NCBI RefSeq assembly: GCF_007992435.1
Contig: NZ_BKAG01000001.1
Coordinates: 124,001-188,000 of the forward strand
Reading direction: 5' to 3'
DNA from: Prosthecobacter gellanilyticus
GTDB lineage: Bacteria > Verrucomicrobiota > Verrucomicrobiia > Verrucomicrobiales > Verrucomicrobiaceae
Length of the DNA stretch: 64,000 nt
The notes beneath the pieces were generated by a model that saw only the letters and a list, made by a program, of their open reading frames with translations, was not told the DNA's origin and ran no database searches. Shown here piece after piece: positions 1 to 64,000 of this stretch (positions within the stretch are counted from its first letter, which is position 1; every line of letters starts with the position of its first letter). The translations under genes were made by a program, and so were the position numbers.

Positions 1-168
1 CAGTCCGTGCTGCTCAGGTGGCACGTCCTCAGACTTCAGCAGAAGGGCTATGTCGTCTTCGCCAGTTGTGTGTGGGAGTTTCGCAGCCGTCGCGCCGTCC
101 AGGACCTCGGCGTCGACGGTGCCTTTGTGAATCTACATCAGACGCCAAAGAGCAGGGCAGCGGCGTAA
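1..168 (+). CDS. C-terminal fragment of a glycerophosphodiester phosphodiesterase-like protein
   Basis: The first 55 codons are open from the window edge to a TAA at 166-168, so the start lies outside. The visible end contains GYVVFASCVWEF followed by GVDGAFVN. This resembles the last beta strands of the GDPD TIM barrel, where a V-W-T-like strand is followed by a G-V-D-G strand near the C-terminus. GDPD enzymes hydrolyse glycerophosphodiesters to glycerol-3-phosphate and an alcohol. The catalytic residues lie upstream and cannot be checked. The assignment rests on these two short motifs only; another TIM-barrel protein is possible. Confidence 0.45.
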   Translation, partial: QSVLLRWHVLRLQQKGYVVFASCVWEFRSRRAVQDLGVDGAFVNLHQTPKSRAAA

Positions 169-190
169 CCTAGGTGTCACCCCGCACACC

Positions 191-499
191 ATGCCAGGCG
201 CCCTATCCATCATCATCGGCATCCTCGCCGTTGCGTTTTTCGTGTGGTTGTTCATCCCCACCAAGTCTACGGCTCCGCCGTCGGATGCCGCCGGAAACCC
301 GCTGATCGATCCGGACGACTCCTACCAGATCGGCATGCTGGTGGGACTGACGGGCGGCTCTATTCCAGACGCGGCGGTCATGCGCTATGCCCTCAGCCGC
401 TTCAAGGAGATCCACGGCAGACCCGCCACCACCCAGGACATCGGCATCGTCCTCGGCCTCATCTCCTCCCAGAACGGCGGAGATGGCACCGAGGTCTAG
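191..499 (+). CDS. small membrane-anchored protein of unknown function
   Basis: A 102-residue protein that starts at ATG 22 bases after the preceding stop. Residues 4-23 form one hydrophobic helix, followed by a Pro/Ser/Thr-rich linker and a soluble acidic-to-neutral segment of about 65 residues that includes LIDPDDSYQIGMLVGL. This suggests a single-pass protein with the C-terminal part on one face of the membrane. No known family is recognised. Close spacing to the upstream gene suggests shared transcription. The 173 bases between this gene and lpdA hold nothing I can name. Confidence 0.6.
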   Translation: MPGALSIIIGILAVAFFVWLFIPTKSTAPPSDAAGNPLIDPDDSYQIGMLVGLTGGSIPDAAVMRYALSRFKEIHGRPATTQDIGIVLGLISSQNGGDGTEV

Positions 500-672
500 G
501 CGGGGCCTCGCGGAACCTGTCCTTGAGGTCCTTTTTGTCCTTCCTCAGGGCATCGCTGTCATCCAAAGCCCCGTCTCACGCGCCCCTCCCCTGCGCACGG
601 GGGCATTCTACGGTTGAACTGCCCCAGCCCCTGCGCTTTTCTCAGGCTGTCATTTCCCCCAACACACCTCAC

Positions 673-2049
673 ATGAACTACGACCTCATCGTCATCGGCG
701 GCGGGCCTGCGGGCTACGTCGGAGCCATCCGCGCAGCGCAACTCGGCAAAAAAGTGGCCTGCGTTGAAAACGACCGCGCAGGGGGCACCTGCCTGAACTG
801 GGGTTGCATTCCTACCAAGGCCCTGCTGAAGAACGCTGAGCTGTACCATACCCTCACGCATCGCGCGGACGAGTTTGGCCTGAAGATCAGCGGCCTGGAG
901 TATGACTGGTCAAAAGTCATCGGCCGCAGCCGTGGCGTCTCTGACAAGCTGAACAAGGGTATCGAGTTCCTCTTCAAGAAAAACAAAGTCGACTACCTCA
1001 AGGGCACCGGCAGCATCCCTGCCGCTGGCAAGGTGGAAGTGACCGCTGCCGACGGTAAAAAGGAAACCCATGAGGCTGCGAACATCCTCATCACCACCGG
1101 TGCGAAGACCCGCCCCATGCCCGGCTTCCCCTTCAATGGCACCACCGTCATTGGCAGCAAAGAGGCCATGACCCTGGCGAAGCAGCCGAAGAGCATCATC
1201 GTCATCGGTGCCGGCGCCATCGGCATCGAGTTCGCCTACTTCTTCAATGCCTACGGCACCAAGGTGACCGTCGTCGAGATGATGCCTGACATCCTCCCGG
1301 TCGAGGACACCGAAGTCAGCAAGACCGTCGAGAAAAGCCTGACCAAGGCCGGCATCCGCATCCTGACCAACACCAAGGTCACCGGCACGTCTGAGGACGG
1401 CAAAGGCGTGAAGATCACCGTCGAAGGCGCCGCCAATGAAACCCTCGAGGCCGAAGTGGCCCTCGTCGCCATCGGCGTGGCCCCCGTGCTGCCCGGCGGC
1501 ATGGAACTGAAGCTCAGCGATCGCGGCTGGCTGCAGACCGACGCCCGCTACCAGACCAACGTCAAAGGCATCTACGGTGCTGGCGATATCATCGGGCCGC
1601 CCTGGCTCGCCCACGTGGCCAGCTATGAGGCCGTGCAGGCGGTCGAAGGCATGTTCACCAAGCACACGCCGAAGAAGGTCGACGTCTTCCCAGGCTGCAC
1701 CTACTGCCATCCGCAGGTGGCCAGCATCGGCCTCACCGAGCGCGCCGCGAAGGAAAAGGGCCTCAAGTACAAGGTGGGCAAGTTCCCTTACCAGGCCAGC
1801 GGCAAGGCCCTCGCAGCCGGCGAGCCGGAAGGCTTCGTGAAGATCATCTACGGCGAGCCGCATGGCGAGATCATCGGCGCCCACATGGTCGGCAGTGAGT
1901 GTACGGAAATGGTGGCCGAGATCGGCCTCGCCATGAACCTCGAAGCCACCTGGGACGAGATCGAAGCCACCATCCACGCCCATCCGACCCTGTCGGAAAT
2001 GGTCAAGGAAGCCACCGAAGTGGCCAAGGGGCATCCGATCCACGTTTAA
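673..2049 (+). CDS. lpdA: dihydrolipoyl dehydrogenase (E3)
   Basis: A 458-residue flavoprotein that reoxidises dihydrolipoamide on the E2 subunits of 2-oxoacid dehydrogenase complexes (or the glycine cleavage H protein) with NAD+. The FAD-binding Rossmann motif GGGPAGY is at residues 9-15. The redox-active disulfide is Cys40/Cys45 in GGTCLNWGCIPTK. A second nucleotide-binding motif, GAGAIGIEF, follows in the middle. The C-terminal dimer-interface motif HPTLSE supplies the catalytic His437 and Glu442. The frame stays open far upstream, but ATG at 673 gives the canonical N-terminus MNYDLIVIGG. The length is normal for the family. No E1 or E2 genes lie in the window, and a strong terminator follows directly, so it appears to be transcribed alone. 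Confidence 0.96.
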   Translation: MNYDLIVIGGGPAGYVGAIRAAQLGKKVACVENDRAGGTCLNWGCIPTKALLKNAELYHTLTHRADEFGLKISGLEYDWSKVIGRSRGVSDKLNKGIEFLFKKNKVDYLKGTGSIPAAGKVEVTAADGKKETHEAANILITTGAKTRPMPGFPFNGTTVIGSKEAMTLAKQPKSIIVIGAGAIGIEFAYFFNAYGTKVTVVEMMPDILPVEDTEVSKTVEKSLTKAGIRILTNTKVTGTSEDGKGVKITVEGAANETLEAEVALVAIGVAPVLPGGMELKLSDRGWLQTDARYQTNVKGIYGAGDIIGPPWLAHVASYEAVQAVEGMFTKHTPKKVDVFPGCTYCHPQVASIGLTERAAKEKGLKYKVGKFPYQASGKALAAGEPEGFVKIIYGEPHGEIIGAHMVGSECTEMVAEIGLAMNLEATWDEIEATIHAHPTLSEMVKEATEVAKGHPIHV

Positions 2050-2078
2050 TTCTCAGTTTAAAACCCTCCTCAAACGGC

Positions 2079-2120
2079 CTGACGGCATCCTGAACCATTC
2101 AGGGTGCCGTCAGTTTTTTT
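2079..2120 (+). terminator. rho-independent terminator of lpdA
   Basis: A near-perfect hairpin 30 bases after the lpdA stop. The left arm CTGACGGCA-CCTGAA (2079-2094) pairs with TTCAGG-TGCCGTCAG (2098-2113), with a three-base loop and one mismatch. A run of seven T follows (2114-2120). Confidence 0.92.
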
Positions 2121-2245
2121 GGGGACCTATGCTTGAAGGTTGTTTCCGACGTTAAACCCATCATCGTGATGTCCGGTGCGGCAGACTGAAAACAGAAGCG
2201 GTTCGCACAGAACGGGTCTAACGTGCGCCCATCTCCACACTGCCC

Positions 2246-2482
2246 ATGATCAGATTCGGCTCTGGCTACAGCAATCGCGAATTCTTCGAGTTCATCAAAC
2301 TCCTGACCGCAGGATGGCGCTATATTTTGTCGGCTTCCTACCGCCGCGAGCAGCATGGTGAGTGGCGCAAACGTGGCGGTGGATTTGCGGTGATGTATGG
2401 TGTAATCTCCCGCTTTCTAGGCTTCGTGTTTTCCCTGCTACTGCTCGGCTTGTTGGCGTGGCTGGTTTGGGGCAAAGAATAG
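2246..2482 (+). CDS. small protein with one C-terminal membrane helix
   Basis: A 78-residue product. The basic, aromatic first half (residues 1-45) is followed by a strongly hydrophobic helix, FLGFVFSLLLLGLLAWLVW, at about 58-76 that ends in a short charged tail. It could be a tail-anchored protein. It lies in the same direction as the two membrane-protein genes downstream and probably belongs with them. No family is recognised. The ORF is short, so its reality rests on the well-formed membrane helix and the context. Confidence 0.5.
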   Translation: MIRFGSGYSNREFFEFIKLLTAGWRYILSASYRREQHGEWRKRGGGFAVMYGVISRFLGFVFSLLLLGLLAWLVWGKE

Positions 2483-2548
2483 GGACTCGGTTCCTTGCAG
2501 TTCATGACGGCTTGACCCAGCCTTCCCATTTGAAGTAGGTGTGTGCCG

Positions 2549-3142
2549 ATGATCGCTGCCTACAATCGTGCCCAAATCCTCAAAGCCATCGGTCTGATTG
2601 TCTTGAGCATTGTTTGTTATGGGATCGCCTGGCTGTTCTTTGCCTATGGCCTGGCTATTATCTTCCACATGCTGAGCCTTTCCGGAGCGTGGTTGTCCTG
2701 GGTGGCACCGGCCGCGATGCTGGTGATCACCTGGTCAGGCTACCGGCAATGGCAGAAGGGAGATGGCTTTAAAAGCTATGTCGAGTCGTCCCTCTTCCAC
2801 GATCTGGGCGATGACAGTGGTAGTGCGGTTTGGACAGACATCTATGCCCACCGTGTCACCGGCCCCGCGTACGTCATCAGCCAGATCTGTTTGGGTGGAC
2901 CTCTGTTTCTTCTCAAGGCCTGGAAACATCTCCAGCAGCGTCTCACGGCCGAATCTGGTTTGGAAACTCGCCTTCAGCAGGTGCTCACGACCCTACGAAC
3001 CGCCAACAAATGGCAGTCCATCGATGAGTATCCCAGTGATCGACGCGAGATCTTGATGCTGGCCCAGATGAAGCAGATCGATTTCAGTGCTCACAAAGGA
3101 ACCCCTCGCATCAAGGCCTCGCCTCCCGCTCATGGAGTTTGA
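2549..3142 (+). CDS. membrane protein of unknown function
   Basis: About 197 residues from the ATG at 2549; a GTG two codons earlier (2543) is also possible. Two hydrophobic helices (roughly residues 13-37 and 42-62) form a hairpin. A cytoplasmic-looking, charged C-terminal domain of about 130 residues follows, rich in Leu, Gln and Arg. An AGGT about eight bases before the ATG could serve as ribosome-binding site. The next gene starts 11 bases before this stop, so the two are translationally coupled. I do not recognise the family. Confidence 0.65.
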   Translation: MIAAYNRAQILKAIGLIVLSIVCYGIAWLFFAYGLAIIFHMLSLSGAWLSWVAPAAMLVITWSGYRQWQKGDGFKSYVESSLFHDLGDDSGSAVWTDIYAHRVTGPAYVISQICLGGPLFLLKAWKHLQQRLTAESGLETRLQQVLTTLRTANKWQSIDEYPSDRREILMLAQMKQIDFSAHKGTPRIKASPPAHGV

Positions 3143-3503
3143 TTTCAGTCTTCGCCGAGTGCTGCTTGTAGCAGCGCTGTTAGGCATCTTCGCAGCCCTG
3201 GGCGGATTCACCGCGCCTCAGCCTCGCGAGGAGTACAGCACATCACGGGTCCGCAAGGCGTGGCTCATGTGCATTGTGCTCTTTGTCGGAGGCGCCGTAT
3301 CCGCCACGGTCATCGAGCACACCGTCGGCCACATGGATCCGACGAATCTACGGCCTGCCTACATCTTCATCGGAGTCATCTTGATGATTGCCGGTGCTCT
3401 GTGGTTGAGGTCAATGAAGGAGGGCATAGAACCCGCGCCACGACGAACGGCCTGGCATCAAAGCAGCCTCGGAGAGGCGAAAGGAAATAGCGCACGGTTT
3501 TAA
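3132..3503 (+). CDS. three-helix membrane protein whose tail runs into a repeat element
   Basis: A 123-residue protein starting at ATG 3132, which overlaps the preceding stop by 11 bases; a longer upstream start is possible but would overlap further. Hydrophobic helices lie near residues 9-28, 43-62 and 75-95. The last 15 or so codons are read from the left arm of the inverted-repeat element at 3449-3783, and the stop codon lies inside that arm. The repeat has therefore probably replaced or extended the original C-terminus. No family is recognised. Confidence 0.6.
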   Translation: MEFDFSLRRVLLVAALLGIFAALGGFTAPQPREEYSTSRVRKAWLMCIVLFVGGAVSATVIEHTVGHMDPTNLRPAYIFIGVILMIAGALWLRSMKEGIEPAPRRTAWHQSSLGEAKGNSARF

Positions 3504-3783
3504 CCGTGCGTCACGGCGTGATCCACCCGTGAATGACCCAGAGTCCCGGGAGGGACGAAAGAGGTTTTCTTCCGCCTTACAACAAGGTCATCGGTAAAGG
3601 GCCATGCCTTGATGAAGGTAAGATCAAGCTCGCCTGATGACGCTTCGCAAATCAAGGATGCATTCAACATCTCTTTCGTCCCTTCCGGGACTTTGAATCC
3701 AATGGGTGCATGCGCTGCGCTAACGCACGGCTGAAGCCGTGCGCTATTTCCTTTCGCCTCTGCCGAGGCTTCGATGACCAGCC
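3449..3783 (+). repeat. long imperfect inverted repeat (REP/MITE-like) between convergent genes
   Basis: The left arm at about 3449-3565 and the right arm at about 3668-3783 are reverse complements with few mismatches. They share GGCGAAAGGAAATAGCGCAC (left 3476-3495) and a second block, AGTCCCGG-AGGGACGAAAGAG (left about 3542-3563). Each arm also contains its own small hairpin (GCACGG-4 nt-CCGTGC). The arms flank about 100 bases without an ORF. The element ends the upstream plus-strand gene and stops 15 bases before the pfkA stop on the other strand. No transposase gene is associated. Confidence 0.85.
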
Positions 3784-3798
3784 AGCCTAACTAAAGCT

Positions 3799-4944
3799 CT
3801 ACCAGTTCGCCAGATCATCATGCAGCGCATCCATCGCGCGGGAATGGATGGAGCGCTCGGGAAGGTCCGGACAACCAAACGGCACGATCTCCACCTTGTT
3901 GTAGCGCAGGGCGGTGATGCCGTTTTTGCCGTTCGAGTCCAGGAGGGACTTCCAGGCTTCCTCGGCGAAGCGTGCTGCGAGAATGCAGTCTCCCGGCGTG
4001 GCGTGACCACCGCGCTGAAGGTGACCGAGCACGGACGGACGGACTTCGAGATCCGGGAACGGAGCGCCGGCACGCTGGAAGTAGGCCTGGAATGCATCCC
4101 GCAGGATGTAGGCACCATTGCGCTTCTGCTCGGGCTCAAACTTCACACCTTCCGCGATAAGCACGATGGCATGCCCGCGGCCGCGGGTCATGGCGCCTTC
4201 GATCTTCTCAGCCAGACCGCGCATGCGGGATTCCGTCAAGGCGCCGCTTTCAGGCGTGATCACCATCTCCGCGCCGGAAGCCAGGGCGGCCATGCGGGCG
4301 AGATCGCCGCTCTCGCGGCCCATGGTTTCCAGCACCATCACGCGGCGATGGCTGCGCGCGGTGTCGATGAAATGATCGACCGCCCACACCAAAGTATGCA
4401 CCGCTGTGTCGACGCCGAGAGACATCTCGGTGAACTGGAGATCGTTGTCGATCGTGGCCGGCACGCCGATGATGCGGAGATTGCTCTCCTCAGCCAGCAG
4501 GCGGGCACCGGTGAGGGAGCCATCACCACCGCTGATGATCAGGGAGCCGACGCCGAGCTTGCCCAGCAGGTCGATGACCTCGCGGCGCACCTCCGGCTTG
4601 TGGAAGTCCAGGCAGCGGGCGGAGCCCAGGATGGTGCCGCCTTTGCCCATGATGCCAGACACGCTGGCGTGGTCCATCTGGATGATGTTTTGCTGCGCAT
4701 CAATGAGGCCGCGGTTGCCGATGTTGCGCTCGATCTCCTGCTTCAGGCGGACGAGGCCGTCGGTATCAGCATTGACCTGGCGGGCGGCGCGGACGAGGCC
4801 GCGATAGCCATCGCGGATGCCGAGAACGGGAACCTGATGCCGGTTCAGCCCCAGGCGCACCACGGCGCGCAGGAAGGCATTCATACCAGGGGCATCGCCG
4901 CCACTGCACAGGACGGCCACGGGACTTTCGGAAGAGAGGGACAT
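3799..4944 (-). CDS. pfkA: 6-phosphofructokinase
   Basis: A 381-residue glycolytic enzyme that phosphorylates fructose 6-phosphate. The N-terminal phosphate-binding loop GGDAPGMN is at residues 15-22. GGDGS (139-143) is the form found in ATP-dependent enzymes; pyrophosphate enzymes usually carry GGDD. The catalytic TIDND follows at 164-168, with Asp166 as the base. MGRESGD lies further on. The preceding residue of the TIDND motif is Ala rather than the usual Gly (ATP) or Lys (PPi). The protein is about 60 residues longer than the E. coli enzyme, partly from extra sequence around residues 55-105. The gene is divergent from the NosR-like gene and convergent with the small membrane-protein genes. 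Confidence 0.95.
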   Translation of the reverse strand: MSLSSESPVAVLCSGGDAPGMNAFLRAVVRLGLNRHQVPVLGIRDGYRGLVRAARQVNADTDGLVRLKQEIERNIGNRGLIDAQQNIIQMDHASVSGIMGKGGTILGSARCLDFHKPEVRREVIDLLGKLGVGSLIISGGDGSLTGARLLAEESNLRIIGVPATIDNDLQFTEMSLGVDTAVHTLVWAVDHFIDTARSHRRVMVLETMGRESGDLARMAALASGAEMVITPESGALTESRMRGLAEKIEGAMTRGRGHAIVLIAEGVKFEPEQKRNGAYILRDAFQAYFQRAGAPFPDLEVRPSVLGHLQRGGHATPGDCILAARFAEEAWKSLLDSNGKNGITALRYNKVEIVPFGCPDLPERSIHSRAMDALHDDLANW

Positions 4945-5087
4945 GGTTGGGGGAACCGCAGGCGGGAAAATTCACGGGGTACCCATCCGGCGGGGGGCCA
5001 GTCATAGCGGGCCGCGCCCGGGTGGCAAGCCAACGCTTGCGACATCCATGCGTGACAGCAGTCCACTCCCTGCGCAAATTTAAGAAC

Positions 5088-6758
5088 ATGCTGCCCAAAA
5101 CTGCCCGCGCCCTGTTCATCCGCCTCTGGCGGGTGGGCCTGCTCGTGGCGGCGGTGCTGGTCATACGGGACGCGGTGCAGACCCGGGAGCGCCTGGAGGC
5201 AGCGGCCGCGCTGACCCCGGAGCGGCTGCGGGATTTTTTTCCGGACATCGACCACCTCGGCGAACCCAACCCCAGCAATGGCTGGCGCACAGCTTTTGAC
5301 CGGCGGGACAGGTCTCTGGGTTATGTGACAACCACCGCGCCGGAGTCTGACAAGATCATCGGATACTCAGGACCCAGCCACTGCCTGCTGGTTTTCGACA
5401 TGAAGGGCCTGGTCACGGGTGTGCGGCTGCTGAAAAGCTACGATACCACCGAGCATGTGGCTGAAGTGGTGGCGGATCGGAAATTTTTCACGCAGTTCAA
5501 GGCCATGAAGCCGGGTGGCGAGATTCCCGAAAAGCTGCATGCGGTCACCGGTGCCACATTGACCAGCGCCGCGATCACGCAGGGTGTGCTGGCCAAACTG
5601 GGCCGCGCCTCCGGTACCTCGCTGCGTTTTCCCGAAGAGATCACCGTGGAGGAAGTGACCCGCCTGGAACCTGCCGCGAAGCGGCTCGAAATTTCCAAGC
5701 AGCATCCAGGAGGCTGGGATGTGCTGGATGAAGCGGGGAAAAAACTCGCCATCGCCGTGCGCACCTCACCCGTGGCGGACAGCATCGTCGGTTACAAGGG
5801 GCCGACAGACACCTTGATGCTTCTCGATGCCACCGGCACCACGCTGAAGCGCATCGCCATCCGCAAGAGCTATGAGACGAAGCGTTATCTGGCCTATGTC
5901 ACGGGCGATGACTACTTCTTGAATCTCTTCAACGAAAAGACTCTGGAGAAACTGGCGGACATCGACTTCAAGGAAGCAAAGGTCGAGGGTGTCTCCGGCG
6001 CCACTGAGACGAGCTGGTCTGTGGCGGAGAGCCTGAAGCGCCGCGCGCAGAACCTGCTGGAGGCAAAGCCCTCCGGCTGGCTGCGGCAGATCCGCTGGCG
6101 CTGGCAGGACACCGGGCACGTGGTGGTCATCATCTCCGCGCTGCTCATGGCCTTCACTCATCTGCGCGGCATCAGTTGGATGCGCCATTTGCATCATCTT
6201 TTGTTAGTCCTTTACGGCGGTTTCATGGCGGGGGAGCTGCTTTCCCAAGGCCTGCTCACAGGCTGGGCCGCGCATGGCACACCCTGGAAGAGTGCTCCTG
6301 GCTTCCTGATCCTCGCGGCATTCGCGCTCTTGGGGCCTGTCTTCACCAGCAAGCATCTGTACTGCCATCACATCTGCGCGCATGGAGCCCTGCAGCAGCT
6401 TCTGGCGCGTCGTTTGAAGGTACGCTGGCATGTGTCACCACGCCTGGAACGCGTGCTGACGACTCTGCCCTTTGTTTTGCTCGCGTTGGTGCTGGTGAGC
6501 GTGGTTCTGGGATGGTCGGTGGATCTCAATTCGCTCGAGCCCTTTGATGCTTATGTCTTCCGCATCGCTGGTTGGGCCACGCTGACCATCGCCGTGGTCG
6601 GACTCATCGCCTCGCTGTTCCAGCCGCTGGCCTACTGCAAGTATGGCTGCCCCACGGGGGCCCTCTTCAAGCTGCTACGTTTCACCGGTGATGGTGATCG
6701 GTTAGGCCTGAAGGACTGGCTGGCCGCAGGCCTGCTGGCACTCGCGTTTCTAGTCTGA
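5088..6758 (+). CDS. NosR-like membrane protein with two FMN-binding domains and a polyferredoxin-type membrane region
   Basis: A 556-residue protein from ATG 5088 (earlier in-frame starts give no sensible N-terminus). A membrane anchor at residues 11-27 is followed by two tandem exported FMN-binding domains. Each ends in the covalent-flavin motif: TGATLT at 154-159 and SGATET at 303-308, where the last Thr would carry FMN. Helices from about 344 onward hold two Cys-x3-Cys pairs (C426/C430 and C517/C521; the second is CKYGCP) like those that bind Fe-S clusters in the NosR/NapH membrane domain. The usual C-terminal ferredoxin domain is absent. I infer electron transfer from the quinone or cytoplasmic side to periplasmic flavin. 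A flavin-transferase (ApbE) gene lies two genes downstream, which fits the need for FMN attachment. Confidence 0.85.
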   Translation: MLPKTARALFIRLWRVGLLVAAVLVIRDAVQTRERLEAAAALTPERLRDFFPDIDHLGEPNPSNGWRTAFDRRDRSLGYVTTTAPESDKIIGYSGPSHCLLVFDMKGLVTGVRLLKSYDTTEHVAEVVADRKFFTQFKAMKPGGEIPEKLHAVTGATLTSAAITQGVLAKLGRASGTSLRFPEEITVEEVTRLEPAAKRLEISKQHPGGWDVLDEAGKKLAIAVRTSPVADSIVGYKGPTDTLMLLDATGTTLKRIAIRKSYETKRYLAYVTGDDYFLNLFNEKTLEKLADIDFKEAKVEGVSGATETSWSVAESLKRRAQNLLEAKPSGWLRQIRWRWQDTGHVVVIISALLMAFTHLRGISWMRHLHHLLLVLYGGFMAGELLSQGLLTGWAAHGTPWKSAPGFLILAAFALLGPVFTSKHLYCHHICAHGALQQLLARRLKVRWHVSPRLERVLTTLPFVLLALVLVSVVLGWSVDLNSLEPFDAYVFRIAGWATLTIAVVGLIASLFQPLAYCKYGCPTGALFKLLRFTGDGDRLGLKDWLAAGLLALAFLV

Positions 6759-6793
6759 AAACGCACCGTTTATCTGCGCATGCAAGCACGTTG

Positions 6794-6808
6794 GATTGCG
6801 ATGCAATC
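6794..6808 (+). promoter_or_regulatory. possible operator: short palindrome before the small exported protein
   Basis: GATTGC-gat-GCAATC is a perfect 6-3-6 palindrome 36 bases after the NosR-like gene and 96 bases before the next start, in a 145-base gap. It could be a regulator site or chance. No promoter can be assigned with confidence. Confidence 0.25.
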
Positions 6809-6903
6809 TCAGCACAGATCCTTCAAGATGAAACAATTGTCATGAATGAACAGGAGCGCGTAAAGAGTGCTCTATCCGCTCACATCTCTCTCTCCCTTTT
6901 CTC

Positions 6904-7395
6904 ATGCGGCGCTCCCTGCTTCATCGTCTCACCGGCCTGTTCCTGTTGCTGGCTCATGCCATCGCCGGTACGTCTGCCCTGCCCGCGATCACGACGCTGG
7001 CCGCAGATCTGGAAGGCAGCCATGCGGTCATGGTGTCCCGCAGCGAGCAGGGCACCCAGGTCGTGCTTCACCATCGCGAGCATGAGTACACACCCGCCGT
7101 GGAAGACCATGCGAATGTGGTGGCGCGTGTCATCGTGCGGCTGTGCAGCAGCTCCCAGGAGGGAGATCACCGGCTCTCCACGGAAGCGCTGAGCTCCGGT
7201 CTCACCGAGGAGACGGTGAAGCAGGTCCGCGCGAAAAAGCAGGCAGAGTGTGACTCGTTCATGAGCTGCCAGCCTTGGATGCCCCAGGCATGCCTGCTGA
7301 CCGCAAACACCTTTTCCAATGACATCCAAAGAAGTCATGTCGCCACGCTGCGGAGCATCCAGGTGATGCTGCGCAGTGTGCGTTTGATGGTCTGA
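6904..7395 (+). CDS. exported protein of unknown function in the flavin/polyketide locus
   Basis: A 163-residue protein with an N-terminal signal sequence: RR near the start, a hydrophobic core at about 9-22, and a likely cleavage after the Ala-rich stretch near residue 27. The mature part has a His-rich strand, VVLHHREHEY, near 53-62 that could bind metal or haem, and three Cys near 114-128 (AECDSFMSCQPWMPQAC). No family is recognised. It sits between the FMN protein and the ApbE fusion on the same strand, so an accessory periplasmic role in the same redox system is plausible but unproven. Confidence 0.65.
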   Translation: MRRSLLHRLTGLFLLLAHAIAGTSALPAITTLAADLEGSHAVMVSRSEQGTQVVLHHREHEYTPAVEDHANVVARVIVRLCSSSQEGDHRLSTEALSSGLTEETVKQVRAKKQAECDSFMSCQPWMPQACLLTANTFSNDIQRSHVATLRSIQVMLRSVRLMV

Positions 7396-7593
7396 AGAAC
7401 AGCGGAGCCATGCTCCGCGACCTGAGTCCGGGAGGCTCACGCTGCGTGACAATACCGTCATGTAGAGCCTGCCCGCTTGCGGCCTGGAGGCCCTGAACCA
7501 ACCTTACCTCCTGCCCTGGCCTCTCACTGCGCCTGCCGCTCATGCGGCTTTCAGAATGCGCTTCATTCCATCTCAGACTGCTTTCGATGCCTT

Positions 7594-9606
7594 ATGTCAG
7601 ACCTATCCAATAATGCTTTCATCCAGCCGGACCGCCGCGGCGTGAGAAGCTTTTCCATCCAGGCCCTGGGCACCCGGTGCCGCCTGCAATTTCGCTGCGC
7701 GGATGCAGCCACCGCCATGAAGCTGGTCGGCGCGGCCGCCGCCTGGCTCGGGGCCTTCGGGCGCCAATGTTCGCTTTCAAACTCCGATTCACACATCTCC
7801 CGCATCAATGACGCTGCGGGCGAGAGCTGGATCGATATCGATTCCGGGATGGAGCAGGTGTTGAAATCCGCAGACACCGCCTGCCAGCTCAGCGATGGCC
7901 TGCTTCATCCCGCCACTTTGCCACTCACAAAATTGTGGGAGACCCGCAAGGCCCAAGACAGCGCTCCGAGTGATGCGGAGATCCAGCAGGCTCTCGAGCT
8001 TTCGGATTGGAAAGCCATCCGGCGTGAGCCGGGGAAAATTTTTCTGCCGCGTGCGGGCATGGGTCTGGATCTCACCATCCTGAGCCGCAGGCATGCCGTG
8101 GACATGCTGGTGCAGCTTTTGCGCCAGCACGGGATCGAAGATGCCCTGGTGCAGCTAGGAACGGACCTCTTCGCCCTCGGTGGAGATGGCGAGCATGCAT
8201 TCTGGATGATCGATGCCGGGCAGGGCCTTCCAGTGCCAGAGGGCGCAGGCGCGCTCAGGCTCTCGAACCAGGCGTTGTCCTGGGTCGGTGGGGATGATGG
8301 GATCATCGATCCTCGCTCGGGTCATCCTGTGCGCAATGATCTGCGCTCCGTGATCGTGGTGGCTGCCAGCAGCCTCACCGCCGGTGTGCATGCCTCAGCC
8401 ATGATGCTGCTGGGCCAGCGTGAGGGCCTGCACTTCGCCGAAAGCACCGGTCTGGTGAATGCCTGCCTGCTCGATGACACCGGCACAGCGCTCACCACGC
8501 AGGCCTTTGCCGGTCATCTGGCTCCGCCGGAGGCTGAAAGCTCCAGCATCATTTCATTTCCCGCCGCCTCCTCGGCTGCCAGCCTCACCGCCGAACGAAA
8601 AGTGACGCAAAAGTGGCTGGCGCGTGATCTCATCCGCATGTGGCCCTGGCTGCTGCCCGTGGTGCTGCTGCTCATCACCTTCGGTCCTGCAGGTCTGCAG
8701 CATAGCGGGGCCGAGCCCGGGGCTGCCATCGCCTCTCTCGGCATGGTGTGGATGACCTTCCTCATCACCCGCAGGCTCTGGGGGCATTACCGCGCCCATG
8801 CCGCGGCCACGATGCTCATGTTCACGCTGGCCGTCTTCGCGGCGGGGCTGCTGCCCATGCCAGACCTCACGCTCTGCCTGCTGAACATGGCCGCCATCGC
8901 CGCGCTCGTGCATCAGCGTGCCTTGGGGTTCTTTGCCCTGCTGGCTCTGGGCTTCATGGTCAAAGGTCCGGTGGCCTCCCTTGTGCCTGCCGGTGCCGCC
9001 TTGGGCTGGTGGGCTGTCGGCGGCCGGAAAACCACACGCACATGGATCGTGGGCACAGGCGTCGCGCTGGCGGCCAGTCTGGCCGTGTCTTTCATGAAGG
9101 GAATGCCTGCCCCGGCGAACGTGCCGGAAGGGATGGAAGGATCCTGGTGGCGCTTTCTGCCCCTGCTGTTTGTGGCGCTCATGCCGTGGAGCTTCTGCAC
9201 GCCGCGGGTGCTGCGCCAGGGCTGGCGCCGGATGCGCACGGGCACGCTGAAAGCGCGGCATGGGCTGCTGGCCGGGTGGCTGCTGCCCACTCTGGTGCTG
9301 ACGCCGGATGGGCTCACCGCCAGCGCGCTGCTGCTGGTGCCTGCGCTGGTCATCACCTTCTGCCCGCCGCTGGCGGATGCGCGCCGTCTGTGGAAGATCG
9401 GCTCCGCAGCCCTCACACTCTGGCTGGCCTCCGGCCTGGTGCTGCCGATGCTGGATCAGGGCCGCGCAGGTGCTTCCATGGCCGGGGCGGAAGATCCGGC
9501 ACAGACCCTGCGTGAGATGCCTCTTCAGACAAACCGCCAGCATCTCACCGCCCTGAGCCACAGCCTGTCTGTCTCACACACAGCCCCCCGCGCGTTTCAA
9601 CGATGA
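7594..9606 (+). CDS. ApbE-type FMN transferase fused to a polytopic membrane domain
   Basis: A 670-residue protein from ATG 7594. Residues about 15-310 match the ApbE family, which moves FMN from FAD to a Thr in [S/T]GA[S/T]xT motifs: an ALGTRCRL-like start, SRIND at about 69, GLDLT near 150, and the late T-A-G-V-H-A-S-A block near 265. The usual G-x-D-x-x-G-I-A-K-G core is altered to MGLDLTILSRR, so the site may be atypical. From about residue 345 there are roughly ten hydrophobic helices with LGFMVKGPVA, a signature of PMT/ArnT-type membrane glycosyltransferases, but their periplasmic catalytic loop is missing. It probably modifies the NosR-like protein. The stop overlaps the next start (ATGA). 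Confidence 0.8.
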   Translation: MSDLSNNAFIQPDRRGVRSFSIQALGTRCRLQFRCADAATAMKLVGAAAAWLGAFGRQCSLSNSDSHISRINDAAGESWIDIDSGMEQVLKSADTACQLSDGLLHPATLPLTKLWETRKAQDSAPSDAEIQQALELSDWKAIRREPGKIFLPRAGMGLDLTILSRRHAVDMLVQLLRQHGIEDALVQLGTDLFALGGDGEHAFWMIDAGQGLPVPEGAGALRLSNQALSWVGGDDGIIDPRSGHPVRNDLRSVIVVAASSLTAGVHASAMMLLGQREGLHFAESTGLVNACLLDDTGTALTTQAFAGHLAPPEAESSSIISFPAASSAASLTAERKVTQKWLARDLIRMWPWLLPVVLLLITFGPAGLQHSGAEPGAAIASLGMVWMTFLITRRLWGHYRAHAAATMLMFTLAVFAAGLLPMPDLTLCLLNMAAIAALVHQRALGFFALLALGFMVKGPVASLVPAGAALGWWAVGGRKTTRTWIVGTGVALAASLAVSFMKGMPAPANVPEGMEGSWWRFLPLLFVALMPWSFCTPRVLRQGWRRMRTGTLKARHGLLAGWLLPTLVLTPDGLTASALLLVPALVITFCPPLADARRLWKIGSAALTLWLASGLVLPMLDQGRAGASMAGAEDPAQTLREMPLQTNRQHLTALSHSLSVSHTAPRAFQR

Positions 9607-10175
9607 AAACAGCCCCTCTTCTCCTCATCCTCGCCCTGCTTGGGCGGGCTGAGGTGCGGGCTGACACGACCCAAGACTGGGCGGGAGCAGCCGACATCAC
9701 GTTTTCCGGCACCTCCACCCTGCACAACTGGGCGGGAAAGGTGACCGCGAAGCCCTTCACCACCAGCGTGACCCTGACTGACTCAGGCCAGCTCAAGAAG
9801 GTGAAGGCTGAGGTGACGGTGGAAGCCGCAGGCATGGACACCGCCGAGCCCAAGCGCGACGAAAACATGCGCAAGGCCATGAAAGCCACGGACTATCCGC
9901 TCATCAGGGCCGCCATCGATGCGTCCGCGGAGAGCATCACCAGCGATCCCAGGACGCCGGCCTTTCTGCCCATGACGCTGACTTTGTTAGGCAAGTCGCA
10001 GAAGATCACCGGTGTGATCAGCCACTTTCAAAAACAGAAGGACAAGGTCACCTTCGACCTCGACTTCCCGGTCTCCATGAAAACCAGCGGCATCAGTGTG
10101 CCTTCCGTGCTTCTCTTCATCCGGGTGGGTGATGAAGTGAAGATCCACGCCACTGTCACCTTGAAAGAGCCCTGA
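9603..10175 (+). CDS. YceI-like exported lipid-binding protein
   Basis: A 190-residue protein with a signal peptide (residues 1-20, ending around VRADT). The mature part follows the YceI lipocalin-like pattern: a strand with FSGTSTLHNWAGKV, a mid-region where monomers are listed as D-x-x-x-D-E-N-M-x-K-A-M (KRDENMRKAM), L-x-G-x-x-x-x-I-T-G-V, and a closing F-x-L-D-F strand. Known YceI proteins hold a polyisoprenoid or quinone-like lipid in a beta barrel. Its start codon overlaps the ApbE-fusion stop, and the polyketide synthase begins two bases after its own stop. A role carrying the lipid made by this operon is therefore a reasonable inference. Confidence 0.8.
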   Translation: MKTAPLLLILALLGRAEVRADTTQDWAGAADITFSGTSTLHNWAGKVTAKPFTTSVTLTDSGQLKKVKAEVTVEAAGMDTAEPKRDENMRKAMKATDYPLIRAAIDASAESITSDPRTPAFLPMTLTLLGKSQKITGVISHFQKQKDKVTFDLDFPVSMKTSGISVPSVLLFIRVGDEVKIHATVTLKEP

Positions 10176-10177
10176 TC

Positions 10178-11335
10178 ATGTCTGCCTACATCCACCACAT
10201 CGCCACCATCACGCCGGCCTACACCTATGCGCAGAGCTATGCGCGTGACCGTGTGAAGGAGTGGACACGCGATCCGAAGACGAAGCGCCTCATTCACGCC
10301 ATCTACAACCGCAGCGGCATCGAGACACGCCACAGCGTCAGCGGTGATTTCGTGGCGGATGCCCATGCCTCCCTCTTCCGCACTGATGCGGAGGGCGCGA
10401 TGATCTCTCCCTCCACCGCGGAGAGAAACCAGGCCTATGCGCGCTCCTCGCGCGAGCTCGCCGTGCAGCTCGCGCGCCGCGCCATTGCGGATGCCGAAGG
10501 TTTTCAGAAGGAGGACATCACGCACATCGTGTTCGCCTCCTGCACAGGCTTCGCCAATCCAGGGCCGGACTATCACATCATCCGCGAGCTGGGCCTGCGC
10601 CCGGACGTGGAGCGCTACACACTGGGCTTCATGGGCTGCTACGCGGCCTTTCCCGCGCTGCGCATGGCGGCGCAGTTTTGTGAGGCGAATTCTGATGCCG
10701 TGGTGCTGGTGATCTGCCTGGAGCTCTGCACCCTGCACATCCAGGTCAACGACCAGCCGGACAGCATTTTGGCGAACTCTTTGTTCGCCGATGGCGCTGC
10801 TGCGGCCATCGTCAGCGCGCGTGAGCCGCAGAAGGACAGGCCTGCGTATCGTCTCGACCGCTTTGAGTCCGCGCTGGTGCCCTCTGGTGAGGCAGAGATG
10901 GCCTGGGATATCGGCAACGAGGGTTTTAACATTGTGCTCTCGAGCTACGTGCCGGAGATCATCGGCAGCAATATCCGCCAGCTCCTCCACGGTGTGCTCC
11001 AGCGTCATGGGATGCAGATGGATGGCATCCATGAATGGGCTGTGCATCCCGGCGGACGCGCCATCTTGGACAAGGTGCAGGCAAGCCTGCAGCTGAAGCA
11101 CGAAGCACTGGAGGCCAGCCGCACGATCCTGCGTGATTATGGGAACATGAGCAGCGCCACCATTCTCTTTGTGCTCAAGGAGATGCTCGACTCTGCGGAG
11201 ACGGACCGGGCCGCGCTTTGCGCCATGGCCTTCGGCCCCGGTCTCACCATCGAAACCGCGGTGATGGAGCGCATCGGCTGCCCGGCGATGCCGCGACAAC
11301 CTCAGGAACAAGGCACCGGCGCGCAGATGAGATGA
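10178..11335 (+). CDS. type III polyketide synthase (chalcone synthase-like)
   Basis: A 385-residue condensing enzyme. The catalytic triad is visible: Cys154 in GFMGCYAAF, His290 in WAVHPGGRAIL and Asn323 in YGNMSSATI. The order and spacing are those of the chalcone/stilbene synthase superfamily rather than FabH (no N-A-A-C-S-G). Bacterial members extend a fatty acyl-CoA or acyl-ACP with malonyl-CoA and cyclise the chain to alkylpyrones or alkylresorcinols. The gene starts two bases after the YceI-like gene and overlaps the methyltransferase-hydroxylase gene by ATGA. This gene pair resembles the Streptomyces srsA-srsB-srsC set. The exact product (pyrone or resorcinol) cannot be told from the sequence. 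Confidence 0.92.
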   Translation: MSAYIHHIATITPAYTYAQSYARDRVKEWTRDPKTKRLIHAIYNRSGIETRHSVSGDFVADAHASLFRTDAEGAMISPSTAERNQAYARSSRELAVQLARRAIADAEGFQKEDITHIVFASCTGFANPGPDYHIIRELGLRPDVERYTLGFMGCYAAFPALRMAAQFCEANSDAVVLVICLELCTLHIQVNDQPDSILANSLFADGAAAAIVSAREPQKDRPAYRLDRFESALVPSGEAEMAWDIGNEGFNIVLSSYVPEIIGSNIRQLLHGVLQRHGMQMDGIHEWAVHPGGRAILDKVQASLQLKHEALEASRTILRDYGNMSSATILFVLKEMLDSAETDRAALCAMAFGPGLTIETAVMERIGCPAMPRQPQEQGTGAQMR

Positions 11336-13296
11336 ACGAAGGCTCCACGGCTCACTACACCCCGGCTCAGCGCTACACCGCGCTGGCTTATGGACTCGTG
11401 AGTCATGCACTGTTTCTCGCCTCCGTGGTGGTGATGTTCTGGAGCCTCTACAACGGCCTGCACATGAGCCTCGTGCATTTGCACGGCGGCACAGCCGTGC
11501 TCATGGATGTGCTGCTCGTCGTTCAGTTTGCCGTGGGTCACACTTTGCTGCTCTCAGACCGTGGCCGCAAGTTCATGACCCGCCTGGCGCCGCTTGGCCT
11601 GGGTGCCGCACTTTCGACGACCGTCTTCGCGGCGCTGGCCTCGTTGCAACTGCTGGTTACCTTTTTGCTCTGGTCCTCCAGTGAGACCGTTTGGTGGATG
11701 CCTTCCGGTGGCTTGAAGCTGCTGCTCAGCGGCCTCTACGCACTCTCGTGGATCCTGCTGGCAAAGTCCATGAGTGATGCCGGCCTCGACACCCAGATCG
11801 GCAGCCTGGGCTGGCGGGCTGTCTGGCGGGGTGAACGGCCTAACTACAAGCCCTTCACGCGCACCGGCATGTTCCGCCACAGCAGGCAGCCCATCTATGC
11901 TTCCTTCACGCTCATCCTCTGGAGCGCGCCGGTGTGGACGCCGGATCACCTGGTCATCGCCAGTCTTTGGACGCTGTACTGTGTGCTGGCGCCGGTGCTG
12001 AAGGAGAAACGCTATCTTCGCTGGTATGGCGCGGCTTTTGCGCGTTATCAGCGGCGCGTGCCGTATTGGTTTCCTGGTCCTGTGCGCTCCATCAAATCCA
12101 CCACCCTGAAACCCACGGACTACGATGTTGCCATCGTGGGCGCAGGGCCTGTGGGCTTGCTGCTCGCAGGTTTGCTTGGGCAAAGGGGACTGCGCGTGCT
12201 GGTCGTCGACAAACGCACGGAGCCCTTGATCCACTCGCAGGCCATTGGAATCACACCACCCTCGCTCGAGATCCTTTCCAAGCTGGGTCTGGAAGAAGAA
12301 TTCGTGCAACAAGGTGTGAAGATCCGCGATTGCCAGGTGTTTGGCCACGAGCAGAAGCTCGGCTGCGCATCCTTTCGGGATATTCCTGGAGCACATCGTT
12401 ACATCCTCTCGCTGCCACAGCAGAAGACCTTGGCGACTTTGGAATCGAAGGTTGCCTCGCTGCCCACGGTCACGCTACTGCGCGGCATGGAGATCACGCG
12501 TTTGGAGCAGGATGCAGAGATGGTGAGCTTGGGCGGGGAAAAAATTTTATTCACAGCCCGTTGGGTTATTGGGTGCGATGGTCACAAGAGCCGCGTGCGG
12601 GATTTGATCCAGATGCGCACGCGTGGAGGTCAATATGGTTGCCATTTCCTCATGGGAGACTTTGAGGATCATACTTCGTTAGGCCATGAAGCCCACCTCT
12701 GGTTTACCCGTGAGGGAGCTGTGGAGGCTTTTCCACTGCCAGACGGACGTCGACGCTGGATTGTGCAAACACCGCAGCCTGTCATCGGCAGCGATCACGG
12801 TCTCATCAGCGAGCTCGTGCGCCAGCGCGCCGGTCTGGATCTCGCGGTTCACGATCAGCTCAACCAAAGCCCCTTCTCACCGCGCTGGCTGCAGGCAGAG
12901 CAGTATCACGATGGCCGCGTCATCCTCTGCGGTGATGCCGCGCATCTCATGAGCCCCATCGGCGGACAGGGCATGAACACCGGCTGGGCCGATGCCGAGT
13001 TTTTGGCGGAGGTGCTCATCGCCATCGAGCAGCGAGATCAGCCAGCGCTGCCGCTTCTGGAGGCCTACGATCGCTGCCGCCGCTGCGCCTCCACCGTGGC
13101 CACGCAACGCGCCGCCCGCGGCATGTGGCTCGGCACGCGCACGGGTGTCGTCTCATCCTGGCTGCGAGACACTTTTATGCGCGAGTGCCTCTTCAAAGGA
13201 CCTTTGGCCAAACACATCGGACCCTACTTTGCCATGCTGACGATCCCGTACAACACGATCAAAAGCGTGCCGGAGAAGGTGTTTGCATTGAGGTGA
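11332..13296 (+). CDS. fusion of ICMT-like membrane methyltransferase and FAD-dependent hydroxylase
   Basis: A 654-residue protein from ATG 11332; the longer open frame overlaps the polyketide synthase. Residues 1-250 hold about five membrane helices and the isoprenylcysteine-methyltransferase/phospholipid-methyltransferase signature: RHSRQPIY at 182-189 and EKRYLRWYGAAFARYQRRVPY-type sequence at 225-245. From 262 an aromatic-ring hydroxylase of the PheA/TfdB/MhpA type begins with GAGPVGLLLAG (270-280), continues with a GCDGHKSRVR motif and has the FAD ribityl motif CGDAAHLMSPIGGQGMNTG. In Streptomyces the O-methyltransferase SrsB and hydroxylase SrsC are separate proteins acting on an alkylresorcinol. 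Here the two steps would sit in one membrane-bound enzyme. Confidence 0.88.
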   Translation: MNEGSTAHYTPAQRYTALAYGLVSHALFLASVVVMFWSLYNGLHMSLVHLHGGTAVLMDVLLVVQFAVGHTLLLSDRGRKFMTRLAPLGLGAALSTTVFAALASLQLLVTFLLWSSSETVWWMPSGGLKLLLSGLYALSWILLAKSMSDAGLDTQIGSLGWRAVWRGERPNYKPFTRTGMFRHSRQPIYASFTLILWSAPVWTPDHLVIASLWTLYCVLAPVLKEKRYLRWYGAAFARYQRRVPYWFPGPVRSIKSTTLKPTDYDVAIVGAGPVGLLLAGLLGQRGLRVLVVDKRTEPLIHSQAIGITPPSLEILSKLGLEEEFVQQGVKIRDCQVFGHEQKLGCASFRDIPGAHRYILSLPQQKTLATLESKVASLPTVTLLRGMEITRLEQDAEMVSLGGEKILFTARWVIGCDGHKSRVRDLIQMRTRGGQYGCHFLMGDFEDHTSLGHEAHLWFTREGAVEAFPLPDGRRRWIVQTPQPVIGSDHGLISELVRQRAGLDLAVHDQLNQSPFSPRWLQAEQYHDGRVILCGDAAHLMSPIGGQGMNTGWADAEFLAEVLIAIEQRDQPALPLLEAYDRCRRCASTVATQRAARGMWLGTRTGVVSSWLRDTFMRECLFKGPLAKHIGPYFAMLTIPYNTIKSVPEKVFALR

Positions 13297-13302
13297 CTCC
13301 GC

Positions 13303-13472
13303 AGTCGCGGTAGCGTCCCGGAGTGCGGTGGCAAGCGCTCAAGCGCGACACCGCTATGTGCGCAGAGAACGTCTTCGTTGTTGGGTAAGTGCCCTGTGCG
13401 CACGAGAGCGGTGTCGGCGATGCTCGGTGGCCCGTGCATCTCTGCCACCGCACTCCGGGACGCTTCGCGACT
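13303..13472 (+). repeat. REP/BIME-like palindromic element, copy 1
   Basis: A 170-bp element beginning six bases after the preceding stop. The outer arms read AGTCGCGG-AGCGTCCCGGAG from the left and the reverse complement (ending GGGACGCTTCGCGACT) at the right, extending through GTGCGGTGGCA. Inner arms contain GACACCGCT and AGCGGTGTC with GTGCGCA repeats. A second copy lies at 38401-38568. Both sit between convergent genes. Confidence 0.88.
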
Positions 13473-13492
13473 GCGCATGTCCCTCCCACCTT

Positions 13493-13864
13493 TCACGCCT
13501 TCCCCAGCCACAGCATCCGCGTGCCGAAAATGACAAGGATGGTGCCAAAGACTCGGGTCAGGGTGGTGTTGCTCAGGGTCTTCATCCAGTCAGCACCGAA
13601 ATAGGCGAAGAGCGAGGCAGACACCGCCGTCACGGCGGCGACTTTCCAGTCCACGAAGCCATTTTTGGCGTTCTGCGTGGTGGCCATGGCCGCGGTGGGA
13701 ATGATGATGGCCAGGCTGGTGGCGACCGCCGTCTTCTGCGGCATGGCCAGCAGCGAGACAAAGGCCGGTACCATAACCACTCCGCCGCCCACGCCACAGA
13801 GCGCGGCGATGACGCCCGCGAGAATGCCGATGCCGAGACAGGTGATCAGTGTGGTGGTGCTCAT
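13493..13864 (-). CDS. half-length TauE/SafE-type permease
   Basis: A 123-residue membrane protein starting at ATG 13864; the frame is open further upstream but that would run into the folA end. It has about four helices with the N-terminal TauE/SafE pattern, G-x-G-x-G-G-G (GVGGGVVMVPAF) near residue 24-35, followed by A-T-S-L-A-I-I-I-P-T. Full-length family members (sulfite or organosulfonate export, also general anion export) have about 250 residues formed from two such halves. A single half could dimerise, or the gene could be a stable truncation. It lies 34 bases downstream of folA in the same direction. Confidence 0.75.
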   Translation of the reverse strand: MSTTTLITCLGIGILAGVIAALCGVGGGVVMVPAFVSLLAMPQKTAVATSLAIIIPTAAMATTQNAKNGFVDWKVAAVTAVSASLFAYFGADWMKTLSNTTLTRVFGTILVIFGTRMLWLGKA

Positions 13865-13898
13865 GCTGCCGACTCCTTGGCCGCGACTGCCAGCGAGA

Positions 13899-14426
13899 TC
13901 AAGCCGCGAGGTCATAACCCCGGCGCACCACGTGATGATAAGTCACGATCTCAAAGGACTGCGCATGCTCCTCGTCCGCCGGATGCGAGCGGCGCATGAC
14001 CGGCTCCCACTCACGCGGTGAGATGACGGGAAAGGGCAGGCCGCCGCCGAGGATCTCATGCACATGCGTGATGATGAGCCGGTGTCCATGAGGCATGGAC
14101 GCCGCGTAGATCTCTGAACCTCCGAGGCAGAAGATTTCCGCCTCGCCCGCATCTGTGGCGAGGTGGACGGCCTGAGTCACCGATGCCACCGTCTGCCCGC
14201 GGGGCACGCGCAGGGAGGCATCATGCGTGAGCACCATGGGGTGATGCCCGGGCGTGAACCAGCCCTTCATCTCCTCAAAGGTGCGGCGTCCCAGCAGCAG
14301 CCACTTGTCCGCGGTCTGCTCACGGAAATGAGTCTTGTCCGCCGGCAGATCCCAGGGCACACCGCTGCCGCGTGAGATGAAGCCATCTGCGGACACTGCG
14401 GCGATGAGTGTGAGGCGCGCGCTCAT
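13899..14426 (-). CDS. folA: dihydrofolate reductase
   Basis: A 175-residue enzyme that reduces dihydrofolate to tetrahydrofolate with NADPH. The N-terminal strand TLIAAVSADGFIS is followed by GVPWDLPADKTHF, with the catalytic acid Asp30 and the substrate-loop Trp25. The NADPH motif LGRRTFEEM and the GGSEIY block (LGGSEIYAASMP) are in the expected order. The length is slightly above the usual 160 residues. There is no thyA gene next to it. Confidence 0.9.
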   Translation of the reverse strand: MSARLTLIAAVSADGFISRGSGVPWDLPADKTHFREQTADKWLLLGRRTFEEMKGWFTPGHHPMVLTHDASLRVPRGQTVASVTQAVHLATDAGEAEIFCLGGSEIYAASMPHGHRLIITHVHEILGGGLPFPVISPREWEPVMRRSHPADEEHAQSFEIVTYHHVVRRGYDLAA

Positions 14427-14470
14427 GGAGGTTCAAAGTAGGTCGGGTTTCAAAACTGGCAATGTCTGCG

Positions 14471-15794
14471 TCAGGGAGGCGGCGCCCATTCCGCAAAGCG
14501 TATGTGGGTGATCGTGGCAGAGCCGTCTTTGGATGTGAGCTCGAAGGGCGCGGCGGATTTCGGCGCGGGCAGCCGCGCCGCCAGCGAATAGCGGTCTGCC
14601 ACAAAGAGCTCGACCATGTCACCATCCATGAACAGGCGCACGCTGACAGCCTGTGTCTCCGCCGTGCTGAGATCAGCCGCGAGTTCGCTCCAGCATTCGC
14701 CGGCAGCATCCAGGATGCGCAACCGGTCCCGCTGGAAGACGATCTCGCCGAGAGGCGTGATGCGCACACGGGTCTCCTTCATCTCTTCAGGCAAGGTAAG
14801 CCTGAAATCCGCGATCACACTTTTCCAGACGCCGATCTCTGGCTGCCACGCGAGGTCTTCGAAATTTTTCGCGAGCTTCGCGGGCAGGCGCGTGCCGAGT
14901 TTTCCATCAGGCAGTGCGTGCACCTCACGCGGCAGCGCGAGGTGGCCGCCCCAGGTCTGCTTACCAGGGCGCGCAGGCTTCAAGGGAATCCAGCCGAACA
15001 AAAAGGGTGTTTGATTCTCCAACGCGATCTGCGCGGCGCAGAGGTCCTTGCCATCGAGCATGCCGTCCGGTTCTTTTTTCCAGGGGCCGAGAGGCGAGGA
15101 GCTACTCCAATAAACGGGCTGGCCCACAGCGCGGTCATAGATGCTGGCCAGCAGATGCCATTTTTGGCCTAACCAAAACATTTGCGGGCACTCCGGCTCG
15201 CCGATGGTGCCAGGATCCAGGATGGGGCCGTGATCTTTCCACTGCTTCAGATCCGGCGAGGTGGCCAGGCTCACGGCGCCGCCGGTTTCCTTCGGCCGGC
15301 CCTTCATCCAGGTGGTCATGACGCAGCCATACTGCTTCATCTCAGGAATCCAGAAGACAAAGGGATCACGACGACGCTGGTAGTAGTCTGCAGGCGGCAC
15401 GTGAAACTCCTTCGGCGCGCAGGACCAGTGCAGGAGATCCCGGCTCACGGAGCTGACCATGCGGCCTTCGTTGTGACCGTATAAGCTGCGAAAGAGGCCT
15501 GTGGAGGCATCATGCCACACACCGAGCACGAAGTAGGGCCTCATCCAGTCTTCCGGCTTCACGGGATCATGGGTGATTGGTGCTTCGGTCCAGTGCAGCC
15601 AGTCTCGCGACCGCATGAGGGCGGATTCAAATTTTTCCGCCGGGTTTCAGGTAATAGAGGAAGCATTCACCCTCATGGAAGAAGGGGTGCACGTCACCCA
15701 GCGCATGGTCACGCGGCTGGACGTGCGCGCTCTGCGCCTGCACGAAGGTCGAGAGCAGGAAGTACAGCGGGAGGAGAGGGAACAGCGGACGCAT
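14471..15794 (-). pseudogene. GH32-like exported glycosidase gene, broken by a one-base frameshift
   Basis: Two consecutive minus-strand frames make one protein. The first runs from ATG 15794 (signal peptide with PLFPLLPLYFLLSTFVQAQ) through GDVHPFFHEGECFLYYLKPGG to a TGA at 15627-15629. The second continues with KFESALMRSRDWLHW and stays open to 14471. Five A bases at the junction shift the frame; four would join the two parts without a gap. The second frame shows the five-bladed GH32 fold pattern: RRRDPFVFW (RDP motif), GEPECPQMF (the EC acid/base motif) and a C-terminal beta-sandwich. GH32 enzymes hydrolyse fructosides, but substrate is not predictable here. A sequencing error in the A run is possible. 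Confidence 0.75.
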
Positions 15795-15908
15795 GCAGAG
15801 CGGATGCCACACAACGTCCCAGGCAGCACCCATCGTTCCGGGTTCAGCCAGCTACCTCGTTGCGCAAAAGCCCGGGTGCCCGTATAACTAAGGTTCCCGC
15901 TTCCGCCT

Positions 15909-17048
15909 GTGTCCACGCCCTCTGCCTTCCTGCCCGTCCTCGATGCCCTCCCCGCGCGCAAATCGCCGCTGATGGAGAGATTTGCGTCGTTGCTGGAGGT
16001 CAAGACACCCGCCCAACTGGAGGCGATGGCCCGCGAAGCCCGCACCCTGACCCGGCGTAACTTTGGCCGGACCATGCGCATGTTTGCACCGCTCTATGTC
16101 TCCAATGAGTGCGTGAACAACTGCTCCTACTGCGGTTTTTCCCGGGACAACACCAGCATCATGCGGGTGACTTTGACCATCGACCAGGTGGTGAAAGAGG
16201 CCCGGCACCTTGTGGACCAGGGATTCCGCAACATCCTGCTGGTGGCCGGCGAGCACCCGAAATTTGTCAGCAACGGCTACCTGGAGGAGTGCATCCGCGC
16301 CATCCGGGACTTTGTGCCCACCATCGGCATCGAGGTCGGACCCATGGAAGCGCCTGAATATGAACGCATGGTGCAGGCTGGCTGCGAGGGGCTGGTGGTC
16401 TACCAGGAGACCTATGACCGCGAGATCTACAAGGACATGCACACCGCTGGTCCGAAGAAGGATTTTGACTGGCGCATCGCCTGTCCGGAGCGCGGTTATG
16501 AGGGCGGCTTCCGCCGCATCGGCATCGGCGCGCTCTTTGGCCTCAGTGACTGGCGCCTGGAGGCCCTGAGACTGGCTGCGCACCTGGAGCACCTGAACAA
16601 GCACTGCTGGAAGGCCTGGTTCACTGTGGCTTTCCCCCGTCTGCGACCTGCAGCAGGCGGCTTCCAGCCAATGACAGATTTCCCGGACTGGGCCCTGGTG
16701 CAGACCATCTGCGCCTTCCGCCTGGTCTTCCCTGAGGTGGGCATCGTGCTCAGCACCCGCGAACCCGCCCCACTGCGGGATGCGCTGGCCCCGCTGGGCA
16801 TCACCAGCATGAGCGCTGGCAGCCACACCGAACCCGGCGGCTACACCGGCGCTGGCAGTGACGATCTCCACCAGACCGTCAAAGGCCGCCGCGTGGACCT
16901 CACCGAGCGCGATGACAAGGCCAAGGCTGAAGGCCAGTTCGGCATCGCCGATGAGCGTAGCCCCGCTGAGGTGGCCGCCATGCTCTCCAAACAGGGCCTG
17001 GACGCTGTCTGGAAGGACTGGGACGCCTCCATCCTCTCGGCTGCCTAA
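15909..17048 (+). CDS. thiH: 2-iminoacetate synthase (radical SAM)
   Basis: A 379-residue radical-SAM enzyme that cleaves tyrosine to dehydroglycine (2-iminoacetate) for the thiazole half of thiamine. The cluster-binding Cys68, Cys72 and Cys75 lie in CVNNCSYCGF. VVYQETYD, HTAGPKKDF and RRIGIGALFGL are typical ThiH blocks, and the C-terminal part ends with GLDAVWKDWD. The start is GTG at 15909. Usually the gene lies next to thiS, thiG or thiE, but here it stands alone between the broken GH32-like gene and a gap, and no thiamine riboswitch was seen upstream. Confidence 0.93.
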   Translation: MSTPSAFLPVLDALPARKSPLMERFASLLEVKTPAQLEAMAREARTLTRRNFGRTMRMFAPLYVSNECVNNCSYCGFSRDNTSIMRVTLTIDQVVKEARHLVDQGFRNILLVAGEHPKFVSNGYLEECIRAIRDFVPTIGIEVGPMEAPEYERMVQAGCEGLVVYQETYDREIYKDMHTAGPKKDFDWRIACPERGYEGGFRRIGIGALFGLSDWRLEALRLAAHLEHLNKHCWKAWFTVAFPRLRPAAGGFQPMTDFPDWALVQTICAFRLVFPEVGIVLSTREPAPLRDALAPLGITSMSAGSHTEPGGYTGAGSDDLHQTVKGRRVDLTERDDKAKAEGQFGIADERSPAEVAAMLSKQGLDAVWKDWDASILSAA

Positions 17049-17461
17049 AAGGCTCGCCAAACGAAAGCGCAAACATCTCAAGCGTGGGAGTCCATGGATC
17101 CACAGCAAGAGGTCATGCTCAAGATTCCAGCCTTCTCTGCTCACGCATGCCTATATGGGCTTTGAGCAGACTGCTTTCACCGAAGACCTTTTTGGACGTT
17201 CGTCATTCCGCATTCGGATTTCGTCATTCCAGCTCGGCTGGTGAGTTATCCCACTTCTTCCCAGCCTATATGATTGGGGATGAAGTCGAGCTTAGCTTAC
17301 TCTCAGTCTTATAGGGTGGGTATAAGTGGAACAAGCGTGTTCCTGGTTTGAAAATGGCGGGTTCCACAGCCGAAAACGTTGCGGACAATTTTGGGCATAG
17401 GCTGTGAGTGGTCGCCAACAAGTCTCACTTATGGAAGCTGTTCTCAGAGTTGAGGTGAGTT
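17049..17461. other. intergenic stretch without recognised gene
   Basis: 413 bases between the convergent thiH and rnc genes, AT-richer than the surroundings. An 11-base direct repeat, TTCGTCATTCC, occurs at 17199-17209 and 17220-17230. No ORF with codon use like its neighbours and no clear hairpin terminator was found. It may hold gene remnants. Confidence 0.5.
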
Positions 17462-18202
17462 TTACCCAACGTTCTCACATGTTGTGTTGGAAATTCTAGT
17501 GGTTGTATAATCGGCCGCAGACTCGGTCGGAGGACCCGCTTCCAGAGCCACGCGTGCGGCTTCGACCTCTGCTTCCTTCTTGCTGCGGCCATGGCCACGA
17601 CCCAGCTCACGACCATCCCACTGCACGATCGCGACGAAGGACTTGGCGTGATCAGGACCGCTCTCATGGATGATGCGGTAGCTGGGTGACTGCGGGCTGA
17701 TGGCCTGGAGCATCTCCTGAAGCTGGCCTTTGGGATTCTGATCAACCGGGCTGGCACCCAGGCTCTCGATCTCCGCCGTGAAAAGACGTTTGGCCATGTG
17801 GCGGGCGGCCTCCATGCCTCCATCGATGAACACCGCTCCGGCGACCGCCTCCAGCGCATCCGCGAGGGAAGAGTCACGCTCGCGGCCACCATGGCTCTCT
17901 TCTCCACGCCCCATTAAAAGGAAGCCGCCGAGCTGGATGCCGCGCGCCACCTTGGCCAGGGCCTTGGTGGAGACGAGTTGCGCGCGAGTCTTCGTCAGCA
18001 GGCCTTCATCGGCATCTTTGTAGCGGTCGAAGAGGATCTCCGAGAGCAGCAGCTGGAGCACGGCATCTCCCAGGAATTCCAGACGCTGGTTGTCAGGCTG
18101 GGTGCGCTGGGTCTCATATCCCAGGCTGGCGTGTGTGAGTGCTTCAGTGAGCAGAGAGCGGTCTCGAAAAGAATGACCGAGGACGGATTCCAGGTGTTCC
18201 AT
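17462..18202 (-). CDS. rnc: ribonuclease III
   Basis: A 246-residue double-strand-specific endoribonuclease that processes rRNA precursors and structured transcripts. The signature NQRLEFLGDAVL is at residues 38-49, containing the metal-binding Glu and Asp. The second acidic pair lies in LADALEAVAGAVFID. A C-terminal dsRNA-binding domain starts near residue 158 (NPKGQLQEMLQ) and contains the GRGHGRSKKEAEVEAA helix. The long upstream frame would run through the tRNA gene, so ATG 18202 is chosen. tRNA-His lies 48 bases upstream on the same strand and may be co-transcribed. Confidence 0.94.
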   Translation of the reverse strand: MEHLESVLGHSFRDRSLLTEALTHASLGYETQRTQPDNQRLEFLGDAVLQLLLSEILFDRYKDADEGLLTKTRAQLVSTKALAKVARGIQLGGFLLMGRGEESHGGRERDSSLADALEAVAGAVFIDGGMEAARHMAKRLFTAEIESLGASPVDQNPKGQLQEMLQAISPQSPSYRIIHESGPDHAKSFVAIVQWDGRELGRGHGRSKKEAEVEAARVALEAGPPTESAADYTTTRISNTTCENVG

Positions 18203-18250
18203 GAAGCGCAGTCGGGAGCTGTGGCGCGTGTCCGGGGCGAGTGAAGATGG

Positions 18251-18323
18251 GGTGATCGACGGGATTCGAACCCGCAACAACCAGAATCACAATCTGGGGC
18301 TCTACCATTGAGCTACGACCACC
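18251..18323 (-). tRNA. tRNA-His (anticodon GTG)
   Basis: Read on the minus strand, the cloverleaf is complete. The acceptor stem GTGGTCG pairs with CGATCAC (one G-T pair), preceded by the extra G-1 opposite C73 that marks histidine tRNAs. The anticodon arm CCAGA-TTGTGAT-TCTGG carries GTG. The T arm contains GGTTCGAATCC. The 3' CCA is not encoded. Confidence 0.95.
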
Positions 18324-18416
18324 ATCTCGCGGGCGCGACAGTAGTACATTCAACCGAGTGCGCCAGCGGTTTTTTCAGTTGTCAACGTGCCGGGTCTCCA
18401 GCACTCTCCACTTTCC

Positions 18417-19037
18417 ATGAGTTCTCCCCCTAATAGAGGCAATTCTTCACGTCCCGGCGGCGGTGGCGGCGGTTATCGTCCCGGCGGCCCGCCACGTCCG
18501 GGTGGTCCCCCACGTCCAGGTGGCGGCGGTCCCCCACGTCCGGGAGGTGGCGGCCCTCCACGTCCAGGTGGCACCGGTGCCGGCGGTCCTCCGCGACCCG
18601 GTGGTGGTGGCGGAACAGGCGGTCCCCCACGTCCAGGTGGCGGCGGTGGCCCTGGCGGTCCTCCGCGTCCAGGTGGTGGTGGTCCTCCACGTCCGGGCGG
18701 CCCTCCTCGCCCAGGTGGCGGTGGTGGTCCGCGCCCAGGTGGTTACCGTGGCGGCGGCCGTGGCCGTGGTCGCGGCGGTCCCCCGCAGCGTCGTCCAGAG
18801 CCACCTCCAGATGATGATACAAAGCAGAAGGAAGAAGCCATCGAGCTGGAAGGTGTGATCACCGCCGTGCTCGCGGGCACCATGTTCCGTGTGAAGTTGA
18901 AAAACGAACACGAAGTGCTGGCTCACATCTCGGGCAAGATGCGCAAGAAGTTCATCCGTCTCGTCATCGGTGATGGCGTGAAGCTGGAAATGTCACCCTA
19001 TGACATGGACAAGGCGCGCATTGTTTATCGCCTCTGA
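18417..19037 (+). CDS. infA: translation initiation factor IF-1 with long Gly/Pro/Arg-rich N-terminal extension
   Basis: A 206-residue protein from ATG 18417; a GTG 30 bases earlier is possible but less likely. Residues 139-206 form a normal IF-1 OB fold: [21 protein letters not shown], then LENG-like [24 protein letters not shown]-like [14 protein letters not shown] and ARIVYRL. IF-1 binds the 30S A site with IF-2 and IF-3. Normal IF-1 has about 72 residues. Here about 136 residues precede it, made of around ten PPRPGG-type units, polyglycine and an [11 protein letters not shown] box, then acidic PDDD. The extension should be disordered and RNA-binding. The frame is continuous, so this is one gene. 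Confidence 0.9.
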
Positions 19038-19052
19038 TTTGGATTCTCTCTG

Positions 19053-19601
19053 ATGGCCAAGGACATCGTCTACTTTGATTTGGAAACCCGCCGCACCGCG
19101 AATGACGTGGGCGGCTGGGGGAACAAGCATAAGATGGGCATCTCCATCGCGGTGACTTACAGCACCCGGCTGGGTGAGTACCTGTTCTATGAGGAAGAGG
19201 AAGCGAACGACCTGATCAACCAGCTCGTTCGTGCGGATGTGGTGGTGGGCTTCAATCACATCAGCTTCGACTATGATGTGCTGATGGGTCACACCATCTT
19301 TGATTTCCGTGATCAAGTGCGCAGCTTTGACCTGCTGGTGGATCTGGAAAAGCAGCTCGGTCACCGCATCAAGCTTGAGGACGTGGCCGCGGCCACGCTC
19401 GGCACCGGCAAAACTGCCGATGGGCTGCAAGCTCTGCGCTGGTGGCAGCAGGGCAAGCTCCTCGAGATCGCCGAATACTGCGCCTATGACGTGAAGGTCA
19501 CCAAGTGTGTGCACGAATACGGCGCGAAGAACGGCCACGTGAAATACAACGACCGCAACGGCCGCGAACAAAAAGTGTCGGTGCAGTGGTCGCTGGAGTA
19601 G
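19053..19601 (+). CDS. DEDD-type 3'-5' exonuclease / RNase H-like protein
   Basis: A 182-residue protein. The three exonuclease motifs are visible: YFDLET (Asp and Glu of motif I, residues 7-12), VGFNHISFDYDVL (motif II Asp) and YCAYDVKVT (motif III with Tyr and Asp, DEDDy type). Proteins of this compact type are related to YprB-like ribonuclease-H-fold exonucleases and are often linked to helicases. The gene starts 15 bases after infA and ends four bases from a convergent gene. Substrate (RNA or DNA) is not predictable. Confidence 0.8.
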   Translation: MAKDIVYFDLETRRTANDVGGWGNKHKMGISIAVTYSTRLGEYLFYEEEEANDLINQLVRADVVVGFNHISFDYDVLMGHTIFDFRDQVRSFDLLVDLEKQLGHRIKLEDVAAATLGTGKTADGLQALRWWQQGKLLEIAEYCAYDVKVTKCVHEYGAKNGHVKYNDRNGREQKVSVQWSLE

Positions 19602-19605
19602 AACA

Positions 19606-20526
19606 CTACCTCCTCCTCAGCCGAACAAAAAGTGCGGCATGATCGCTGCCCGTGAGGCGCCAGATCTTGCGCGTCTCCACGACCTCCCAGGCCTTTCCCA
19701 CCCAGATGTGGTCAATGCTCAGCAGCGGCAGACCCACGGGCCAGGTCTCGCGAAACCCACTGCCAGCCCCAGTAAAGGCATGTGTGAAGCGCGTGCGCCA
19801 GACATCGAAGTACACGGACTCGAAAGGCGTGTTGAAGTCACCGACAAAGATGGTGTCATCACGATCCTGTGACTGCGCCAGCACCTCCTTCAACTGCTGC
19901 TCGCGAGAGTGCATCAGGCTTGGATGCACGTCCGCCACCACGACCTGGAACGGCGGGCCCGGCTCATACACTTCAAAACGCGCATAAGCTCCGAGTCCGT
20001 CAAGCTTGCCGCGCTCGCGATAGCGTGAAGGCAGCCGCGAAAGCCAGAGCACACCGCGTGGCATCCAGGCGGCGGTGTAACCAGGCAGCTCTTTTTCATA
20101 AGCCGGCAGATGCTTCGTGAGCTCGGGGCCAGGCTCCACAAAAGCAGCGATCTGCGGATTCAGCTCGCGCACCAGTTCCAGCGCCTCCTGATCCACCGCC
20201 TTCGGACGACACAAGTTCCAGTAGAGCACCGTGATTTCATCCTTGGTTAGGTCAGCGGACGGCGCCGCGGGTGCGGCTGGACCGGATGACCAGGAGAGAG
20301 ACAGCCACCAGCCGAGCAGCACGAGGGTGAGCGCGCCTGCCACCAGCCTTTTCCAAAGCCCTGGAGACAACAGGGTGAGCACCAGCGCCAGGCCCGCGAG
20401 GCAGGGCTTCGGCATCCCATAGAAAAACACCGCCCAGCTGACATGGCGGTCCTTCAGCCAAAGCTGGAGAAGGAGCCCGGCCAGCAAGGCGAGCCAGCCG
20501 AGCACGCGAAAAGCACGAAGAAGCAT
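19606..20526 (-). CDS. membrane-anchored endonuclease/exonuclease/phosphatase-family protein
   Basis: A 306-residue protein. Three hydrophobic helices in the first 90 residues are followed by an EEP-fold domain: VLYWNLCR (with the motif-I Asn), FVEPGPELTKHL, VADVHPSLM, VGDFNTPFES (metal-binding Asp and Asn), SIDHIWVG and GSDHAALFVRL (final Asp-His). The family cleaves phosphodiester or phosphoester bonds in nucleic acids, inositol phosphates or sphingolipids. The three-helix anchor suggests the catalytic domain is exported or at the membrane face. It lies 15 bases downstream of the lipoprotein gene on the same strand. Confidence 0.82.
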   Translation of the reverse strand: MLLRAFRVLGWLALLAGLLLQLWLKDRHVSWAVFFYGMPKPCLAGLALVLTLLSPGLWKRLVAGALTLVLLGWWLSLSWSSGPAAPAAPSADLTKDEITVLYWNLCRPKAVDQEALELVRELNPQIAAFVEPGPELTKHLPAYEKELPGYTAAWMPRGVLWLSRLPSRYRERGKLDGLGAYARFEVYEPGPPFQVVVADVHPSLMHSREQQLKEVLAQSQDRDDTIFVGDFNTPFESVYFDVWRTRFTHAFTGAGSGFRETWPVGLPLLSIDHIWVGKAWEVVETRKIWRLTGSDHAALFVRLRRR

Positions 20527-20541
20527 GCGGCAGCGCTTACA

Positions 20542-21534
20542 TCAGCCTGCCGGAGTGAGCACCACTTTCTGCACGTCCAGCGCTGCAGCCTTGGCCTTGG
20601 TCACGGGATCGATCACCAGGCGCTGCTGGCCTGCGACAGTGATCTCGATCTCACCCAGCGGCACCTCCTGCCATTTCTGGAAGCCGCCGGTGTCCTTCGT
20701 GGTCCACTTCAGGGATTGCGTGCCCTGCTTCAGCTCCACTTCGCTGCCCTCATTGCCACCACCGCAGCCGTAGCTGACGGTGACCTTGTACTTGCCGGGC
20801 TTGGTGACATCAAATTCCCATTCGGCGAAGTCGTCCGCCTCCGTCCAGTAACCCAGGCAGTTCTTCTCGGGCTTCGGCTCAAAGCGCATGTTCTCGGACC
20901 AGGTCGTGGCGTCTTTGGCCAGCAGGGTGATGCTGCCATCGGCGGCCTGCTTGATCTCGTCACCTTCAGCGGTCGGAACGAGGGCGATCTCGATCAGATT
21001 GAAGCTGCCGTCATCCGTGGGCGGGGTGAGCATGGCGAACGGGAAATCTCCCTCCTGTTTGATGTAGACCTCGCCGAGAGACAACTTGGTCGGGGCCATG
21101 GAGGACTGCAGCGTCTTCTTCACCACCAGATCACCCATGCGGAACTGCAGGCCCAGAGAGGAGCGGCGGAGGGTGTAGGTGAGGCGGACCTGATATTTGC
21201 CCCAGCGCTTGGCCTTGAACTTCGTCCACACATAGTTCTCCCAGTGGGCGCCGTTCGAGTGGTCATGCGCCTCGGGTCCGAAGGCGATGATGCCGCGGCT
21301 CGGCAGGTCTTTGCGCTCCAGCGGCTCGGTGCTGGCGAAGTCGCTCATGTCCACGAGGTTCGTTGGCTCGGGCGCTTTTGCAGCAGGCGCCGGTGCCGCT
21401 GCTGGGGCTGGTGCGGCCGCGACGGGCTTGGTCTCAGGTGCTGGCTTCGGTGCAGAAGCCTCCTGCTTTTTGCCGCAGGAGCACAGGGCGAAAGCCAGGA
21501 CGAGGGTGGCCGAGGTCAGAAAGGGGCGGATCAT
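20542..21534 (-). CDS. lipoprotein with two carbohydrate-binding-like beta-sandwich segments
   Basis: A 330-residue protein. The signal sequence ends in a lipobox, ALCSCGKK, with the modified Cys at about residue 18 or 20. An Ala/Pro-rich linker (to about 65) follows. Two beta-rich modules come after it, with W-x-K-Y-x-V-R/T-V-x-Y patterns (KWGKYQVRLTY-like and KPGKYKVTVSYGCGGG). These resemble carbohydrate-binding or galactose-binding-like folds seen on exported fucosidases, but no catalytic domain is present. It could tether a sugar-binding function to the outer membrane. The assignment of the fold is tentative. Confidence 0.65.
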   Translation of the reverse strand: MIRPFLTSATLVLAFALCSCGKKQEASAPKPAPETKPVAAAPAPAAAPAPAAKAPEPTNLVDMSDFASTEPLERKDLPSRGIIAFGPEAHDHSNGAHWENYVWTKFKAKRWGKYQVRLTYTLRRSSLGLQFRMGDLVVKKTLQSSMAPTKLSLGEVYIKQEGDFPFAMLTPPTDDGSFNLIEIALVPTAEGDEIKQAADGSITLLAKDATTWSENMRFEPKPEKNCLGYWTEADDFAEWEFDVTKPGKYKVTVSYGCGGGNEGSEVELKQGTQSLKWTTKDTGGFQKWQEVPLGEIEITVAGQQRLVIDPVTKAKAAALDVQKVVLTPAG

Positions 21535-21662
21535 GGGTGAGATGGGGGCGCGGAACGGGCGGTGGGCTGCAAGAGCAGCACGTTAAAACGGTTTCGCAGG
21601 CGTTTCGTTAGCGGAGATTCCTGCGCTTGGCATTTCGAGCTGCGCTGTCTAGTTTCAGTCCC

Positions 21663-22427
21663 ATGACTCGATTTGTCCTCACGGCCCTGGTTTGGATCAC
21701 TGCCCAGGCTGCCCAGGCTGTGGAGCTAGTTTCAGGACCCACGGTGGCGCAGAGTGCCACGGGGGCGGTCGTCTCCTGGCGCACAGACGTGGCCTGCGGC
21801 ACGCGGCTGAGCTATGGCACCTCGCTGACAAAGCTGGATCAGAAGCTGGAAGGTCCCGTGGGTGCCGAGCACAATGTCACTCTTCCAGGCCTGACGAAGG
21901 GCACGACCTACTACTACGAGGTCGGCAGTGCCCGGCAGAAGCTGGGCGAGGGGAATTTTACCCTGGGCGCTCCTGCCAAAACCAGCGCCGAAACGCCACC
22001 CAAGGCCACTCCGCCGAAGTCCATGCTGGAGAAGGTGATGGATGCCATCAAACCGGACGCCCCGAAGCCTAAACCAGACACCACCGCACCCACGGCAGCC
22101 CGTGCTCCACCCACCCGGCAGACCTGGGGCCGTATTGATTCCCTGCAGGATCACTTCGACCGCCACGGCGCGGATTTTCAGAGCAAGAGCCCGGATGACT
22201 ATGCTGCGCAGGCCTGGCTCTTCCTCCAGCGGGCCAAAGCCGGCGGGCTGCCCATGAAGTGGGATGACTCAGATCAGAGCCTGCGGGTCTACGATCCAAA
22301 AACACGGGCCTTCGCAGCCTACAATCGTGACGGCACCACGAAGACCTATTTCCGTCCAAACAGCCCGACCTATTGGGACCGCCAGCCAGGCAAGCTCATC
22401 CAACCCGCGCAGCTCCCCTTCAAATAA
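21663..22427 (+). CDS. exported protein with N-terminal fibronectin type III-like domain
   Basis: A 254-residue protein from ATG 21663. A signal peptide (residues 1-20) is followed by a domain of about 80 residues with VSWRTDVACGTRLSYG and LPGLTKGTTYYYEV, the pattern of the FN3-like domain in purple acid phosphatases. A Pro/Lys-rich linker (about 108-150) leads to a C-terminal part with W-G-R-I-D and YDPKTRAFAAYNRDG, which looks like a short beta domain. No catalytic motif is seen. The next gene follows after eight bases. Confidence 0.65.
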   Translation: MTRFVLTALVWITAQAAQAVELVSGPTVAQSATGAVVSWRTDVACGTRLSYGTSLTKLDQKLEGPVGAEHNVTLPGLTKGTTYYYEVGSARQKLGEGNFTLGAPAKTSAETPPKATPPKSMLEKVMDAIKPDAPKPKPDTTAPTAARAPPTRQTWGRIDSLQDHFDRHGADFQSKSPDDYAAQAWLFLQRAKAGGLPMKWDDSDQSLRVYDPKTRAFAAYNRDGTTKTYFRPNSPTYWDRQPGKLIQPAQLPFK

Positions 22428-22435
22428 GCCAGCCG

Positions 22436-22705
22436 ATGAAAGTCTCCACCCACACCTGTCCCGTTTGCGGATTTGACCAGCTCAAGGAAGCCCCGCGCAG
22501 CAAGTCTGGCAGCGCCTCCTTTGAGATCTGCCCGGCCTGCGGCTTCCAGTTCGGCGTCAGTGATGATGACGATGGCCTAACCTATGATGAGTGGCGTGAG
22601 GACTGGATCACGCGTGGCATGGAGTGGAGCAGCCGGGGCATAAAAACGCCTCGCGGCTGGAAACCGGAGGCGCTCTTAAAGTCAGTGCTGAAAAAGAAGA
22701 AGTGA
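22436..22705 (+). CDS. small zinc-ribbon protein (CPCC-like)
   Basis: An 89-residue protein from ATG 22436. Two metal-binding pairs, CPVCGF (residues 8-13) and CPACGFQFG (about 32-40), form a zinc ribbon. They are followed by an acidic stretch (SDDDDGLTYDEW) and a Trp-rich helix. This is the layout of the small Cys-rich CPCC-type proteins of unknown role. It lies eight bases after the FN3-like gene and converges with the GDSL hydrolase gene. Confidence 0.75.
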   Translation: MKVSTHTCPVCGFDQLKEAPRSKSGSASFEICPACGFQFGVSDDDDGLTYDEWREDWITRGMEWSSRGIKTPRGWKPEALLKSVLKKKK

Positions 22706-22725
22706 GGCCCTGAGAGCCCGCCTTC

Positions 22726-23490
22726 TTACTTCATGAGTTCAGCCAGCTTTGGCGTGATGGCGTCTGCCCAGATCTGGTAGCCGGCGGCGGAGAGGTGCAG
22801 GAAGTCCGGCATGATCTCCTTCGTCAGGCTGCCATCGGGCTGAAGGAATTTGTCACCGATGTCCAGGAAGTGGATGTTCTTGCCGTCATCGAGCTTGGCG
22901 ATGATCGCATTGACCTGCTTCAGCTTGTCGCGGCCTGGATTCGGGCTGGCCTTCTCCCCCCGTGGGAACACGGCGAGCAGGAGGATCTTTGCCTGCGGCT
23001 GCTTCGCACGCACGGTCTCCACGATCTTGGTCACACCGTTGGCGATGCCTTCCGCAGGATCCGAACCGGAGTTGTTCGTGCCGATCATGATCACCACGGC
23101 CTTGGGCTTGATGGTTTCAAGCTCGCCGTTCTCGATGCGCCAGAGCACATGCTGGGTGCGGTCACCGCCGATGCCGAAGTTCGCGGGAGTGTATTGGCCG
23201 AAGGCTTTGTCCCAGATGTCCTTCTTGCTGCCCCAGCCAGCGGTGATGGAGTCACCGAGGAAGACAAGCTGTGCCTTGCCCTCTTTGGCAATGCCGACGA
23301 ATTTCTCATGGGAGGCCATGAAGCCAGTGTTCGGCTTGCCATCAGGGCCGAGCTTCGGCGCGGCGACATCGGGTGCCTGCGCGGGCAGCTTCACCGCAGG
23401 AGCGGCGGGTTTGGCAGGAGCCGGTGTCTGCGCCTGAAGGGCAACAGAAAGGAGGAGGAGTGAGGTGGTGGCGAGGGCAAGAATTTTCAT
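22726..23490 (-). CDS. exported SGNH/GDSL hydrolase
   Basis: A 254-residue protein with a signal peptide (residues 1-20) and a Pro/Ala-rich linker. The four SGNH blocks are present: GDSITAGWG with nucleophile Ser81, NFGIGGDRTQ (Gly), MIGTNNSGSDP (Asn) and DFLHLSAAGY with the Asp/His pair near the C-terminus. This arrangement is that of the PAF-acetylhydrolase-like group found in many Verrucomicrobia and Planctomycetes, which act as esterases on acylated sugars or lipids. Substrate is not known. Confidence 0.88.
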   Translation of the reverse strand: MKILALATTSLLLLSVALQAQTPAPAKPAAPAVKLPAQAPDVAAPKLGPDGKPNTGFMASHEKFVGIAKEGKAQLVFLGDSITAGWGSKKDIWDKAFGQYTPANFGIGGDRTQHVLWRIENGELETIKPKAVVIMIGTNNSGSDPAEGIANGVTKIVETVRAKQPQAKILLLAVFPRGEKASPNPGRDKLKQVNAIIAKLDDGKNIHFLDIGDKFLQPDGSLTKEIMPDFLHLSAAGYQIWADAITPKLAELMK

Positions 23491-23548
23491 GCGGCACGCA
23501 TGGTGATGAAACGCCTCTATGGAGACAATGCCAAAATCACTGGTCTCT

Positions 23549-24214
23549 TCACTTCACCATCGGCGCCGGATTCAGCAGGTCCTCCCCTGCCCCGCGATGC
23601 TCGGCCAGGAAGCGCTCGGGTGAGATGCGGTTCAGCGCGGCATCCGCATAGCCCACGCCGGGATTGATGTAGGGGCCCTCACGCACCTCGAAGTGCAGGT
23701 GCGCCAGATACTGACCGTCCCCGGTGCCGACGGTGCCGATCTGCTGTCCGCGCCTGACCACGGCATCAGGTGCCACTAGAATCTGGTCCAGGTGGGCATA
23801 CACGGTTTGGATGACGTGCGTATTCACGGCCCCATGCACACGATGCGCCAGGATGATCATCTTTCCCCAGCCGGGTCCGGGCACACCGGCGTAGACCACG
23901 CGGCCGAACCCGGAGGCGAAGACGGGATCCCCAAGATCCGAGTTCTGCCCGCCGATGCCGTTGAGGTCATCTCCCAGGTGCCGGTTGATGCGGAAGGGCT
24001 GCGCATTGTAGGTCAGCGCACCGTGCTCCGAGCCCATCGGCGCGTCGAACCGCGTGGCGAGCGGCAGCCGGGAGATTTCGACTGGCGTCAGGCGCAGAAA
24101 GGCCGGGTCGAAAGGCACCGGGCCAGTCTCTCGCGCCCGCCACACAGCCACGGCGATCAGCAGCAGCGTTAGAAGTGCGGCGAGGAGTCCTGGTAGGCGT
24201 GATCTCATCCCCAT
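23549..24214 (-). CDS. M23-family metallopeptidase (LytM-like), membrane-anchored
   Basis: A 221-residue protein with an N-terminal signal anchor (residues 8-25). The peptidase domain carries H-x3-D (HLGDD near residue 79) and the downstream HLHFEVRE motif near 174 with the zinc-binding His. Y-A-H-L at about 142 is the usual substrate-side motif. The domain layout is that of endopeptidases that cut peptidoglycan cross-links or activate amidases. It is divergent from the Omp85 gene with a short gap. ATG two codons later is an alternative start. Confidence 0.85.
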   Translation of the reverse strand: MGMRSRLPGLLAALLTLLLIAVAVWRARETGPVPFDPAFLRLTPVEISRLPLATRFDAPMGSEHGALTYNAQPFRINRHLGDDLNGIGGQNSDLGDPVFASGFGRVVYAGVPGPGWGKMIILAHRVHGAVNTHVIQTVYAHLDQILVAPDAVVRRGQQIGTVGTGDGQYLAHLHFEVREGPYINPGVGYADAALNRISPERFLAEHRGAGEDLLNPAPMVK

Positions 24215-24286
24215 ACGATGGCATAAAGCATGCGAGAAAGCCCGGCCAGATTGACAAAAGCAGCTTCAAAGGCGAGACGCCGGGGG

Positions 24287-26515
24287 ATGTCTCGCCGTCG
24301 CTACCCACGCCGTAGCCTCTCCAGTCCCCAGGCTGAACGGGTGACTGCGGAGGATGCTGGTGCTGGACTCACAGGGAGGTCGGATAAGGAGAGCACATTC
24401 TCACCTCCAGATGTTCGCAGGCTTTCCCGCTATGCACCGGTCGTCGCGGGGGTGCTGATCTCCTGCCTGGGTCTGGCGCAGATCCCCATGCCTGCCGTCC
24501 TGGACCATGTGGTGCAGGAGGGGGGCGTGAGGGTGCAGGTGCAAAACATCGAGGCCGCTGAGTGGGAACATTTGGAACCGATGCTGAAGGACCAGCTCAC
24601 GCTTTCCGGCGCGGGCAGTGCGAACGAACCGCTGGCAGATGACCTGGCCTTCTTCACGCGCCAGCATCTGATCCGCGAGGGCTGGCCGCAGGCGGAGGTG
24701 CGCTGGGAGATTCAGGGCGGGACCATCGTGCTGGCCGTGCAAAGCGGAGTGCAGGTGAAGGTGGGCAATATCGTTTGGAAAGGCGACACCCACGTGTTGC
24801 CACCGGAGGAGATGCGCCGCTTCCTGCTGCGGGCAAGCCTGGAAAAGGAGAACGCGGACAAGCTGAATCCGCTCTGGGTCGATGGGGAGCTCACCGCTGG
24901 CGCGGCCCTGGTGCAGCGTCGCCTGCGCGCGGAGGGCTATCTGGAGTCCACCGTGACTCTGCAACCCTCCGCCGATATCAGCCCCGAAGGTCTGCGGGAT
25001 CTGACCGTGGAGATCAAGGTGGGGCCGCAGTTCCAGTTCGGTACCGTCGCTTTCAATGGTGCTCCACCCGAGATTGAGAAGAAGGCCCTGGAGATCGTCG
25101 CCAGCGTGAAGGGCGGCCCCTTCAATGAGGCGAAGGTGCAGCAGATCGAAACCCGCCTCAGCAGCCTGGCTCAAGAGGCTGGCTGGCTGGATGCGCAGGC
25201 CACCTCGAACTATGATCTGGGCAAACAAGGCGGCACGGTGGATGTGGATTTCTTCCTGAGCACAGGCGCGAGATATCGTGTGGGCCAGGTGCAGCCGCAT
25301 GAGGACTTCAGCAAGGGCTCGAAGCGAGTGTTGAAAGCCGGCTTCCGCGAGCTGGAAGGCCGCTACTACTCCGCCGAGGACCTGGACGTGGCCTTCCGTC
25401 GCGCGCTGGACACAAGCATGTTTGCCCGGCTGGATGTGGATCCGAAGAAGATGGGCAAGGCGGTGGATCCCAACACCATCGCCTCAGCCGCCTCAGCGCC
25501 GGTCGCTGATCTAGTGATCACTGGTGAGGAGACCAAGCCGAAGACCCTGGGCTTCGAGGTGGGTTTTGATACCTTCTTGGGTCCGCAGGCTGGTGTGACC
25601 TGGAGAAACACCAATCTTTGGGACACGGGCAACACGCTGGCTGCGGATCTGAGCTGGAGCAATGCGGGTCCGCTGGGATCTTTAAGCCTCAAGAATCCGG
25701 CCTTCCTGAACTCGCCCTTCTCAGCTTCCGCGAGGCTGGCGGTAGAGACCTTTGACCTCTTCGAGTACACCCGCTACGGCACCAGCCTGAACCTGGAGCT
25801 GGCGCGCCGTGTGAACCGCCATTTTTCCTATACTTTGTTCGGCGGTGCTTCGATCAACAGTGTCGACACCGACAAGCTCACGAAAGAGGAGATCGGCCCG
25901 GATCTCTACACGCTGACCTCTTTAGGCCTCAGTGCGCTGCTCGACTACCGCGACAGCACGGTCCTGCCAAAGAAGGGCTGGTTTCTCAGCGCGCGGCTGG
26001 AAAGCACTTCCGATGTCATGGGCTCCGGCGTGAGTTATCTGCGCACGGATCTGCGTGGAGCGTGGTATCGGCCCATCACGAAGAAGCTGCGCTTTGCCGC
26101 CGGTGGAGCGCTGCTGAACATCCAGGGCGCGCCTGCGGAGGACATCCCGATCGATTCGCGTGTGTTCAACGGCGGCCCGAACAGCGTGCGTGCCTTTGCC
26201 GAGCGTGAGCTGGGACCGAAGACCAAGGGCGGCACACCGCTGGGCGGCACCTCGGCCCTCATCACGAATGCGGAGCTGAGCTACGAGATCTACAACAACC
26301 TCGAGCTCGCCGTCTTTACGGACGTGGGCAGCCTGGGCCGCGGCAACAACAGCAGCCCCTTTGACTACTCCTCCGACTTCCGCACCACCATCGGTGCCGG
26401 TTTGCGCTATCACCTGCCCTTTGGCCCGATCCGCATCGACTACGGCCACAACACATCCCGCCGTGAAGGTGAGGGCGGTGGCATGCTGCATGTGACCGTC
26501 GGCTTTGCGTTTTAA
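24287..26515 (+). CDS. Omp85-family outer-membrane protein (TamA/BamA-like)
   Basis: About 742 residues if ATG 24287 is the start; the frame is open to 24230 and a GTG at 24341 is also possible. A hydrophobic segment (YAPVVAGVLISCLGLAQ) serves as signal sequence. Roughly 330 residues follow with POTRA-like repeats, including VKVGNIVWKGD, FQFGTVAFNG and YRVGQVQ strands. The C-terminal half is the surface-antigen barrel, with VRAFAEREL, LRYHLPFGPIRIDYG and a terminal aromatic (VGFAF) that directs outer-membrane insertion. It assembles or translocates proteins at the outer membrane. No tamB or bamD gene is adjacent. Confidence 0.88.
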   Translation: MSRRRYPRRSLSSPQAERVTAEDAGAGLTGRSDKESTFSPPDVRRLSRYAPVVAGVLISCLGLAQIPMPAVLDHVVQEGGVRVQVQNIEAAEWEHLEPMLKDQLTLSGAGSANEPLADDLAFFTRQHLIREGWPQAEVRWEIQGGTIVLAVQSGVQVKVGNIVWKGDTHVLPPEEMRRFLLRASLEKENADKLNPLWVDGELTAGAALVQRRLRAEGYLESTVTLQPSADISPEGLRDLTVEIKVGPQFQFGTVAFNGAPPEIEKKALEIVASVKGGPFNEAKVQQIETRLSSLAQEAGWLDAQATSNYDLGKQGGTVDVDFFLSTGARYRVGQVQPHEDFSKGSKRVLKAGFRELEGRYYSAEDLDVAFRRALDTSMFARLDVDPKKMGKAVDPNTIASAASAPVADLVITGEETKPKTLGFEVGFDTFLGPQAGVTWRNTNLWDTGNTLAADLSWSNAGPLGSLSLKNPAFLNSPFSASARLAVETFDLFEYTRYGTSLNLELARRVNRHFSYTLFGGASINSVDTDKLTKEEIGPDLYTLTSLGLSALLDYRDSTVLPKKGWFLSARLESTSDVMGSGVSYLRTDLRGAWYRPITKKLRFAAGGALLNIQGAPAEDIPIDSRVFNGGPNSVRAFAERELGPKTKGGTPLGGTSALITNAELSYEIYNNLELAVFTDVGSLGRGNNSSPFDYSSDFRTTIGAGLRYHLPFGPIRIDYGHNTSRREGEGGGMLHVTVGFAF

Positions 26516-26574
26516 CGAGACGCTGATCGAAGCGATGAGTGGCTTGCAATCAGGCGCCGGAAGGTCCTGGCCTA

Positions 26575-26650
26575 GGTCTCTTGCGTTATTCTTTTCTCTC
26601 GCGGTGTTCTTTGAAGAGCACCGCAAGAGGAAGGAATAACGCAAGAGACC
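26575..26650 (+). repeat. 76-base near-perfect hairpin after the Omp85 gene
   Basis: Two 38-base arms, 26575-26612 and 26613-26650, pair almost completely. The left begins GGTCTCTTGCGTTATTC and the right ends GAATAACGCAAGAGACC. The differences are four U-G wobbles and one mismatch in the plus-strand RNA, so the structure fits an RNA role. It lacks a T run, so it is not a classical terminator. It lies between the Omp85 gene and the YqeY-like gene. Confidence 0.9.
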
Positions 26651-26776
26651 AGAAGCCTGGAAACAGACGACTCTGTGGTTTGATCCATGCTTCCCGAACC
26701 TGTGAAGTGTGCTTGTGGACAAGCCGCGCACGCTGGGGCAGACTCGTTGTCCTCAACGAACCAACCTCATCTGATC

Positions 26777-27229
26777 ATGCCCATCTCCGCTCAAATCGTC
26801 GAAGACATGAAAACGGCCATGAAGGCCAAGGACACCGTCGCCCTCAATGTGGTGCGCGGCCTGAAGTCCGCCATCAAGTATGCTGCCATCGAGAAATTCG
26901 GCGCGGATGGCGAGCTGGACGATACCGACTCCATCGCCGTGGTGCGCAAGGAGATCAAGAAGCGCCAGGACAGTGTGACCAGCTATGAAGCGGCTGCACG
27001 CCAGGATCTGGCCGACACCGAAAAGGCCGAGATCGCCGTGCTCGAAAAATATCTGCCAGCCGCCATGAGCCAGGCGGATCTGGTGAAGCTCGTCGAGACC
27101 GTCATCGCCGAGCTCGGTGCCACCTCGAAGAAGGACATGGGCAGTGTGATGAAGGTGCTGCAGGAGCGCTCCGAAGGCCGTGCCGACAACCGCGTGCTGT
27201 CCGGTGAAGTGGCGAAGCGCCTTCAGTAA
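26777..27229 (+). CDS. YqeY-like protein (GatB/YqeY domain)
   Basis: A 150-residue helical protein from ATG 26777. The pattern MKTAMKAKDTVALNVVRGLKSAIK, then VVRKEIKKRQDSVTSYEAA and the YLPAAMS hinge before a second helical bundle with GSVMKVL and GRADNRVLSGEV, is that of the YqeY family. Family members share the tail domain of the GatB amidotransferase subunit and may act on tRNA-dependent amidation, but their role is not settled. The gene ends six bases before ispD, so the two form an operon. Confidence 0.9.
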   Translation: MPISAQIVEDMKTAMKAKDTVALNVVRGLKSAIKYAAIEKFGADGELDDTDSIAVVRKEIKKRQDSVTSYEAAARQDLADTEKAEIAVLEKYLPAAMSQADLVKLVETVIAELGATSKKDMGSVMKVLQERSEGRADNRVLSGEVAKRLQ

Positions 27230-27235
27230 TCGCTC

Positions 27236-27904
27236 ATGACCTCCGCCATCATCGTCGCCGCCGGAAGCAGCCGACGCATGGGCTTTAACAAGCTCCTCGC
27301 GCCGCTGGCTGGTGTGCCGGTGCTGCGGAGGACGCTGGAACAGTTTCAGGCCTGTGATGACGTGGACGAGATCCTGGTCGTCACGGGTGATGAAGTGGCG
27401 GAGCAGATCGAGCTCTGGCGCGCCAAGGGTGGCCTAACCAAATTAGTGGCTGTGATTCCTGGTGGTGCGGAAAGGCATTTCTCCGTGTGGGCAGGCATCC
27501 GGGCCTGCTCACCCCAAGCGCAGATCATCGCCGTGCATGATGGCGCGCGTCCGCTCATCAGCCCGATGCAGATCAGCAAGTGCATTGCCTCCGCACGTGA
27601 GAAGCAGGCGGTGGCCTGCGCACGTCCGATGACAGAGACGATCAAGCGCGCGGATGCTAGTGGCAAGATCACCGAGTCTCTGGATCGCAATGGCGTATGG
27701 GTCATGGAGACACCGCAGGTGTTTACGAAGGAGCTGCTCGTCAGTGCCTATGAAGCCGTGATCCGTGATGCAGCCCTGGTCACCGATGAAGTCTCCGCCG
27801 TGCAGCATGTGGGCACGGAGGTCTTTGTGGTGGAGAACACCTCTCCGAACCCCAAGATCACCTTCCCGGCTGATCTCACCCAGGCTGAGAGATTCCTGCC
27901 GTGA
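27236..27904 (+). CDS. ispD: 2-C-methyl-D-erythritol 4-phosphate cytidylyltransferase
   Basis: A 222-residue enzyme of the MEP isoprenoid pathway that joins MEP to CTP. The CTP-binding loop AAGSSRRMGFNK is at residues 8-19. VHDGARPL (near 100) and the late ETPQVF and TDEVSAV blocks complete the family pattern. It lies directly behind the YqeY-like gene. No other MEP genes are in the window. Confidence 0.94.
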   Translation: MTSAIIVAAGSSRRMGFNKLLAPLAGVPVLRRTLEQFQACDDVDEILVVTGDEVAEQIELWRAKGGLTKLVAVIPGGAERHFSVWAGIRACSPQAQIIAVHDGARPLISPMQISKCIASAREKQAVACARPMTETIKRADASGKITESLDRNGVWVMETPQVFTKELLVSAYEAVIRDAALVTDEVSAVQHVGTEVFVVENTSPNPKITFPADLTQAERFLP

Positions 27905-27932
27905 AAGCTTGTCCGTGTTTTCGAATACATTG

Positions 27933-28003
27933 TTAACCACTAATGGACACTAATTGGCACTGATACTGACCAGACCTCTGATGGCTTGGCCATTAGTGGT
28001 TAA
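27933..28003 (+). repeat. inverted repeat with TTAACC-CTAAT arms, copy 1
   Basis: The left arm TTAACCACTAATGG (27933-27946) is mirrored by CCATTAGTGGTTAA (27990-28003), 14 bp perfect. Between them run short degenerate units ACACTAAT and GCACTGAT spaced by about 11 bases. A related element lies at 54377-54463. It fills the gap between ispD and the hydrolase gene. Confidence 0.85.
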
Positions 28004-28027
28004 AAGAGTCTGCTTATCCTTGAGTGT

Positions 28028-29026
28028 ATGCCTCTCCTCACTTCTTGTTATGCTGCGCCGCGCTGGCTGAGGGGTGGCCATGTGCAGACAATCCTGCCGG
28101 TGCTGCTGCCGCGACGTCTGCCGCGCTGGGACAAGGCTGAGAGACTTGAATTGGAAGATGGTGATTTTCTGGAGCTGCGCTGGATGCAGGCGCAGAACCG
28201 TGAAGCACGTCCGCTGGCCATTCTCTCGCATGGACTCGAAGGTTCGGTGGATGCGATCTACATCCGCAGCATGGCGGGATCGCTCATGCGCGCAGGTTGG
28301 GATGTGCTGGCCTGGAACTATCGGGGGTGCGGTGGCATTGAGAACCGTCTGCGGCGCTTTTATCACAGTGGCGAGACCGGTGATCTGCATCTGCTCATTG
28401 AGCATGCGAGCAAGAGCTATGCGCGCATCGCTCTCATCGGCTTCAGCCTTGGAGCGAATGTCAGCCTGAAGTGTGTGGGCGAGGTCGCAGCCCATGCTTC
28501 GGTGCAAGCCGTGGTGGGCATTTCAGGGCCGGTGGATCTGGCCTCGAGTGCGAAGGCGATCGATCTGAAACCGGGGAACCGTGTGTATCAGCAGCGCTTC
28601 CTGCAATCCCTGAAGGACAAGGTCATCCGCAAGTCGAAGCGCTATCCGGAACTGCATGAAATGCTGGCTGGGAGCGATGGCATCCAGGGTGTGAGCAGCC
28701 TGAAGGAATTTGATGAGCGCATCACGGCCAAGCTGCATGGGTTCGCGGATGCGGAGGATTACTGGGCCCGGGCGAGTTCCCTGCCCCACCTGCCGCAAAT
28801 CCGTGTGCCGACGCTGCTGCTGAATGCACGCAATGACCCGCTGCTGACTGAGGCCTCCTTCCCTGAAGAACTGGCCAGCAGCAGCGAGTATGTGCACCTG
28901 GAAGCGCCGAGCCATGGCGGCCACGTGGGCTTTCATGACTTCCGTGCCGGCTTGCAGCCCTGGTCGGAAAGGCGAGTGCTGGAGTTTCTCAGAGACGTAG
29001 TGCCTCATTCCCATGGGGCTCCGTGA
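28028..29026 (+). CDS. YheT-like alpha/beta hydrolase
   Basis: A 332-residue protein. It begins with PRWLRGGHVQTI, the N-terminal motif of the YheT/ABHD family. The oxyanion region SHGLEGS is at 67-73, the nucleophile Ser140 in GFSLGAN, and the late catalytic Asp (ARNDPLL) and His (SHGGHVGF) follow. Members are esterases or hydrolases of unknown substrate. The gene begins 24 bases after the inverted repeat and is followed by an exported TIM-barrel protein. Confidence 0.88.
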   Translation: MPLLTSCYAAPRWLRGGHVQTILPVLLPRRLPRWDKAERLELEDGDFLELRWMQAQNREARPLAILSHGLEGSVDAIYIRSMAGSLMRAGWDVLAWNYRGCGGIENRLRRFYHSGETGDLHLLIEHASKSYARIALIGFSLGANVSLKCVGEVAAHASVQAVVGISGPVDLASSAKAIDLKPGNRVYQQRFLQSLKDKVIRKSKRYPELHEMLAGSDGIQGVSSLKEFDERITAKLHGFADAEDYWARASSLPHLPQIRVPTLLLNARNDPLLTEASFPEELASSSEYVHLEAPSHGGHVGFHDFRAGLQPWSERRVLEFLRDVVPHSHGAP

Positions 29027-29142
29027 CGAGCGCGTGCAAGGTTTCATGCGGTTCGAGTGATTCGGGCGGCACCTGTTGGTGTTTGTCGGTGCGCCGTGTA
29101 AGGACGTCTGCGCGGCACCCGTTGAAATCCGCCCTCCAAACC

Positions 29143-29988
29143 ATGAAAAAAGCTTTGCTTCTTCTCTCCTTCCTCGCGGCGACCTGCTTCGCCGCCGAGA
29201 TCCCTGAATCCGCCAAAGTCGGTGAGTTCTTCGCCGGCTGCCAGGCCTACAGCTTCCGCCTGTACTCGGTCTTCGAAGCCATCGACAAAACCGCGGAAGC
29301 CGGTGGCAAGACCATCGAGTTCTATCCTGGCCAGAAATATGACGACAAGGCCAAGTGGGACCAGAACGCCACGCCGGAGATGATCGAGAAAGTGAAGGCC
29401 AAGCTGGCTGAAAAAGGCATCACCGCCGTGGGTTTCGGCGTGGTGAAGCTGGGCAAGGACGCCGCGGCTGACCGCAAGGTGTTCGAGTTCGCGAAGACCA
29501 TGGGCATCAGCATCGTGGTGAGCGAGCCCGATGTGGCCGGTCTCGATGGCATCGAGAAGCTGGTGAAGGAGTTCGACATCAAGATGGCGATCCACAACCA
29601 TCCGAAGCGCCCGCTGGACCGCGCTTACCTCTTCTGGGATCCGAACTACGTGCTGGGCCTGGTGAAGGATCGCGATCCGCGCATGGGTTCCTGTGCTGAC
29701 GTGGGCCACTGGGTGCGCAGCGGACTGGATCCAGTCGACTGCATCAAGATCCTCAAGGGCCGCATCTTTGACAGCCATCTGAAGGACCTCACCGCCTTTG
29801 GTGACGTTAAAGCTCACGATCTTCCTTTCGGCACTGGCAAGAGCAACATCGCCGGCATCCTCGCGGAATACCATGCGCAGGGTTTTCATGGCCCGGTGCA
29901 TTGCGAGTATGAGCACAACTGGGAAACCAGCGTGCCTGAGATCAAGCAGAGCCTGGAGTTCGTGAAGAACTGGAAGCCTGCGAAGTAA
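29143..29988 (+). CDS. exported sugar phosphate isomerase/epimerase-like TIM barrel
   Basis: A 281-residue protein from ATG 29143 with a clear signal peptide (MKKALLLLSFLAATCFA). The mature part has the AP-endonuclease-2/xylose-isomerase fold: YSFRLYSVFEAIDKTAEAGGKTIEFYPG, AIHNHPK with a metal His, GSCADVGHWVRSGLDPVD and SHLKDLTAFG. The E, D, H and E residues that bind the metal are in the expected order. Export of this fold is common in Verrucomicrobia and Planctomycetes, probably for sugar or sugar-acid metabolism. A terminator follows. Confidence 0.87.
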   Translation: MKKALLLLSFLAATCFAAEIPESAKVGEFFAGCQAYSFRLYSVFEAIDKTAEAGGKTIEFYPGQKYDDKAKWDQNATPEMIEKVKAKLAEKGITAVGFGVVKLGKDAAADRKVFEFAKTMGISIVVSEPDVAGLDGIEKLVKEFDIKMAIHNHPKRPLDRAYLFWDPNYVLGLVKDRDPRMGSCADVGHWVRSGLDPVDCIKILKGRIFDSHLKDLTAFGDVKAHDLPFGTGKSNIAGILAEYHAQGFHGPVHCEYEHNWETSVPEIKQSLEFVKNWKPAK

Positions 29989-30016
29989 GGCTTAACGCAT
30001 CTCTCCTCTCACTCAC

Positions 30017-30048
30017 AGGCCTGTGGACTACGGTTCACAGGCCTTTTT
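30017..30048 (+). terminator. rho-independent terminator
   Basis: AGGCCTGTG (30017-30025) pairs with CACAGGCCT (30036-30044), a perfect nine-pair stem with a ten-base loop, running into TTTTT. It ends the exported isomerase-like gene 28 bases after its stop. Confidence 0.93.
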
Positions 30049-30266
30049 GTAGAGTGGTGTCATGCTTGTTTGAAGAGTGCCGCAAAGCAGCAGCGCAGGC
30101 GTGATAAAAGCATCAAAACAAGAGATGCAGATGAGGCCAGTGTGGCACTGACACTGCTATTCAAGAGGGAGTCATCGTTGCTTCAGAGTCGGCATACCGT
30201 GCACCCGTAAGGGTGGCTGAGTCTGGGGGAACAACCACTTCGCTGAACAAGTCCTTCCCCCCAGAC

Positions 30267-33200
30267 ATGTTCATCTCCACCACACGCCAGACCGGCGTCA
30301 TTGCCGGTCTTCTCCTTCTTTTTGTCTCCACGCTTCCGGCCTCGGGTCAGACACTGACCTGGGATGTCGGGGGTGCCACCGGTGCTCAGAATGGTCTGGG
30401 CACGTGGAACACGAACACCAGCAACACCAATTGGTGGAATGGTTCTACCAACGACTACTGGACGAACTCCACGACTGCCATCGCCCACATCGGCGTGATC
30501 AGTGCGACGACGGTGAGCCAGCAGGTCATCACGGTCGGTTCAGACATCCAGCTCGCCCAACTTGTCTTCCGGGCAATCTCCGCGACCACACCGACGACCA
30601 ATCATCAATACAGCCTCAATGGTGATGTGGCCGGGCGCGTGCTGGACTTTGGTGCCAACGGGCTGGTCCGGATTGAAAGTGGTGCCTCGGGCGGCTCGCA
30701 GTTCCTCGGCCTCGGCGCGAACCTGCGCTTGAAGGGCTCCAACCTGCGCTTTGAGAAATACGATGCCGGAACTGCTTTCCAGTTCATCAACCTGAGCATG
30801 ACCACGAACGCGGAGCTGACGGAGTCTTTGTCTGTCGGCGGCAGTGTGTATCTCGGCCTCGCCAGCCCTGGTACACTGGGTCTTGTGAACAAGGTGATCG
30901 TTGAAGCCGGCGGCACGGTGGTCAGCGCAGGCGCGGGAACGACCTACACGAATGCCTTTGAACTGGCGGGCATGGGCAACAGCCTGGCCTTCAGCAGCAC
31001 CGCCTATGGAGCCATCCGCATGACGTCCAGCAACCAGATCTATTCAGGTGGCATCCTGCTGAAGGCAGACGCTGGCATCAACACCTCCAGCAGCGGCAGC
31101 AACTCGACGAACAATGCCATCACGGCACCCATCACCGATGAAGGCCCCACAGGCTTTGCCTTTCACCGCTTCTCTTTCAATGGAGATGGCACGCTGCTGC
31201 TCCAGGCGGCGAACACCTACCGTGGCGCCACGGTGCTGGGCAGGGCCTCACTGGGTAATAACGGCAGTGTCACCATCCTGGACTTCACGGCCGCGACATC
31301 ACCGCAGGATGACATTCTTTATCACAATGTACCGGCACCCGGAGGGCTGTCCCTCTACGGAGGCGCCTCCCCCACGGTGCTCAGGCTTCAGGGTGAGACA
31401 GGAGAGACGCACATCCAGCGTCTGGGCAATGTCACCGTGGCTGGCACGCAGTCCTCGGTGGAGCTGGTGGCAGGTGCGGGTGGAGCCATCAATGTCTCCA
31501 TGGGCACCATCACGCAGGGTGATGCCACGGGCGCGGTTGTCTTCAATGCAGGCACGGGTGGCAGCTTCACCACCTCTGGAATGAGCGAGGGACTCGTGGG
31601 CTCCTTTGCTGCTTACACTTCGTCCAGCGGACAGCGAAGCTGGGCACGTGTGGGGGCTGGCGGTGTTCTCTCGGCAGGTTACTTTGGAGACACGTTCTAC
31701 ACGACAGGCAGCAGCCTGGCGACCGCACCGGCGACCACCAACCTAGGCCTAACTGGAAGTTCCATCGGGGCTGCGACCACGGGTGTCACCACGACCAACC
31801 TGAACACACTCTCCATGGCGGACTTCACCGCCGACCGCACGGTGCAGACAACGACTGGCCAGACACTGAGGCTCGGCGTGACCGGCGGTGTACAGCTCGT
31901 GAATGGCGCGGGTAATCTCACGGTCGGAGCTTCCGGCAGTTCTCTCTCCGCCGGAGGTTCAGTGACGAACACCGCAGGCACGCTCTTCCTTTCCAATCAC
32001 TCGCCCGCTTCCTCTCTAGTGATCAACTCAGGCATCACCAACAATGGCACCAGCGGTGTGGTCAGTCTTGTGGTGAACGGTGCGCCAGGCTCCCGCACCA
32101 CGCTGACTGGTGCGGGCAGTTTCACAGGCGGTACGCGTATCTCCAGCGGGACCCTGGTGATGCAACACGCGAGCGCGCTCGGCACGTCCGGCACCATCAG
32201 CATCGTGGAAAACTCCGGCACGCTGGGTCTGGCAGGGGGCATCACGGTCACCCGTGTCATTGCCTCCGTGGCGGGTTATGGCGATGGCGGCCTCGGAGCA
32301 ATCCGCAACATCTCCGGCAGCAACACGATTTCCGGCCTCACCACGCTGGTGACGAATGCCACGATCACGGCTGACCGCGACAGCACGCTCACTTTTTCCT
32401 CGGCTGCTCCGGCGACGAGCACCATCACGGGTGCCTACAATCTCATCCTCGGCGGCGAAGGCACGATCAACGTTAACGGCAGACTGAATCTCAACGCTTC
32501 AGCTTCGACCCTAACCAAGATTGGTTCAGGAGTATTGGTGCTGGCGGGTGACAACGTCCACGCTGGAGCCACCACGGTCAGCGCAGGCACTTTGCGCCTC
32601 GCTCATGCCAATGCCCTTGCCACCACCTCTGCGGTTACCATCGCCACCGGGGCCAGCCTGGATGTGAACGGCCAGCCGCTCACCCGCAACGTCACGCTGG
32701 GTGGGGCTGGAGCCGGTGTGGCAGGAGCCCTGCAAAACAGCAGCGGGTCCCTTTCCACTCTCACGGGTACTGTGGCGATGAGCGCTGCCACGTTGATCAA
32801 TAACAACGGAGCCATCACCATCGACAACGCCGGAGGCATCACGGGCGCAGTTCTTCTCACCAAAACGGGTGCAGGCACGCTGATGATCAACAGCACCACC
32901 ACCAGCACCCGCAGTGGCGCGAACCAGATCGATGCCGGAACGCTGCGTCTCCAGTCAGCGAGCGCCACGGCCATCGCCAGCCTGGGCACGGGGGCCTATG
33001 TGGCGAATGGCGGCACCCTGGCGCTGGCCTATGATGTGACAAATGCTGCGAACACCGGTGCATTCAATGTGATGAGCTCCTCTGGCCTCGTCGCGGATCG
33101 GGCCACGGCAGGTGCAGGTGGCATCACTCATTCGCTCGGCGCAACAGGCATCGGAGGCAGCACACTCACCGTCAGCGCAGGCTCGAATGTGACCTCAGGG

Positions 33201-36200
33201 ACCATCGGCATGACATTGGGTGGCGTGACCATCGGCGGCACGGGTTTGATTCCAGGAAATCCCACCTTTGATGTGCGCAGCACAAGCACCGCGACCTTGG
33301 TCTTCACGCCAGGAGCCTTTCATGACCAGGCCATCGCACCGCGCACGATCAGCTTCATGAATGGTGGCACCGCAGCCAGCACCGTCGTGCTCGGCACTGC
33401 GGCCACGAGTCTGGTGGATGGCACGGCCGTTCAGATCGGCAGCGTCGGAGGTGGGGCGGTGAACCTGAATCTAAATAGCGCCACAGCCGTCGGCTCTCTC
33501 GCACAGGTAAATGTGGCCACGGGCAGCACGCTCACACTCGGAGCCGCGCCCACCTTTGGCTCGCTGGCTGGCGGCGGCACGGTGACAGGCACGCAAAACC
33601 TCATCTTGGGCAATGCGGCGAATGCTACTAACTACACGAGTTCCTTCACCGGTGTGCTCGACATCGGCACCGGCACTCTAACCAAGAGCGGTAAAGGCAC
33701 CCAAACCCTCGGCGGTAGCGTGAGCAATACTTTCACCGGCCTAACCACGATTAATGCAGGCACGCTCATCCTTGCAAAGACGGGCGGCGCATTGGCGATT
33801 CCAGGGAGCCTCACCGTCGGTGTCGCAGCCGGGAGCAGCCAGGGACCAGCCACGTTGAAGTTGGAGGGGAATGAGCAGATCGCGAACAATGGAACGCTCA
33901 TCTTGAATGGCGGCTCGACCTTCGACCTGAACGGTTACACACAGACCATCGGCACCACGTCCACGATGTTTGGCACCACCATCACCGGCGGTGGCAAACT
34001 GATCCTGCCTGGCACCGCCATCTCCACCGTCACGGGCATCAGCAGCATCGCTTCGGGTCTGCAGATCGGCACGGATGTCACGGCCACGCGAACCATCACG
34101 CTTTCCTCCTCCTGGGACCGCACCACCATCAGCGGTGTCATCAGCCAGGGCAGCGCTGCGGGGCTTCTCACCAAGGCGGGCAACGGCCAGCTCATCCTCA
34201 CTGGCGACAACACTTATGAAGGACTGACCACGCTGAGCGCGGGTGTGCTGAACATCCGCCATGCGAATGCGCTGGGCTCCACGGTGGCAGGCACCGTGGT
34301 CAGCGCTGGCACGCTACAGCTTGAGGGTGGCATCACCACGGCTGCAGAGCCGCTCACGCTGAACGGTAGCGGTTTCGGCGGCGCGGCCTCGTATGGCATC
34401 CAAAACGGCGCGCTGGCCAATGTCAGCGGCACCAACACCTACGCGGGCCTCGTCACACTCGCCACGGCATCCACCATCTCCTCAGACAGTGGAAGTCTCA
34501 CGTTGTCACACGCAGGCACCATCACCGGAGCCTTCACGCTCACGTTGACGGGCGCGGCCGAGGGCAGGATCGACAGTGTCATTGGAACAGGCGCGGGTGC
34601 GGTGACCAAGACAGGAGCTGGCACTTGGACACTCACAGGAGCCAACACCAGCACGGGCACGCTGACGATGTCCAACGGCACTCTCCGCCTTGGCAATGGA
34701 ACGAGCGGGAGCTGGACCACCACGCCAGCCGTGACCTTCAACGGCCTCAGCACTTTTGATTATCGCAGTCTGAACACGGGCAGCACGCAGGGGCTGGGCG
34801 CACTGACCTTCTCCGCAGGTGAAGGCACCGTGCAGAGCACCTATGGCGGCAGCGGCACAAGCGCTCTCACCTTCAGTTCTTTGGTCGCACGCACCGCAGG
34901 GGCCACGGGGAACTTCATCGTCTCAGGCGGTGAAAACGGAGTCAGCAATCGCATCAGCCTCACGGGAGTGACGGCGAATGCTTTCATCAACCAAGGTCTG
35001 TTCTTCAATGGCGCCGCCTTTGTCTGGAATGACAGCGGCGGCTTTGTGCGTGCCATGGCCTATGGCAGCGATGCTGGCGCGGTGACCAGCGGAGGCACCG
35101 CCAGCCTCGCGAGTTCCACACATCAGCAGATCACCGGACCGCTCACTGCGCAGAACGCCGCCACCTTCACGACGCTGAACATCGCGGGCAATCACAACAT
35201 CACGCTGAACGCTGGTCAGACACTCACGGTGAACGGGCTTCTCATGACGGGAAACACCGCTGGTGGTGCCATCATCAGTGGTAGTGCTGGCAGTGCCATC
35301 CGTGCCGGTTCCGGTGCTGAGCTGGTCTTCCGCACGGCTGGTGAGAATGACATGCTCACGCTCCAGGTGCCTATTGTTGCCAATGGTGCCAACGCTGTGA
35401 CGAAGAGCGGTCCTGGCCTGCTCATCCTTGGTTCAGGAAACACTTACACGGGAGCCACCAATGTCTCGGGCGGCACGCTGCGCATCAGCTCGGGCGGCAC
35501 GCTGACCAGCTCCGCCATCAACGTGCGCACAGGTGGCGCGCTGGATGTGAATGGTCAGGCGATCACAAATGGTGTGACGGTGAACGGCAATGGTCCGAAA
35601 GGCGATGGCGCGCTGATCAACAGCTCCTCCACGGCGGCGCAGGTCGGTGTCATCACCATGGGCTCCACGACGACCCTCGGTGGTTCGGGTGACATCACCT
35701 CCACCGGTGCTCTGACAGGCGCCTTCCGCATGATCAAGAGTGGTGCAGGCACCCTGACACTGAACGTCGACAGCGTGCGCACCGTGCCTAACCAACTGGA
35801 TGGTGGGACGGTGCGGGTGCTGACTGCCGCAGGTCTCGGCACCTCCGCCGCGCCAGTGATTCTGAACGGAGGCACGCTCAGTCTCGGCAGCACGGTGACT
35901 GCGGCGGCCTACAGTCCTTTCGTCAGCGCGAACTCCGCCATCATCGTGGATCCTTCCACCGCTGGGGCAGGAGTGTCCCACGTGCTCGGCGGCCTCGTCA
36001 TGAACACCAGCACGCTTGTGATCGGTGCGGGGACGAATGTGACGACAGCGGCCACCAATGCAGGCGTGTCCTTCAGCTCCCTCACCTTGCATGGAAACCC
36101 GACCTTTGACGTGCGCAGCCCGGTCAATGCGGCAGGAGGCACCACCACCCTCACGCTGGCGGCCATCAATGACCTCGGCGTGGCGCGGACACTGACCTTC

Positions 36201-38393
36201 ACCAACAACGGTGCCAGCACCACGAACAGCCAGGTCATCCTCACGGCGAATGCCAGCAGCCTCCTGGATGGCACGGTGATCAACCTGGTCAGCGGTGCGA
36301 ATGCCGGGGTGACGGTGAACCTCGGCACCGCCAGTGCTGCGAGCAACACCATGGGCCTGCTTCCGCGTGTCAGCATCAGCGCCGGATCGATCTTGAACGT
36401 CTTCAATGGTTCGCCCATTCTCGGCGGCCTCTCAGGGGCGGGCACGGTGACCACAGCGGGCACGTTTACCCTCACCATCGGCAGCCTGAACAATGCGGCG
36501 GCGATCGACAGTACTTTCAGCGGCTCTCTCAGCAATGGCACCGGCACGCTGGCCATCCTCAAAGGTGGTCTGGGCACTTTGACTCTGAGCGGCGACAACA
36601 CCTACACAGGACTCACGACGGTCTCCGCTGGCATTCTGAAGCTGGCGAGCGCTACTGCTCTCACCAACACCAGCTCTGTCACGGTGAGCGCCGGGGGCAC
36701 GCTGGACCTCAACGGGCAGCCGCTCGCGCGCAATATCAGCTTTGCCGGCACCGGTCACGCCGGAATGGGTGCGTTGGTTAACTCCAACACCAATATGACA
36801 GCGACGATCACCGGCACCGCTGTCCTCGGTGGCTCCGCCAAGGTCGGCGGCGCTGGCAACATCACAGTGAGCAACGCCACTGGCCTAACTGGAAATGTGT
36901 TACTGACCAAGGTCGGCGCAGGAACGCTGACCTTCATCTCGACGGTAGCGAGCGCACGCAGCGGGGCCAACCAGATTGATGAAGGCACGCTGCGGCTGCA
37001 GAACAGCACGGCGCTCAACGTCATCGGTGGCGGCATCATGGCTCTCAATGGTGGCAAGCTCAGCCTCGGCTTTGATGCAGGCGGCACGGTCGGTGGATCG
37101 GTCAACCTGCTCTCCAGTTCCACCATCGAGGTGGATCGAGCCACGGTCGGCGACAGCAGTCACACACTGACGCTCGGTGCGCTTGGCATCGGAGGCGGAA
37201 CCTTGACCGTCAAGGCAGGTCCCAATGTCACCAGCGGCACGGCTGCGCTCACTCTTGGGGCCACGACGATTGGTGGACTCCAGCTTGCACCGGGGAATCC
37301 GGTCTTCGATGTGCAGGGCAGTGCCACAGCCGCCATGACGCTGACGCTTGGAGCTCTCAGTGACCAGGCCATCGCTGCTCGCAGCATCACCTTTCAAAAC
37401 ACGGGCATGGGGAGTGCCACGGTCAACCTAACGGCGAATGCAACCAGCATGCTTCCGGGCACGGTGATCAACCTCAGTGCAGCACCTGGGGCCAGCCTGA
37501 CGGTGAACTCTCCCACAGCGACTGCGCTTGGAGCCTTCAGCCAGTTGAACATGAGCGGGGCTTCCACGCTCAACCTCGGGACCAGCCAGAGCTTTGCATC
37601 TCTGAGCGGCACCGGCACGATCACCTCCGCGGGCAACACGGTTTTGACCGTGGGCAATGTACCGGGAGGCACGCCACCGAGCACGGCTTTCAACGGTGTG
37701 ATCAGCGGCGCGAATGTGGCTCTCACCAAGATCAGCAACAGCTCGCTCGCCCTGGGTGGAGCCAGCACCTATGGTGGCGGCACGAGCCTCAATGGTGGCT
37801 CCTTGGTCCTGGCGAACAGCACGGGCTCGGCCACTGGCACGGGATCTGTGACCACGCTGCTCGGCACGACTCTTGGTGGCAGCGGGAGCATCATGGCGGG
37901 ATCAGACAAGTCCGTGCTGATCGGCGGCACGCTGAGCGTGGGGAGCGGTACTATCGCAAGCAAGATCACCATCACGACGAGCGGCAGCGGCCTGCTTCGT
38001 CTCGACACCAACAGCGCGGTCATGATCGACCTGCTCACGGGTGCAGGCCTTGGGGACAACACCCTGCAAGCCAGTGCTGCGGACATGCTCAGCGTGGGCG
38101 GGCAGATCAGCATTCTCAGCGGATCCCGGCTGGTCATTGGAAATCCCAACAGCATGACCTCTTGGACATATGGCGACAAATGGCGACTCTTTGACTGGAG
38201 CAACCTGACCGGGCCGGTGTCCGGTACCTTTGACCGTCTGGAGCTGCCCAGCCTGATGCCTAACCAAGTGTGGGATCTGTCCGATCTCTACATCGGCGGC
38301 ACCGTCATGATCATTCCCGAGCCCGGACGTGTGATGCTCCTCGGCATGGGCATGCTGATGCTCATGGGCAGGCGTATGCGGGTGGCATGCTGA
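30267..38393 (+). CDS. giant PEP-CTERM protein of autotransporter-associated beta-strand repeats
   Basis: A 2,708-residue surface protein from ATG 30267, which gives a clean signal peptide (MFISTTRQTGVIAGLLLLF; Ala-Ser-Gly cleavage near 30). Gly/Thr/Ser/Ala-rich beta-helix sequence fills the whole length. The short repeat LTKTGAGTLTLSGDNTYTG-type occurs at least ten times (at about 32514, 32858, 33680, 34168, 34600, 35396, 35731, 36559, 36905 and 37725), each followed by SAGTLRL-like. Larger units containing LDVNGQPLTRNV and GANQIDAGTLRL recur about three times. The end has IPEPGRVMLLGMGML and a basic tail, the PEP-CTERM signal processed by an exosortase. No exosortase gene is in the window. 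Confidence 0.92.
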   Translation: MFISTTRQTGVIAGLLLLFVSTLPASGQTLTWDVGGATGAQNGLGTWNTNTSNTNWWNGSTNDYWTNSTTAIAHIGVISATTVSQQVITVGSDIQLAQLVFRAISATTPTTNHQYSLNGDVAGRVLDFGANGLVRIESGASGGSQFLGLGANLRLKGSNLRFEKYDAGTAFQFINLSMTTNAELTESLSVGGSVYLGLASPGTLGLVNKVIVEAGGTVVSAGAGTTYTNAFELAGMGNSLAFSSTAYGAIRMTSSNQIYSGGILLKADAGINTSSSGSNSTNNAITAPITDEGPTGFAFHRFSFNGDGTLLLQAANTYRGATVLGRASLGNNGSVTILDFTAATSPQDDILYHNVPAPGGLSLYGGASPTVLRLQGETGETHIQRLGNVTVAGTQSSVELVAGAGGAINVSMGTITQGDATGAVVFNAGTGGSFTTSGMSEGLVGSFAAYTSSSGQRSWARVGAGGVLSAGYFGDTFYTTGSSLATAPATTNLGLTGSSIGAATTGVTTTNLNTLSMADFTADRTVQTTTGQTLRLGVTGGVQLVNGAGNLTVGASGSSLSAGGSVTNTAGTLFLSNHSPASSLVINSGITNNGTSGVVSLVVNGAPGSRTTLTGAGSFTGGTRISSGTLVMQHASALGTSGTISIVENSGTLGLAGGITVTRVIASVAGYGDGGLGAIRNISGSNTISGLTTLVTNATITADRDSTLTFSSAAPATSTITGAYNLILGGEGTINVNGRLNLNASASTLTKIGSGVLVLAGDNVHAGATTVSAGTLRLAHANALATTSAVTIATGASLDVNGQPLTRNVTLGGAGAGVAGALQNSSGSLSTLTGTVAMSAATLINNNGAITIDNAGGITGAVLLTKTGAGTLMINSTTTSTRSGANQIDAGTLRLQSASATAIASLGTGAYVANGGTLALAYDVTNAANTGAFNVMSSSGLVADRATAGAGGITHSLGATGIGGSTLTVSAGSNVTSGTIGMTLGGVTIGGTGLIPGNPTFDVRSTSTATLVFTPGAFHDQAIAPRTISFMNGGTAASTVVLGTAATSLVDGTAVQIGSVGGGAVNLNLNSATAVGSLAQVNVATGSTLTLGAAPTFGSLAGGGTVTGTQNLILGNAANATNYTSSFTGVLDIGTGTLTKSGKGTQTLGGSVSNTFTGLTTINAGTLILAKTGGALAIPGSLTVGVAAGSSQGPATLKLEGNEQIANNGTLILNGGSTFDLNGYTQTIGTTSTMFGTTITGGGKLILPGTAISTVTGISSIASGLQIGTDVTATRTITLSSSWDRTTISGVISQGSAAGLLTKAGNGQLILTGDNTYEGLTTLSAGVLNIRHANALGSTVAGTVVSAGTLQLEGGITTAAEPLTLNGSGFGGAASYGIQNGALANVSGTNTYAGLVTLATASTISSDSGSLTLSHAGTITGAFTLTLTGAAEGRIDSVIGTGAGAVTKTGAGTWTLTGANTSTGTLTMSNGTLRLGNGTSGSWTTTPAVTFNGLSTFDYRSLNTGSTQGLGALTFSAGEGTVQSTYGGSGTSALTFSSLVARTAGATGNFIVSGGENGVSNRISLTGVTANAFINQGLFFNGAAFVWNDSGGFVRAMAYGSDAGAVTSGGTASLASSTHQQITGPLTAQNAATFTTLNIAGNHNITLNAGQTLTVNGLLMTGNTAGGAIISGSAGSAIRAGSGAELVFRTAGENDMLTLQVPIVANGANAVTKSGPGLLILGSGNTYTGATNVSGGTLRISSGGTLTSSAINVRTGGALDVNGQAITNGVTVNGNGPKGDGALINSSSTAAQVGVITMGSTTTLGGSGDITSTGALTGAFRMIKSGAGTLTLNVDSVRTVPNQLDGGTVRVLTAAGLGTSAAPVILNGGTLSLGSTVTAAAYSPFVSANSAIIVDPSTAGAGVSHVLGGLVMNTSTLVIGAGTNVTTAATNAGVSFSSLTLHGNPTFDVRSPVNAAGGTTTLTLAAINDLGVARTLTFTNNGASTTNSQVILTANASSLLDGTVINLVSGANAGVTVNLGTASAASNTMGLLPRVSISAGSILNVFNGSPILGGLSGAGTVTTAGTFTLTIGSLNNAAAIDSTFSGSLSNGTGTLAILKGGLGTLTLSGDNTYTGLTTVSAGILKLASATALTNTSSVTVSAGGTLDLNGQPLARNISFAGTGHAGMGALVNSNTNMTATITGTAVLGGSAKVGGAGNITVSNATGLTGNVLLTKVGAGTLTFISTVASARSGANQIDEGTLRLQNSTALNVIGGGIMALNGGKLSLGFDAGGTVGGSVNLLSSSTIEVDRATVGDSSHTLTLGALGIGGGTLTVKAGPNVTSGTAALTLGATTIGGLQLAPGNPVFDVQGSATAAMTLTLGALSDQAIAARSITFQNTGMGSATVNLTANATSMLPGTVINLSAAPGASLTVNSPTATALGAFSQLNMSGASTLNLGTSQSFASLSGTGTITSAGNTVLTVGNVPGGTPPSTAFNGVISGANVALTKISNSSLALGGASTYGGGTSLNGGSLVLANSTGSATGTGSVTTLLGTTLGGSGSIMAGSDKSVLIGGTLSVGSGTIASKITITTSGSGLLRLDTNSAVMIDLLTGAGLGDNTLQASAADMLSVGGQISILSGSRLVIGNPNSMTSWTYGDKWRLFDWSNLTGPVSGTFDRLELPSLMPNQVWDLSDLYIGGTVMIIPEPGRVMLLGMGMLMLMGRRMRVAC

Positions 38394-38400
38394 GCGTTGA

Positions 38401-38568
38401 AGTCGCGGTAGCGTCGTGGAGTGCGGTGGGAAGCTCTCAAGCGCGACACCGCTGTGTGCGCAGAGAATGCTTTTTGATGAGAAAGCGTAGTGCGCGCACG
38501 AGAGCGGTGTCGACGATGCACGGTGGCCCGTGCATCTTTGCCACCGCACTCCGGGACGCTTTGCGACT
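38401..38568 (+). repeat. REP/BIME-like palindromic element, copy 2
   Basis: A 168-bp close copy of the element at 13303-13472. It begins AGTCGCGGTAGCGTC and ends CCGGGACGCTTTGCGACT. It starts seven bases after the stop of the giant gene and ends three bases before the stop of the minus-strand gene. The inner block (CTCAAGCGCGACACCGCT, TGTGCGCAGAGAA) is nearly identical, and the loop region is the most diverged. Confidence 0.88.
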
Positions 38569-38571
38569 TCC

Positions 38572-40464
38572 TCACTTCCCGCGCATCTCGCGGAAAGCAT
38601 GTTCCCAAGAGGGTATGCGCTTCACCTCGATCTCCGGTGGCCACGTAAGGTTGGGATGATCCGTGGCGAGATAGACACGCTTCAACTCAGGAGCGAATGA
38701 CTTCGCAAGCGCGACAAGCTCGTTGGCGAGACCTTGGAACTCCTCTGTCGTGCGCACGCGACCTTGAGCGCTCTTGCGGCCCATGGCGCTTTGCAGGATC
38801 CAGCTGTATTTGCCGGACGCGGCCTCGCCTTTGAGCACGAGGCTGATCCAGGCAGCTTCGGCCATCTCCGGACGTTCACGCAGTTCCGAGGCAATGGACC
38901 AGAGCTCGACGGCGCGCTGATGTTCCAGGGACTGGAAGAGCTTGGGCTCGGCATCGAGCGCCTGGACCAAGGCGGAAGGACGGCGCGGGCTGGAGGTGTG
39001 CTCCGCGGCGAGGGCACGCAGGTCTTCAGGAAGGCAGCGCAGCAGGGTGGCTTCCCGATCAAGCAATGTCTCATGCAGGAAGAAGAGCGCTTCTTCATCC
39101 TGGAGGGCATCGTTCTCAAGGCGTCCCCAGGCGGTGCGGAGGCAGTCCGTGGTGCGGCGCCACTCTGCCCAGTCACGCAGCACGGGAAGGCGGCGCTGGC
39201 TTTCGCGAAGGGTGCGGTTCAGCTCCAGGACGGCAGCGGCGGATTCCGGATATTCGGCACGGATGCGAGCCAGTGTGCCTAATGAATGATGCTTCAAAGC
39301 CAGGCGTACCGCGGCTTGCAGAAGGTCATGCTGCTTCTTCAGCGCATAAGACTGCGCGCGCTTGCCCACCCAGGCCAGGGCCGCCAGTGGATGATGAAGA
39401 GCGATGCCGGCGGCGCGCAGCTTCTGCCAGTCAGCATCGGCTTCGACCTCGCTGAGGAGGTGCGTTTGAAAGAGGTCCGCCTCGTCACGAAAGAGCCGCG
39501 TGGCTTCCTGACCCTTGTCCGTTGTCGGTGCATCACCCGGAAATGGCAGGTCATCCAAATTCACACGCAAAGAGGCCGGTGCCTCGATGCCTGACTCTGT
39601 GAGGAACCATGCGGCCACGCGTGCACGCTGGCGCAGCGGCTCAGGAGAACGATCTGGCAGCAAAGGCAGCGCGAGGGCGGTGAGGCGCAGGGCCTCCGGA
39701 TGATGACCGGCGATGCGTGCCGCCGAGGCAGCCGCCATGAGCAGCTCCCATTCAGCGGGCCGGATGAGCGCGCCATCCGGCCGCAGGCTGCGCATGAGAC
39801 GCCAGGCGGTGTGCAGCCATTTCGCATCTTTCGTTAGGCTGCGAAGAGCCGTGACGAGCCAGCGAATGATGACGCGAGGCAGCACCGGCAGCCAGTCCGC
39901 CTGCGGCAGAGCGACGGCACGCCCCTGCTTCCAGGCAGGATCCAGCGAGGTGAAAAGGACGCTCAGATCCGTCAGAAGCGCCGCATGATCCGGGCGCACA
40001 AGGCTCTGGGCCAGCCAGCGCACGAGCTCGCCCGAAGGATCAGCCTTCAGGCTCTTGTCAAAGCGTGGAAGGGTTTCCTGCAGAAGCGAACGCACTTTTG
40101 GTTCGGCAGCACCAGCCTTGCCCTCGAGAAGCCAGCCAGTGACGAGCAGGATGGCAGGCAGCACGACGTGGGCTTCGCGGGCTTTCAGGGCCTTCGTGGC
40201 GAGCTCAGCGATGTCCTGGCGCTTTTCCGGAAGCGCATCCGGGCAATGCAGATGGCGCCAGAGCAGGTAATCAGGACGCGGGCCATGCTTGGCATCCAGC
40301 GGACGCCAGTAGTGGCGCTGCGCTCCATGGCTCGGCTTGCCCGGCTGTGCTTTTCGCCAAGCCTCAAACTCATGCGCGATCTCCCCCAGCGGTGTGCTGG
40401 AAACAGCGGGTGCAGGTGCAGGGCGATGACGTGAAGGCGGACGGCGTCCGTTTGGGGGGCGCAT
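38572..40464 (-). CDS. large helical protein of unknown function
   Basis: A 630-residue protein with a basic, Pro-rich N-terminus (RPPNGRRPPSRHRPAP) and no signal or membrane helix. The rest is predicted to be almost entirely helical, with many Leu/Ala/Arg/Trp-rich segments such as LVRWLAQSLV, WLHTAWRLMRSL and LRTAWGRLEN. The spacing suggests a helical-repeat (TPR-like) architecture. The C-terminal 80 residues (SWILQSAMGRKSAQ to IPSWEHAFREM) look like a separate segment with VYLATDHPNLTWPPEIEVKR. No catalytic motif or family is recognised. It follows corA on the same strand with a 21-base gap. Confidence 0.7.
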   Translation of the reverse strand: MRPPNGRRPPSRHRPAPAPAVSSTPLGEIAHEFEAWRKAQPGKPSHGAQRHYWRPLDAKHGPRPDYLLWRHLHCPDALPEKRQDIAELATKALKAREAHVVLPAILLVTGWLLEGKAGAAEPKVRSLLQETLPRFDKSLKADPSGELVRWLAQSLVRPDHAALLTDLSVLFTSLDPAWKQGRAVALPQADWLPVLPRVIIRWLVTALRSLTKDAKWLHTAWRLMRSLRPDGALIRPAEWELLMAAASAARIAGHHPEALRLTALALPLLPDRSPEPLRQRARVAAWFLTESGIEAPASLRVNLDDLPFPGDAPTTDKGQEATRLFRDEADLFQTHLLSEVEADADWQKLRAAGIALHHPLAALAWVGKRAQSYALKKQHDLLQAAVRLALKHHSLGTLARIRAEYPESAAAVLELNRTLRESQRRLPVLRDWAEWRRTTDCLRTAWGRLENDALQDEEALFFLHETLLDREATLLRCLPEDLRALAAEHTSSPRRPSALVQALDAEPKLFQSLEHQRAVELWSIASELRERPEMAEAAWISLVLKGEAASGKYSWILQSAMGRKSAQGRVRTTEEFQGLANELVALAKSFAPELKRVYLATDHPNLTWPPEIEVKRIPSWEHAFREMRGK

Positions 40465-40485
40465 GGTGGTGGTTGGGCACCTGGA

Positions 40486-41463
40486 TTAAAGCAGCTTCTT
40501 GCGCTTAAACCACCAGATGGGAATCAAGGCAGAGATGACGAGCGCGCAGATGACCAGCGGATAGGCGAAGGGCTGCTTCAGCTCGGGCATGTAATCGAAA
40601 TTCATGCCGTAGATGCTGGCGATCAGCGTCGGCGGCATGAAGAGCACGCTGGCGATGGTGAAGATCTTGATGATCTGGTTCTGCTGGATGTTGATGAGAC
40701 CCAGCGTGGACTCGAGCAGGAAGGTCATCTCCTGCGTCTGCTGGTTGGTGTACTCATCGAGTGACTTCACGTCACGCATCACGGAGCGGAACTGCGCGGC
40801 GAGGTCACCACGCATCCAGGTGGCGGCATTGCTGAGGAAGAACTGCAGCATGCGGCTGACGCTGAGCAGGCTCTCGCGAAGATTCGCCACGAGCGCGCTG
40901 CGACGGCCGAGGGTCTTCACGACGTCACCGAGGTCCTTTTCCACCGCGGCATTCGCGCGATGTGGATCAAGACGGAAAACTTCACGCGCGAGCTTCTTCA
41001 AATCACTCTCGATCATCTGCAGGGCATCCGCGATGCGGGCGACGATCAACTCACAGAGCGCAAGGAAGACAGCGTCACTGCTCATCGGGCAGGGGCACTG
41101 GCGCTTCACCTGATCCACCAGGATGCGGAAAGCCATGGGATCCGCATAACGCACGGTGGTCAGGCAGTCCGGCGCGAGCACGAAGGAGATGGCGGTGTTG
41201 TCTGGCTCGGGAGTGTCCAGGCCCACGGGAATCCACGCGGTCATGTAGAGCGCGCCCTTTTCCGCATAGAGCCGGCTGGACTCCTCAATCTCCTGCATCT
41301 CTTCACGAGTGGGCAGGGTGTACTCCAGCCAGCTCTCCGCCTCCAGCTCCTCGGCGCGCGAAGGATTCAGCAGATCGAGGAAGACAAGGTTGTCCGGGAA
41401 AGGACGAACCTTCTCGTCATTCCAGCCGATGAGCTGACCTTGTTGGGTGAGGAGACGAACCAT
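40486..41463 (-). CDS. corA: CorA-family magnesium/cobalt channel
   Basis: A 325-residue membrane protein. The long cytoplasmic alpha/beta domain precedes two C-terminal helices. The signature GMN is at 286-288, at the end of the first helix, and the acidic-aromatic loop leads to the second helix (FAYPLVICALVISALIPIWWF). The basic tail KRKKLL matches the ring at the cytoplasmic end. Family members conduct Mg2+ or Co2+ as pentamers gated by intracellular Mg2+. Upstream lies the polysaccharide deacetylase gene on the same strand with a 62-base gap. Confidence 0.94.
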   Translation of the reverse strand: MVRLLTQQGQLIGWNDEKVRPFPDNLVFLDLLNPSRAEELEAESWLEYTLPTREEMQEIEESSRLYAEKGALYMTAWIPVGLDTPEPDNTAISFVLAPDCLTTVRYADPMAFRILVDQVKRQCPCPMSSDAVFLALCELIVARIADALQMIESDLKKLAREVFRLDPHRANAAVEKDLGDVVKTLGRRSALVANLRESLLSVSRMLQFFLSNAATWMRGDLAAQFRSVMRDVKSLDEYTNQQTQEMTFLLESTLGLINIQQNQIIKIFTIASVLFMPPTLIASIYGMNFDYMPELKQPFAYPLVICALVISALIPIWWFKRKKLL

Positions 41464-41525
41464 GCGTGGGGGTGGAGCCGGAACAGTAACGGCAGCTTTT
41501 TTTCATGCCACGGAAAAGGCAGTCG

Positions 41526-42359
41526 TCACGCGGCTTTCGCTGACAATTCTGCGGGGAGAACCACGGGCAGGCCGAGATCACGCACGCGCTGCAGAGTTCC
41601 GCGCAGAACTTCGGCACAAATGGGGTTCACATCATGCAGCAAAACGATGGCTCCCGGACGCAGGTCAGGCTCGATGCAGCGCAGGATGACGGCCACATCA
41701 CGCCTCACACCATCAAACCCGCGGCAGTTCCAGATCATCATGCTTAGCCCCAGCGCCCGCAGGATGGAGGCGAGGAAAAGATTGTGATGTCCTACCGGCG
41801 GACGAAACCACGTAGGTGCCTGGCCGAGGATGCCGCGCAGGGTTTCCTGACAGCCTGCGACCTCCCGCCAGAGGTTCCAGGGGCGCAGCAGCCAAAACGT
41901 GCCCGCAGGATGAGTCTGCGAGTGATTGCCAATGAGGTGCCCCCGTCTGGCGATCTCGCGAACCAGTTCCGGATGCTGCTGTGCGCGATCTCCGATGAGA
42001 AAGAACACGGCCTTCGCTCCATGCTCATCCAGCACATCGAGCAAGGCTGGTGTGGTGTCTGGATGCGGGCCGTCATCAATGGTGATGCAGACACCTTTTG
42101 TGCCCTCAGGCAGGCGAGTGATCAGAGGCCCGAAAAGCCTGCACTTCGGCAAGATGGTGCCCACCGAGATGACGATGAAAGTGAGGCCAAAAATCCACGC
42201 CGCGAACTCATAGAACCCGGTGATCACGGCCAGCACCACGGCTGTGGCCGGAGCCACACTCACCACGAAGGCACGCCTGCTCTCACGACGGCAGGCGGGT
42301 GGCATGGGCGGGATCATCTGGAAGGTGGAGTTTTCTGCGTTTCGAGCGCGCAGGTTCAC
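41526..42359 (-). CDS. membrane-anchored polysaccharide deacetylase (NodB domain)
   Basis: Up to 277 residues. GTG at 42359 overlaps the upstream stop by four bases (GTGA), while ATG at 42317 would give 263. Two hydrophobic helices (about 31-72) precede the NodB domain: TIDDGPHPDTTP at 93-104 with the two catalytic/metal Asp, His146 and His150 in HSQTH, RPPVGHHN, and the late LHDVNP block. The enzyme removes acetyl groups from N-acetylated glycans such as peptidoglycan or chitin-like polymers. It lies directly behind the toxin-antitoxin pair. Confidence 0.88.
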   Translation of the reverse strand: MNLRARNAENSTFQMIPPMPPACRRESRRAFVVSVAPATAVVLAVITGFYEFAAWIFGLTFIVISVGTILPKCRLFGPLITRLPEGTKGVCITIDDGPHPDTTPALLDVLDEHGAKAVFFLIGDRAQQHPELVREIARRGHLIGNHSQTHPAGTFWLLRPWNLWREVAGCQETLRGILGQAPTWFRPPVGHHNLFLASILRALGLSMMIWNCRGFDGVRRDVAVILRCIEPDLRPGAIVLLHDVNPICAEVLRGTLQRVRDLGLPVVLPAELSAKAA

Positions 42360-42688
42360 GGACTTCGATGCCGCCGCCGGAGCATCTGTAAAATGGTTCT
42401 TGGATGTCTTTTGCCGCTGACCACAGCGAGGATGAGCCGTTGTCCGTCGTCGACCGAGTCAAAGTAGACTTTGTGAGAGAAGCGACGCAGTTTTACCCAG
42501 CGGAGAGTGCTGCCTGAGGTGTATAGATGTGTCGAGCTTCGTCCGCTGGCCAGTCCACGCAGAGCCGTTCGAAAATCATCCTCAAAGAGCTTGGCCAGAT
42601 CAGGATCAATCTCATTGAAATAGGCTTTTGCGTCCAAGTAGTCGATCGACGCCTTGGGATGGTGGATGAGCTCAAAGCGAAAAGCCAT
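42356..42688 (-). CDS. ParE/RelE-family toxin
   Basis: A 110-residue protein with the small RelE/ParE fold: F-x-L-I-H-H-P-x-A-x-x-D-Y-x-D-A, a long helix, then LRWVKLRRFSHKVYFDSVDDG and the final strand ILAVVSGKRHPRTIL. It begins 17 bases before the end of the upstream antitoxin frame, so the two are translationally coupled. RelE-type toxins cut mRNA on the ribosome and ParE-type poison gyrase; the residues here do not decide which. Its stop overlaps the deacetylase start. Confidence 0.85.
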   Translation of the reverse strand: MAFRFELIHHPKASIDYLDAKAYFNEIDPDLAKLFEDDFRTALRGLASGRSSTHLYTSGSTLRWVKLRRFSHKVYFDSVDDGQRLILAVVSGKRHPRTILQMLRRRHRSP

Positions 42689-42884
42689 AAGCCTCTTCAG
42701 TGCTCAGGCCGCGAACTTTCCCCGATTGCAGCTCATGAGAGCGCTTTTTCAGTTCTTTGAGGAGGGCAGGATCCACTCCGGAGTCTGCGGTCACACTCTC
42801 GATCAAGAGAGCTGCCAGTCCCAGGCGCTTTCGAGCGGGTAACTTGAGGGCACGCTGGCGAAGAGGCAGTTTGGTCGCAGGCAT
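42672..42884 (-). CDS. antitoxin (putative addiction-module component)
   Basis: A 70-residue protein with the N-terminal helix RALKLPARKRLGLAALLIESV, the pattern of the small addiction-module antitoxins that pair with RelE/ParE toxins, followed by a C-terminal peptide (TEEAYGFSL) that would wrap the toxin. The gene order antitoxin then toxin with a 17-base overlap supports the pairing. Confidence 0.82.
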   Translation of the reverse strand: MPATKLPLRQRALKLPARKRLGLAALLIESVTADSGVDPALLKELKKRSHELQSGKVRGLSTEEAYGFSL

Positions 42885-42920
42885 GGTCTGAGGCTAATCT
42901 TTGAGCCGTAGAGTTCAAGC

Positions 42921-43859
42921 TCACTTCTCCAAGGTCACCAGCGGCTCAAACACGAACCACTGGTCCCAGTGATTTTGCAGATGACGATGCAGGATGGGCA
43001 GCCAGCGTTTGCCGATGTCATCTGCACGCAGGCGTGAGGTGCCATCGCTAAAGCATTCGCCGACATGGATGCGGTAGCGGAGGCAGCCGGTGCGCTCGAG
43101 GATGATGGGGTAGCAGGGTGCCTTGGAGATCTCCGCGAGTACCAGCGGCCCGCGTGGGATCTGATAGGTGCGGCCCTCGCAGCTCATGGCCACGGGTGAG
43201 ACAGCGGAGAGCACGCGGTCTCCCTGCACGGCCACGGCATCTCCGTCCATGAGCACGCGAGTGAGTTCGAGGCCGAGATGGTTGTCACCATAGTTGTAGT
43301 GCACATGCAGCAGCGGGCTTTGCTGCTCAGTGCGGCGGAGCTCCTGCTCACGTAATTTTTGCAGCTGCTCGGTCTGCTCCGGAGCACGCACGGTGTGCAG
43401 ACGACGGCCAAACTTCTGCGCGAAGAGCGTGGCGCCGATATCGTAATTGCCGCTGTGGATGGTGAAGACGATCACGCCCCCGGGATGGGCGCGCAGCTGC
43501 TCAAAACGTTCCATGTGGGAGACCTCCCAGGAGACCTCTTTTTTGAAGTACATGCACCACAGCCGGTCCAGGTAGGTGAGGGCAAAGTTCACGAACACCA
43601 GGCAGCCCGACCACCAGCGCAGCACGGGTCCTTGCTCGGGCTTGAGCGCAGCGAGATTGCTGAGGATGGCCCGGCGCTGAGGCCGGGCGAGCATGTAGAT
43701 GATGGCGGTGACCGGCCAGACGAGGATCAGCGCCAGCCGCATGGGCACGAAGCGCAGAAGCTTCAGCAGGCAGCGTGTCCAGAAGGCCCCATGCAGCCCC
43801 GTGTTCCGCAGCGGCGGACTGGCGGGAGCAGCGTGTGGGATGGTGGCTTCGGGAGTCAT
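42921..43859 (-). CDS. LpxL/HtrB-like lysophospholipid (lipid A) acyltransferase
   Basis: A 312-residue membrane-associated enzyme with a hydrophobic N-terminal helix (MRLALILVWPVTAIIYML, about 40-57). The acyltransferase motif HSGNYD (H-x4-D) near residue 135 is the catalytic site. The later RGPLVLAEISKAPCYPIIL follows the expected order, with a strand-rich C-terminus. Members add secondary acyl chains to lipid A, which fits the Gram-negative envelope. It is not next to other lipid A genes. Confidence 0.8.
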   Translation of the reverse strand: MTPEATIPHAAPASPPLRNTGLHGAFWTRCLLKLLRFVPMRLALILVWPVTAIIYMLARPQRRAILSNLAALKPEQGPVLRWWSGCLVFVNFALTYLDRLWCMYFKKEVSWEVSHMERFEQLRAHPGGVIVFTIHSGNYDIGATLFAQKFGRRLHTVRAPEQTEQLQKLREQELRRTEQQSPLLHVHYNYGDNHLGLELTRVLMDGDAVAVQGDRVLSAVSPVAMSCEGRTYQIPRGPLVLAEISKAPCYPIILERTGCLRYRIHVGECFSDGTSRLRADDIGKRWLPILHRHLQNHWDQWFVFEPLVTLEK

Positions 43860-43996
43860 CAGCGAATCTGGCGGGTGCGGTGCCCTCTCTCAGAAAAGCC
43901 AGGACCGCACGTGCAGCACATGCTTTGCCCCAGACCATCGGTCGAGTCAAAAACATGAACGCAGCAGCCACTTTCCGCGGCCTTCCCCCAACGGGC

Positions 43997-44031
43997 AAAA
44001 AAGAAGGGCGGGCTGTGTGACAGCCCGCCCT
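43997..44031 (-). terminator. rho-independent terminator of the minus-strand Gfo/Idh/MocA gene
   Basis: Read on the minus strand, AGGGCGGGCTG and CAGCCCGCCCT form an 11-pair stem with a five-base loop, followed by TCTTTTTT (plus-strand 43997-44003 is A-rich). It begins 28 bases after the stop at 44059. Confidence 0.93.
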
Positions 44032-44058
44032 CAGCAGATATTAGCCAGACACCTGGGA

Positions 44059-45096
44059 TCAGCCCAGATCGCTGATCTTCACCGGCACACCGCCGAGCTC
44101 GGCGCTGCGGTCGGCCGCGAAGATGACCTCAAAGCTGCGCAAGCTTTCCGAGAAACTGGTGAGGGGCATGTCCTTGCCCTCGTCCAAGGCATCGAAGAAG
44201 GCCTGGAACTGGGTGGTGTAGGGATGATCCGCCACGTCACCGCTGTCCAGCATGTGCATGGAGAGATTGCTCCAGCTCTTCTTGTCTGTGTGCAGCTTGT
44301 GGGAGTGGAATTTGTTATCCAGAAGGCTGCCTTGGCTGCCAACGAGATGGGTGTGGAAGTAGTAGGGCTGCAGGCAGTCCACCACGGCGGCGCATTTGCC
44401 GACCGCACCGTTCTTGAACTTCACCAGGGTGCAGCTGGTGGTGTCGTATTCATAAGGAGCGAAGATGTCACTCTTCGACTTGGTGCTAAAGCTGGTGACA
44501 CTCTCGACCTCGTTGCCCATGACCATGAGCAGGGCATCTAGCGCATGACAGCCGGCGGTGAGCAGGGCGCTGCCGCCGTCTTTCTTACCAGTGTTCCAGC
44601 GGAACTGGCCATACCAGGGGCCGATGCCGTGATAGTAGTCCACCTCACCATAGTGAAGGTCGCCGAGGAGGCCCTGATCGAGCACTGATTTCGTGACGGT
44701 GAACTGGCCGGAGAAGCGGCACTCAAAACACACGCAACCCTTCACGCCATTGCTCTTCGCCGCAGCGACGATCTCACGCACTTCCTGCAGCGAGTTGGCC
44801 ATGGGCTTCTCGAGGATGATGTGCTTCTTCGCGTTCGCGGCGGCGATGGCCTGATTCCGGTGCTGGCTGGGGTAACTGGTGATGTCCACCACATGGATTT
44901 CGGGATCGGCCAGCATCGCATCGATGCTCTGGTAGGCCTTGATGGTGCCGCCGTGCTTGGCGCTAAGCTCTGCGCTGTCCAGAGGACGGGAGGAGTAGAT
45001 GGCGGTGACTTGAGCCTGCTTGGAGGCGTTGATCGCGTCAATGTGCGCGGTCGCCGCCCAGCCATATCCGATGATGCCGACGTTGTATTTTTTCAT
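44059..45096 (-). CDS. Gfo/Idh/MocA-family oxidoreductase
   Basis: A 345-residue NAD(P)-dependent dehydrogenase starting at ATG 45096; the open frame is longer but overlaps the small hypothetical gene. The Rossmann motif GIIGYGWAATAH is at residues 8-19. LEKPMANS supplies the catalytic Lys region, and the second domain contains the WNTGKKDGGSALLTAGCHALD block with Asp/His. The family oxidises sugars or cyclitols. Substrate cannot be predicted. A Cys-rich stretch (CVCFECRFSG) at about 140-149 is unusual. Confidence 0.92.
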   Translation of the reverse strand: MKKYNVGIIGYGWAATAHIDAINASKQAQVTAIYSSRPLDSAELSAKHGGTIKAYQSIDAMLADPEIHVVDITSYPSQHRNQAIAAANAKKHIILEKPMANSLQEVREIVAAAKSNGVKGCVCFECRFSGQFTVTKSVLDQGLLGDLHYGEVDYYHGIGPWYGQFRWNTGKKDGGSALLTAGCHALDALLMVMGNEVESVTSFSTKSKSDIFAPYEYDTTSCTLVKFKNGAVGKCAAVVDCLQPYYFHTHLVGSQGSLLDNKFHSHKLHTDKKSWSNLSMHMLDSGDVADHPYTTQFQAFFDALDEGKDMPLTSFSESLRSFEVIFAADRSAELGGVPVKISDLG

Positions 45097-45170
45097 GGTG
45101 AGGAAGGAGAGAAACGGAGTGCGAGGATGCTTTTCAATATCGTAAAGACATACCGGAGTGACGTGGTGGA

Positions 45171-45452
45171 TCACTCCTCTGCAGCGTCTACCTTGATGCC
45201 GAGTTCCTCGAGGGTGGCATCCAGACCCACCAGCATGCGGTAGGGCACGCGGCGGCGCTGATACTTGCGGAAGACGACATCCCGCAGTGCCACCCAGATC
45301 TCCACGGTGGGCGTGATGTCCACCCAGGCTTCGTCCTCGGGCTCGGCTTTGCGGAACATCCAGGCACGGCTGTTCCAGTGGGCGCGGTAGTAGCGCTTCT
45401 TCCCATCTTCTGCACGATTCTCGTGCCATTCATGGACTTGGTTTTTGGTCAT
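45171..45452 (-). CDS. small conserved-type protein of unknown function
   Basis: A 93-residue protein with no signal peptide and no membrane helix. It is rich in Trp, Arg and Glu (KKRYYRAHWNSRAWMFRKAE), with an acidic C-terminus (LEELGIKVDAAEE). It may be a small RNA- or protein-binding domain. It lies 74 bases upstream of the Gfo/Idh/MocA gene on the same strand and divergent from the CPBP gene. Confidence 0.6.
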   Translation of the reverse strand: MTKNQVHEWHENRAEDGKKRYYRAHWNSRAWMFRKAEPEDEAWVDITPTVEIWVALRDVVFRKYQRRRVPYRMLVGLDATLEELGIKVDAAEE

Positions 45453-45485
45453 TGAGAGTGCTCAGGATGCGCTAGTATCGCGAGC

Positions 45486-46463
45486 ATGCAAGCCGACAAG
45501 CCCCGACCTACCTCCGCCCTGCCCAAGCTGCTGCTGTACCTGCTTGTCGTTATGGTAGGTGGAGCACTGCTGGCCCCGCTGGTCTTTGACCTGGGTCGGG
45601 ACGGGGTGGCGTGGATCAAAGGTTCGTCCTTCGCAGAAACCGGTGTCGCGAAGTGGCTGACCACCACCGTGGAGCGGGCGCATTTCACCCGTTTCTTCAA
45701 CCGCGCGGTGCTCATCTGCGCGCTGGTTTTCATCTGGCCGTTTTTGAAGAGTATGAAGTTAGACCGCAGCCTGCTGCCAGCCTGGAAGCCTTATGGATCG
45801 GGGCTTGGGCAGGCAGTGATCGGTTTTGGTATGGCGGCAGGTTTGCTGCTGATCATGGGCTCGATCTTCTTTCGTCTGGGGGCTTACCAGTTCCGCACGG
45901 AACCGGGCTGGTGGAAGCTCGGCGAGCCCATCACCGCCGCCCTCGGCGCAAGCATCGTGGAGGAGTTTTTCTTCCGCGCGCTGCTCATGGGACTGCTACT
46001 CCGGACCATGACCACGAAGACCGCCATCTTCTGGGGAACCTTCGTTTTTGCCATTGTGCACTTCCTAAAGCCCCCGGAGGGCTGGAAGATCCCGGACGAC
46101 CAGGTGACCTGGGACAGCGGTTTTGTGGTGCTGGGTCAGATCGCCCGCGGTTTCGGTGACATAAACTTCCTGCTGGCAGAGTTTGCCACGCTCTTCGCCG
46201 TGGGTCTGGTGCTCACGCTGGCGCGCATGCAGACAGGCGCGCTGTGGGCGGGCATCGGCCTGCATGCAGGCTGGGTCTTTGGGCTGAAGTGGTTCACGGG
46301 CTTAATGTCTTATCAAAAAGGCTGGCTGCCATGGATCGGCCCGAATCTGAAGATCGGCCTGGCGCCGTTGGTGACGGTGCTGATCACGGGCGCGCTGGTG
46401 TTGTGGCTGCTGCACGGCATCGCTTCGGCTGCGAAGACGAAAGGATTGGAAAAGAAGAGGTGA
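45486..46463 (+). CDS. CPBP-family intramembrane metalloprotease
   Basis: A 325-residue polytopic protein with seven to eight helices. The active-site motif EEFFFR lies in SIVEEFFFRALLMGLLLR near residue 158, followed by the F-x-x-x-H helix FAIVHFL near 190 and a late helix with G-x-x-L-H-A-G (IGLHAGW). This is the CAAX-protease/bacteriocin-processing (ABI) family. Members cut or protect peptides within the membrane, but the substrate is unknown. Confidence 0.88.
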   Translation: MQADKPRPTSALPKLLLYLLVVMVGGALLAPLVFDLGRDGVAWIKGSSFAETGVAKWLTTTVERAHFTRFFNRAVLICALVFIWPFLKSMKLDRSLLPAWKPYGSGLGQAVIGFGMAAGLLLIMGSIFFRLGAYQFRTEPGWWKLGEPITAALGASIVEEFFFRALLMGLLLRTMTTKTAIFWGTFVFAIVHFLKPPEGWKIPDDQVTWDSGFVVLGQIARGFGDINFLLAEFATLFAVGLVLTLARMQTGALWAGIGLHAGWVFGLKWFTGLMSYQKGWLPWIGPNLKIGLAPLVTVLITGALVLWLLHGIASAAKTKGLEKKR

Positions 46464-46546
46464 CCTCGGGAGGTCAATGCTCCCCCGTGCTCTGGCCCCG
46501 CATGCGGAGCGCTTGCCGCACAACCTAACTAAAAGTGCGTTTTGAA

Positions 46547-46744
46547 TCAAAACCTCGACGTTGGCCTGACACTTCGTTCCGTGCCCCAGCCGTAGGGCAT
46601 GTTGCTGCGGCCTGCCTGGCCTTTGATCATGAACCAGAAGAGGATGGCCAGCACCAGGGCGAGCAGCTTTTCCTTCCAGTTCCGGGCGAAAAGATTTTTA
46701 AACCGTTCCCAGCTCACGTGGCGGATCCTCCGATGGGGGTTCAT
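46547..46744 (-). CDS. truncated CdaR/YbbR-like membrane-anchor protein
   Basis: A 65-residue protein. The sequence NWKEKLLALVLAILFWFMIKGQ (quoted only in part: NWKEKLLALVLAILFW) matches the N-terminal anchor of CdaR, the extracytoplasmic regulator that normally follows cdaA and carries several YbbR repeats. Here the frame ends about 20 residues after the helix, so all YbbR repeats are missing. It overlaps the cdaA end by 47 bases; a GTG at 46717 would reduce that. It may be a genuine small anchor or a degraded gene. Confidence 0.65.
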   Translation of the reverse strand: MNPHRRIRHVSWERFKNLFARNWKEKLLALVLAILFWFMIKGQAGRSNMPYGWGTERSVRPTSRF

Positions 46745-47501
46745 TTTTCACGCTGCCGAAGGTCAGGATCTCGTTCAGCCGATCCCGCACTTCCTCGGGC
46801 TCCAGGTCATGCTCCAGCTTGCCACGATAAGCCAGGGAGAGGGCGCCGCTTTCCTCGCTGACGATAAGGGCGATGGCGTCTGTCTCCTCAGTGACTCCCA
46901 TGGCGGCGCGATGACGCAGGCCGATGGCGCGGTCACGAACCTCTTTCTGGCTCACGGGGAACACACAGCCGGCGGCCTGGATGCGGCCCTGGTCAATGAT
47001 GGCGCCGCCATCGTGCAGCGCGGTCTTCGGGTGGAAGATGGTGGTGATGAGCTCCACGCTCATGGCGGCATCTACCTCGACTCCGGTTTCCACAAACTGC
47101 TTCAGGTCGATGCCGCGCTTCAGAGCGAAGAGCGCGCCGCAGCGGCGGGAAGAAAGTTTCTGCATGGCCTCGAGCAGTACATCCAGAGACTCGGGGTCAG
47201 GACGGTTGAAGGAGAACATGCGGTGGCTGCCGAGTTCCGCGAGCACGCGACGGAGCTCCGGCTGGAACAGCACGACGAGCGCGATAGCGAGGAAGACGGA
47301 GATGCGCTGGAGCAGCCAGTTGATCACCTCGAGCTCAAGGAGCTGGGAGATCAGCGCCAGACTCAGCAGCAGGATGAGCAAGCCGGTGAGAATGCGCGCA
47401 CCACGAGTGGCCCGGAAGAACAGATAACCATGATAGGCCAGCGCGGCGAGGATGATGATCTCCACGCCATCGCGCCAATGCTCTGTCACGAAGTCCCACA
47501 T
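46698..47501 (-). CDS. cdaA: diadenylate cyclase (c-di-AMP synthase)
   Basis: A 267-residue membrane protein. Three N-terminal helices (about 15-75) are followed by the DAC domain. The motif LHDGGAII (DGA) near residue 162 and the RHR in GLRHRAAMG near 190 bind ATP and metal. FQPELRRVLAELG marks the start of the domain. The enzyme condenses two ATP to cyclic di-AMP, which controls potassium and osmolyte transport. The CdaR-like gene overlaps its end on the same strand. Confidence 0.94.
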   Translation of the reverse strand: MWDFVTEHWRDGVEIIILAALAYHGYLFFRATRGARILTGLLILLLSLALISQLLELEVINWLLQRISVFLAIALVVLFQPELRRVLAELGSHRMFSFNRPDPESLDVLLEAMQKLSSRRCGALFALKRGIDLKQFVETGVEVDAAMSVELITTIFHPKTALHDGGAIIDQGRIQAAGCVFPVSQKEVRDRAIGLRHRAAMGVTEETDAIALIVSEESGALSLAYRGKLEHDLEPEEVRDRLNEILTFGSVKNEPPSEDPPRELGTV

Positions 47502-47622
47502 ACAGCCTGTGTTTCTCCATGCCCAAACGAAGGCGCGGGCGCAAGAGTTTCCTCAACTTCCGCGAAAGGAAATTGGTACTCAGGTTATCCCGTTTAAAGA
47601 GCCCCGAACTCCGCCAGAGCTT

Positions 47623-47656
47623 GCCTAACAGATTCATGACATACTTATTGTTAGGC
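47623..47656. promoter_or_regulatory. possible operator: inverted repeat in the divergent cdaA / oxidoreductase gap
   Basis: GCCTAACA (47623-47630) and TGTTAGGC (47649-47656) are perfect 8-bp inverted arms with an 18-base spacer, within the 246-base gap between divergent genes. It may be a regulator site or a hairpin. The sequence GCCTAAC also recurs elsewhere in the window. Confidence 0.4.
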
Positions 47657-47747
47657 TTTGCCCGTCCCGAAAGCATCAAAGCCCAGCCTTGCCAGCCTGC
47701 TTTCGCAGCCTAACCTCACGGTCCCCAATCACCACCTCAACTCATCT

Positions 47748-48905
47748 ATGGACACCGTCAGACTCGGCATCGTTGGACTCGGCAACATGGGCAAAGCCCA
47801 CCTCGGAAACATTCGCGCCGGCAAGGTGCCCGGAATGAAGGTCACCGCTCTTTGTGAGAGCCATGGCACCATCCCGCCACTCCAGGAGGGCGAGACCTCC
47901 TTCACGGATGTTTCCAAGATGATCTCCAGCGGACTCATCGATGCCATCCTGATCTGCACCCCGCACTTCAGCCATACTACCATTGGCATCGAAGCCCTCG
48001 GAGCTGGTCTCCACGTGCTGGTCGAAAAACCGATCTCCGTTCATAAGGCCGACTGCGAGCGCCTCATCGCTGCCCACACAGACAAGACGAAGATTTTCGC
48101 GGCCATGTTCAACATGCGCACGAATGCCTGCTTCAAAAAGGTGAAGGATCTCATCGACAGTGGCGAACTCGGCGCGATCCGCCGCGTGCACTGGGAAGTC
48201 ACCAACTGGTTCCGCACGAACTACTATTATGCGACCGGCGGCTGGCGCGGCACCTGGAAGGGTGAGGGCGGCGGCGTGCTGATGAACCAGTGCCCGCACA
48301 ACCTGGACCTCTTCCAGTGGATGTTCGGCATGCCGCAGAAAGTCCGCGGTTTCTGCCAGTTCGGCCGTTTCCATGAGATCGAGGTCGAGGACGATGTGAC
48401 CGCCGTGCTTCAGTATGACAACGGCACCACCGCCACCTTTGTGACCAGCACCGGTGAAGCCCCCGGCGTGAACAAGCTGGAAATCACTGGCGAGCAGGGT
48501 CGCCTGACCGTGACGAATGGCACGACGATCCACTTCCAGCGCAACCGCGTTCCGATGAGCAAGTTCTGCATGGAGGCCGACGCAGCCTTCGCCATGCCAG
48601 AATCTTGGCACATGGACATCCCGGTCGCCGAGAGCGGTGGCCAGCACATCGAGATCCTGCAGAATTTCACCAACGCCATCCTCAAGGGAGAAAAGCTTCT
48701 CTCCCCGGCGGAAGAAGGCACCCGCAGTGTCGAACTCGCGAATGCCATCCTCCTCTCCACTTGGCAGGACAAGGCCATCGAACTTCCGATGAGCAGTGCC
48801 GACTACGAGCGCATCCTCATCGAGAAGGGCGAGAAGAGCACCTTCCAGAAAACCAAGGTCGTGGCCAAAGCCACCTCCGACGACTTCGCGAAGAGCTTCC
48901 GCTGA
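47748..48905 (+). CDS. Gfo/Idh/MocA-family oxidoreductase
   Basis: A 385-residue dehydrogenase from ATG 47748. The Rossmann motif GIVGLGNMGKAH lies at 7-18. VEKPISVHKAD contains the catalytic Lys of EKP. The C-terminal domain has the block GEGGGVLMNQCPHNLD with the conserved Asp/His. It is of the same family as the gene at 44059 but only distantly similar. The reaction is probably NAD-dependent oxidation or reduction of a sugar or inositol. A terminator follows. Confidence 0.93.
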   Translation: MDTVRLGIVGLGNMGKAHLGNIRAGKVPGMKVTALCESHGTIPPLQEGETSFTDVSKMISSGLIDAILICTPHFSHTTIGIEALGAGLHVLVEKPISVHKADCERLIAAHTDKTKIFAAMFNMRTNACFKKVKDLIDSGELGAIRRVHWEVTNWFRTNYYYATGGWRGTWKGEGGGVLMNQCPHNLDLFQWMFGMPQKVRGFCQFGRFHEIEVEDDVTAVLQYDNGTTATFVTSTGEAPGVNKLEITGEQGRLTVTNGTTIHFQRNRVPMSKFCMEADAAFAMPESWHMDIPVAESGGQHIEILQNFTNAILKGEKLLSPAEEGTRSVELANAILLSTWQDKAIELPMSSADYERILIEKGEKSTFQKTKVVAKATSDDFAKSFR

Positions 48906-48934
48906 TCCCGTTTCGAGATCGCTTCCCTCCCCTG

Positions 48935-48967
48935 CCCCGAGGCGCCGAAAGGTCTTCGGGGTTTTTT
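48935..48967 (+). terminator. rho-independent terminator
   Basis: CCCCGAGG (48935-48942) pairs with CTTCGGGG (48954-48961), eight pairs including one G-T, followed by TTTTTT. It starts 29 bases after the oxidoreductase stop. Confidence 0.8.
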
Positions 48968-49038
48968 GTGGTCTGGAGTCAGAACTTGTCATTTGGGACT
49001 TTCCTTCCCTGGCTCAATGGAATCATCATTGTCGCGAG

Positions 49039-49956
49039 ATGAGTCTTTCTGGGAAAGTCGGGACAACCTTTCGATGGGCATTTGGGACAACCCTGCCCCT
49101 GTTCGCTTTTGGGTTTGAATTTCTGACCCACGGCTTCAGCGGCGGACTTTATGATATCATGCCCACACCATGGCATGCATTGCTGTGGCTATGCATCCCC
49201 GCTGGCTTTGTTTTGGCTGAGCTTCAGCTGGGGCAACGATCCAGCTCCCTTAAATGGATCTCCAGTTTTCTCAACGGTGTGATCCTGCCTGTGATCCTGC
49301 TTCACTTGGTGGCTGTCGGCGGCATCGCTGTGTCGGCCTTTCTGATGCTCGGTCTGATCCTGATCCACTTCGTCATCCTGTCATTTGACGTGGCATTGGA
49401 TCTACTCCGCTCTTTTGCTGCCAACAGTCTGATCGCATTGACGCCTCTCATGCTCTTGAGTCTGTGGATTTGGAATTGCCGTCAGCATGTTCCCTCAAGG
49501 CCGGTCAATGCGTCACTTTTATGCGCAGGCGCTGGCCTCTTGGGAAGCGCTCTATTCTTGGCATTCCTTGAGATGTCGGCTGTTCAGACTCGTGGCGTGA
49601 TCCTTTCGACTATACATCAGATTGAAAATGGTCGTGAACCCTCGCCTCACGAACTGAATTTGTTATGCACTCTTCACTCTCAACAGGCCATCGCAAGACT
49701 GGTTTACTCGGGCCACCAGTTCAGCAGTGCTAGTGAATTGTATGCGGTTGGCCCGGTCGATATTTTCGGTCCACTAGCTTTCATCTTGGACGGACGTCGC
49801 GTGCCGACCTATGCCTCGGACAGATTGGTGATGAAGCAGTCACAGATGCTTCGGCTTTTCAAGCTCACGCATCCCGGCGATCCATCGGCCAAGCCAGCCC
49901 CTTGGTCTTGGCGTGGGCTCTCCCCCGGAGAAAGGGCACGGCTGAAAAGCGAGTGA
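49039..49956 (+). CDS. polytopic membrane protein of unknown function
   Basis: A 305-residue protein from ATG 49039; the long open frame upstream overlaps the terminator. Five to six hydrophobic segments occupy residues 10-200, and a soluble C-terminal third follows (ELNLLCTLHSQQAIARL to RARLKSE). GC content and codon choice look more AT-leaning than the neighbours. No family is recognised. The 80 or so residues after the last helix may form a cytoplasmic domain. Confidence 0.65.
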   Translation: MSLSGKVGTTFRWAFGTTLPLFAFGFEFLTHGFSGGLYDIMPTPWHALLWLCIPAGFVLAELQLGQRSSSLKWISSFLNGVILPVILLHLVAVGGIAVSAFLMLGLILIHFVILSFDVALDLLRSFAANSLIALTPLMLLSLWIWNCRQHVPSRPVNASLLCAGAGLLGSALFLAFLEMSAVQTRGVILSTIHQIENGREPSPHELNLLCTLHSQQAIARLVYSGHQFSSASELYAVGPVDIFGPLAFILDGRRVPTYASDRLVMKQSQMLRLFKLTHPGDPSAKPAPWSWRGLSPGERARLKSE

Positions 49957-49984
49957 CCCCTTTTGAAATCCATTCCCCGGGACG

Positions 49985-50431
49985 TTGGATCTGGATTGGC
50001 TGAGATCGCCTTTGTCCCTTACCCAATATCCTCAACCTTTCTCCAACGGGTCAGACGCGAGTGATGGAGAGGCTGCACATGCCGGGTTAGCCATGAACTG
50101 GTCATGCCCGTGGGGCATTCGGATGGCAGATCGGAGTGGTGGCGGGGATAGTTGTGATGCTACGCGGCGACCTATTGGAGTCCACTCTGCCAACTGGACC
50201 AATGGCGAATGCCGCGTTTGGGGTTCTGTTTTGGGTGTCGGTGCTGGCTTGCCAGTGTTCTCGTTGGCTGCTTTATCCTATGCTTCATTCCTCACGTTCC
50301 GGGCCTTCTTCCAACCGGAGAGCCGAAGATGGCGGTGGTATGGTCTGGCCATTAACCTTCTGGCCTGGGGTGTGGGAGGGGTGCCGTCCCTGATGTTCCT
50401 GGCCTTGGCTATAGAGGAATCCGTTTCGTAA
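49985..50431 (+). pseudogene. probable decayed membrane-protein gene with frameshift
   Basis: Two overlapping plus frames each carry part of a membrane protein. One (50136-50270) reads VVAGIVVMLRGDLLEST and FGVLFWVSVLA. The other (about 50240-50431) reads SLAALSYASFLTFRAFF and LLAWGVGGVPSLMFLALAI. They would join as one two-to-three-helix protein if a base were missing near 50245-50270. The 5' part has in-frame stops. The remains lie between the membrane protein and mnmG. Neither frame alone looks complete. Confidence 0.35.
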
Positions 50432-50442
50432 CGCTCCAAAAC

Positions 50443-50456
50443 GTTCCACATGGAAC
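50443..50456. promoter_or_regulatory. parS-like palindrome upstream of mnmG
   Basis: GTTCCACATGGAAC is a 14-base palindrome resembling the ParB-binding site TGTTTCACGTGAAACA, with a central CATG in place of CGTG. It lies 144 bases before the mnmG start. A perfect version occurs inside mnmG at 51418-51431. Confidence 0.4.
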
Positions 50457-50599
50457 ATTTTCACCCCTCTGGAGGGTCATTTCGGGCGTTGTCGGAGAGG
50501 TTTTTGGGGCTATCTTGCCTATCCAGCCCCGTATTGACACTCTTGGCCAGCGCCCCCTCCGGGCACCTGGAATGTCCCCCATTGCCTTCTTCCCTGTTC

Positions 50600-52519
50600 A
50601 TGTCTTCCCTGTTTACCTACCCCAAGCACTACGATGTCATCGTCTGTGGAGCCGGTCATGCCGGGGTGGAGGCAGCCATGGCAGCCGCCCGGTTGGGGTG
50701 CCAGACAGCCATCTTGACCCAGAACCTGGACACCATTTCCCAAATGTCCTGCAACCCTGCCATTGGTGGGTTGGCCAAGGGGAACGTGGTCCGGGAGATC
50801 GATGCCCTGGGCGGTGTGATGGGTCTGAACACGGACGCCACGGGGGTCCAGTTCCGGATGTTGAATGCCAAGAAAGGCCCCAGTGTCCAGTCCCCTCGCG
50901 CGCAGTGCGACAAGAAGGCTTACCAGTTTCGCATGAAATGGCTGATCGAAAACCAGCCCAATCTGGACCTCCACCAGGGTAATGCGGCGGAGATTTTGGT
51001 CGAGGGTGATGCCGTGGTGGGCATCCGAACCAGCCTCGGAATGGTCTACAGGACCAAGTCTGTGGTCATTTCCTCCGGCACTTTCATGCGCGGACTGCTC
51101 CATGTGGGTCTCCAAAACCAAGCCGGAGGTCGCATGGGGGACAGTATTTCCACCCTGTCTGACAGTCTCCGCCATTTGGGCTTTGAAGTGAAGCGCTTCA
51201 AGACCGGCACCCCCTGCCGTCTCAATGGTCGCAGTATCGACTTCACCAAGTGCGAGGCCCAGCCCGGTGACGAGCCAGCCCCAGCCTTTAGCTACCTTTC
51301 CGGAGTGGTCGATACAGAGGAGTTGGCCTGGCAAGGAGCCTCCCGGACGCCTGTTTCGGCTAGCTCCCCTTCCCTTCCTCGCCATCCCTTCACCCTGAAC
51401 AATTGGAACAAGGAGTCGTTCCACGTGGAACAAATCCCCTGCTGGATCACTTACACGAATACGAAGACCCACGATGTGATCCGGGCGAACCTCGATAAGT
51501 CGCCCATGTATTGCGGTCGGATCGAGGGTGTGGGGCCGCGCTATTGCCCTTCCGTTGAAGACAAAGTGGTGCGCTTTGCCGAGAAGGATCGCCATCAAGT
51601 TTTCCTGGAACCCGAAGGTCATCACACGAACGAGTATTACATCAACGGGGTCTCCACCTCCCTTCCCTACGAGGTGCAGTTCGAATTCATCCGCTCCATC
51701 TCCGGCCTGGAGAAGGCGGAGATTGTCCGCCCTGGCTACGCCGTGGAGTATGACTACTGCCCACCGACCCAGCTCTATCCCACCCTCGAAACCAAGCTGG
51801 TTGCAGGTCTCTACTTCGCGGGCCAGATCAATGGCACCTCTGGCTATGAGGAGGCCGCTGGTCAGGGTCTGCTTGCCGGGGCCAATGCAGCCCTCAAAGT
51901 TCAGGGCCGTCCTGCCTTTATCCTTCCCCGCAGTGAAGCCTACCTCGGCGTGCTGATCGATGACCTTGTGACCAAGGGCGTGACCGAGCCTTATCGCCTC
52001 TTCACCTCCCGCGCTGAGTATCGCCTGCTCCTTCGCCAAGATAACTGCGACCTTCGCCTCACCCCTCGCGCGATTGAGCTTGGTCTCACCTGCCCGACTC
52101 GTGCCCAGGTCACCCAGGAGAAAATCGCCCAGCTGGCCGAGGCCATGACCTTCGTTCAGAACACCAGCTATGAGTCTATGCGACTGAATGCCTGGATCAA
52201 GCGCACCGAGAACGATCACACTTCCCTGCCCCAGGACATCCGCGCCAAGTTCCCGGACAGCATCTGGCAACTCCTCGAGAACGACATCAAATACGAGGGT
52301 TATGTCCAGCGCCAGGAAGTCATGATCGAGAAGACCTCCCGCATGGAGGAAAAGGAGATCCCGGCCAGCTTCGACTACACCAAGATTCATGGCCTGAAAA
52401 AAGAGGCCTACATGCGCCTCTCCCAGATCCGCCCCGCCACTCTCGGTCAGGCCACCCGCATCCAAGGGGTCACTCCGGCAGATATTGCGCTGCTGGCGGT
52501 AATGCTGAGGAAGGGGTGA
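50600..52519 (+). CDS. mnmG: tRNA uridine 5-carboxymethylaminomethyl modification enzyme
   Basis: A 639-residue flavoenzyme from ATG 50600. With MnmE it modifies U34 of several tRNAs. The FAD-binding motif GAGHAGVEAA is at 17-26. Typical blocks follow: SCNPAIGGLAKG, KGPSVQSPRAQCDK with the conserved Cys, FKTGTPCR, RPGYAVEYDY, FAGQINGTSGYEEAAGQG and TSRAEYRLLLRQDN. The linker between AFSYLS and the QIPCWITYTN block is over 40 residues, against about ten in the usual enzyme. It includes the parS-like palindrome at 51418-51431. No mnmE or rsmG gene is in the window. Confidence 0.96.
   Translation: MSSLFTYPKHYDVIVCGAGHAGVEAAMAAARLGCQTAILTQNLDTISQMSCNPAIGGLAKGNVVREIDALGGVMGLNTDATGVQFRMLNAKKGPSVQSPRAQCDKKAYQFRMKWLIENQPNLDLHQGNAAEILVEGDAVVGIRTSLGMVYRTKSVVISSGTFMRGLLHVGLQNQAGGRMGDSISTLSDSLRHLGFEVKRFKTGTPCRLNGRSIDFTKCEAQPGDEPAPAFSYLSGVVDTEELAWQGASRTPVSASSPSLPRHPFTLNNWNKESFHVEQIPCWITYTNTKTHDVIRANLDKSPMYCGRIEGVGPRYCPSVEDKVVRFAEKDRHQVFLEPEGHHTNEYYINGVSTSLPYEVQFEFIRSISGLEKAEIVRPGYAVEYDYCPPTQLYPTLETKLVAGLYFAGQINGTSGYEEAAGQGLLAGANAALKVQGRPAFILPRSEAYLGVLIDDLVTKGVTEPYRLFTSRAEYRLLLRQDNCDLRLTPRAIELGLTCPTRAQVTQEKIAQLAEAMTFVQNTSYESMRLNAWIKRTENDHTSLPQDIRAKFPDSIWQLLENDIKYEGYVQRQEVMIEKTSRMEEKEIPASFDYTKIHGLKKEAYMRLSQIRPATLGQATRIQGVTPADIALLAVMLRKG
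51418..51431. promoter_or_regulatory. parS-like palindrome inside mnmG
   Basis: GTTCCACGTGGAAC is a perfect 14-base palindrome, followed by A. It agrees with the CACGTG-centred parS consensus for ParB. It is encoded in a linker of MnmG that is longer than in typical family members. Whether ParB binds here cannot be decided from sequence. Confidence 0.55.
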
Positions 52520-52523
52520 CGCT

Positions 52524-53528
52524 TTATTGCACCATCTCCAAAGCCTGCTGAACTGCCATGGTGGTGGAGTGCTGTGGGCCGAGATGGATCCTGGACAGTT
52601 CGGCAGTCGAGCGCAGGAGCTTTATCGCCTCCTCTTTGTTGCCATTTAGAAATTCGATGGTCGCCAGGTCGAAGCAAGACTTGAGAGTGCGCGGATGATT
52701 CTGACCCAGGGCCTGCACAGACTTCTCCCAGACCTTCCGAAGAATGGGCAGGGAGTCATCCAGCCGTTTCTGGTCGCGGAGGCAGTTCCCAAGCCAGGAC
52801 TCAACATTCAGTGTGTCGGGGTGATCGGGTCCGTCACGCTTGATCCGGACTTCCAGGATACTACGAAGCTCCTTTTCACCTATCTCAAGAAGACCTTGGT
52901 TCACGTAGTCTGCAGCTAGGTTCGTTCGTGTCGCCAGGACACTGTCCCAGGTGTCCCCCATATTCCTCTGGCGTTGAAGCTCGAGGAGGATGGTTCCCTC
53001 TTTGATGGCTTCGCTATATCGGCCACTCTCCGAAAGCACCACGGTCAGTGCCTGGCGGGCACTCATAGCGTCTGGTCCATCGGCTCCGAAATCCTCCACA
53101 CACTCCTTTAAAGCCTTCCGGCAAAGTGCCTCCGCTTCCTCATACGCCTTGTCTGCCCGGAGACAGGCGGCCAGTTGGAGACGAGCTGTCTGTAGGGACA
53201 GACTTCGTTCACCATAAGCTCGGAAGCAGATGATGACCTGAGTCCGGGAGACCTCAGTGGCTTCTTTGAGATGTCCGGCAAGTCGCAGATACTCCGAGAG
53301 TCTGCCACGGCAGTCGATGGTCTCTCCTGCATCTGAACCCAGCAGTTTAAAGAATTCATCAAAGGCTCTGCGTGCATAGCTGACCGCATCGTCATACCGG
53401 CCCGCATTATACCGCATGTTAGCAGTGCGCAGCAGTCGATCGGCCTCATCCAAACGGTCTTGCCGTCCGTTGCAGCTCACGAGCGAAAGGATTAAGGCAA
53501 GCCAGAGACTCAGGTGGTGGGGCATCAT
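52524..53528 (-). CDS. TPR-repeat lipoprotein
   Basis: A 334-residue protein from ATG 53528. A signal sequence with lipobox (LILSLVSC, Cys near 19) is followed by about seven tetratricopeptide-like helical pairs, for example YNAGRYDDAVSYARRAFDEF, ADKAYEEAEALCRKALKEC and NGNKEEAIKLLRSTAEL. The RIKRDGPDHPDTLN and QNHPRTLKS spacing marks the kinesin-light-chain-like TPR subtype, which binds peptides. It is convergent with mnmG (four bases between stops) and divergent from the gene at 53608. Confidence 0.82.
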   Translation of the reverse strand: MMPHHLSLWLALILSLVSCNGRQDRLDEADRLLRTANMRYNAGRYDDAVSYARRAFDEFFKLLGSDAGETIDCRGRLSEYLRLAGHLKEATEVSRTQVIICFRAYGERSLSLQTARLQLAACLRADKAYEEAEALCRKALKECVEDFGADGPDAMSARQALTVVLSESGRYSEAIKEGTILLELQRQRNMGDTWDSVLATRTNLAADYVNQGLLEIGEKELRSILEVRIKRDGPDHPDTLNVESWLGNCLRDQKRLDDSLPILRKVWEKSVQALGQNHPRTLKSCFDLATIEFLNGNKEEAIKLLRSTAELSRIHLGPQHSTTMAVQQALEMVQ

Positions 53529-53607
53529 GCTCACACTCTTGATGATGGTGATTGACTGTAAAGAGCAGCTTGTGTGACATGAAGATTGATCGTGTCTTGT
53601 CGAGCCC

Positions 53608-54357
53608 ATGCGAGTTCTGCCGCCCCTTCTCCTTCTTGTCCTGACTCTGCTTTCATCGCGGGTGAGTGCCGAGACTTTGGAGTTCGAAGGCGCTCTCTAT
53701 CACCTCCAACGCATTCCCCGGCCTCGGCAGTCGAAACTGCATCTGCGCTGGCTCGATGATGCTGGGAAGCCACTTTCGAACTTTGGGGGTCTTCAGCAGC
53801 AGATCCGCCGCGAAGGCGGGGAGATCGCCTTTGCGACGAATGCCGGGATCTATGAGCATGGTCCCAAGCCCTGTGGCCTAACAATAAGTGATGCAAAGAC
53901 GCTGGTGTCACTGAACCTCCGGGATGATTATGGGAACTTTTACCTGAAGCCAAATGGTGTGTTCTATCTCGATGACGCCACCGGGCCTGGCATCGTGGAA
54001 TCGAAAGAGTATCAGAGCCTGACCGTTCGCCCACGTCTGGCGAACCAGTCCGGTCCGCTGATCCTGCGCAAGGGAGTGCCGCACCCGGCTTTCCGGGAAG
54101 ACTCACCTAACAAGAAGCAGCGAAGCGCTGTCGGCGTGGTGAAGGCGACCCAGGAGGTCATCTTTGTCATGAGTGATCGCGAGGATCGGGTGAAGGGTCG
54201 TGTGACCTTTTACCAGCTCGTGAAGCTCTTCCGGCACCTCGGTTGCGAGGACGCTTTGTTCCTGGATGGTGACATCTCCGAGATGATCTTCTCCCCTGCC
54301 CCGAACACCGAATTCTCACCCAACACTTTTGCTGCGATGTTTGTGCTGCTGAAGTAG
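53608..54357 (+). CDS. exported phosphodiester glycosidase-like protein (NAGPA/DUF2233)
   Basis: A 249-residue protein with a signal peptide (about 1-21). The family blocks are FATNAGIYEHG near 73, GNFYLKPNGVFYLDD, VRPRLANQSGPLIL, QRSAVGVV and DALFLDGDISEM. This matches the family of the mammalian uncovering enzyme that removes GlcNAc from phosphodiesters, and bacterial homologues act on sugar phosphodiesters or sporulation peptidoglycan. The conserved Asp in FLDGD and the Asn in NAGIY fit the active site. An inverted repeat follows. Confidence 0.85.
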   Translation: MRVLPPLLLLVLTLLSSRVSAETLEFEGALYHLQRIPRPRQSKLHLRWLDDAGKPLSNFGGLQQQIRREGGEIAFATNAGIYEHGPKPCGLTISDAKTLVSLNLRDDYGNFYLKPNGVFYLDDATGPGIVESKEYQSLTVRPRLANQSGPLILRKGVPHPAFREDSPNKKQRSAVGVVKATQEVIFVMSDREDRVKGRVTFYQLVKLFRHLGCEDALFLDGDISEMIFSPAPNTEFSPNTFAAMFVLLK

Positions 54358-54376
54358 GCTTCTCAGCCCAAGCATT

Positions 54377-54463
54377 TTTAACCGCTAATGAGACGCTGAT
54401 AGGACGCTAATATAAAAGCAGGTTTGGTATTAGCGTCTAATCAGCGTCCTATTAGCGGTTAAA
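54377..54463 (+). repeat. inverted repeat with TTAACC-CTAAT arms, copy 2
   Basis: Left arm 54377-54412 and right arm 54428-54463 are near-perfect reverse complements of 36 bp. Both read TTTAACCGCTAAT, then GACGCTGAT and GACGCTAATA. Units of GACGCTRAT recur every 10-11 bases. The 15-base loop separates the arms. The element lies between convergent genes (stops at 54357 and 54523) and is related to the one at 27933. Confidence 0.9.
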
Positions 54464-54522
54464 GATCTGTTCCCCAAAAGCGATCGGTCATCGACAATGA
54501 TCCTGTCTCTTCGATTTGGACC

Positions 54523-56694
54523 TCACCCATGTTTCCGGATCACCTGGATGAACTCGGGCAGGTAGGTCTGGGCTTTCTTTTCGCCGACGCCGCGGATCTT
54601 GAGGCCTTCTTCGAGACTCTTGGGTTTGAGGCGGGTGAGGAACTCCAGGGTCTGATTGCTGAAGATCACATAAGCGGGCACGCCTTCAGATTGGGCCAGG
54701 GCGTTGCGGTGGCGCTTGAGTTTCTCGAAGAGCACGTCGTCAAAACCGAGCTCGCTGGTGGAGACTTCAGGGATGGGCAGTCTGGCTCCGGGCTTGAGCG
54801 GCTGGGTGGCTTTGGAGGCGGTGTCCGGCCAGAGCATGCGGACATTGCTGCCTTTGCGCATGGTCTCAGCGCCTTTGGGGGTGAGGGACACCAGCGGATA
54901 CTCGCCGGTGCCTGTCACGATCAAACCCTGCTTTTCCATCTCGATAAAGAGAGGGTGGAGGCCACTCGTTCCCACACTTTTGAGTAGGCCATAAGTGGTG
55001 AGCTGGTCCAGACCGGCATCCACGATCTCTTTGGACTTACTGCCGGTGAGCATCTGGATGATGCGCCCCTTGCCGTAGCGGCCTTCCCAGGTGCCATCGC
55101 CGCGCTTCGTGGACATGCGGGCGATGCCGCTGAGCGCCTGTCGCAGCATGGTCAGTTCATCGGCCGTGCCTTCGCGGGCGGTCTGTACACCCTTGCGGCG
55201 GCAGATATCGCAGGTGCCACAAGGCTGGCTCTCCGCCTCGCCGAAGTAAGCGAGGATCTGCTCCTGCCGGCAGCGCTGCTCATCATAGCAGAGATCGATC
55301 ATCGACTTCAGCTTGGAGCGATCTCGTTTCTCCTTCTCGCGCAGTGCATTGGCATCGATCTTCAGATCGCGCGTGAGCACATTGGGCTGCAGGAGTCGCG
55401 TGCCGCGGATGCGCTTCCCGGGGATGTCGAACCTCTCGATGTAGCCCGCACGACCGAGATGACCGAGCGAGGAGCTGACCGCCATGCTGTTTTTCAAACC
55501 CGCGTAGTCCGTGAGATCATCGATGCTCGCCTCGACCTCGTGCTGGCCGTTGGCGTGGTTGAGCAGTGCTTGGTAGATGCTCTGAATGGTGTCGATGCCT
55601 GGGTTCGCACCATCGAGGAAAAACTCCTGCGTCTTGGTATCGGCAAAGTTGAAGAACAGCTCGCACCAGGAAGGCTCGCCATCGCGGCCTGCGCGACCAG
55701 CTTCCTGATAGTAAGCCTCCACACTTCCAGGCACATCATAGTGAACGACGAAGCGCACATCACTGCGGTCGATGCCCATGCCAAAGGCATTCGTCGCCAC
55801 GGCGATATCGCGCTCACGGCTGATGAACTGGTTCTGCCGTGACTCGCGCTCCTTGTCATCGAGACCGCCGTGATACTCCACCGCTTTGATGTTCATCTCG
55901 GCCAGCGCAGCACCCACTTCATCCACCTTCTTGCGCGTGGCGCAGTAGATGATGCCCTTCTTGTGCTCGCGGATGATCTGTTTCAGCCGCGCATACTTGT
56001 CGTCCGCCTTCTTCGTGTGAAGCACATTCAAACTGAGGTTAGGCCGCTGAAATCCACGGATCGTGGTGTAGGGATCCCGCAGCGTGAGCACTTTTAAAAT
56101 GTCCGCACGCACCTCAGGAGTGGCCGTGGCCGTGAGCGCCACGACCTGCGGCCGGCCGAGCTGCTCCAGCGCCTCGCCTAACCGAAAGTAATCCGGGCGG
56201 AAGTCATGTCCCCATTGCGAAAGGCAGTGTGCCTCGTCCACGGCGAAGAGGGCGATCTCCACCTGTCGCATCGTGTTCGTGAACATGCGGCTGCGGAAGC
56301 GCTCCGGTGCCACATAGACGAGTTTGTATTCGCCGCGCCTCAGCGCATCCACACGCTGCTGCTGTTCGGAGAGTGTGAGCGTGCTGTTGATCAGCGTGGC
56401 GCGAATGCCGCGGCGCTCCAGCGCATCCACCTGGTCCTTCATCAGAGCGATGAGCGGACTGACGACGATGGTCACGCCTTCCATGACCATGGCCGGAAGC
56501 TGGTAGCAAAGGGACTTGCCGCCGCCGGTCGGCATGATGACCAGTGTGTCTCGACCGCTCAGGATCTGCGCCATCACCTCCTCTTGGCCATCGAGGAACT
56601 CGCGAAAACCAAAGTACTTCCGCAGCGCTTCACGGGCATCGTGAATCGGCGTTGAGCTGGCGTCGGGGATGGTGGCTTCGTTGTCCAAGGGCAC
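54523..56694 (-). CDS. recQ: ATP-dependent DNA helicase RecQ
   Basis: A 723-residue 3'-5' helicase. The Walker A motif TGGGKS is at 56-61; DEAHC (Walker B) and the aromatic-rich loop follow, then SRNQ-like and QEAGRAGRD motifs ([11 protein letters not shown]). A zinc-binding region with [12 protein letters not shown] and CGTCDIC, a winged helix (RQC) and a C-terminal HRDC domain ([20 protein letters not shown]) complete the RecQ layout. It unwinds recombination and stalled-fork intermediates. The start is ATG 56694. Confidence 0.96.
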
Positions 56695-56798
56695 CTACTT
56701 CATGGGGAGAAAGGCGGTGGTGTGCAAGCAGGCTTCCAAGTCATGATGGGATCGTTGAGCGGCTGCCAAGCGTTAATGTCTATGCTACCCTCCCTCCC

Positions 56799-57671
56799 AT
56801 GAAAGCCGCCTTGTTCATGCTTGCTCTCTGCCCTGCCCTGCTCTGGGGCCAGGCCAAGGCACCGACGCCTGCCAGCGTGGTCAAGCCTACCTGGGCCAGC
56901 ACTCTGACCAAGACTCCGGTCGGTTCTTTCCCACTGCTCGCACCTTGCCGGGTGACTTATGATCTGAGCTGGAACAACCTGATGTCCGCGGGTTCGGCGA
57001 AGGTGACGATGCAGGAGTCGGGACCGTATCAGGTGGCGAAGGCCGAGGCGGGGACCTCAGCGCTGGCACGGGCGCTGTGGAGCTATGATTGCGTGATGAC
57101 CTCGGTCATGGAGCGTAGCTCATTGAGGTCACTCCACATGGAACATTCAGAAACGGATTCGCGTGAGACGGTGGCGTACTGGGTGAACTTTGGAGCTTCG
57201 CAGATCAGCACGCTGACGAAGCTCTCGCCCAAGAAAGGAGCGGTGACGACGAGCACGAACATCTGCCCCTATGGACCTGCGGATGATCTGCAGTCCGCCA
57301 TCCTGTATGTGCGCAGCCAGCCGCTGAAGCAGGGAGACTCGATCACGCGTGTGGTGCAGCCTTTTGACCGGCCTTATCTCACCACCTTCACGGTGGTAGG
57401 GCGCGAGCAGAAAAAAGTGGAGGGCGTGGCCTATCCAACGATCAAACTGGACATCAAAATCCGCAAGCTGGACCGCAAGACTTTGGTGCCTGGCAGCTTC
57501 AAGAAAGTGAAGACCGCGACTATCTGGGTGAGTGATGATGCCTGGCGCTTGCCGGTGGAGGCGCACGCGGAGATTTTTGTGGGCTTTATCTCGGCGACGA
57601 TGACGAAGCGCGAGGAGCTAAAGGGGCGGCAGGCTCAGGGGGCGCTGCCGACGGGGTTTGGGAAGCCGTGA
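56799..57671 (+). CDS. exported DUF3108-like protein
   Basis: A 290-residue protein from ATG 56799 with a signal peptide (MKAALFMLALCPALLWGQ). The mature part has the DUF3108 pattern: CRVTYDLSWNNLMSAGSAKV, YQVAKAEAGTS, LRSLHMEHSETD, DLQSAILYVRSQPLKQGD and an end with IWVSDDAWRLPVEAHAEIFVG. Such proteins are thought to be periplasmic beta-strand proteins of unknown role. It is divergent from recQ. Confidence 0.85.
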   Translation: MKAALFMLALCPALLWGQAKAPTPASVVKPTWASTLTKTPVGSFPLLAPCRVTYDLSWNNLMSAGSAKVTMQESGPYQVAKAEAGTSALARALWSYDCVMTSVMERSSLRSLHMEHSETDSRETVAYWVNFGASQISTLTKLSPKKGAVTTSTNICPYGPADDLQSAILYVRSQPLKQGDSITRVVQPFDRPYLTTFTVVGREQKKVEGVAYPTIKLDIKIRKLDRKTLVPGSFKKVKTATIWVSDDAWRLPVEAHAEIFVGFISATMTKREELKGRQAQGALPTGFGKP

Positions 57672-57726
57672 AACAGGAGACTGGGGTCGTGAATCGTTTC
57701 CAGATTTCTTGGACTCCTCCGATCCA

Positions 57727-57784
57727 CCCCATTGGAATGGGGGTGGTACGACGGGGCCGGATGTACAACCCCATTCCAATGGGG
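57727..57784 (+). repeat. pair of near-identical palindromes between convergent genes
   Basis: CCCCATTGGAATGGGG (57727-57742) and CCCCATTCCAATGGGG (57769-57784) are each 16-base palindromes that differ only in the central two bases. They lie 26 bases apart between the DUF3108 stop and the stop of the minus-strand gene at 57855. They could form two small hairpins or be paired protein-binding sites. Confidence 0.8.
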
Positions 57785-57854
57785 TTGGGTTTGCGTATCA
57801 TGGAGAGGGAATGAGCGTGCCACTGAAGCGTGAACACGTACATCTCGTCGTGGC

Positions 57855-58973
57855 CTAACGAAGGATGATGAATGAACCATCGGGAAGAGCGTAGGAGGTG
57901 GCAAAGCTCCAGACGGGGAGTTTGTCGCCGTCCTGGCTGTCGATGACTTTGCCAGAGGTATCGCGCAGTTCCCAGTGGAGGCGGCCGGGCTTCATCCAGC
58001 CTGAGCCGGTGATGCAGGTGAGCAGGGTGCTGCCATCTTTGTTTGTGATCACGGAGGGATGCTTGGCGCTTGGCGGGCCCAGCGTCTGCCCGCTGTTAGG
58101 CGGGGCATCAAGCATGGAGGTGACGAGACGTCCGTTGTTCTCCCAAGCGGCCTGCACATGGCCTGTGATCTCCTGGACGCTGATGCTGCTCATCGGGCAC
58201 ATGGCGATATGCCAGTCGTCCAAGGCGGTGATGCTGGCCTTGCCGCCCTTTGCTTCGCGGATCAATGCCATGCCACGTTCATCGGGCTTCATCGCGGCGC
58301 GGTAGATCACATTCAGCGCGCCCTGTGCGTCGAGGTGGGCTTTGAGAGAGCAGCATGGACACACTCCTGGTTGGGCCGAATTCAGTTCGCGGGGCTCGGA
58401 GAAGGTCGCTCCATCATCGGAGGAATCACGCACGAAGACATAGCGAGCCCCCTCCCTGAGACCAAATTCCTTGGCCGCATGCCAGACGAGGCAGACACGG
58501 CCTTCGGCATTGGCTGCGACGGAAGCTCCGCCATCGAGAGCCACGGTATCACCCAGCCAGTCGCGCTGTTTTTCAAAGGTGGTGGCATCAGCCAGCTTGC
58601 GCGCATGGTACAGCGGCGAGCGCTGCTGCTTCTCGCTCAACTTCGTTGGCACGCCGTTCCACACGACCTGCACGCTGTTGCCACGTCCGAGAGCGAGTTG
58701 CGCGCCACGGATCGTGCCGATGGCCACGGCTGAACCAGGAATGCTGTTCACCGTGATCGGATTCGCCCAGGTCGTGTCCGTGACCGCGCGGTGGGTGTAG
58801 CGGATGTCACAGGCCTTGGGATCGCCTTTGAGATAGACGAGATGCACAGTGCCCTTCGCATCCACAAGCACCTGCGGTTGAATGCCTCCCTCAGGCACGG
58901 ACTCCACCTTCACCTGAGCCTGGGAGGCCTGAAGGAGTGAGAGAAAGAAGAGAGCGATGGCGGCTAGTTTCAT
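57855..58973 (-). CDS. exported sialidase-like beta-propeller protein
   Basis: A 372-residue protein with a signal peptide (about 1-19). The mature part shows a propeller-like beta pattern with one clear Asp-box (SSDDGATFSEP near 180-190) and several S-V-Q-V-V-W-N and R-V-C-L-V-W-H-type strands. The motif GVCPCCSLKAHLD near residue 203 is typical of an exported sialidase-like family in Planctomycetes and Verrucomicrobia. Catalytic Arg and Tyr residues of true sialidases are not obvious, so function is uncertain. Confidence 0.75.
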   Translation of the reverse strand: MKLAAIALFFLSLLQASQAQVKVESVPEGGIQPQVLVDAKGTVHLVYLKGDPKACDIRYTHRAVTDTTWANPITVNSIPGSAVAIGTIRGAQLALGRGNSVQVVWNGVPTKLSEKQQRSPLYHARKLADATTFEKQRDWLGDTVALDGGASVAANAEGRVCLVWHAAKEFGLREGARYVFVRDSSDDGATFSEPRELNSAQPGVCPCCSLKAHLDAQGALNVIYRAAMKPDERGMALIREAKGGKASITALDDWHIAMCPMSSISVQEITGHVQAAWENNGRLVTSMLDAPPNSGQTLGPPSAKHPSVITNKDGSTLLTCITGSGWMKPGRLHWELRDTSGKVIDSQDGDKLPVWSFATSYALPDGSFIILR

Positions 58974-59026
58974 GGACTAGCCTAACGATGCCTGTGGCAT
59001 GCATCTTATCAGGGCTTCACCTCACC

Positions 59027-59419
59027 TCACGCTTCCGGCGAAGGCCCGCGGCTGGCACGACGACGATGCGCAAAGAGCAACGCCGCATTCAGCAGCACGG
59101 GTACGAAAGGCACGAAGAGAGACTTCAAGAGCGATGGGCTGCCTGTGCTCTCAGCAGCCCCGACGGTGGGCTGGAAGTCCACATGCCGCACCTGCCAGGC
59201 GAAGCTGAACGAGATCAGCGCGAGCACCAATCCTGCGGCGGCAATCACCGAGCCCAGCGCGTGCCGATGCTCGGCGAAGAGCTTCAATCCTGCGCTGATC
59301 AGCAGGCAAAGGCCTGAGAAGGCAAAGCAGAGGGCGGCGGTCTGGGAAAAGGGCGGGACCGCCTTCTCAGCAACAACGGCTGCTGCTTCGGCAGCGAGCA
59401 AAAGAGTGATACTGCTCAT
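59027..59419 (-). CDS. four-helix membrane protein of unknown function
   Basis: A 130-residue protein with hydrophobic segments near residues 3-17, 26-44, 52-72 and 98-116. The sequence AFSGLCLLISAGLKLFAEH and LVLALISFSFAWQVRH are typical helix stretches. No family is recognised. It starts two bases after the stop of the upstream small exported protein and probably shares its transcript. Confidence 0.65.
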   Translation of the reverse strand: MSSITLLLAAEAAAVVAEKAVPPFSQTAALCFAFSGLCLLISAGLKLFAEHRHALGSVIAAAGLVLALISFSFAWQVRHVDFQPTVGAAESTGSPSLLKSLFVPFVPVLLNAALLFAHRRRASRGPSPEA

Positions 59420-59421
59420 GC

Positions 59422-59715
59422 TTACCTCGATGCAGGATAGCTCTTGGTTTCAATGAAGAAGCCAGCGATGCCCCAGGCGAGATCTTCACGAGGCAGGATG
59501 CCATCGCCGCCGATGTAGAAGCGGCTGGCGATGACGAAATTGTCCCTCTGAATGCCGCCCTTCTTGCCACCGGAGACGAGGTCCGCCACGGCCATGCCGA
59601 GCGTGCCGGCGATGCCTTCCTTCTTGCGGATGTGCTCGCGGAAGGCTGCCTCGTTCGGGTTGGTGATGGCCAGCACTACCGCGACAGCGGCGAGAAGGAA
59701 GATGGGCTTTTTCAT
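59422..59715 (-). CDS. small exported or membrane-anchored DUF4359-like protein
   Basis: A 97-residue protein starting at ATG 59715 (the open frame is longer but has no signal-like start). A hydrophobic N-terminus (KKPIFLLAAVAVVLAITNPNEAAF) with the TNPNE-A-F-x-x-H motif and the later DNFVIASRFYI block resemble DUF4359. It ends two bases before the four-helix membrane protein gene. Role unknown. Confidence 0.65.
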   Translation of the reverse strand: MKKPIFLLAAVAVVLAITNPNEAAFREHIRKKEGIAGTLGMAVADLVSGGKKGGIQRDNFVIASRFYIGGDGILPREDLAWGIAGFFIETKSYPASR

Positions 59716-59792
59716 GTGGGGAGAAAGGTGGGGCAAGCATCGTGCTTGCCCGCTTTCGTTACGTGAGAGCAACCGGGATGGTTGCTCCACCA

Positions 59793-61208
59793 TCAGCCAG
59801 CGATGGAGAACACCTCGCGGGCATCCGCGATGCTGCCGGTGAGGGCGGCGGCGGCGACCATGACGGGGCTCATGAGGACGGTGCGGCCCGTGGGGCTGCC
59901 CTGGCGGCCTTTGAAGTTGCGGTTCGAGGAGGAAGCGCAGAGCTGGTCGCCGACGAGCTTGTCAGGGTTCATGGCGAGGCACATGGAGCAGCCTGCATTG
60001 CGCCATTCGAAACCGGCTTCGTTGAAGATCTTGTCCAGACCTTCCTGACGAGCGATGACGTCCACCACCTGGCTGCCAGGAACGACGATGGCTTTTACGC
60101 CTGGGGCGACCTTCTTGCCCTTCACAAACTTGGCCACCTCGCGAAAGTCGCTGATGCGGCCGTTGGTGCAGGAGCCGATGAAGGCCACGTCGATCTTCGT
60201 GCCCTTGATCGGCTGTCCGGCTGGCAGCTTCATGTAGTCCAGAGCTTCCTGGATGGAGATGCGGCCGGGTTCGGTGGTGGCGCTCTCAGGCGTCGGCACG
60301 TTTTCGGTCACGGAGATGGCCTGATCAGGGCTGGTGCCCCAGGTCACAGTCGGCGGCACGTCTTCGGCGCGGATGTTCACCACGTCATCATAGACAGCGT
60401 CCTTGTCGGAAGCCACGGCGCGCCACTGGTCCACAGCGGTGTTCCAGGCGTCACCTTTCGGGGAGTAGTTGCGGCCTTTGAGATACTCAAAAGTCTTCTC
60501 GTCCGGATTCACGTAACCGCAGCGGGCACCGCCTTCGATGCTCATGTTGCAGACGGTCATGCGCTCTTCCATCGTGAAGCCGTCAAAGGTGCTGCCGCCA
60601 TATTCATAGGCGTAGCCGATGCCGCCATTGGCTCCAAGCAGGCGGATGATGTGAAGGGCGACATCCTTCGAATACACACCGGGGCGGAGCTGGCCGTCCA
60701 CATTGATGCGGCGGACCTTCATGGGGCTCATGGCCATGGTCTGGGTGGCCAGGAGGTCACGCACCTGCGTGGTGCCGATGCCGAAAGCGATGGCGCCAAA
60801 GGCACCGTGCGTGGCGGTATGGGAGTCGCCACAGGCGATGGTGCCGCCAGGCTGGGTGATGCCCTGCTCAGGTCCCACGACGTGGACGATGCCCTGCTTG
60901 CCGCTGCTCAGGCTGAAATAGGTGATGCCGAACTCCTTGGCGTTCTTATTTAGCTCCTGGATCATGGCCTCGGCCAGCGGATCGGAGAAAGGAGAGACCT
61001 GGCTGTCGGTCGGGACGATGTGGTCCACGGTCGCGAAGGTGCGGTGCGGATACGCCACCTTCAGGTTCAGATCACGGAGCATGCCGAAGGCCTGGGGGCT
61101 CGTCACTTCATGGACGAGGTGCGTGTCGATGAGCAGCTGTGTCTGCCCGTTCGCGAGTTTCCCGATGGAGTGTGATTCCCAGACTTTGGCGAAAAGTGTC
61201 TTGCCCAT
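59793..61208 (-). CDS. leuC: 3-isopropylmalate dehydratase large subunit
   Basis: A 471-residue [4Fe-4S] enzyme of leucine biosynthesis that interconverts 2- and 3-isopropylmalate with the small subunit Leu[21 protein letters not shown] contains the active-site His. The cluster Cys residues lie in [13 protein letters not shown] and the paired CSMCLAMN near 405-412. The length is standard. No leuD is adjacent in the window; the downstream genes are unrelated. Confidence 0.95.
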
Positions 61209-61425
61209 GATGTGTTCGTTCGATTGTGGAGGAGGGGGAAGAGATTAGCAGAGTACCAGATTTGCGCAAGGCGCAGGGAGGGCACCCACGAAGGTGAGGA
61301 CGAGTCTCAAAAAGCTAGCCCAGAATGGCTTGGGGCAGTGCTGGCCAGAGTCCCCTAGCCCGTTCTTTTACGAGTCCGCTTTTCCACTCGACGCCACGGC
61401 GGGGTTCCTGCTTAATTCGCCGCCG

Positions 61426-62445
61426 ATGTCCGCTGACGCGTTTGCCTCTGAATCCGAGCTTCTCTCCGCCTCGAAACCCATTGCCGCGCTGCGGCAGGCC
61501 CTTAACGAGGTGCTTTTCGGGCAGGGCGAGCTGATCGAGCTCACCCTCTGCGGGGTCATTGCCCGCGGCCATGTGCTGCTGGAGGGTCTTCCCGGCCTGG
61601 GCAAGACCGAGCTCGTGAAGGGCCTCGCGAAGGCGCTGAACCTCACCACCCGCCGCGTGCAGTTCACCCCGGACCTGCTTCCTGGTGACATTACCGGCAA
61701 CCCTGTGCTGCAGGAGGTGGATGGAAGGCGCGAGTTCGTGTTTCAGCCCGGACCTATCTTTACCAATCTGCTGCTGGCGGATGAGATCAACCGCGCCTCG
61801 CCGAAGACGCAGTCCGCTTTGCTGGAGGCCATGCAGGAGCGGCGTGTGACCGTGCTGGGGCAAACCCACATTCTGCCAGAGCCGTTCTTCGTGCTGGCCA
61901 CGCAGAACCCGATCGAGCTCGAGGGCACTTATCCCCTGCCTGAGGCGCAGGTGGACCGCTTCCTCTTCAAGCTGGAGGTGCTGCGCAACAGCGCGGAGAC
62001 GCTGGCGCGCATCGTGACACATCGTGAGTTAGGCGTGGAGCCGCAGGTTTCGGCCATCACCACGCGTGAGGAGTTTGCGCACATCCAGGCCGTGGCGCGG
62101 CGGGTGTATCTGCCGGAGATCGTGGCGGACTACATCGCGCGCATTGTGGATGCCACGCATCCGGGACAATCCAAAGCGGCGGACGGCGTGCGGTTTGGCG
62201 CCAGCCCGCGTGCGGCGCTGAGCCTCGCTTCCGCAGCCAAGGCACGTGCTCTGATGCATGGCAGGCCGAATGCAAGCTTTGAAGATGTGCAGTCTCTGGC
62301 GCTTCCCGTGCTGAACCACCGCATCCTCCTGGACTACACGGCCCGCATGGACGGCCGTACCAGTGCCAGCGTGGTCCGCGCCATCCTGGCGGAGGTGCCG
62401 GTGCAAAATCTCGGCATGCCGAAGACACTGAAGGAGGCGGCATGA
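61426..62445 (+). CDS. MoxR-family AAA ATPase
   Basis: A 339-residue ATPase from ATG 61426. The Walker A loop GLPGLGKT is at 54-61. The Walker B segment LLADEINRA and sensor LATQNPIE follow, and a lid domain with FGASPRAALSLASAAKA closes the protein. MoxR proteins act as chaperones for membrane or von Willebrand factor-domain proteins. The next gene starts inside its stop (ATGA) and encodes an exported membrane protein. Confidence 0.93.
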   Translation: MSADAFASESELLSASKPIAALRQALNEVLFGQGELIELTLCGVIARGHVLLEGLPGLGKTELVKGLAKALNLTTRRVQFTPDLLPGDITGNPVLQEVDGRREFVFQPGPIFTNLLLADEINRASPKTQSALLEAMQERRVTVLGQTHILPEPFFVLATQNPIELEGTYPLPEAQVDRFLFKLEVLRNSAETLARIVTHRELGVEPQVSAITTREEFAHIQAVARRVYLPEIVADYIARIVDATHPGQSKAADGVRFGASPRAALSLASAAKARALMHGRPNASFEDVQSLALPVLNHRILLDYTARMDGRTSASVVRAILAEVPVQNLGMPKTLKEAA

Positions 62446-64000
62446 AGATCCGGGCTTCTCAAATCATTTTTTGGTTAGGCCTGATGGCCTCTCCTGCCCT
62501 GGCACAGAAGAGCCTAACCAATGGTGCGATCACGGATGACGGCCGCCTGACGCTGGAGATGCGCAGTGTCTTTGATCCCATGCCTCCCTCCGGCTGCGCC
62601 CCGCTGCGCATCGTGGCCACGAATTCGGGAGAGGGTGACACGCGCTGGGATTTCTCTTTTGTCTCGCAGACGCGGACGTATCGCCAGGAGGGTGATCACC
62701 GCAGCCAGTTCATCCTGGCCGTGCCTGCGCACAGCACTCAGTCCGCCACCTTCCTGGTACCTATGGCGGTGAAGTATGGAGATCCCAGCGGCGGCTACTG
62801 GGACAACAATCATGAGTTTCTGATCGAGGTCACGGCAGGTGGCGCTTCCTTCAAGAAGAACGAGTATCATGAGCGGGCTGATGACTTCCCTGCCATCGCC
62901 ATCAGCAAAGGTCTGGCGGATGCGAACCACTCAAAGCTCAAGGATGAGGTGGAAAAGCGCTCGGGCCGCACCGGCAGCTCGAAGTCGTTCTTTGGCAGCA
63001 CCTTCGCTCCAGCGGATCTGCCGGAGGACTGGCGCGGCCTCAGCGGCTTTGACTTCCTCATGATCTCCGGCAGTGAGTGGCAGATGCTGAAGCCGGGCCA
63101 GCAGCTCGCGGTCATGCAGTGGGTGCGCTTTTACGGCAAGCTTCATGTCTACAATGCGAACTCCAGCGCCACGCCTGCCGGGCTGGGCCTGCCGGAAGGT
63201 TTTGAGAATAACAAAAAGGATCACTCCATGGGCAAGCTCCAGATCATCCCGTGGGATGGCAAAAGCCTGGACGCGGTTGAGACGGTCTCGCGCTACCACG
63301 GCATGGGAAACCGGGTCAAGGAGCTGACGGCGGAGTACTCCTATCGTGCATCAGGTGCCGCGAGTGAACCCACTTGGGGCCTTTTGAATGCGCTGGGTGA
63401 GCGCAGCTTCGCCTCCTGGCAGGTGATCGTGTTTCTGGTGATCTTTGGCATCCTCGTGGGGCCGGTGAATCTCTTCGTGCTCGCGCCTTCGGGGCGTCGG
63501 CATCGTTTGTTCGTCACCACACCGCTGCTGTCCGTGGGTGCCAGCGTGCTCATGGTGGGCGTGATCTTGATGCAGGACGGAGTCGGGGGTGCAGGTGCGC
63601 GGCTTGTGGTGATCGATATCGAGCCTGAAGAGGCTCTGGCCTATGTGACGCAGGAGCAGGTCAGCCGCACGGGTGTGCTGCTGGGTGGCGGATTTGAAGT
63701 GAAGCAGCCCGCTCTCATTGAGCCCCTGGCACTGCCAGATTCTCCCTGGGTGAAGCTGAAGAGCAACAGCGCCACGCAGCCGGCGCAGCTCTCGCAAAAC
63801 GGCAGCCTGCGCAGTGGCAACTTCTTCCAGAGCCGTGCGGAGCAGGGGCAGATCCTGCGCACCGCCGTGTCCACACGCGCACGTTTGGAACTCAAAGCAG
63901 GTCTGCCCGCTGATGCCGCGCCTGAGGTCATCTCCGCGCTCGGATTCACGCTCGAGGAGTTGTTCTATGTGGATGCCAACGGCATGGTCTGGCGCTCCAG
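62442..64000 (+). CDS. exported membrane protein of the MoxR operon (truncated by window edge)
   Basis: At least 519 residues. It starts at ATG 62442, overlapping the MoxR stop, and stays open to the window edge. A signal peptide (about 1-21, ASPALAQ) is followed by an immunoglobulin-like region with a DTRWDFSFVS strand, a Rossmann-like middle (LSGFDFLMISGSEWQML) and two hydrophobic helices near 329-347 and 364-380. This architecture (exported domain, then two helices) is typical of proteins linked to MoxR ATPases and DUF58 proteins. Function unknown. Confidence 0.7.
   Translation, partial: MKIRASQIIFWLGLMASPALAQKSLTNGAITDDGRLTLEMRSVFDPMPPSGCAPLRIVATNSGEGDTRWDFSFVSQTRTYRQEGDHRSQFILAVPAHSTQSATFLVPMAVKYGDPSGGYWDNNHEFLIEVTAGGASFKKNEYHERADDFPAIAISKGLADANHSKLKDEVEKRSGRTGSSKSFFGSTFAPADLPEDWRGLSGFDFLMISGSEWQMLKPGQQLAVMQWVRFYGKLHVYNANSSATPAGLGLPEGFENNKKDHSMGKLQIIPWDGKSLDAVETVSRYHGMGNRVKELTAEYSYRASGAASEPTWGLLNALGERSFASWQVIVFLVIFGILVGPVNLFVLAPSGRRHRLFVTTPLLSVGASVLMVGVILMQDGVGGAGARLVVIDIEPEEALAYVTQEQVSRTGVLLGGGFEVKQPALIEPLALPDSPWVKLKSNSATQPAQLSQNGSLRSGNFFQSRAEQGQILRTAVSTRARLELKAGLPADAAPEVISALGFTLEELFYVDANGMVWRS

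Follow-up and report, generated by a model that had tools for sequence, protein, structure and literature searches.

A basic N-terminal tail, predicted to be disordered, on bacterial initiation factor IF-1 in Verrucomicrobiales

The infA gene of Prosthecobacter gellanilyticus (18417..19037, + strand of the window, the whole stretch of 64,000 nucleotides analysed here) encodes a 206-residue protein in which a complete IF-1 core follows a long, basic and very probably translated extension, and most sampled members of the order Verrucomicrobiales share an N-terminal tail of this kind. The common picture of IF-1 is that of an OB fold with nothing attached, ~72 residues in all, and eIF1A tails are generally regarded as something that eukaryotes added in connection with scanning; the protein described here clearly exceeds that usual size. 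Our tentative reading, to which we give just short of even weight, is that a basic, disordered, RNA-contacting tail on the sole IF-1 of the cell acts in an eIF1A-like manner during 30S initiation at starts that are poor in Shine-Dalgarno (SD) pairing or leaderless. The single gene copy, coding-type selection, order-wide spread, basic charge and predicted disorder all support this reading, under which the likeness to eIF1A would reflect convergence, not descent.

The initial annotation had reported an unbroken frame and an intact IF-1 core, and both hold. Translation from ATG 18417 gives 206 codons followed by a stop, with no internal stops. The TIGR00008 infA model matches residues 138–206 at 97.6 bits (cut-off 61.15), covering model positions 1–69 of 69, and PF01176 matches residues 142–205 at 75 bits (cut-off 30.2). 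Together with AlphaFold and Foldseek, these models place the core, an OB fold, at residues 137–206 (18825..19034, + strand). The AlphaFold model of the core contains the five strands and short helix of an OB fold, with pLDDT values of 82–91 per ten-residue block from residue 141. Its top PDB match in Foldseek is an IF-1 (3i4o_B, E 1.5e-9), and IF-1 chains, including 30S-bound ones, rank first, followed by eIF1A and aIF1A. By family membership, the protein is a bacterial IF-1 and not an eIF1A.

This infA is also the only copy. A search of the whole assembly (137 contigs totalling 7.65 Mb, with a completeness of 99.93%) returned one eIF-1a family match, the gene at 18417, and no further match at E 0.001, which rules out the second, normal infA that the initial annotation had considered. 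As part of our preferred explanation, the single copy and the selection described below support the view that this gene supplies the sole IF-1 of the cell and is made as a long protein. The usual place of infA is within secY-infA-rpmJ-rpsM. Since an IF-1 query found no significant match at the rpsM locus (best E 2.2), where an L36 query did match beside rpsM, the gene appears to lie away from that place. Its divergent neighbour is a tRNA-His gene (18248..18322, − strand; ARAGORN), and the nearby frame 17462–18280 (− strand) presumably encodes RNase III, judging by how its sequence reads. Two or three eIF-1a family matches are listed for many genomes of the class and for some of the order; within the order, the weak second matches score about 30–40 bits.

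The extension comprises the 136 residues before the core and is, as first described, rich in Gly, Pro and Arg and built from PPRPGG-type units, with an RG-rich box of 12 residues. Its main part (residues 1–127; 18417..18797, + strand), delimited by composition, tandem repeats, selection and pLDDT, contains no Asp or Glu and carries a net charge of +19. A 14-residue acidic linker recognised from its sequence (residues 128–141; 18798..18839, + strand) follows. This layout, in which an acid-free basic tail leads through an acidic linker into the OB core, recurs among N-tailed forms. Tandem Repeats Finder reports overlapping tandem repeats of 18, 24, 36 and 69 bases over the extension; the length of the tail in the window is due to PPRPGG-type repeats that are visible in the DNA. 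Other species carry other repeat types (SGPPRGIVGG, GPPNR, TGNLANGGPGR) and some have short tails, and the long PPRPGG array may represent a lineage-specific repeat expansion from a shorter ancestral tail. AlphaFold assigns residues 1–140 a pLDDT of 39–59 per ten-residue block and the tail is accordingly predicted to be disordered, with the proviso that the input held 29 sequences and that low pLDDT within repeats is weak proof of disorder. A search of the genome for other proteins that share the tail as a module gave no further match at E 0.001, a result in which low-complexity filters may hide some matches.

The pattern of sequence change makes translation of the extension very probable. In 23 pairs of close relatives, which were hand-picked and reuse loci so that the pairs are not independent, differences within the extension fall at codon positions 1/2/3 in the ratio 126/89/581, and 27 of 31 gap runs in frame-blind alignments are multiples of three. 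In the same pairs, pN/pS (Nei-Gojobori) is 0.152 for the extension vs 0.008 for the core, the tail thus changing faster than the core; between the window and locus L044, the nearest relative read, dN/dS of the extension is 0.111. The codon-position bias, the indels in threes and the pN/pS values rule out a spurious open frame, and because the frame is kept under purifying selection in relatives, its openness is more than chance. The window itself has no in-frame ATG, GTG, TTG or CTG between ATG 18417 and the core. In 14 of the 114 loci checked, the stretch from the upstream stop codon to the core holds no NTG codon of any kind, and the tail frame is kept there; it must therefore open at another codon. 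It is conceivable that the extension stays untranslated and a short IF-1 is made, as the 71–87 residues of PDB IF-1 chains (12 distinct sequences) might suggest, but the missing NTG start, the coding-type selection and those 14 loci make this extremely improbable.

Translation probably begins at ATG 18417. A GTG at 18387 would give a 216-residue frame, but it lies within a conserved block (18379–18407) and is absent from L044, which makes the ATG the likely start. The block itself, TTGTCA, 17 nt and CACTCT (18379..18407, + strand), is promoter-like, and a promoter function is putative. In the form TTGTNN, 16 or 17 nt and CA[CT][TC][CT]T, it is found ahead of infA at 41 of the 42 Prosthecobacter loci examined, the window included, 9–42 nt from the ATG (one of the 43 loci was left out for its short upstream sequence). 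It is the single exact match in the 64-kb window, where 0.12 would be expected and 12 of 100 shuffles contained one; a scan with the sigma-70 consensus called no site at the block. The 9 nt between the second hexamer and the ATG (18408..18416, + strand) hold no SD sequence and point to a probable near-leaderless start. The gap from the second hexamer to the ATG is 9–10 nt at nine loci, one of them the window, and no other tail in the genus is as long as theirs (123–149 residues; the next has 97). As the nine loci may belong to one clade, the short gap and the longest tails may go back to one event. This arrangement suggests that the infA mRNA is near-leaderless, with the transcription start placed by inference.

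The initial annotation had treated the extension as the oddity of one gene, which proves too narrow: the tail is common to most of the order as read, and its conservation in relatives is borne out by an N-terminal tail (19 or more residues ahead of the core) in 101 of 109 infA genes from six families (f1–f6 in the numbering of the search tool). These tails span 24–173 residues with a median of 49, and their net charge ranges from 0 to +18 (median +8), being positive in 100 of the 101. All eight other genes belong to f3. In six of them (L098, L099, L101, L105, L106 and L120), 4–6 residues lead into the core, and 22–65 residues with a net charge of +6 to +15 follow it as a C-terminal tail; L104 has 16 residues before the core (net +7), and L107 is without any tail. 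Within Prosthecobacter, 43 of 48 genomes gave an IF-1 match, one each (33 of 33 among those of good quality). At the level of the family, Verrucomicrobiaceae, a match was found in 60 of 68 genomes (46 of 47 of good quality), and all 58 that were read, with G059 and G065 left out, carry the N-terminal tail.

The survey covered the phylum Verrucomicrobiota, with the order and class samples read in part and chosen for genus spread or best score. Start sites were set by rule at the ATG nearest the core and in 32 loci by hand, including Ile codons after AAGGAG; L119, a contig-end fragment, was dropped. Among the class loci outside the order, 52 of 58 have 2–7 residues before the core. For the remainder, three gave −1 (a start inside the motif), two gave 15 and 19 residues from an uncertain TTG start, and one missed the search expression. 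C-terminal tails of at least 12 residues with a net charge of +2 or more occur in 19 of 57 class loci outside the order. Loci L123–L143 show basic C-tailed IF-1 in parts of the class. No basic N-terminal tail was seen at the 26 loci from other classes of the phylum: 11 match the expression with 3–4 residues, and 15 were judged by eye, among them L259, which has about 24 non-basic residues. Across the sample, then, the N-terminal tail belongs to most of the order, and basic C-terminal tails are an alternative.

These distributions bear on what the tail might do. One possibility, which we consider open to doubt but by no means negligible, is that the tail serves generally in RNA binding or ribosome recruitment: by charge alone it would make IF-1 bind rRNA or mRNA more tightly, much like the basic tails of ribosomal proteins, with no contact at the P site and no part in start-codon choice. 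Basic charge indeed persists through changes of sequence, length and repeats. The C-terminal placement in six order genomes, the basic C-tails found in 19 of 57 loci of the class and the SD-poor relatives without a tail described below also favour such a looser, charge-based role. The acidic linker that recurs beside the core in N-tailed forms would be needless for mere charge, and counts, as weak evidence, against it. The repetitive Pro/Gly/Arg sequence of low complexity, with its RG-rich box, is a feature of composition only; it could also suit the phase separation suggested in the initial annotation, with the tail promoting condensates that depend on RNA, or other assemblies, perhaps as a store of initiation complexes. 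We judge this distinctly unlikely: 65 of the 101 tails are only 24–60 residues long, and for that reason condensate formation is improbable as the original role. Nearly neutral repeat growth, tolerated on an essential protein and without a job of its own, would account for the wide variation in length and repeat type, the whole-codon indels and the faster change of the extension relative to the core. It is nonetheless very unlikely in view of the pN/pS of the extension, the 581 of 796 differences at third positions, and the positive charge of all tails but one across six families.

Apparent non-AUG starts are a further feature of some tailed genes. Of the 101, 19 were assigned, partly by hand, an ATC (13), ATT (5) or ATA (1) start. 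In ten genomes of genus g12, which we take as Akkermansia (L089 and L229–L237), AAGGAG stands six bases before the ATC or ATT that opens the tail; L233 has one GTG inside the tail as well. AAGGAG or AAAGGAG lies 6–7 nt from several non-AUG infA starts, and L095 and L097 have such starts with no SD. Apparent AUC, AUU or AUA starts, mostly 6–7 nt after AAGGAG, are seen in L089, L229–L237, L096, L116–L118, L238 and L243. We also read infC starts in five of eight genomes (L358, L360 and L365 were left out); in G160 (infC locus L363), infC apparently starts at ATA after AGGAGG, and infA likewise at ATA after AAAGGAG. A known parallel is E. coli infC, whose AUU start serves IF3 autoregulation, and the non-AUG infA starts could possibly reflect autoregulation of the infC type. 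Among the open-licence PMC matches listed, no paper describes infA with an AUC, AUU or AUA start.

A further reading posits two isoforms, the long protein read from the ATG and a shorter IF-1 initiated at an in-frame AUC at Ile142 (18840..18842, + strand), comparable to the long and short forms of IF2. This AUC follows AAGGAAG, with AAGGA 7 nt before it, and is a weak candidate for the start near residue 137 that the initial annotation had named as a possible refutation. An SD-like 4-mer occupies this place in 67 of 107 order loci, and AUC, AUU and AUA are seemingly used as infA starts in relatives. The SD-like letters are, however, also Lys-Glu codons: AAG-GAR is used in 46 of 59 cases, close to the use of AAG for core lysines (247 of 336). 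The codon at this position is no likely start in 17 of 107 loci, and most Akkermansia of the AUC clade lack the SD-like site there. As a start conserved across the order, AUC 18840 is therefore weakened, and we regard the two-isoform reading as very unlikely.

We gauged SD use with a rough measure, the fraction of in-frame ATGs preceded by AGGA, GGAG or GAGG vs the two other frames, on ORFs chosen by length with ATG starts only, taking 40 kb from each genome (64 kb in the case of the window) and one E. coli stretch as control. The signal is 0.53 vs 0.03 in control frames for E. coli K-12 and 0.383 vs 0.032 for six genomes from other classes of the phylum. It drops to 0.104 vs 0.044 for nineteen N-tailed genomes (0.02 vs 0.03 in the window), 0.032 vs 0.032 for two C-tailed order genomes, 0.129 vs 0.027 for nine C-tailed class genomes and 0.132 vs 0.022 for five untailed class genomes. 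Three N-tailed genomes have a clearer signal (G129 0.32, G067 0.23, G076 0.21). In line with these values, the available parts of two publications describe Akkermansia as SD-scarce (PMC10783764) and give it 10% leaderless start sites vs 0.4% in E. coli (PMC4782308). SD scarcity is class-wide in our sample and wider than the N-terminal tail. Being class-wide, it does not alone explain the tail, and a joint origin of tail and SD loss is weakened for the same reason.

Under the eIF1A-like reading that we prefer, the IF-1 core, which is conserved, would take the usual IF-1 position in the A site of the 30S subunit. The tail would follow the mRNA channel or 16S rRNA, holding mRNA and initiator tRNA electrostatically, as the N-terminal tail of eIF1A does. 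It would thereby steady initiation complexes on the SD-poor or leaderless starts common in these bacteria, a job that weak SD pairing would make useful. Several observations speak against this proposal. The tail does not track SD scarcity, as the five untailed class genomes are also SD-poor and the three N-tailed genomes just named have a clearer SD signal, and it changes faster than the core. Moreover, since six order genomes are C-tailed and L107 is untailed, a fixed N-terminal contact at the P site is not required by all. The suggestion in the initial annotation that the extension may bind rRNA or mRNA fits the selection, order-wide spread, basic charge, predicted disorder and eIF1A-like layout.

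A broader and more speculative proposal, possible but on balance doubtful, is that an eIF1A-like N-terminal tail arose independently on the IF-1 of Verrucomicrobiales, Akkermansia included, and replaces part of the SD anchor, so that the 30S subunit can hold weak, leaderless and non-AUG starts. The infA gene would then sense this activity through its own unusual start, a near-leaderless ATG in part of Prosthecobacter and AUC, AUU or AUA in Akkermansia and others, in an autoregulatory loop like that of infC. A selected, basic, disordered IF-1 tail in an SD-poor class would offer a natural test of whether tails replace mRNA–rRNA pairing, and as Akkermansia, a cultivable gut commensal, is also tailed, such a test is practical.

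Comparison with known systems places the protein among bacterial IF-1s, with which it shares a full-length core above curated cut-offs, the OB fold and its standing as sole copy; it differs in having 206 residues vs ~72, the 12 solved IF-1 sequences matched being 71–87 residues long. The open-licence PMC matches listed include no paper describing an extended bacterial IF-1, which is no proof of absence in print. IF1 occupies the A site according to the accessible part of PMC5037330, a part in which we found nothing on its N-terminus, and the portion available of PMC6412873 places eIF1A and aIF1A before the A site, with IF1 as their bacterial homologue. The closest resemblance in layout is to the N-terminal tail of eIF1A, since both have a homologous OB core directly preceded by a basic, unstructured tail, here a predicted property. 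As far as the accessible text of PMC5756025 goes, the eIF1A tail is unstructured, and it is only in the closed complex that five of its basic residues touch tRNAi, mRNA or 18S rRNA; its loss, or changes to its basic residues, suppress initiation at near-cognate and poor-context starts. The window protein is nevertheless no eIF1A by sequence (TIGR00523 26 bits, cut-off 102.9), is without the acidic C-terminal extension, and has a much longer, Arg/Pro/Gly-rich tail with repeats. For aIF1A, the core fold matches (4mno) and a basic N-terminal tail is reported, but that archaeal tail is described as shortened (both in the consulted portion of PMC6412873), and the archaeal model NF003082 scores 18.9 bits against a cut-off of 108. 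Finally, the flexible N-terminal extension of IF2-alpha, which in the available part of PMC13345285 aids factor recruitment to the 30S complex, is alike in being a flexible extension on an initiation factor, although it belongs to another factor with other domains and another composition.
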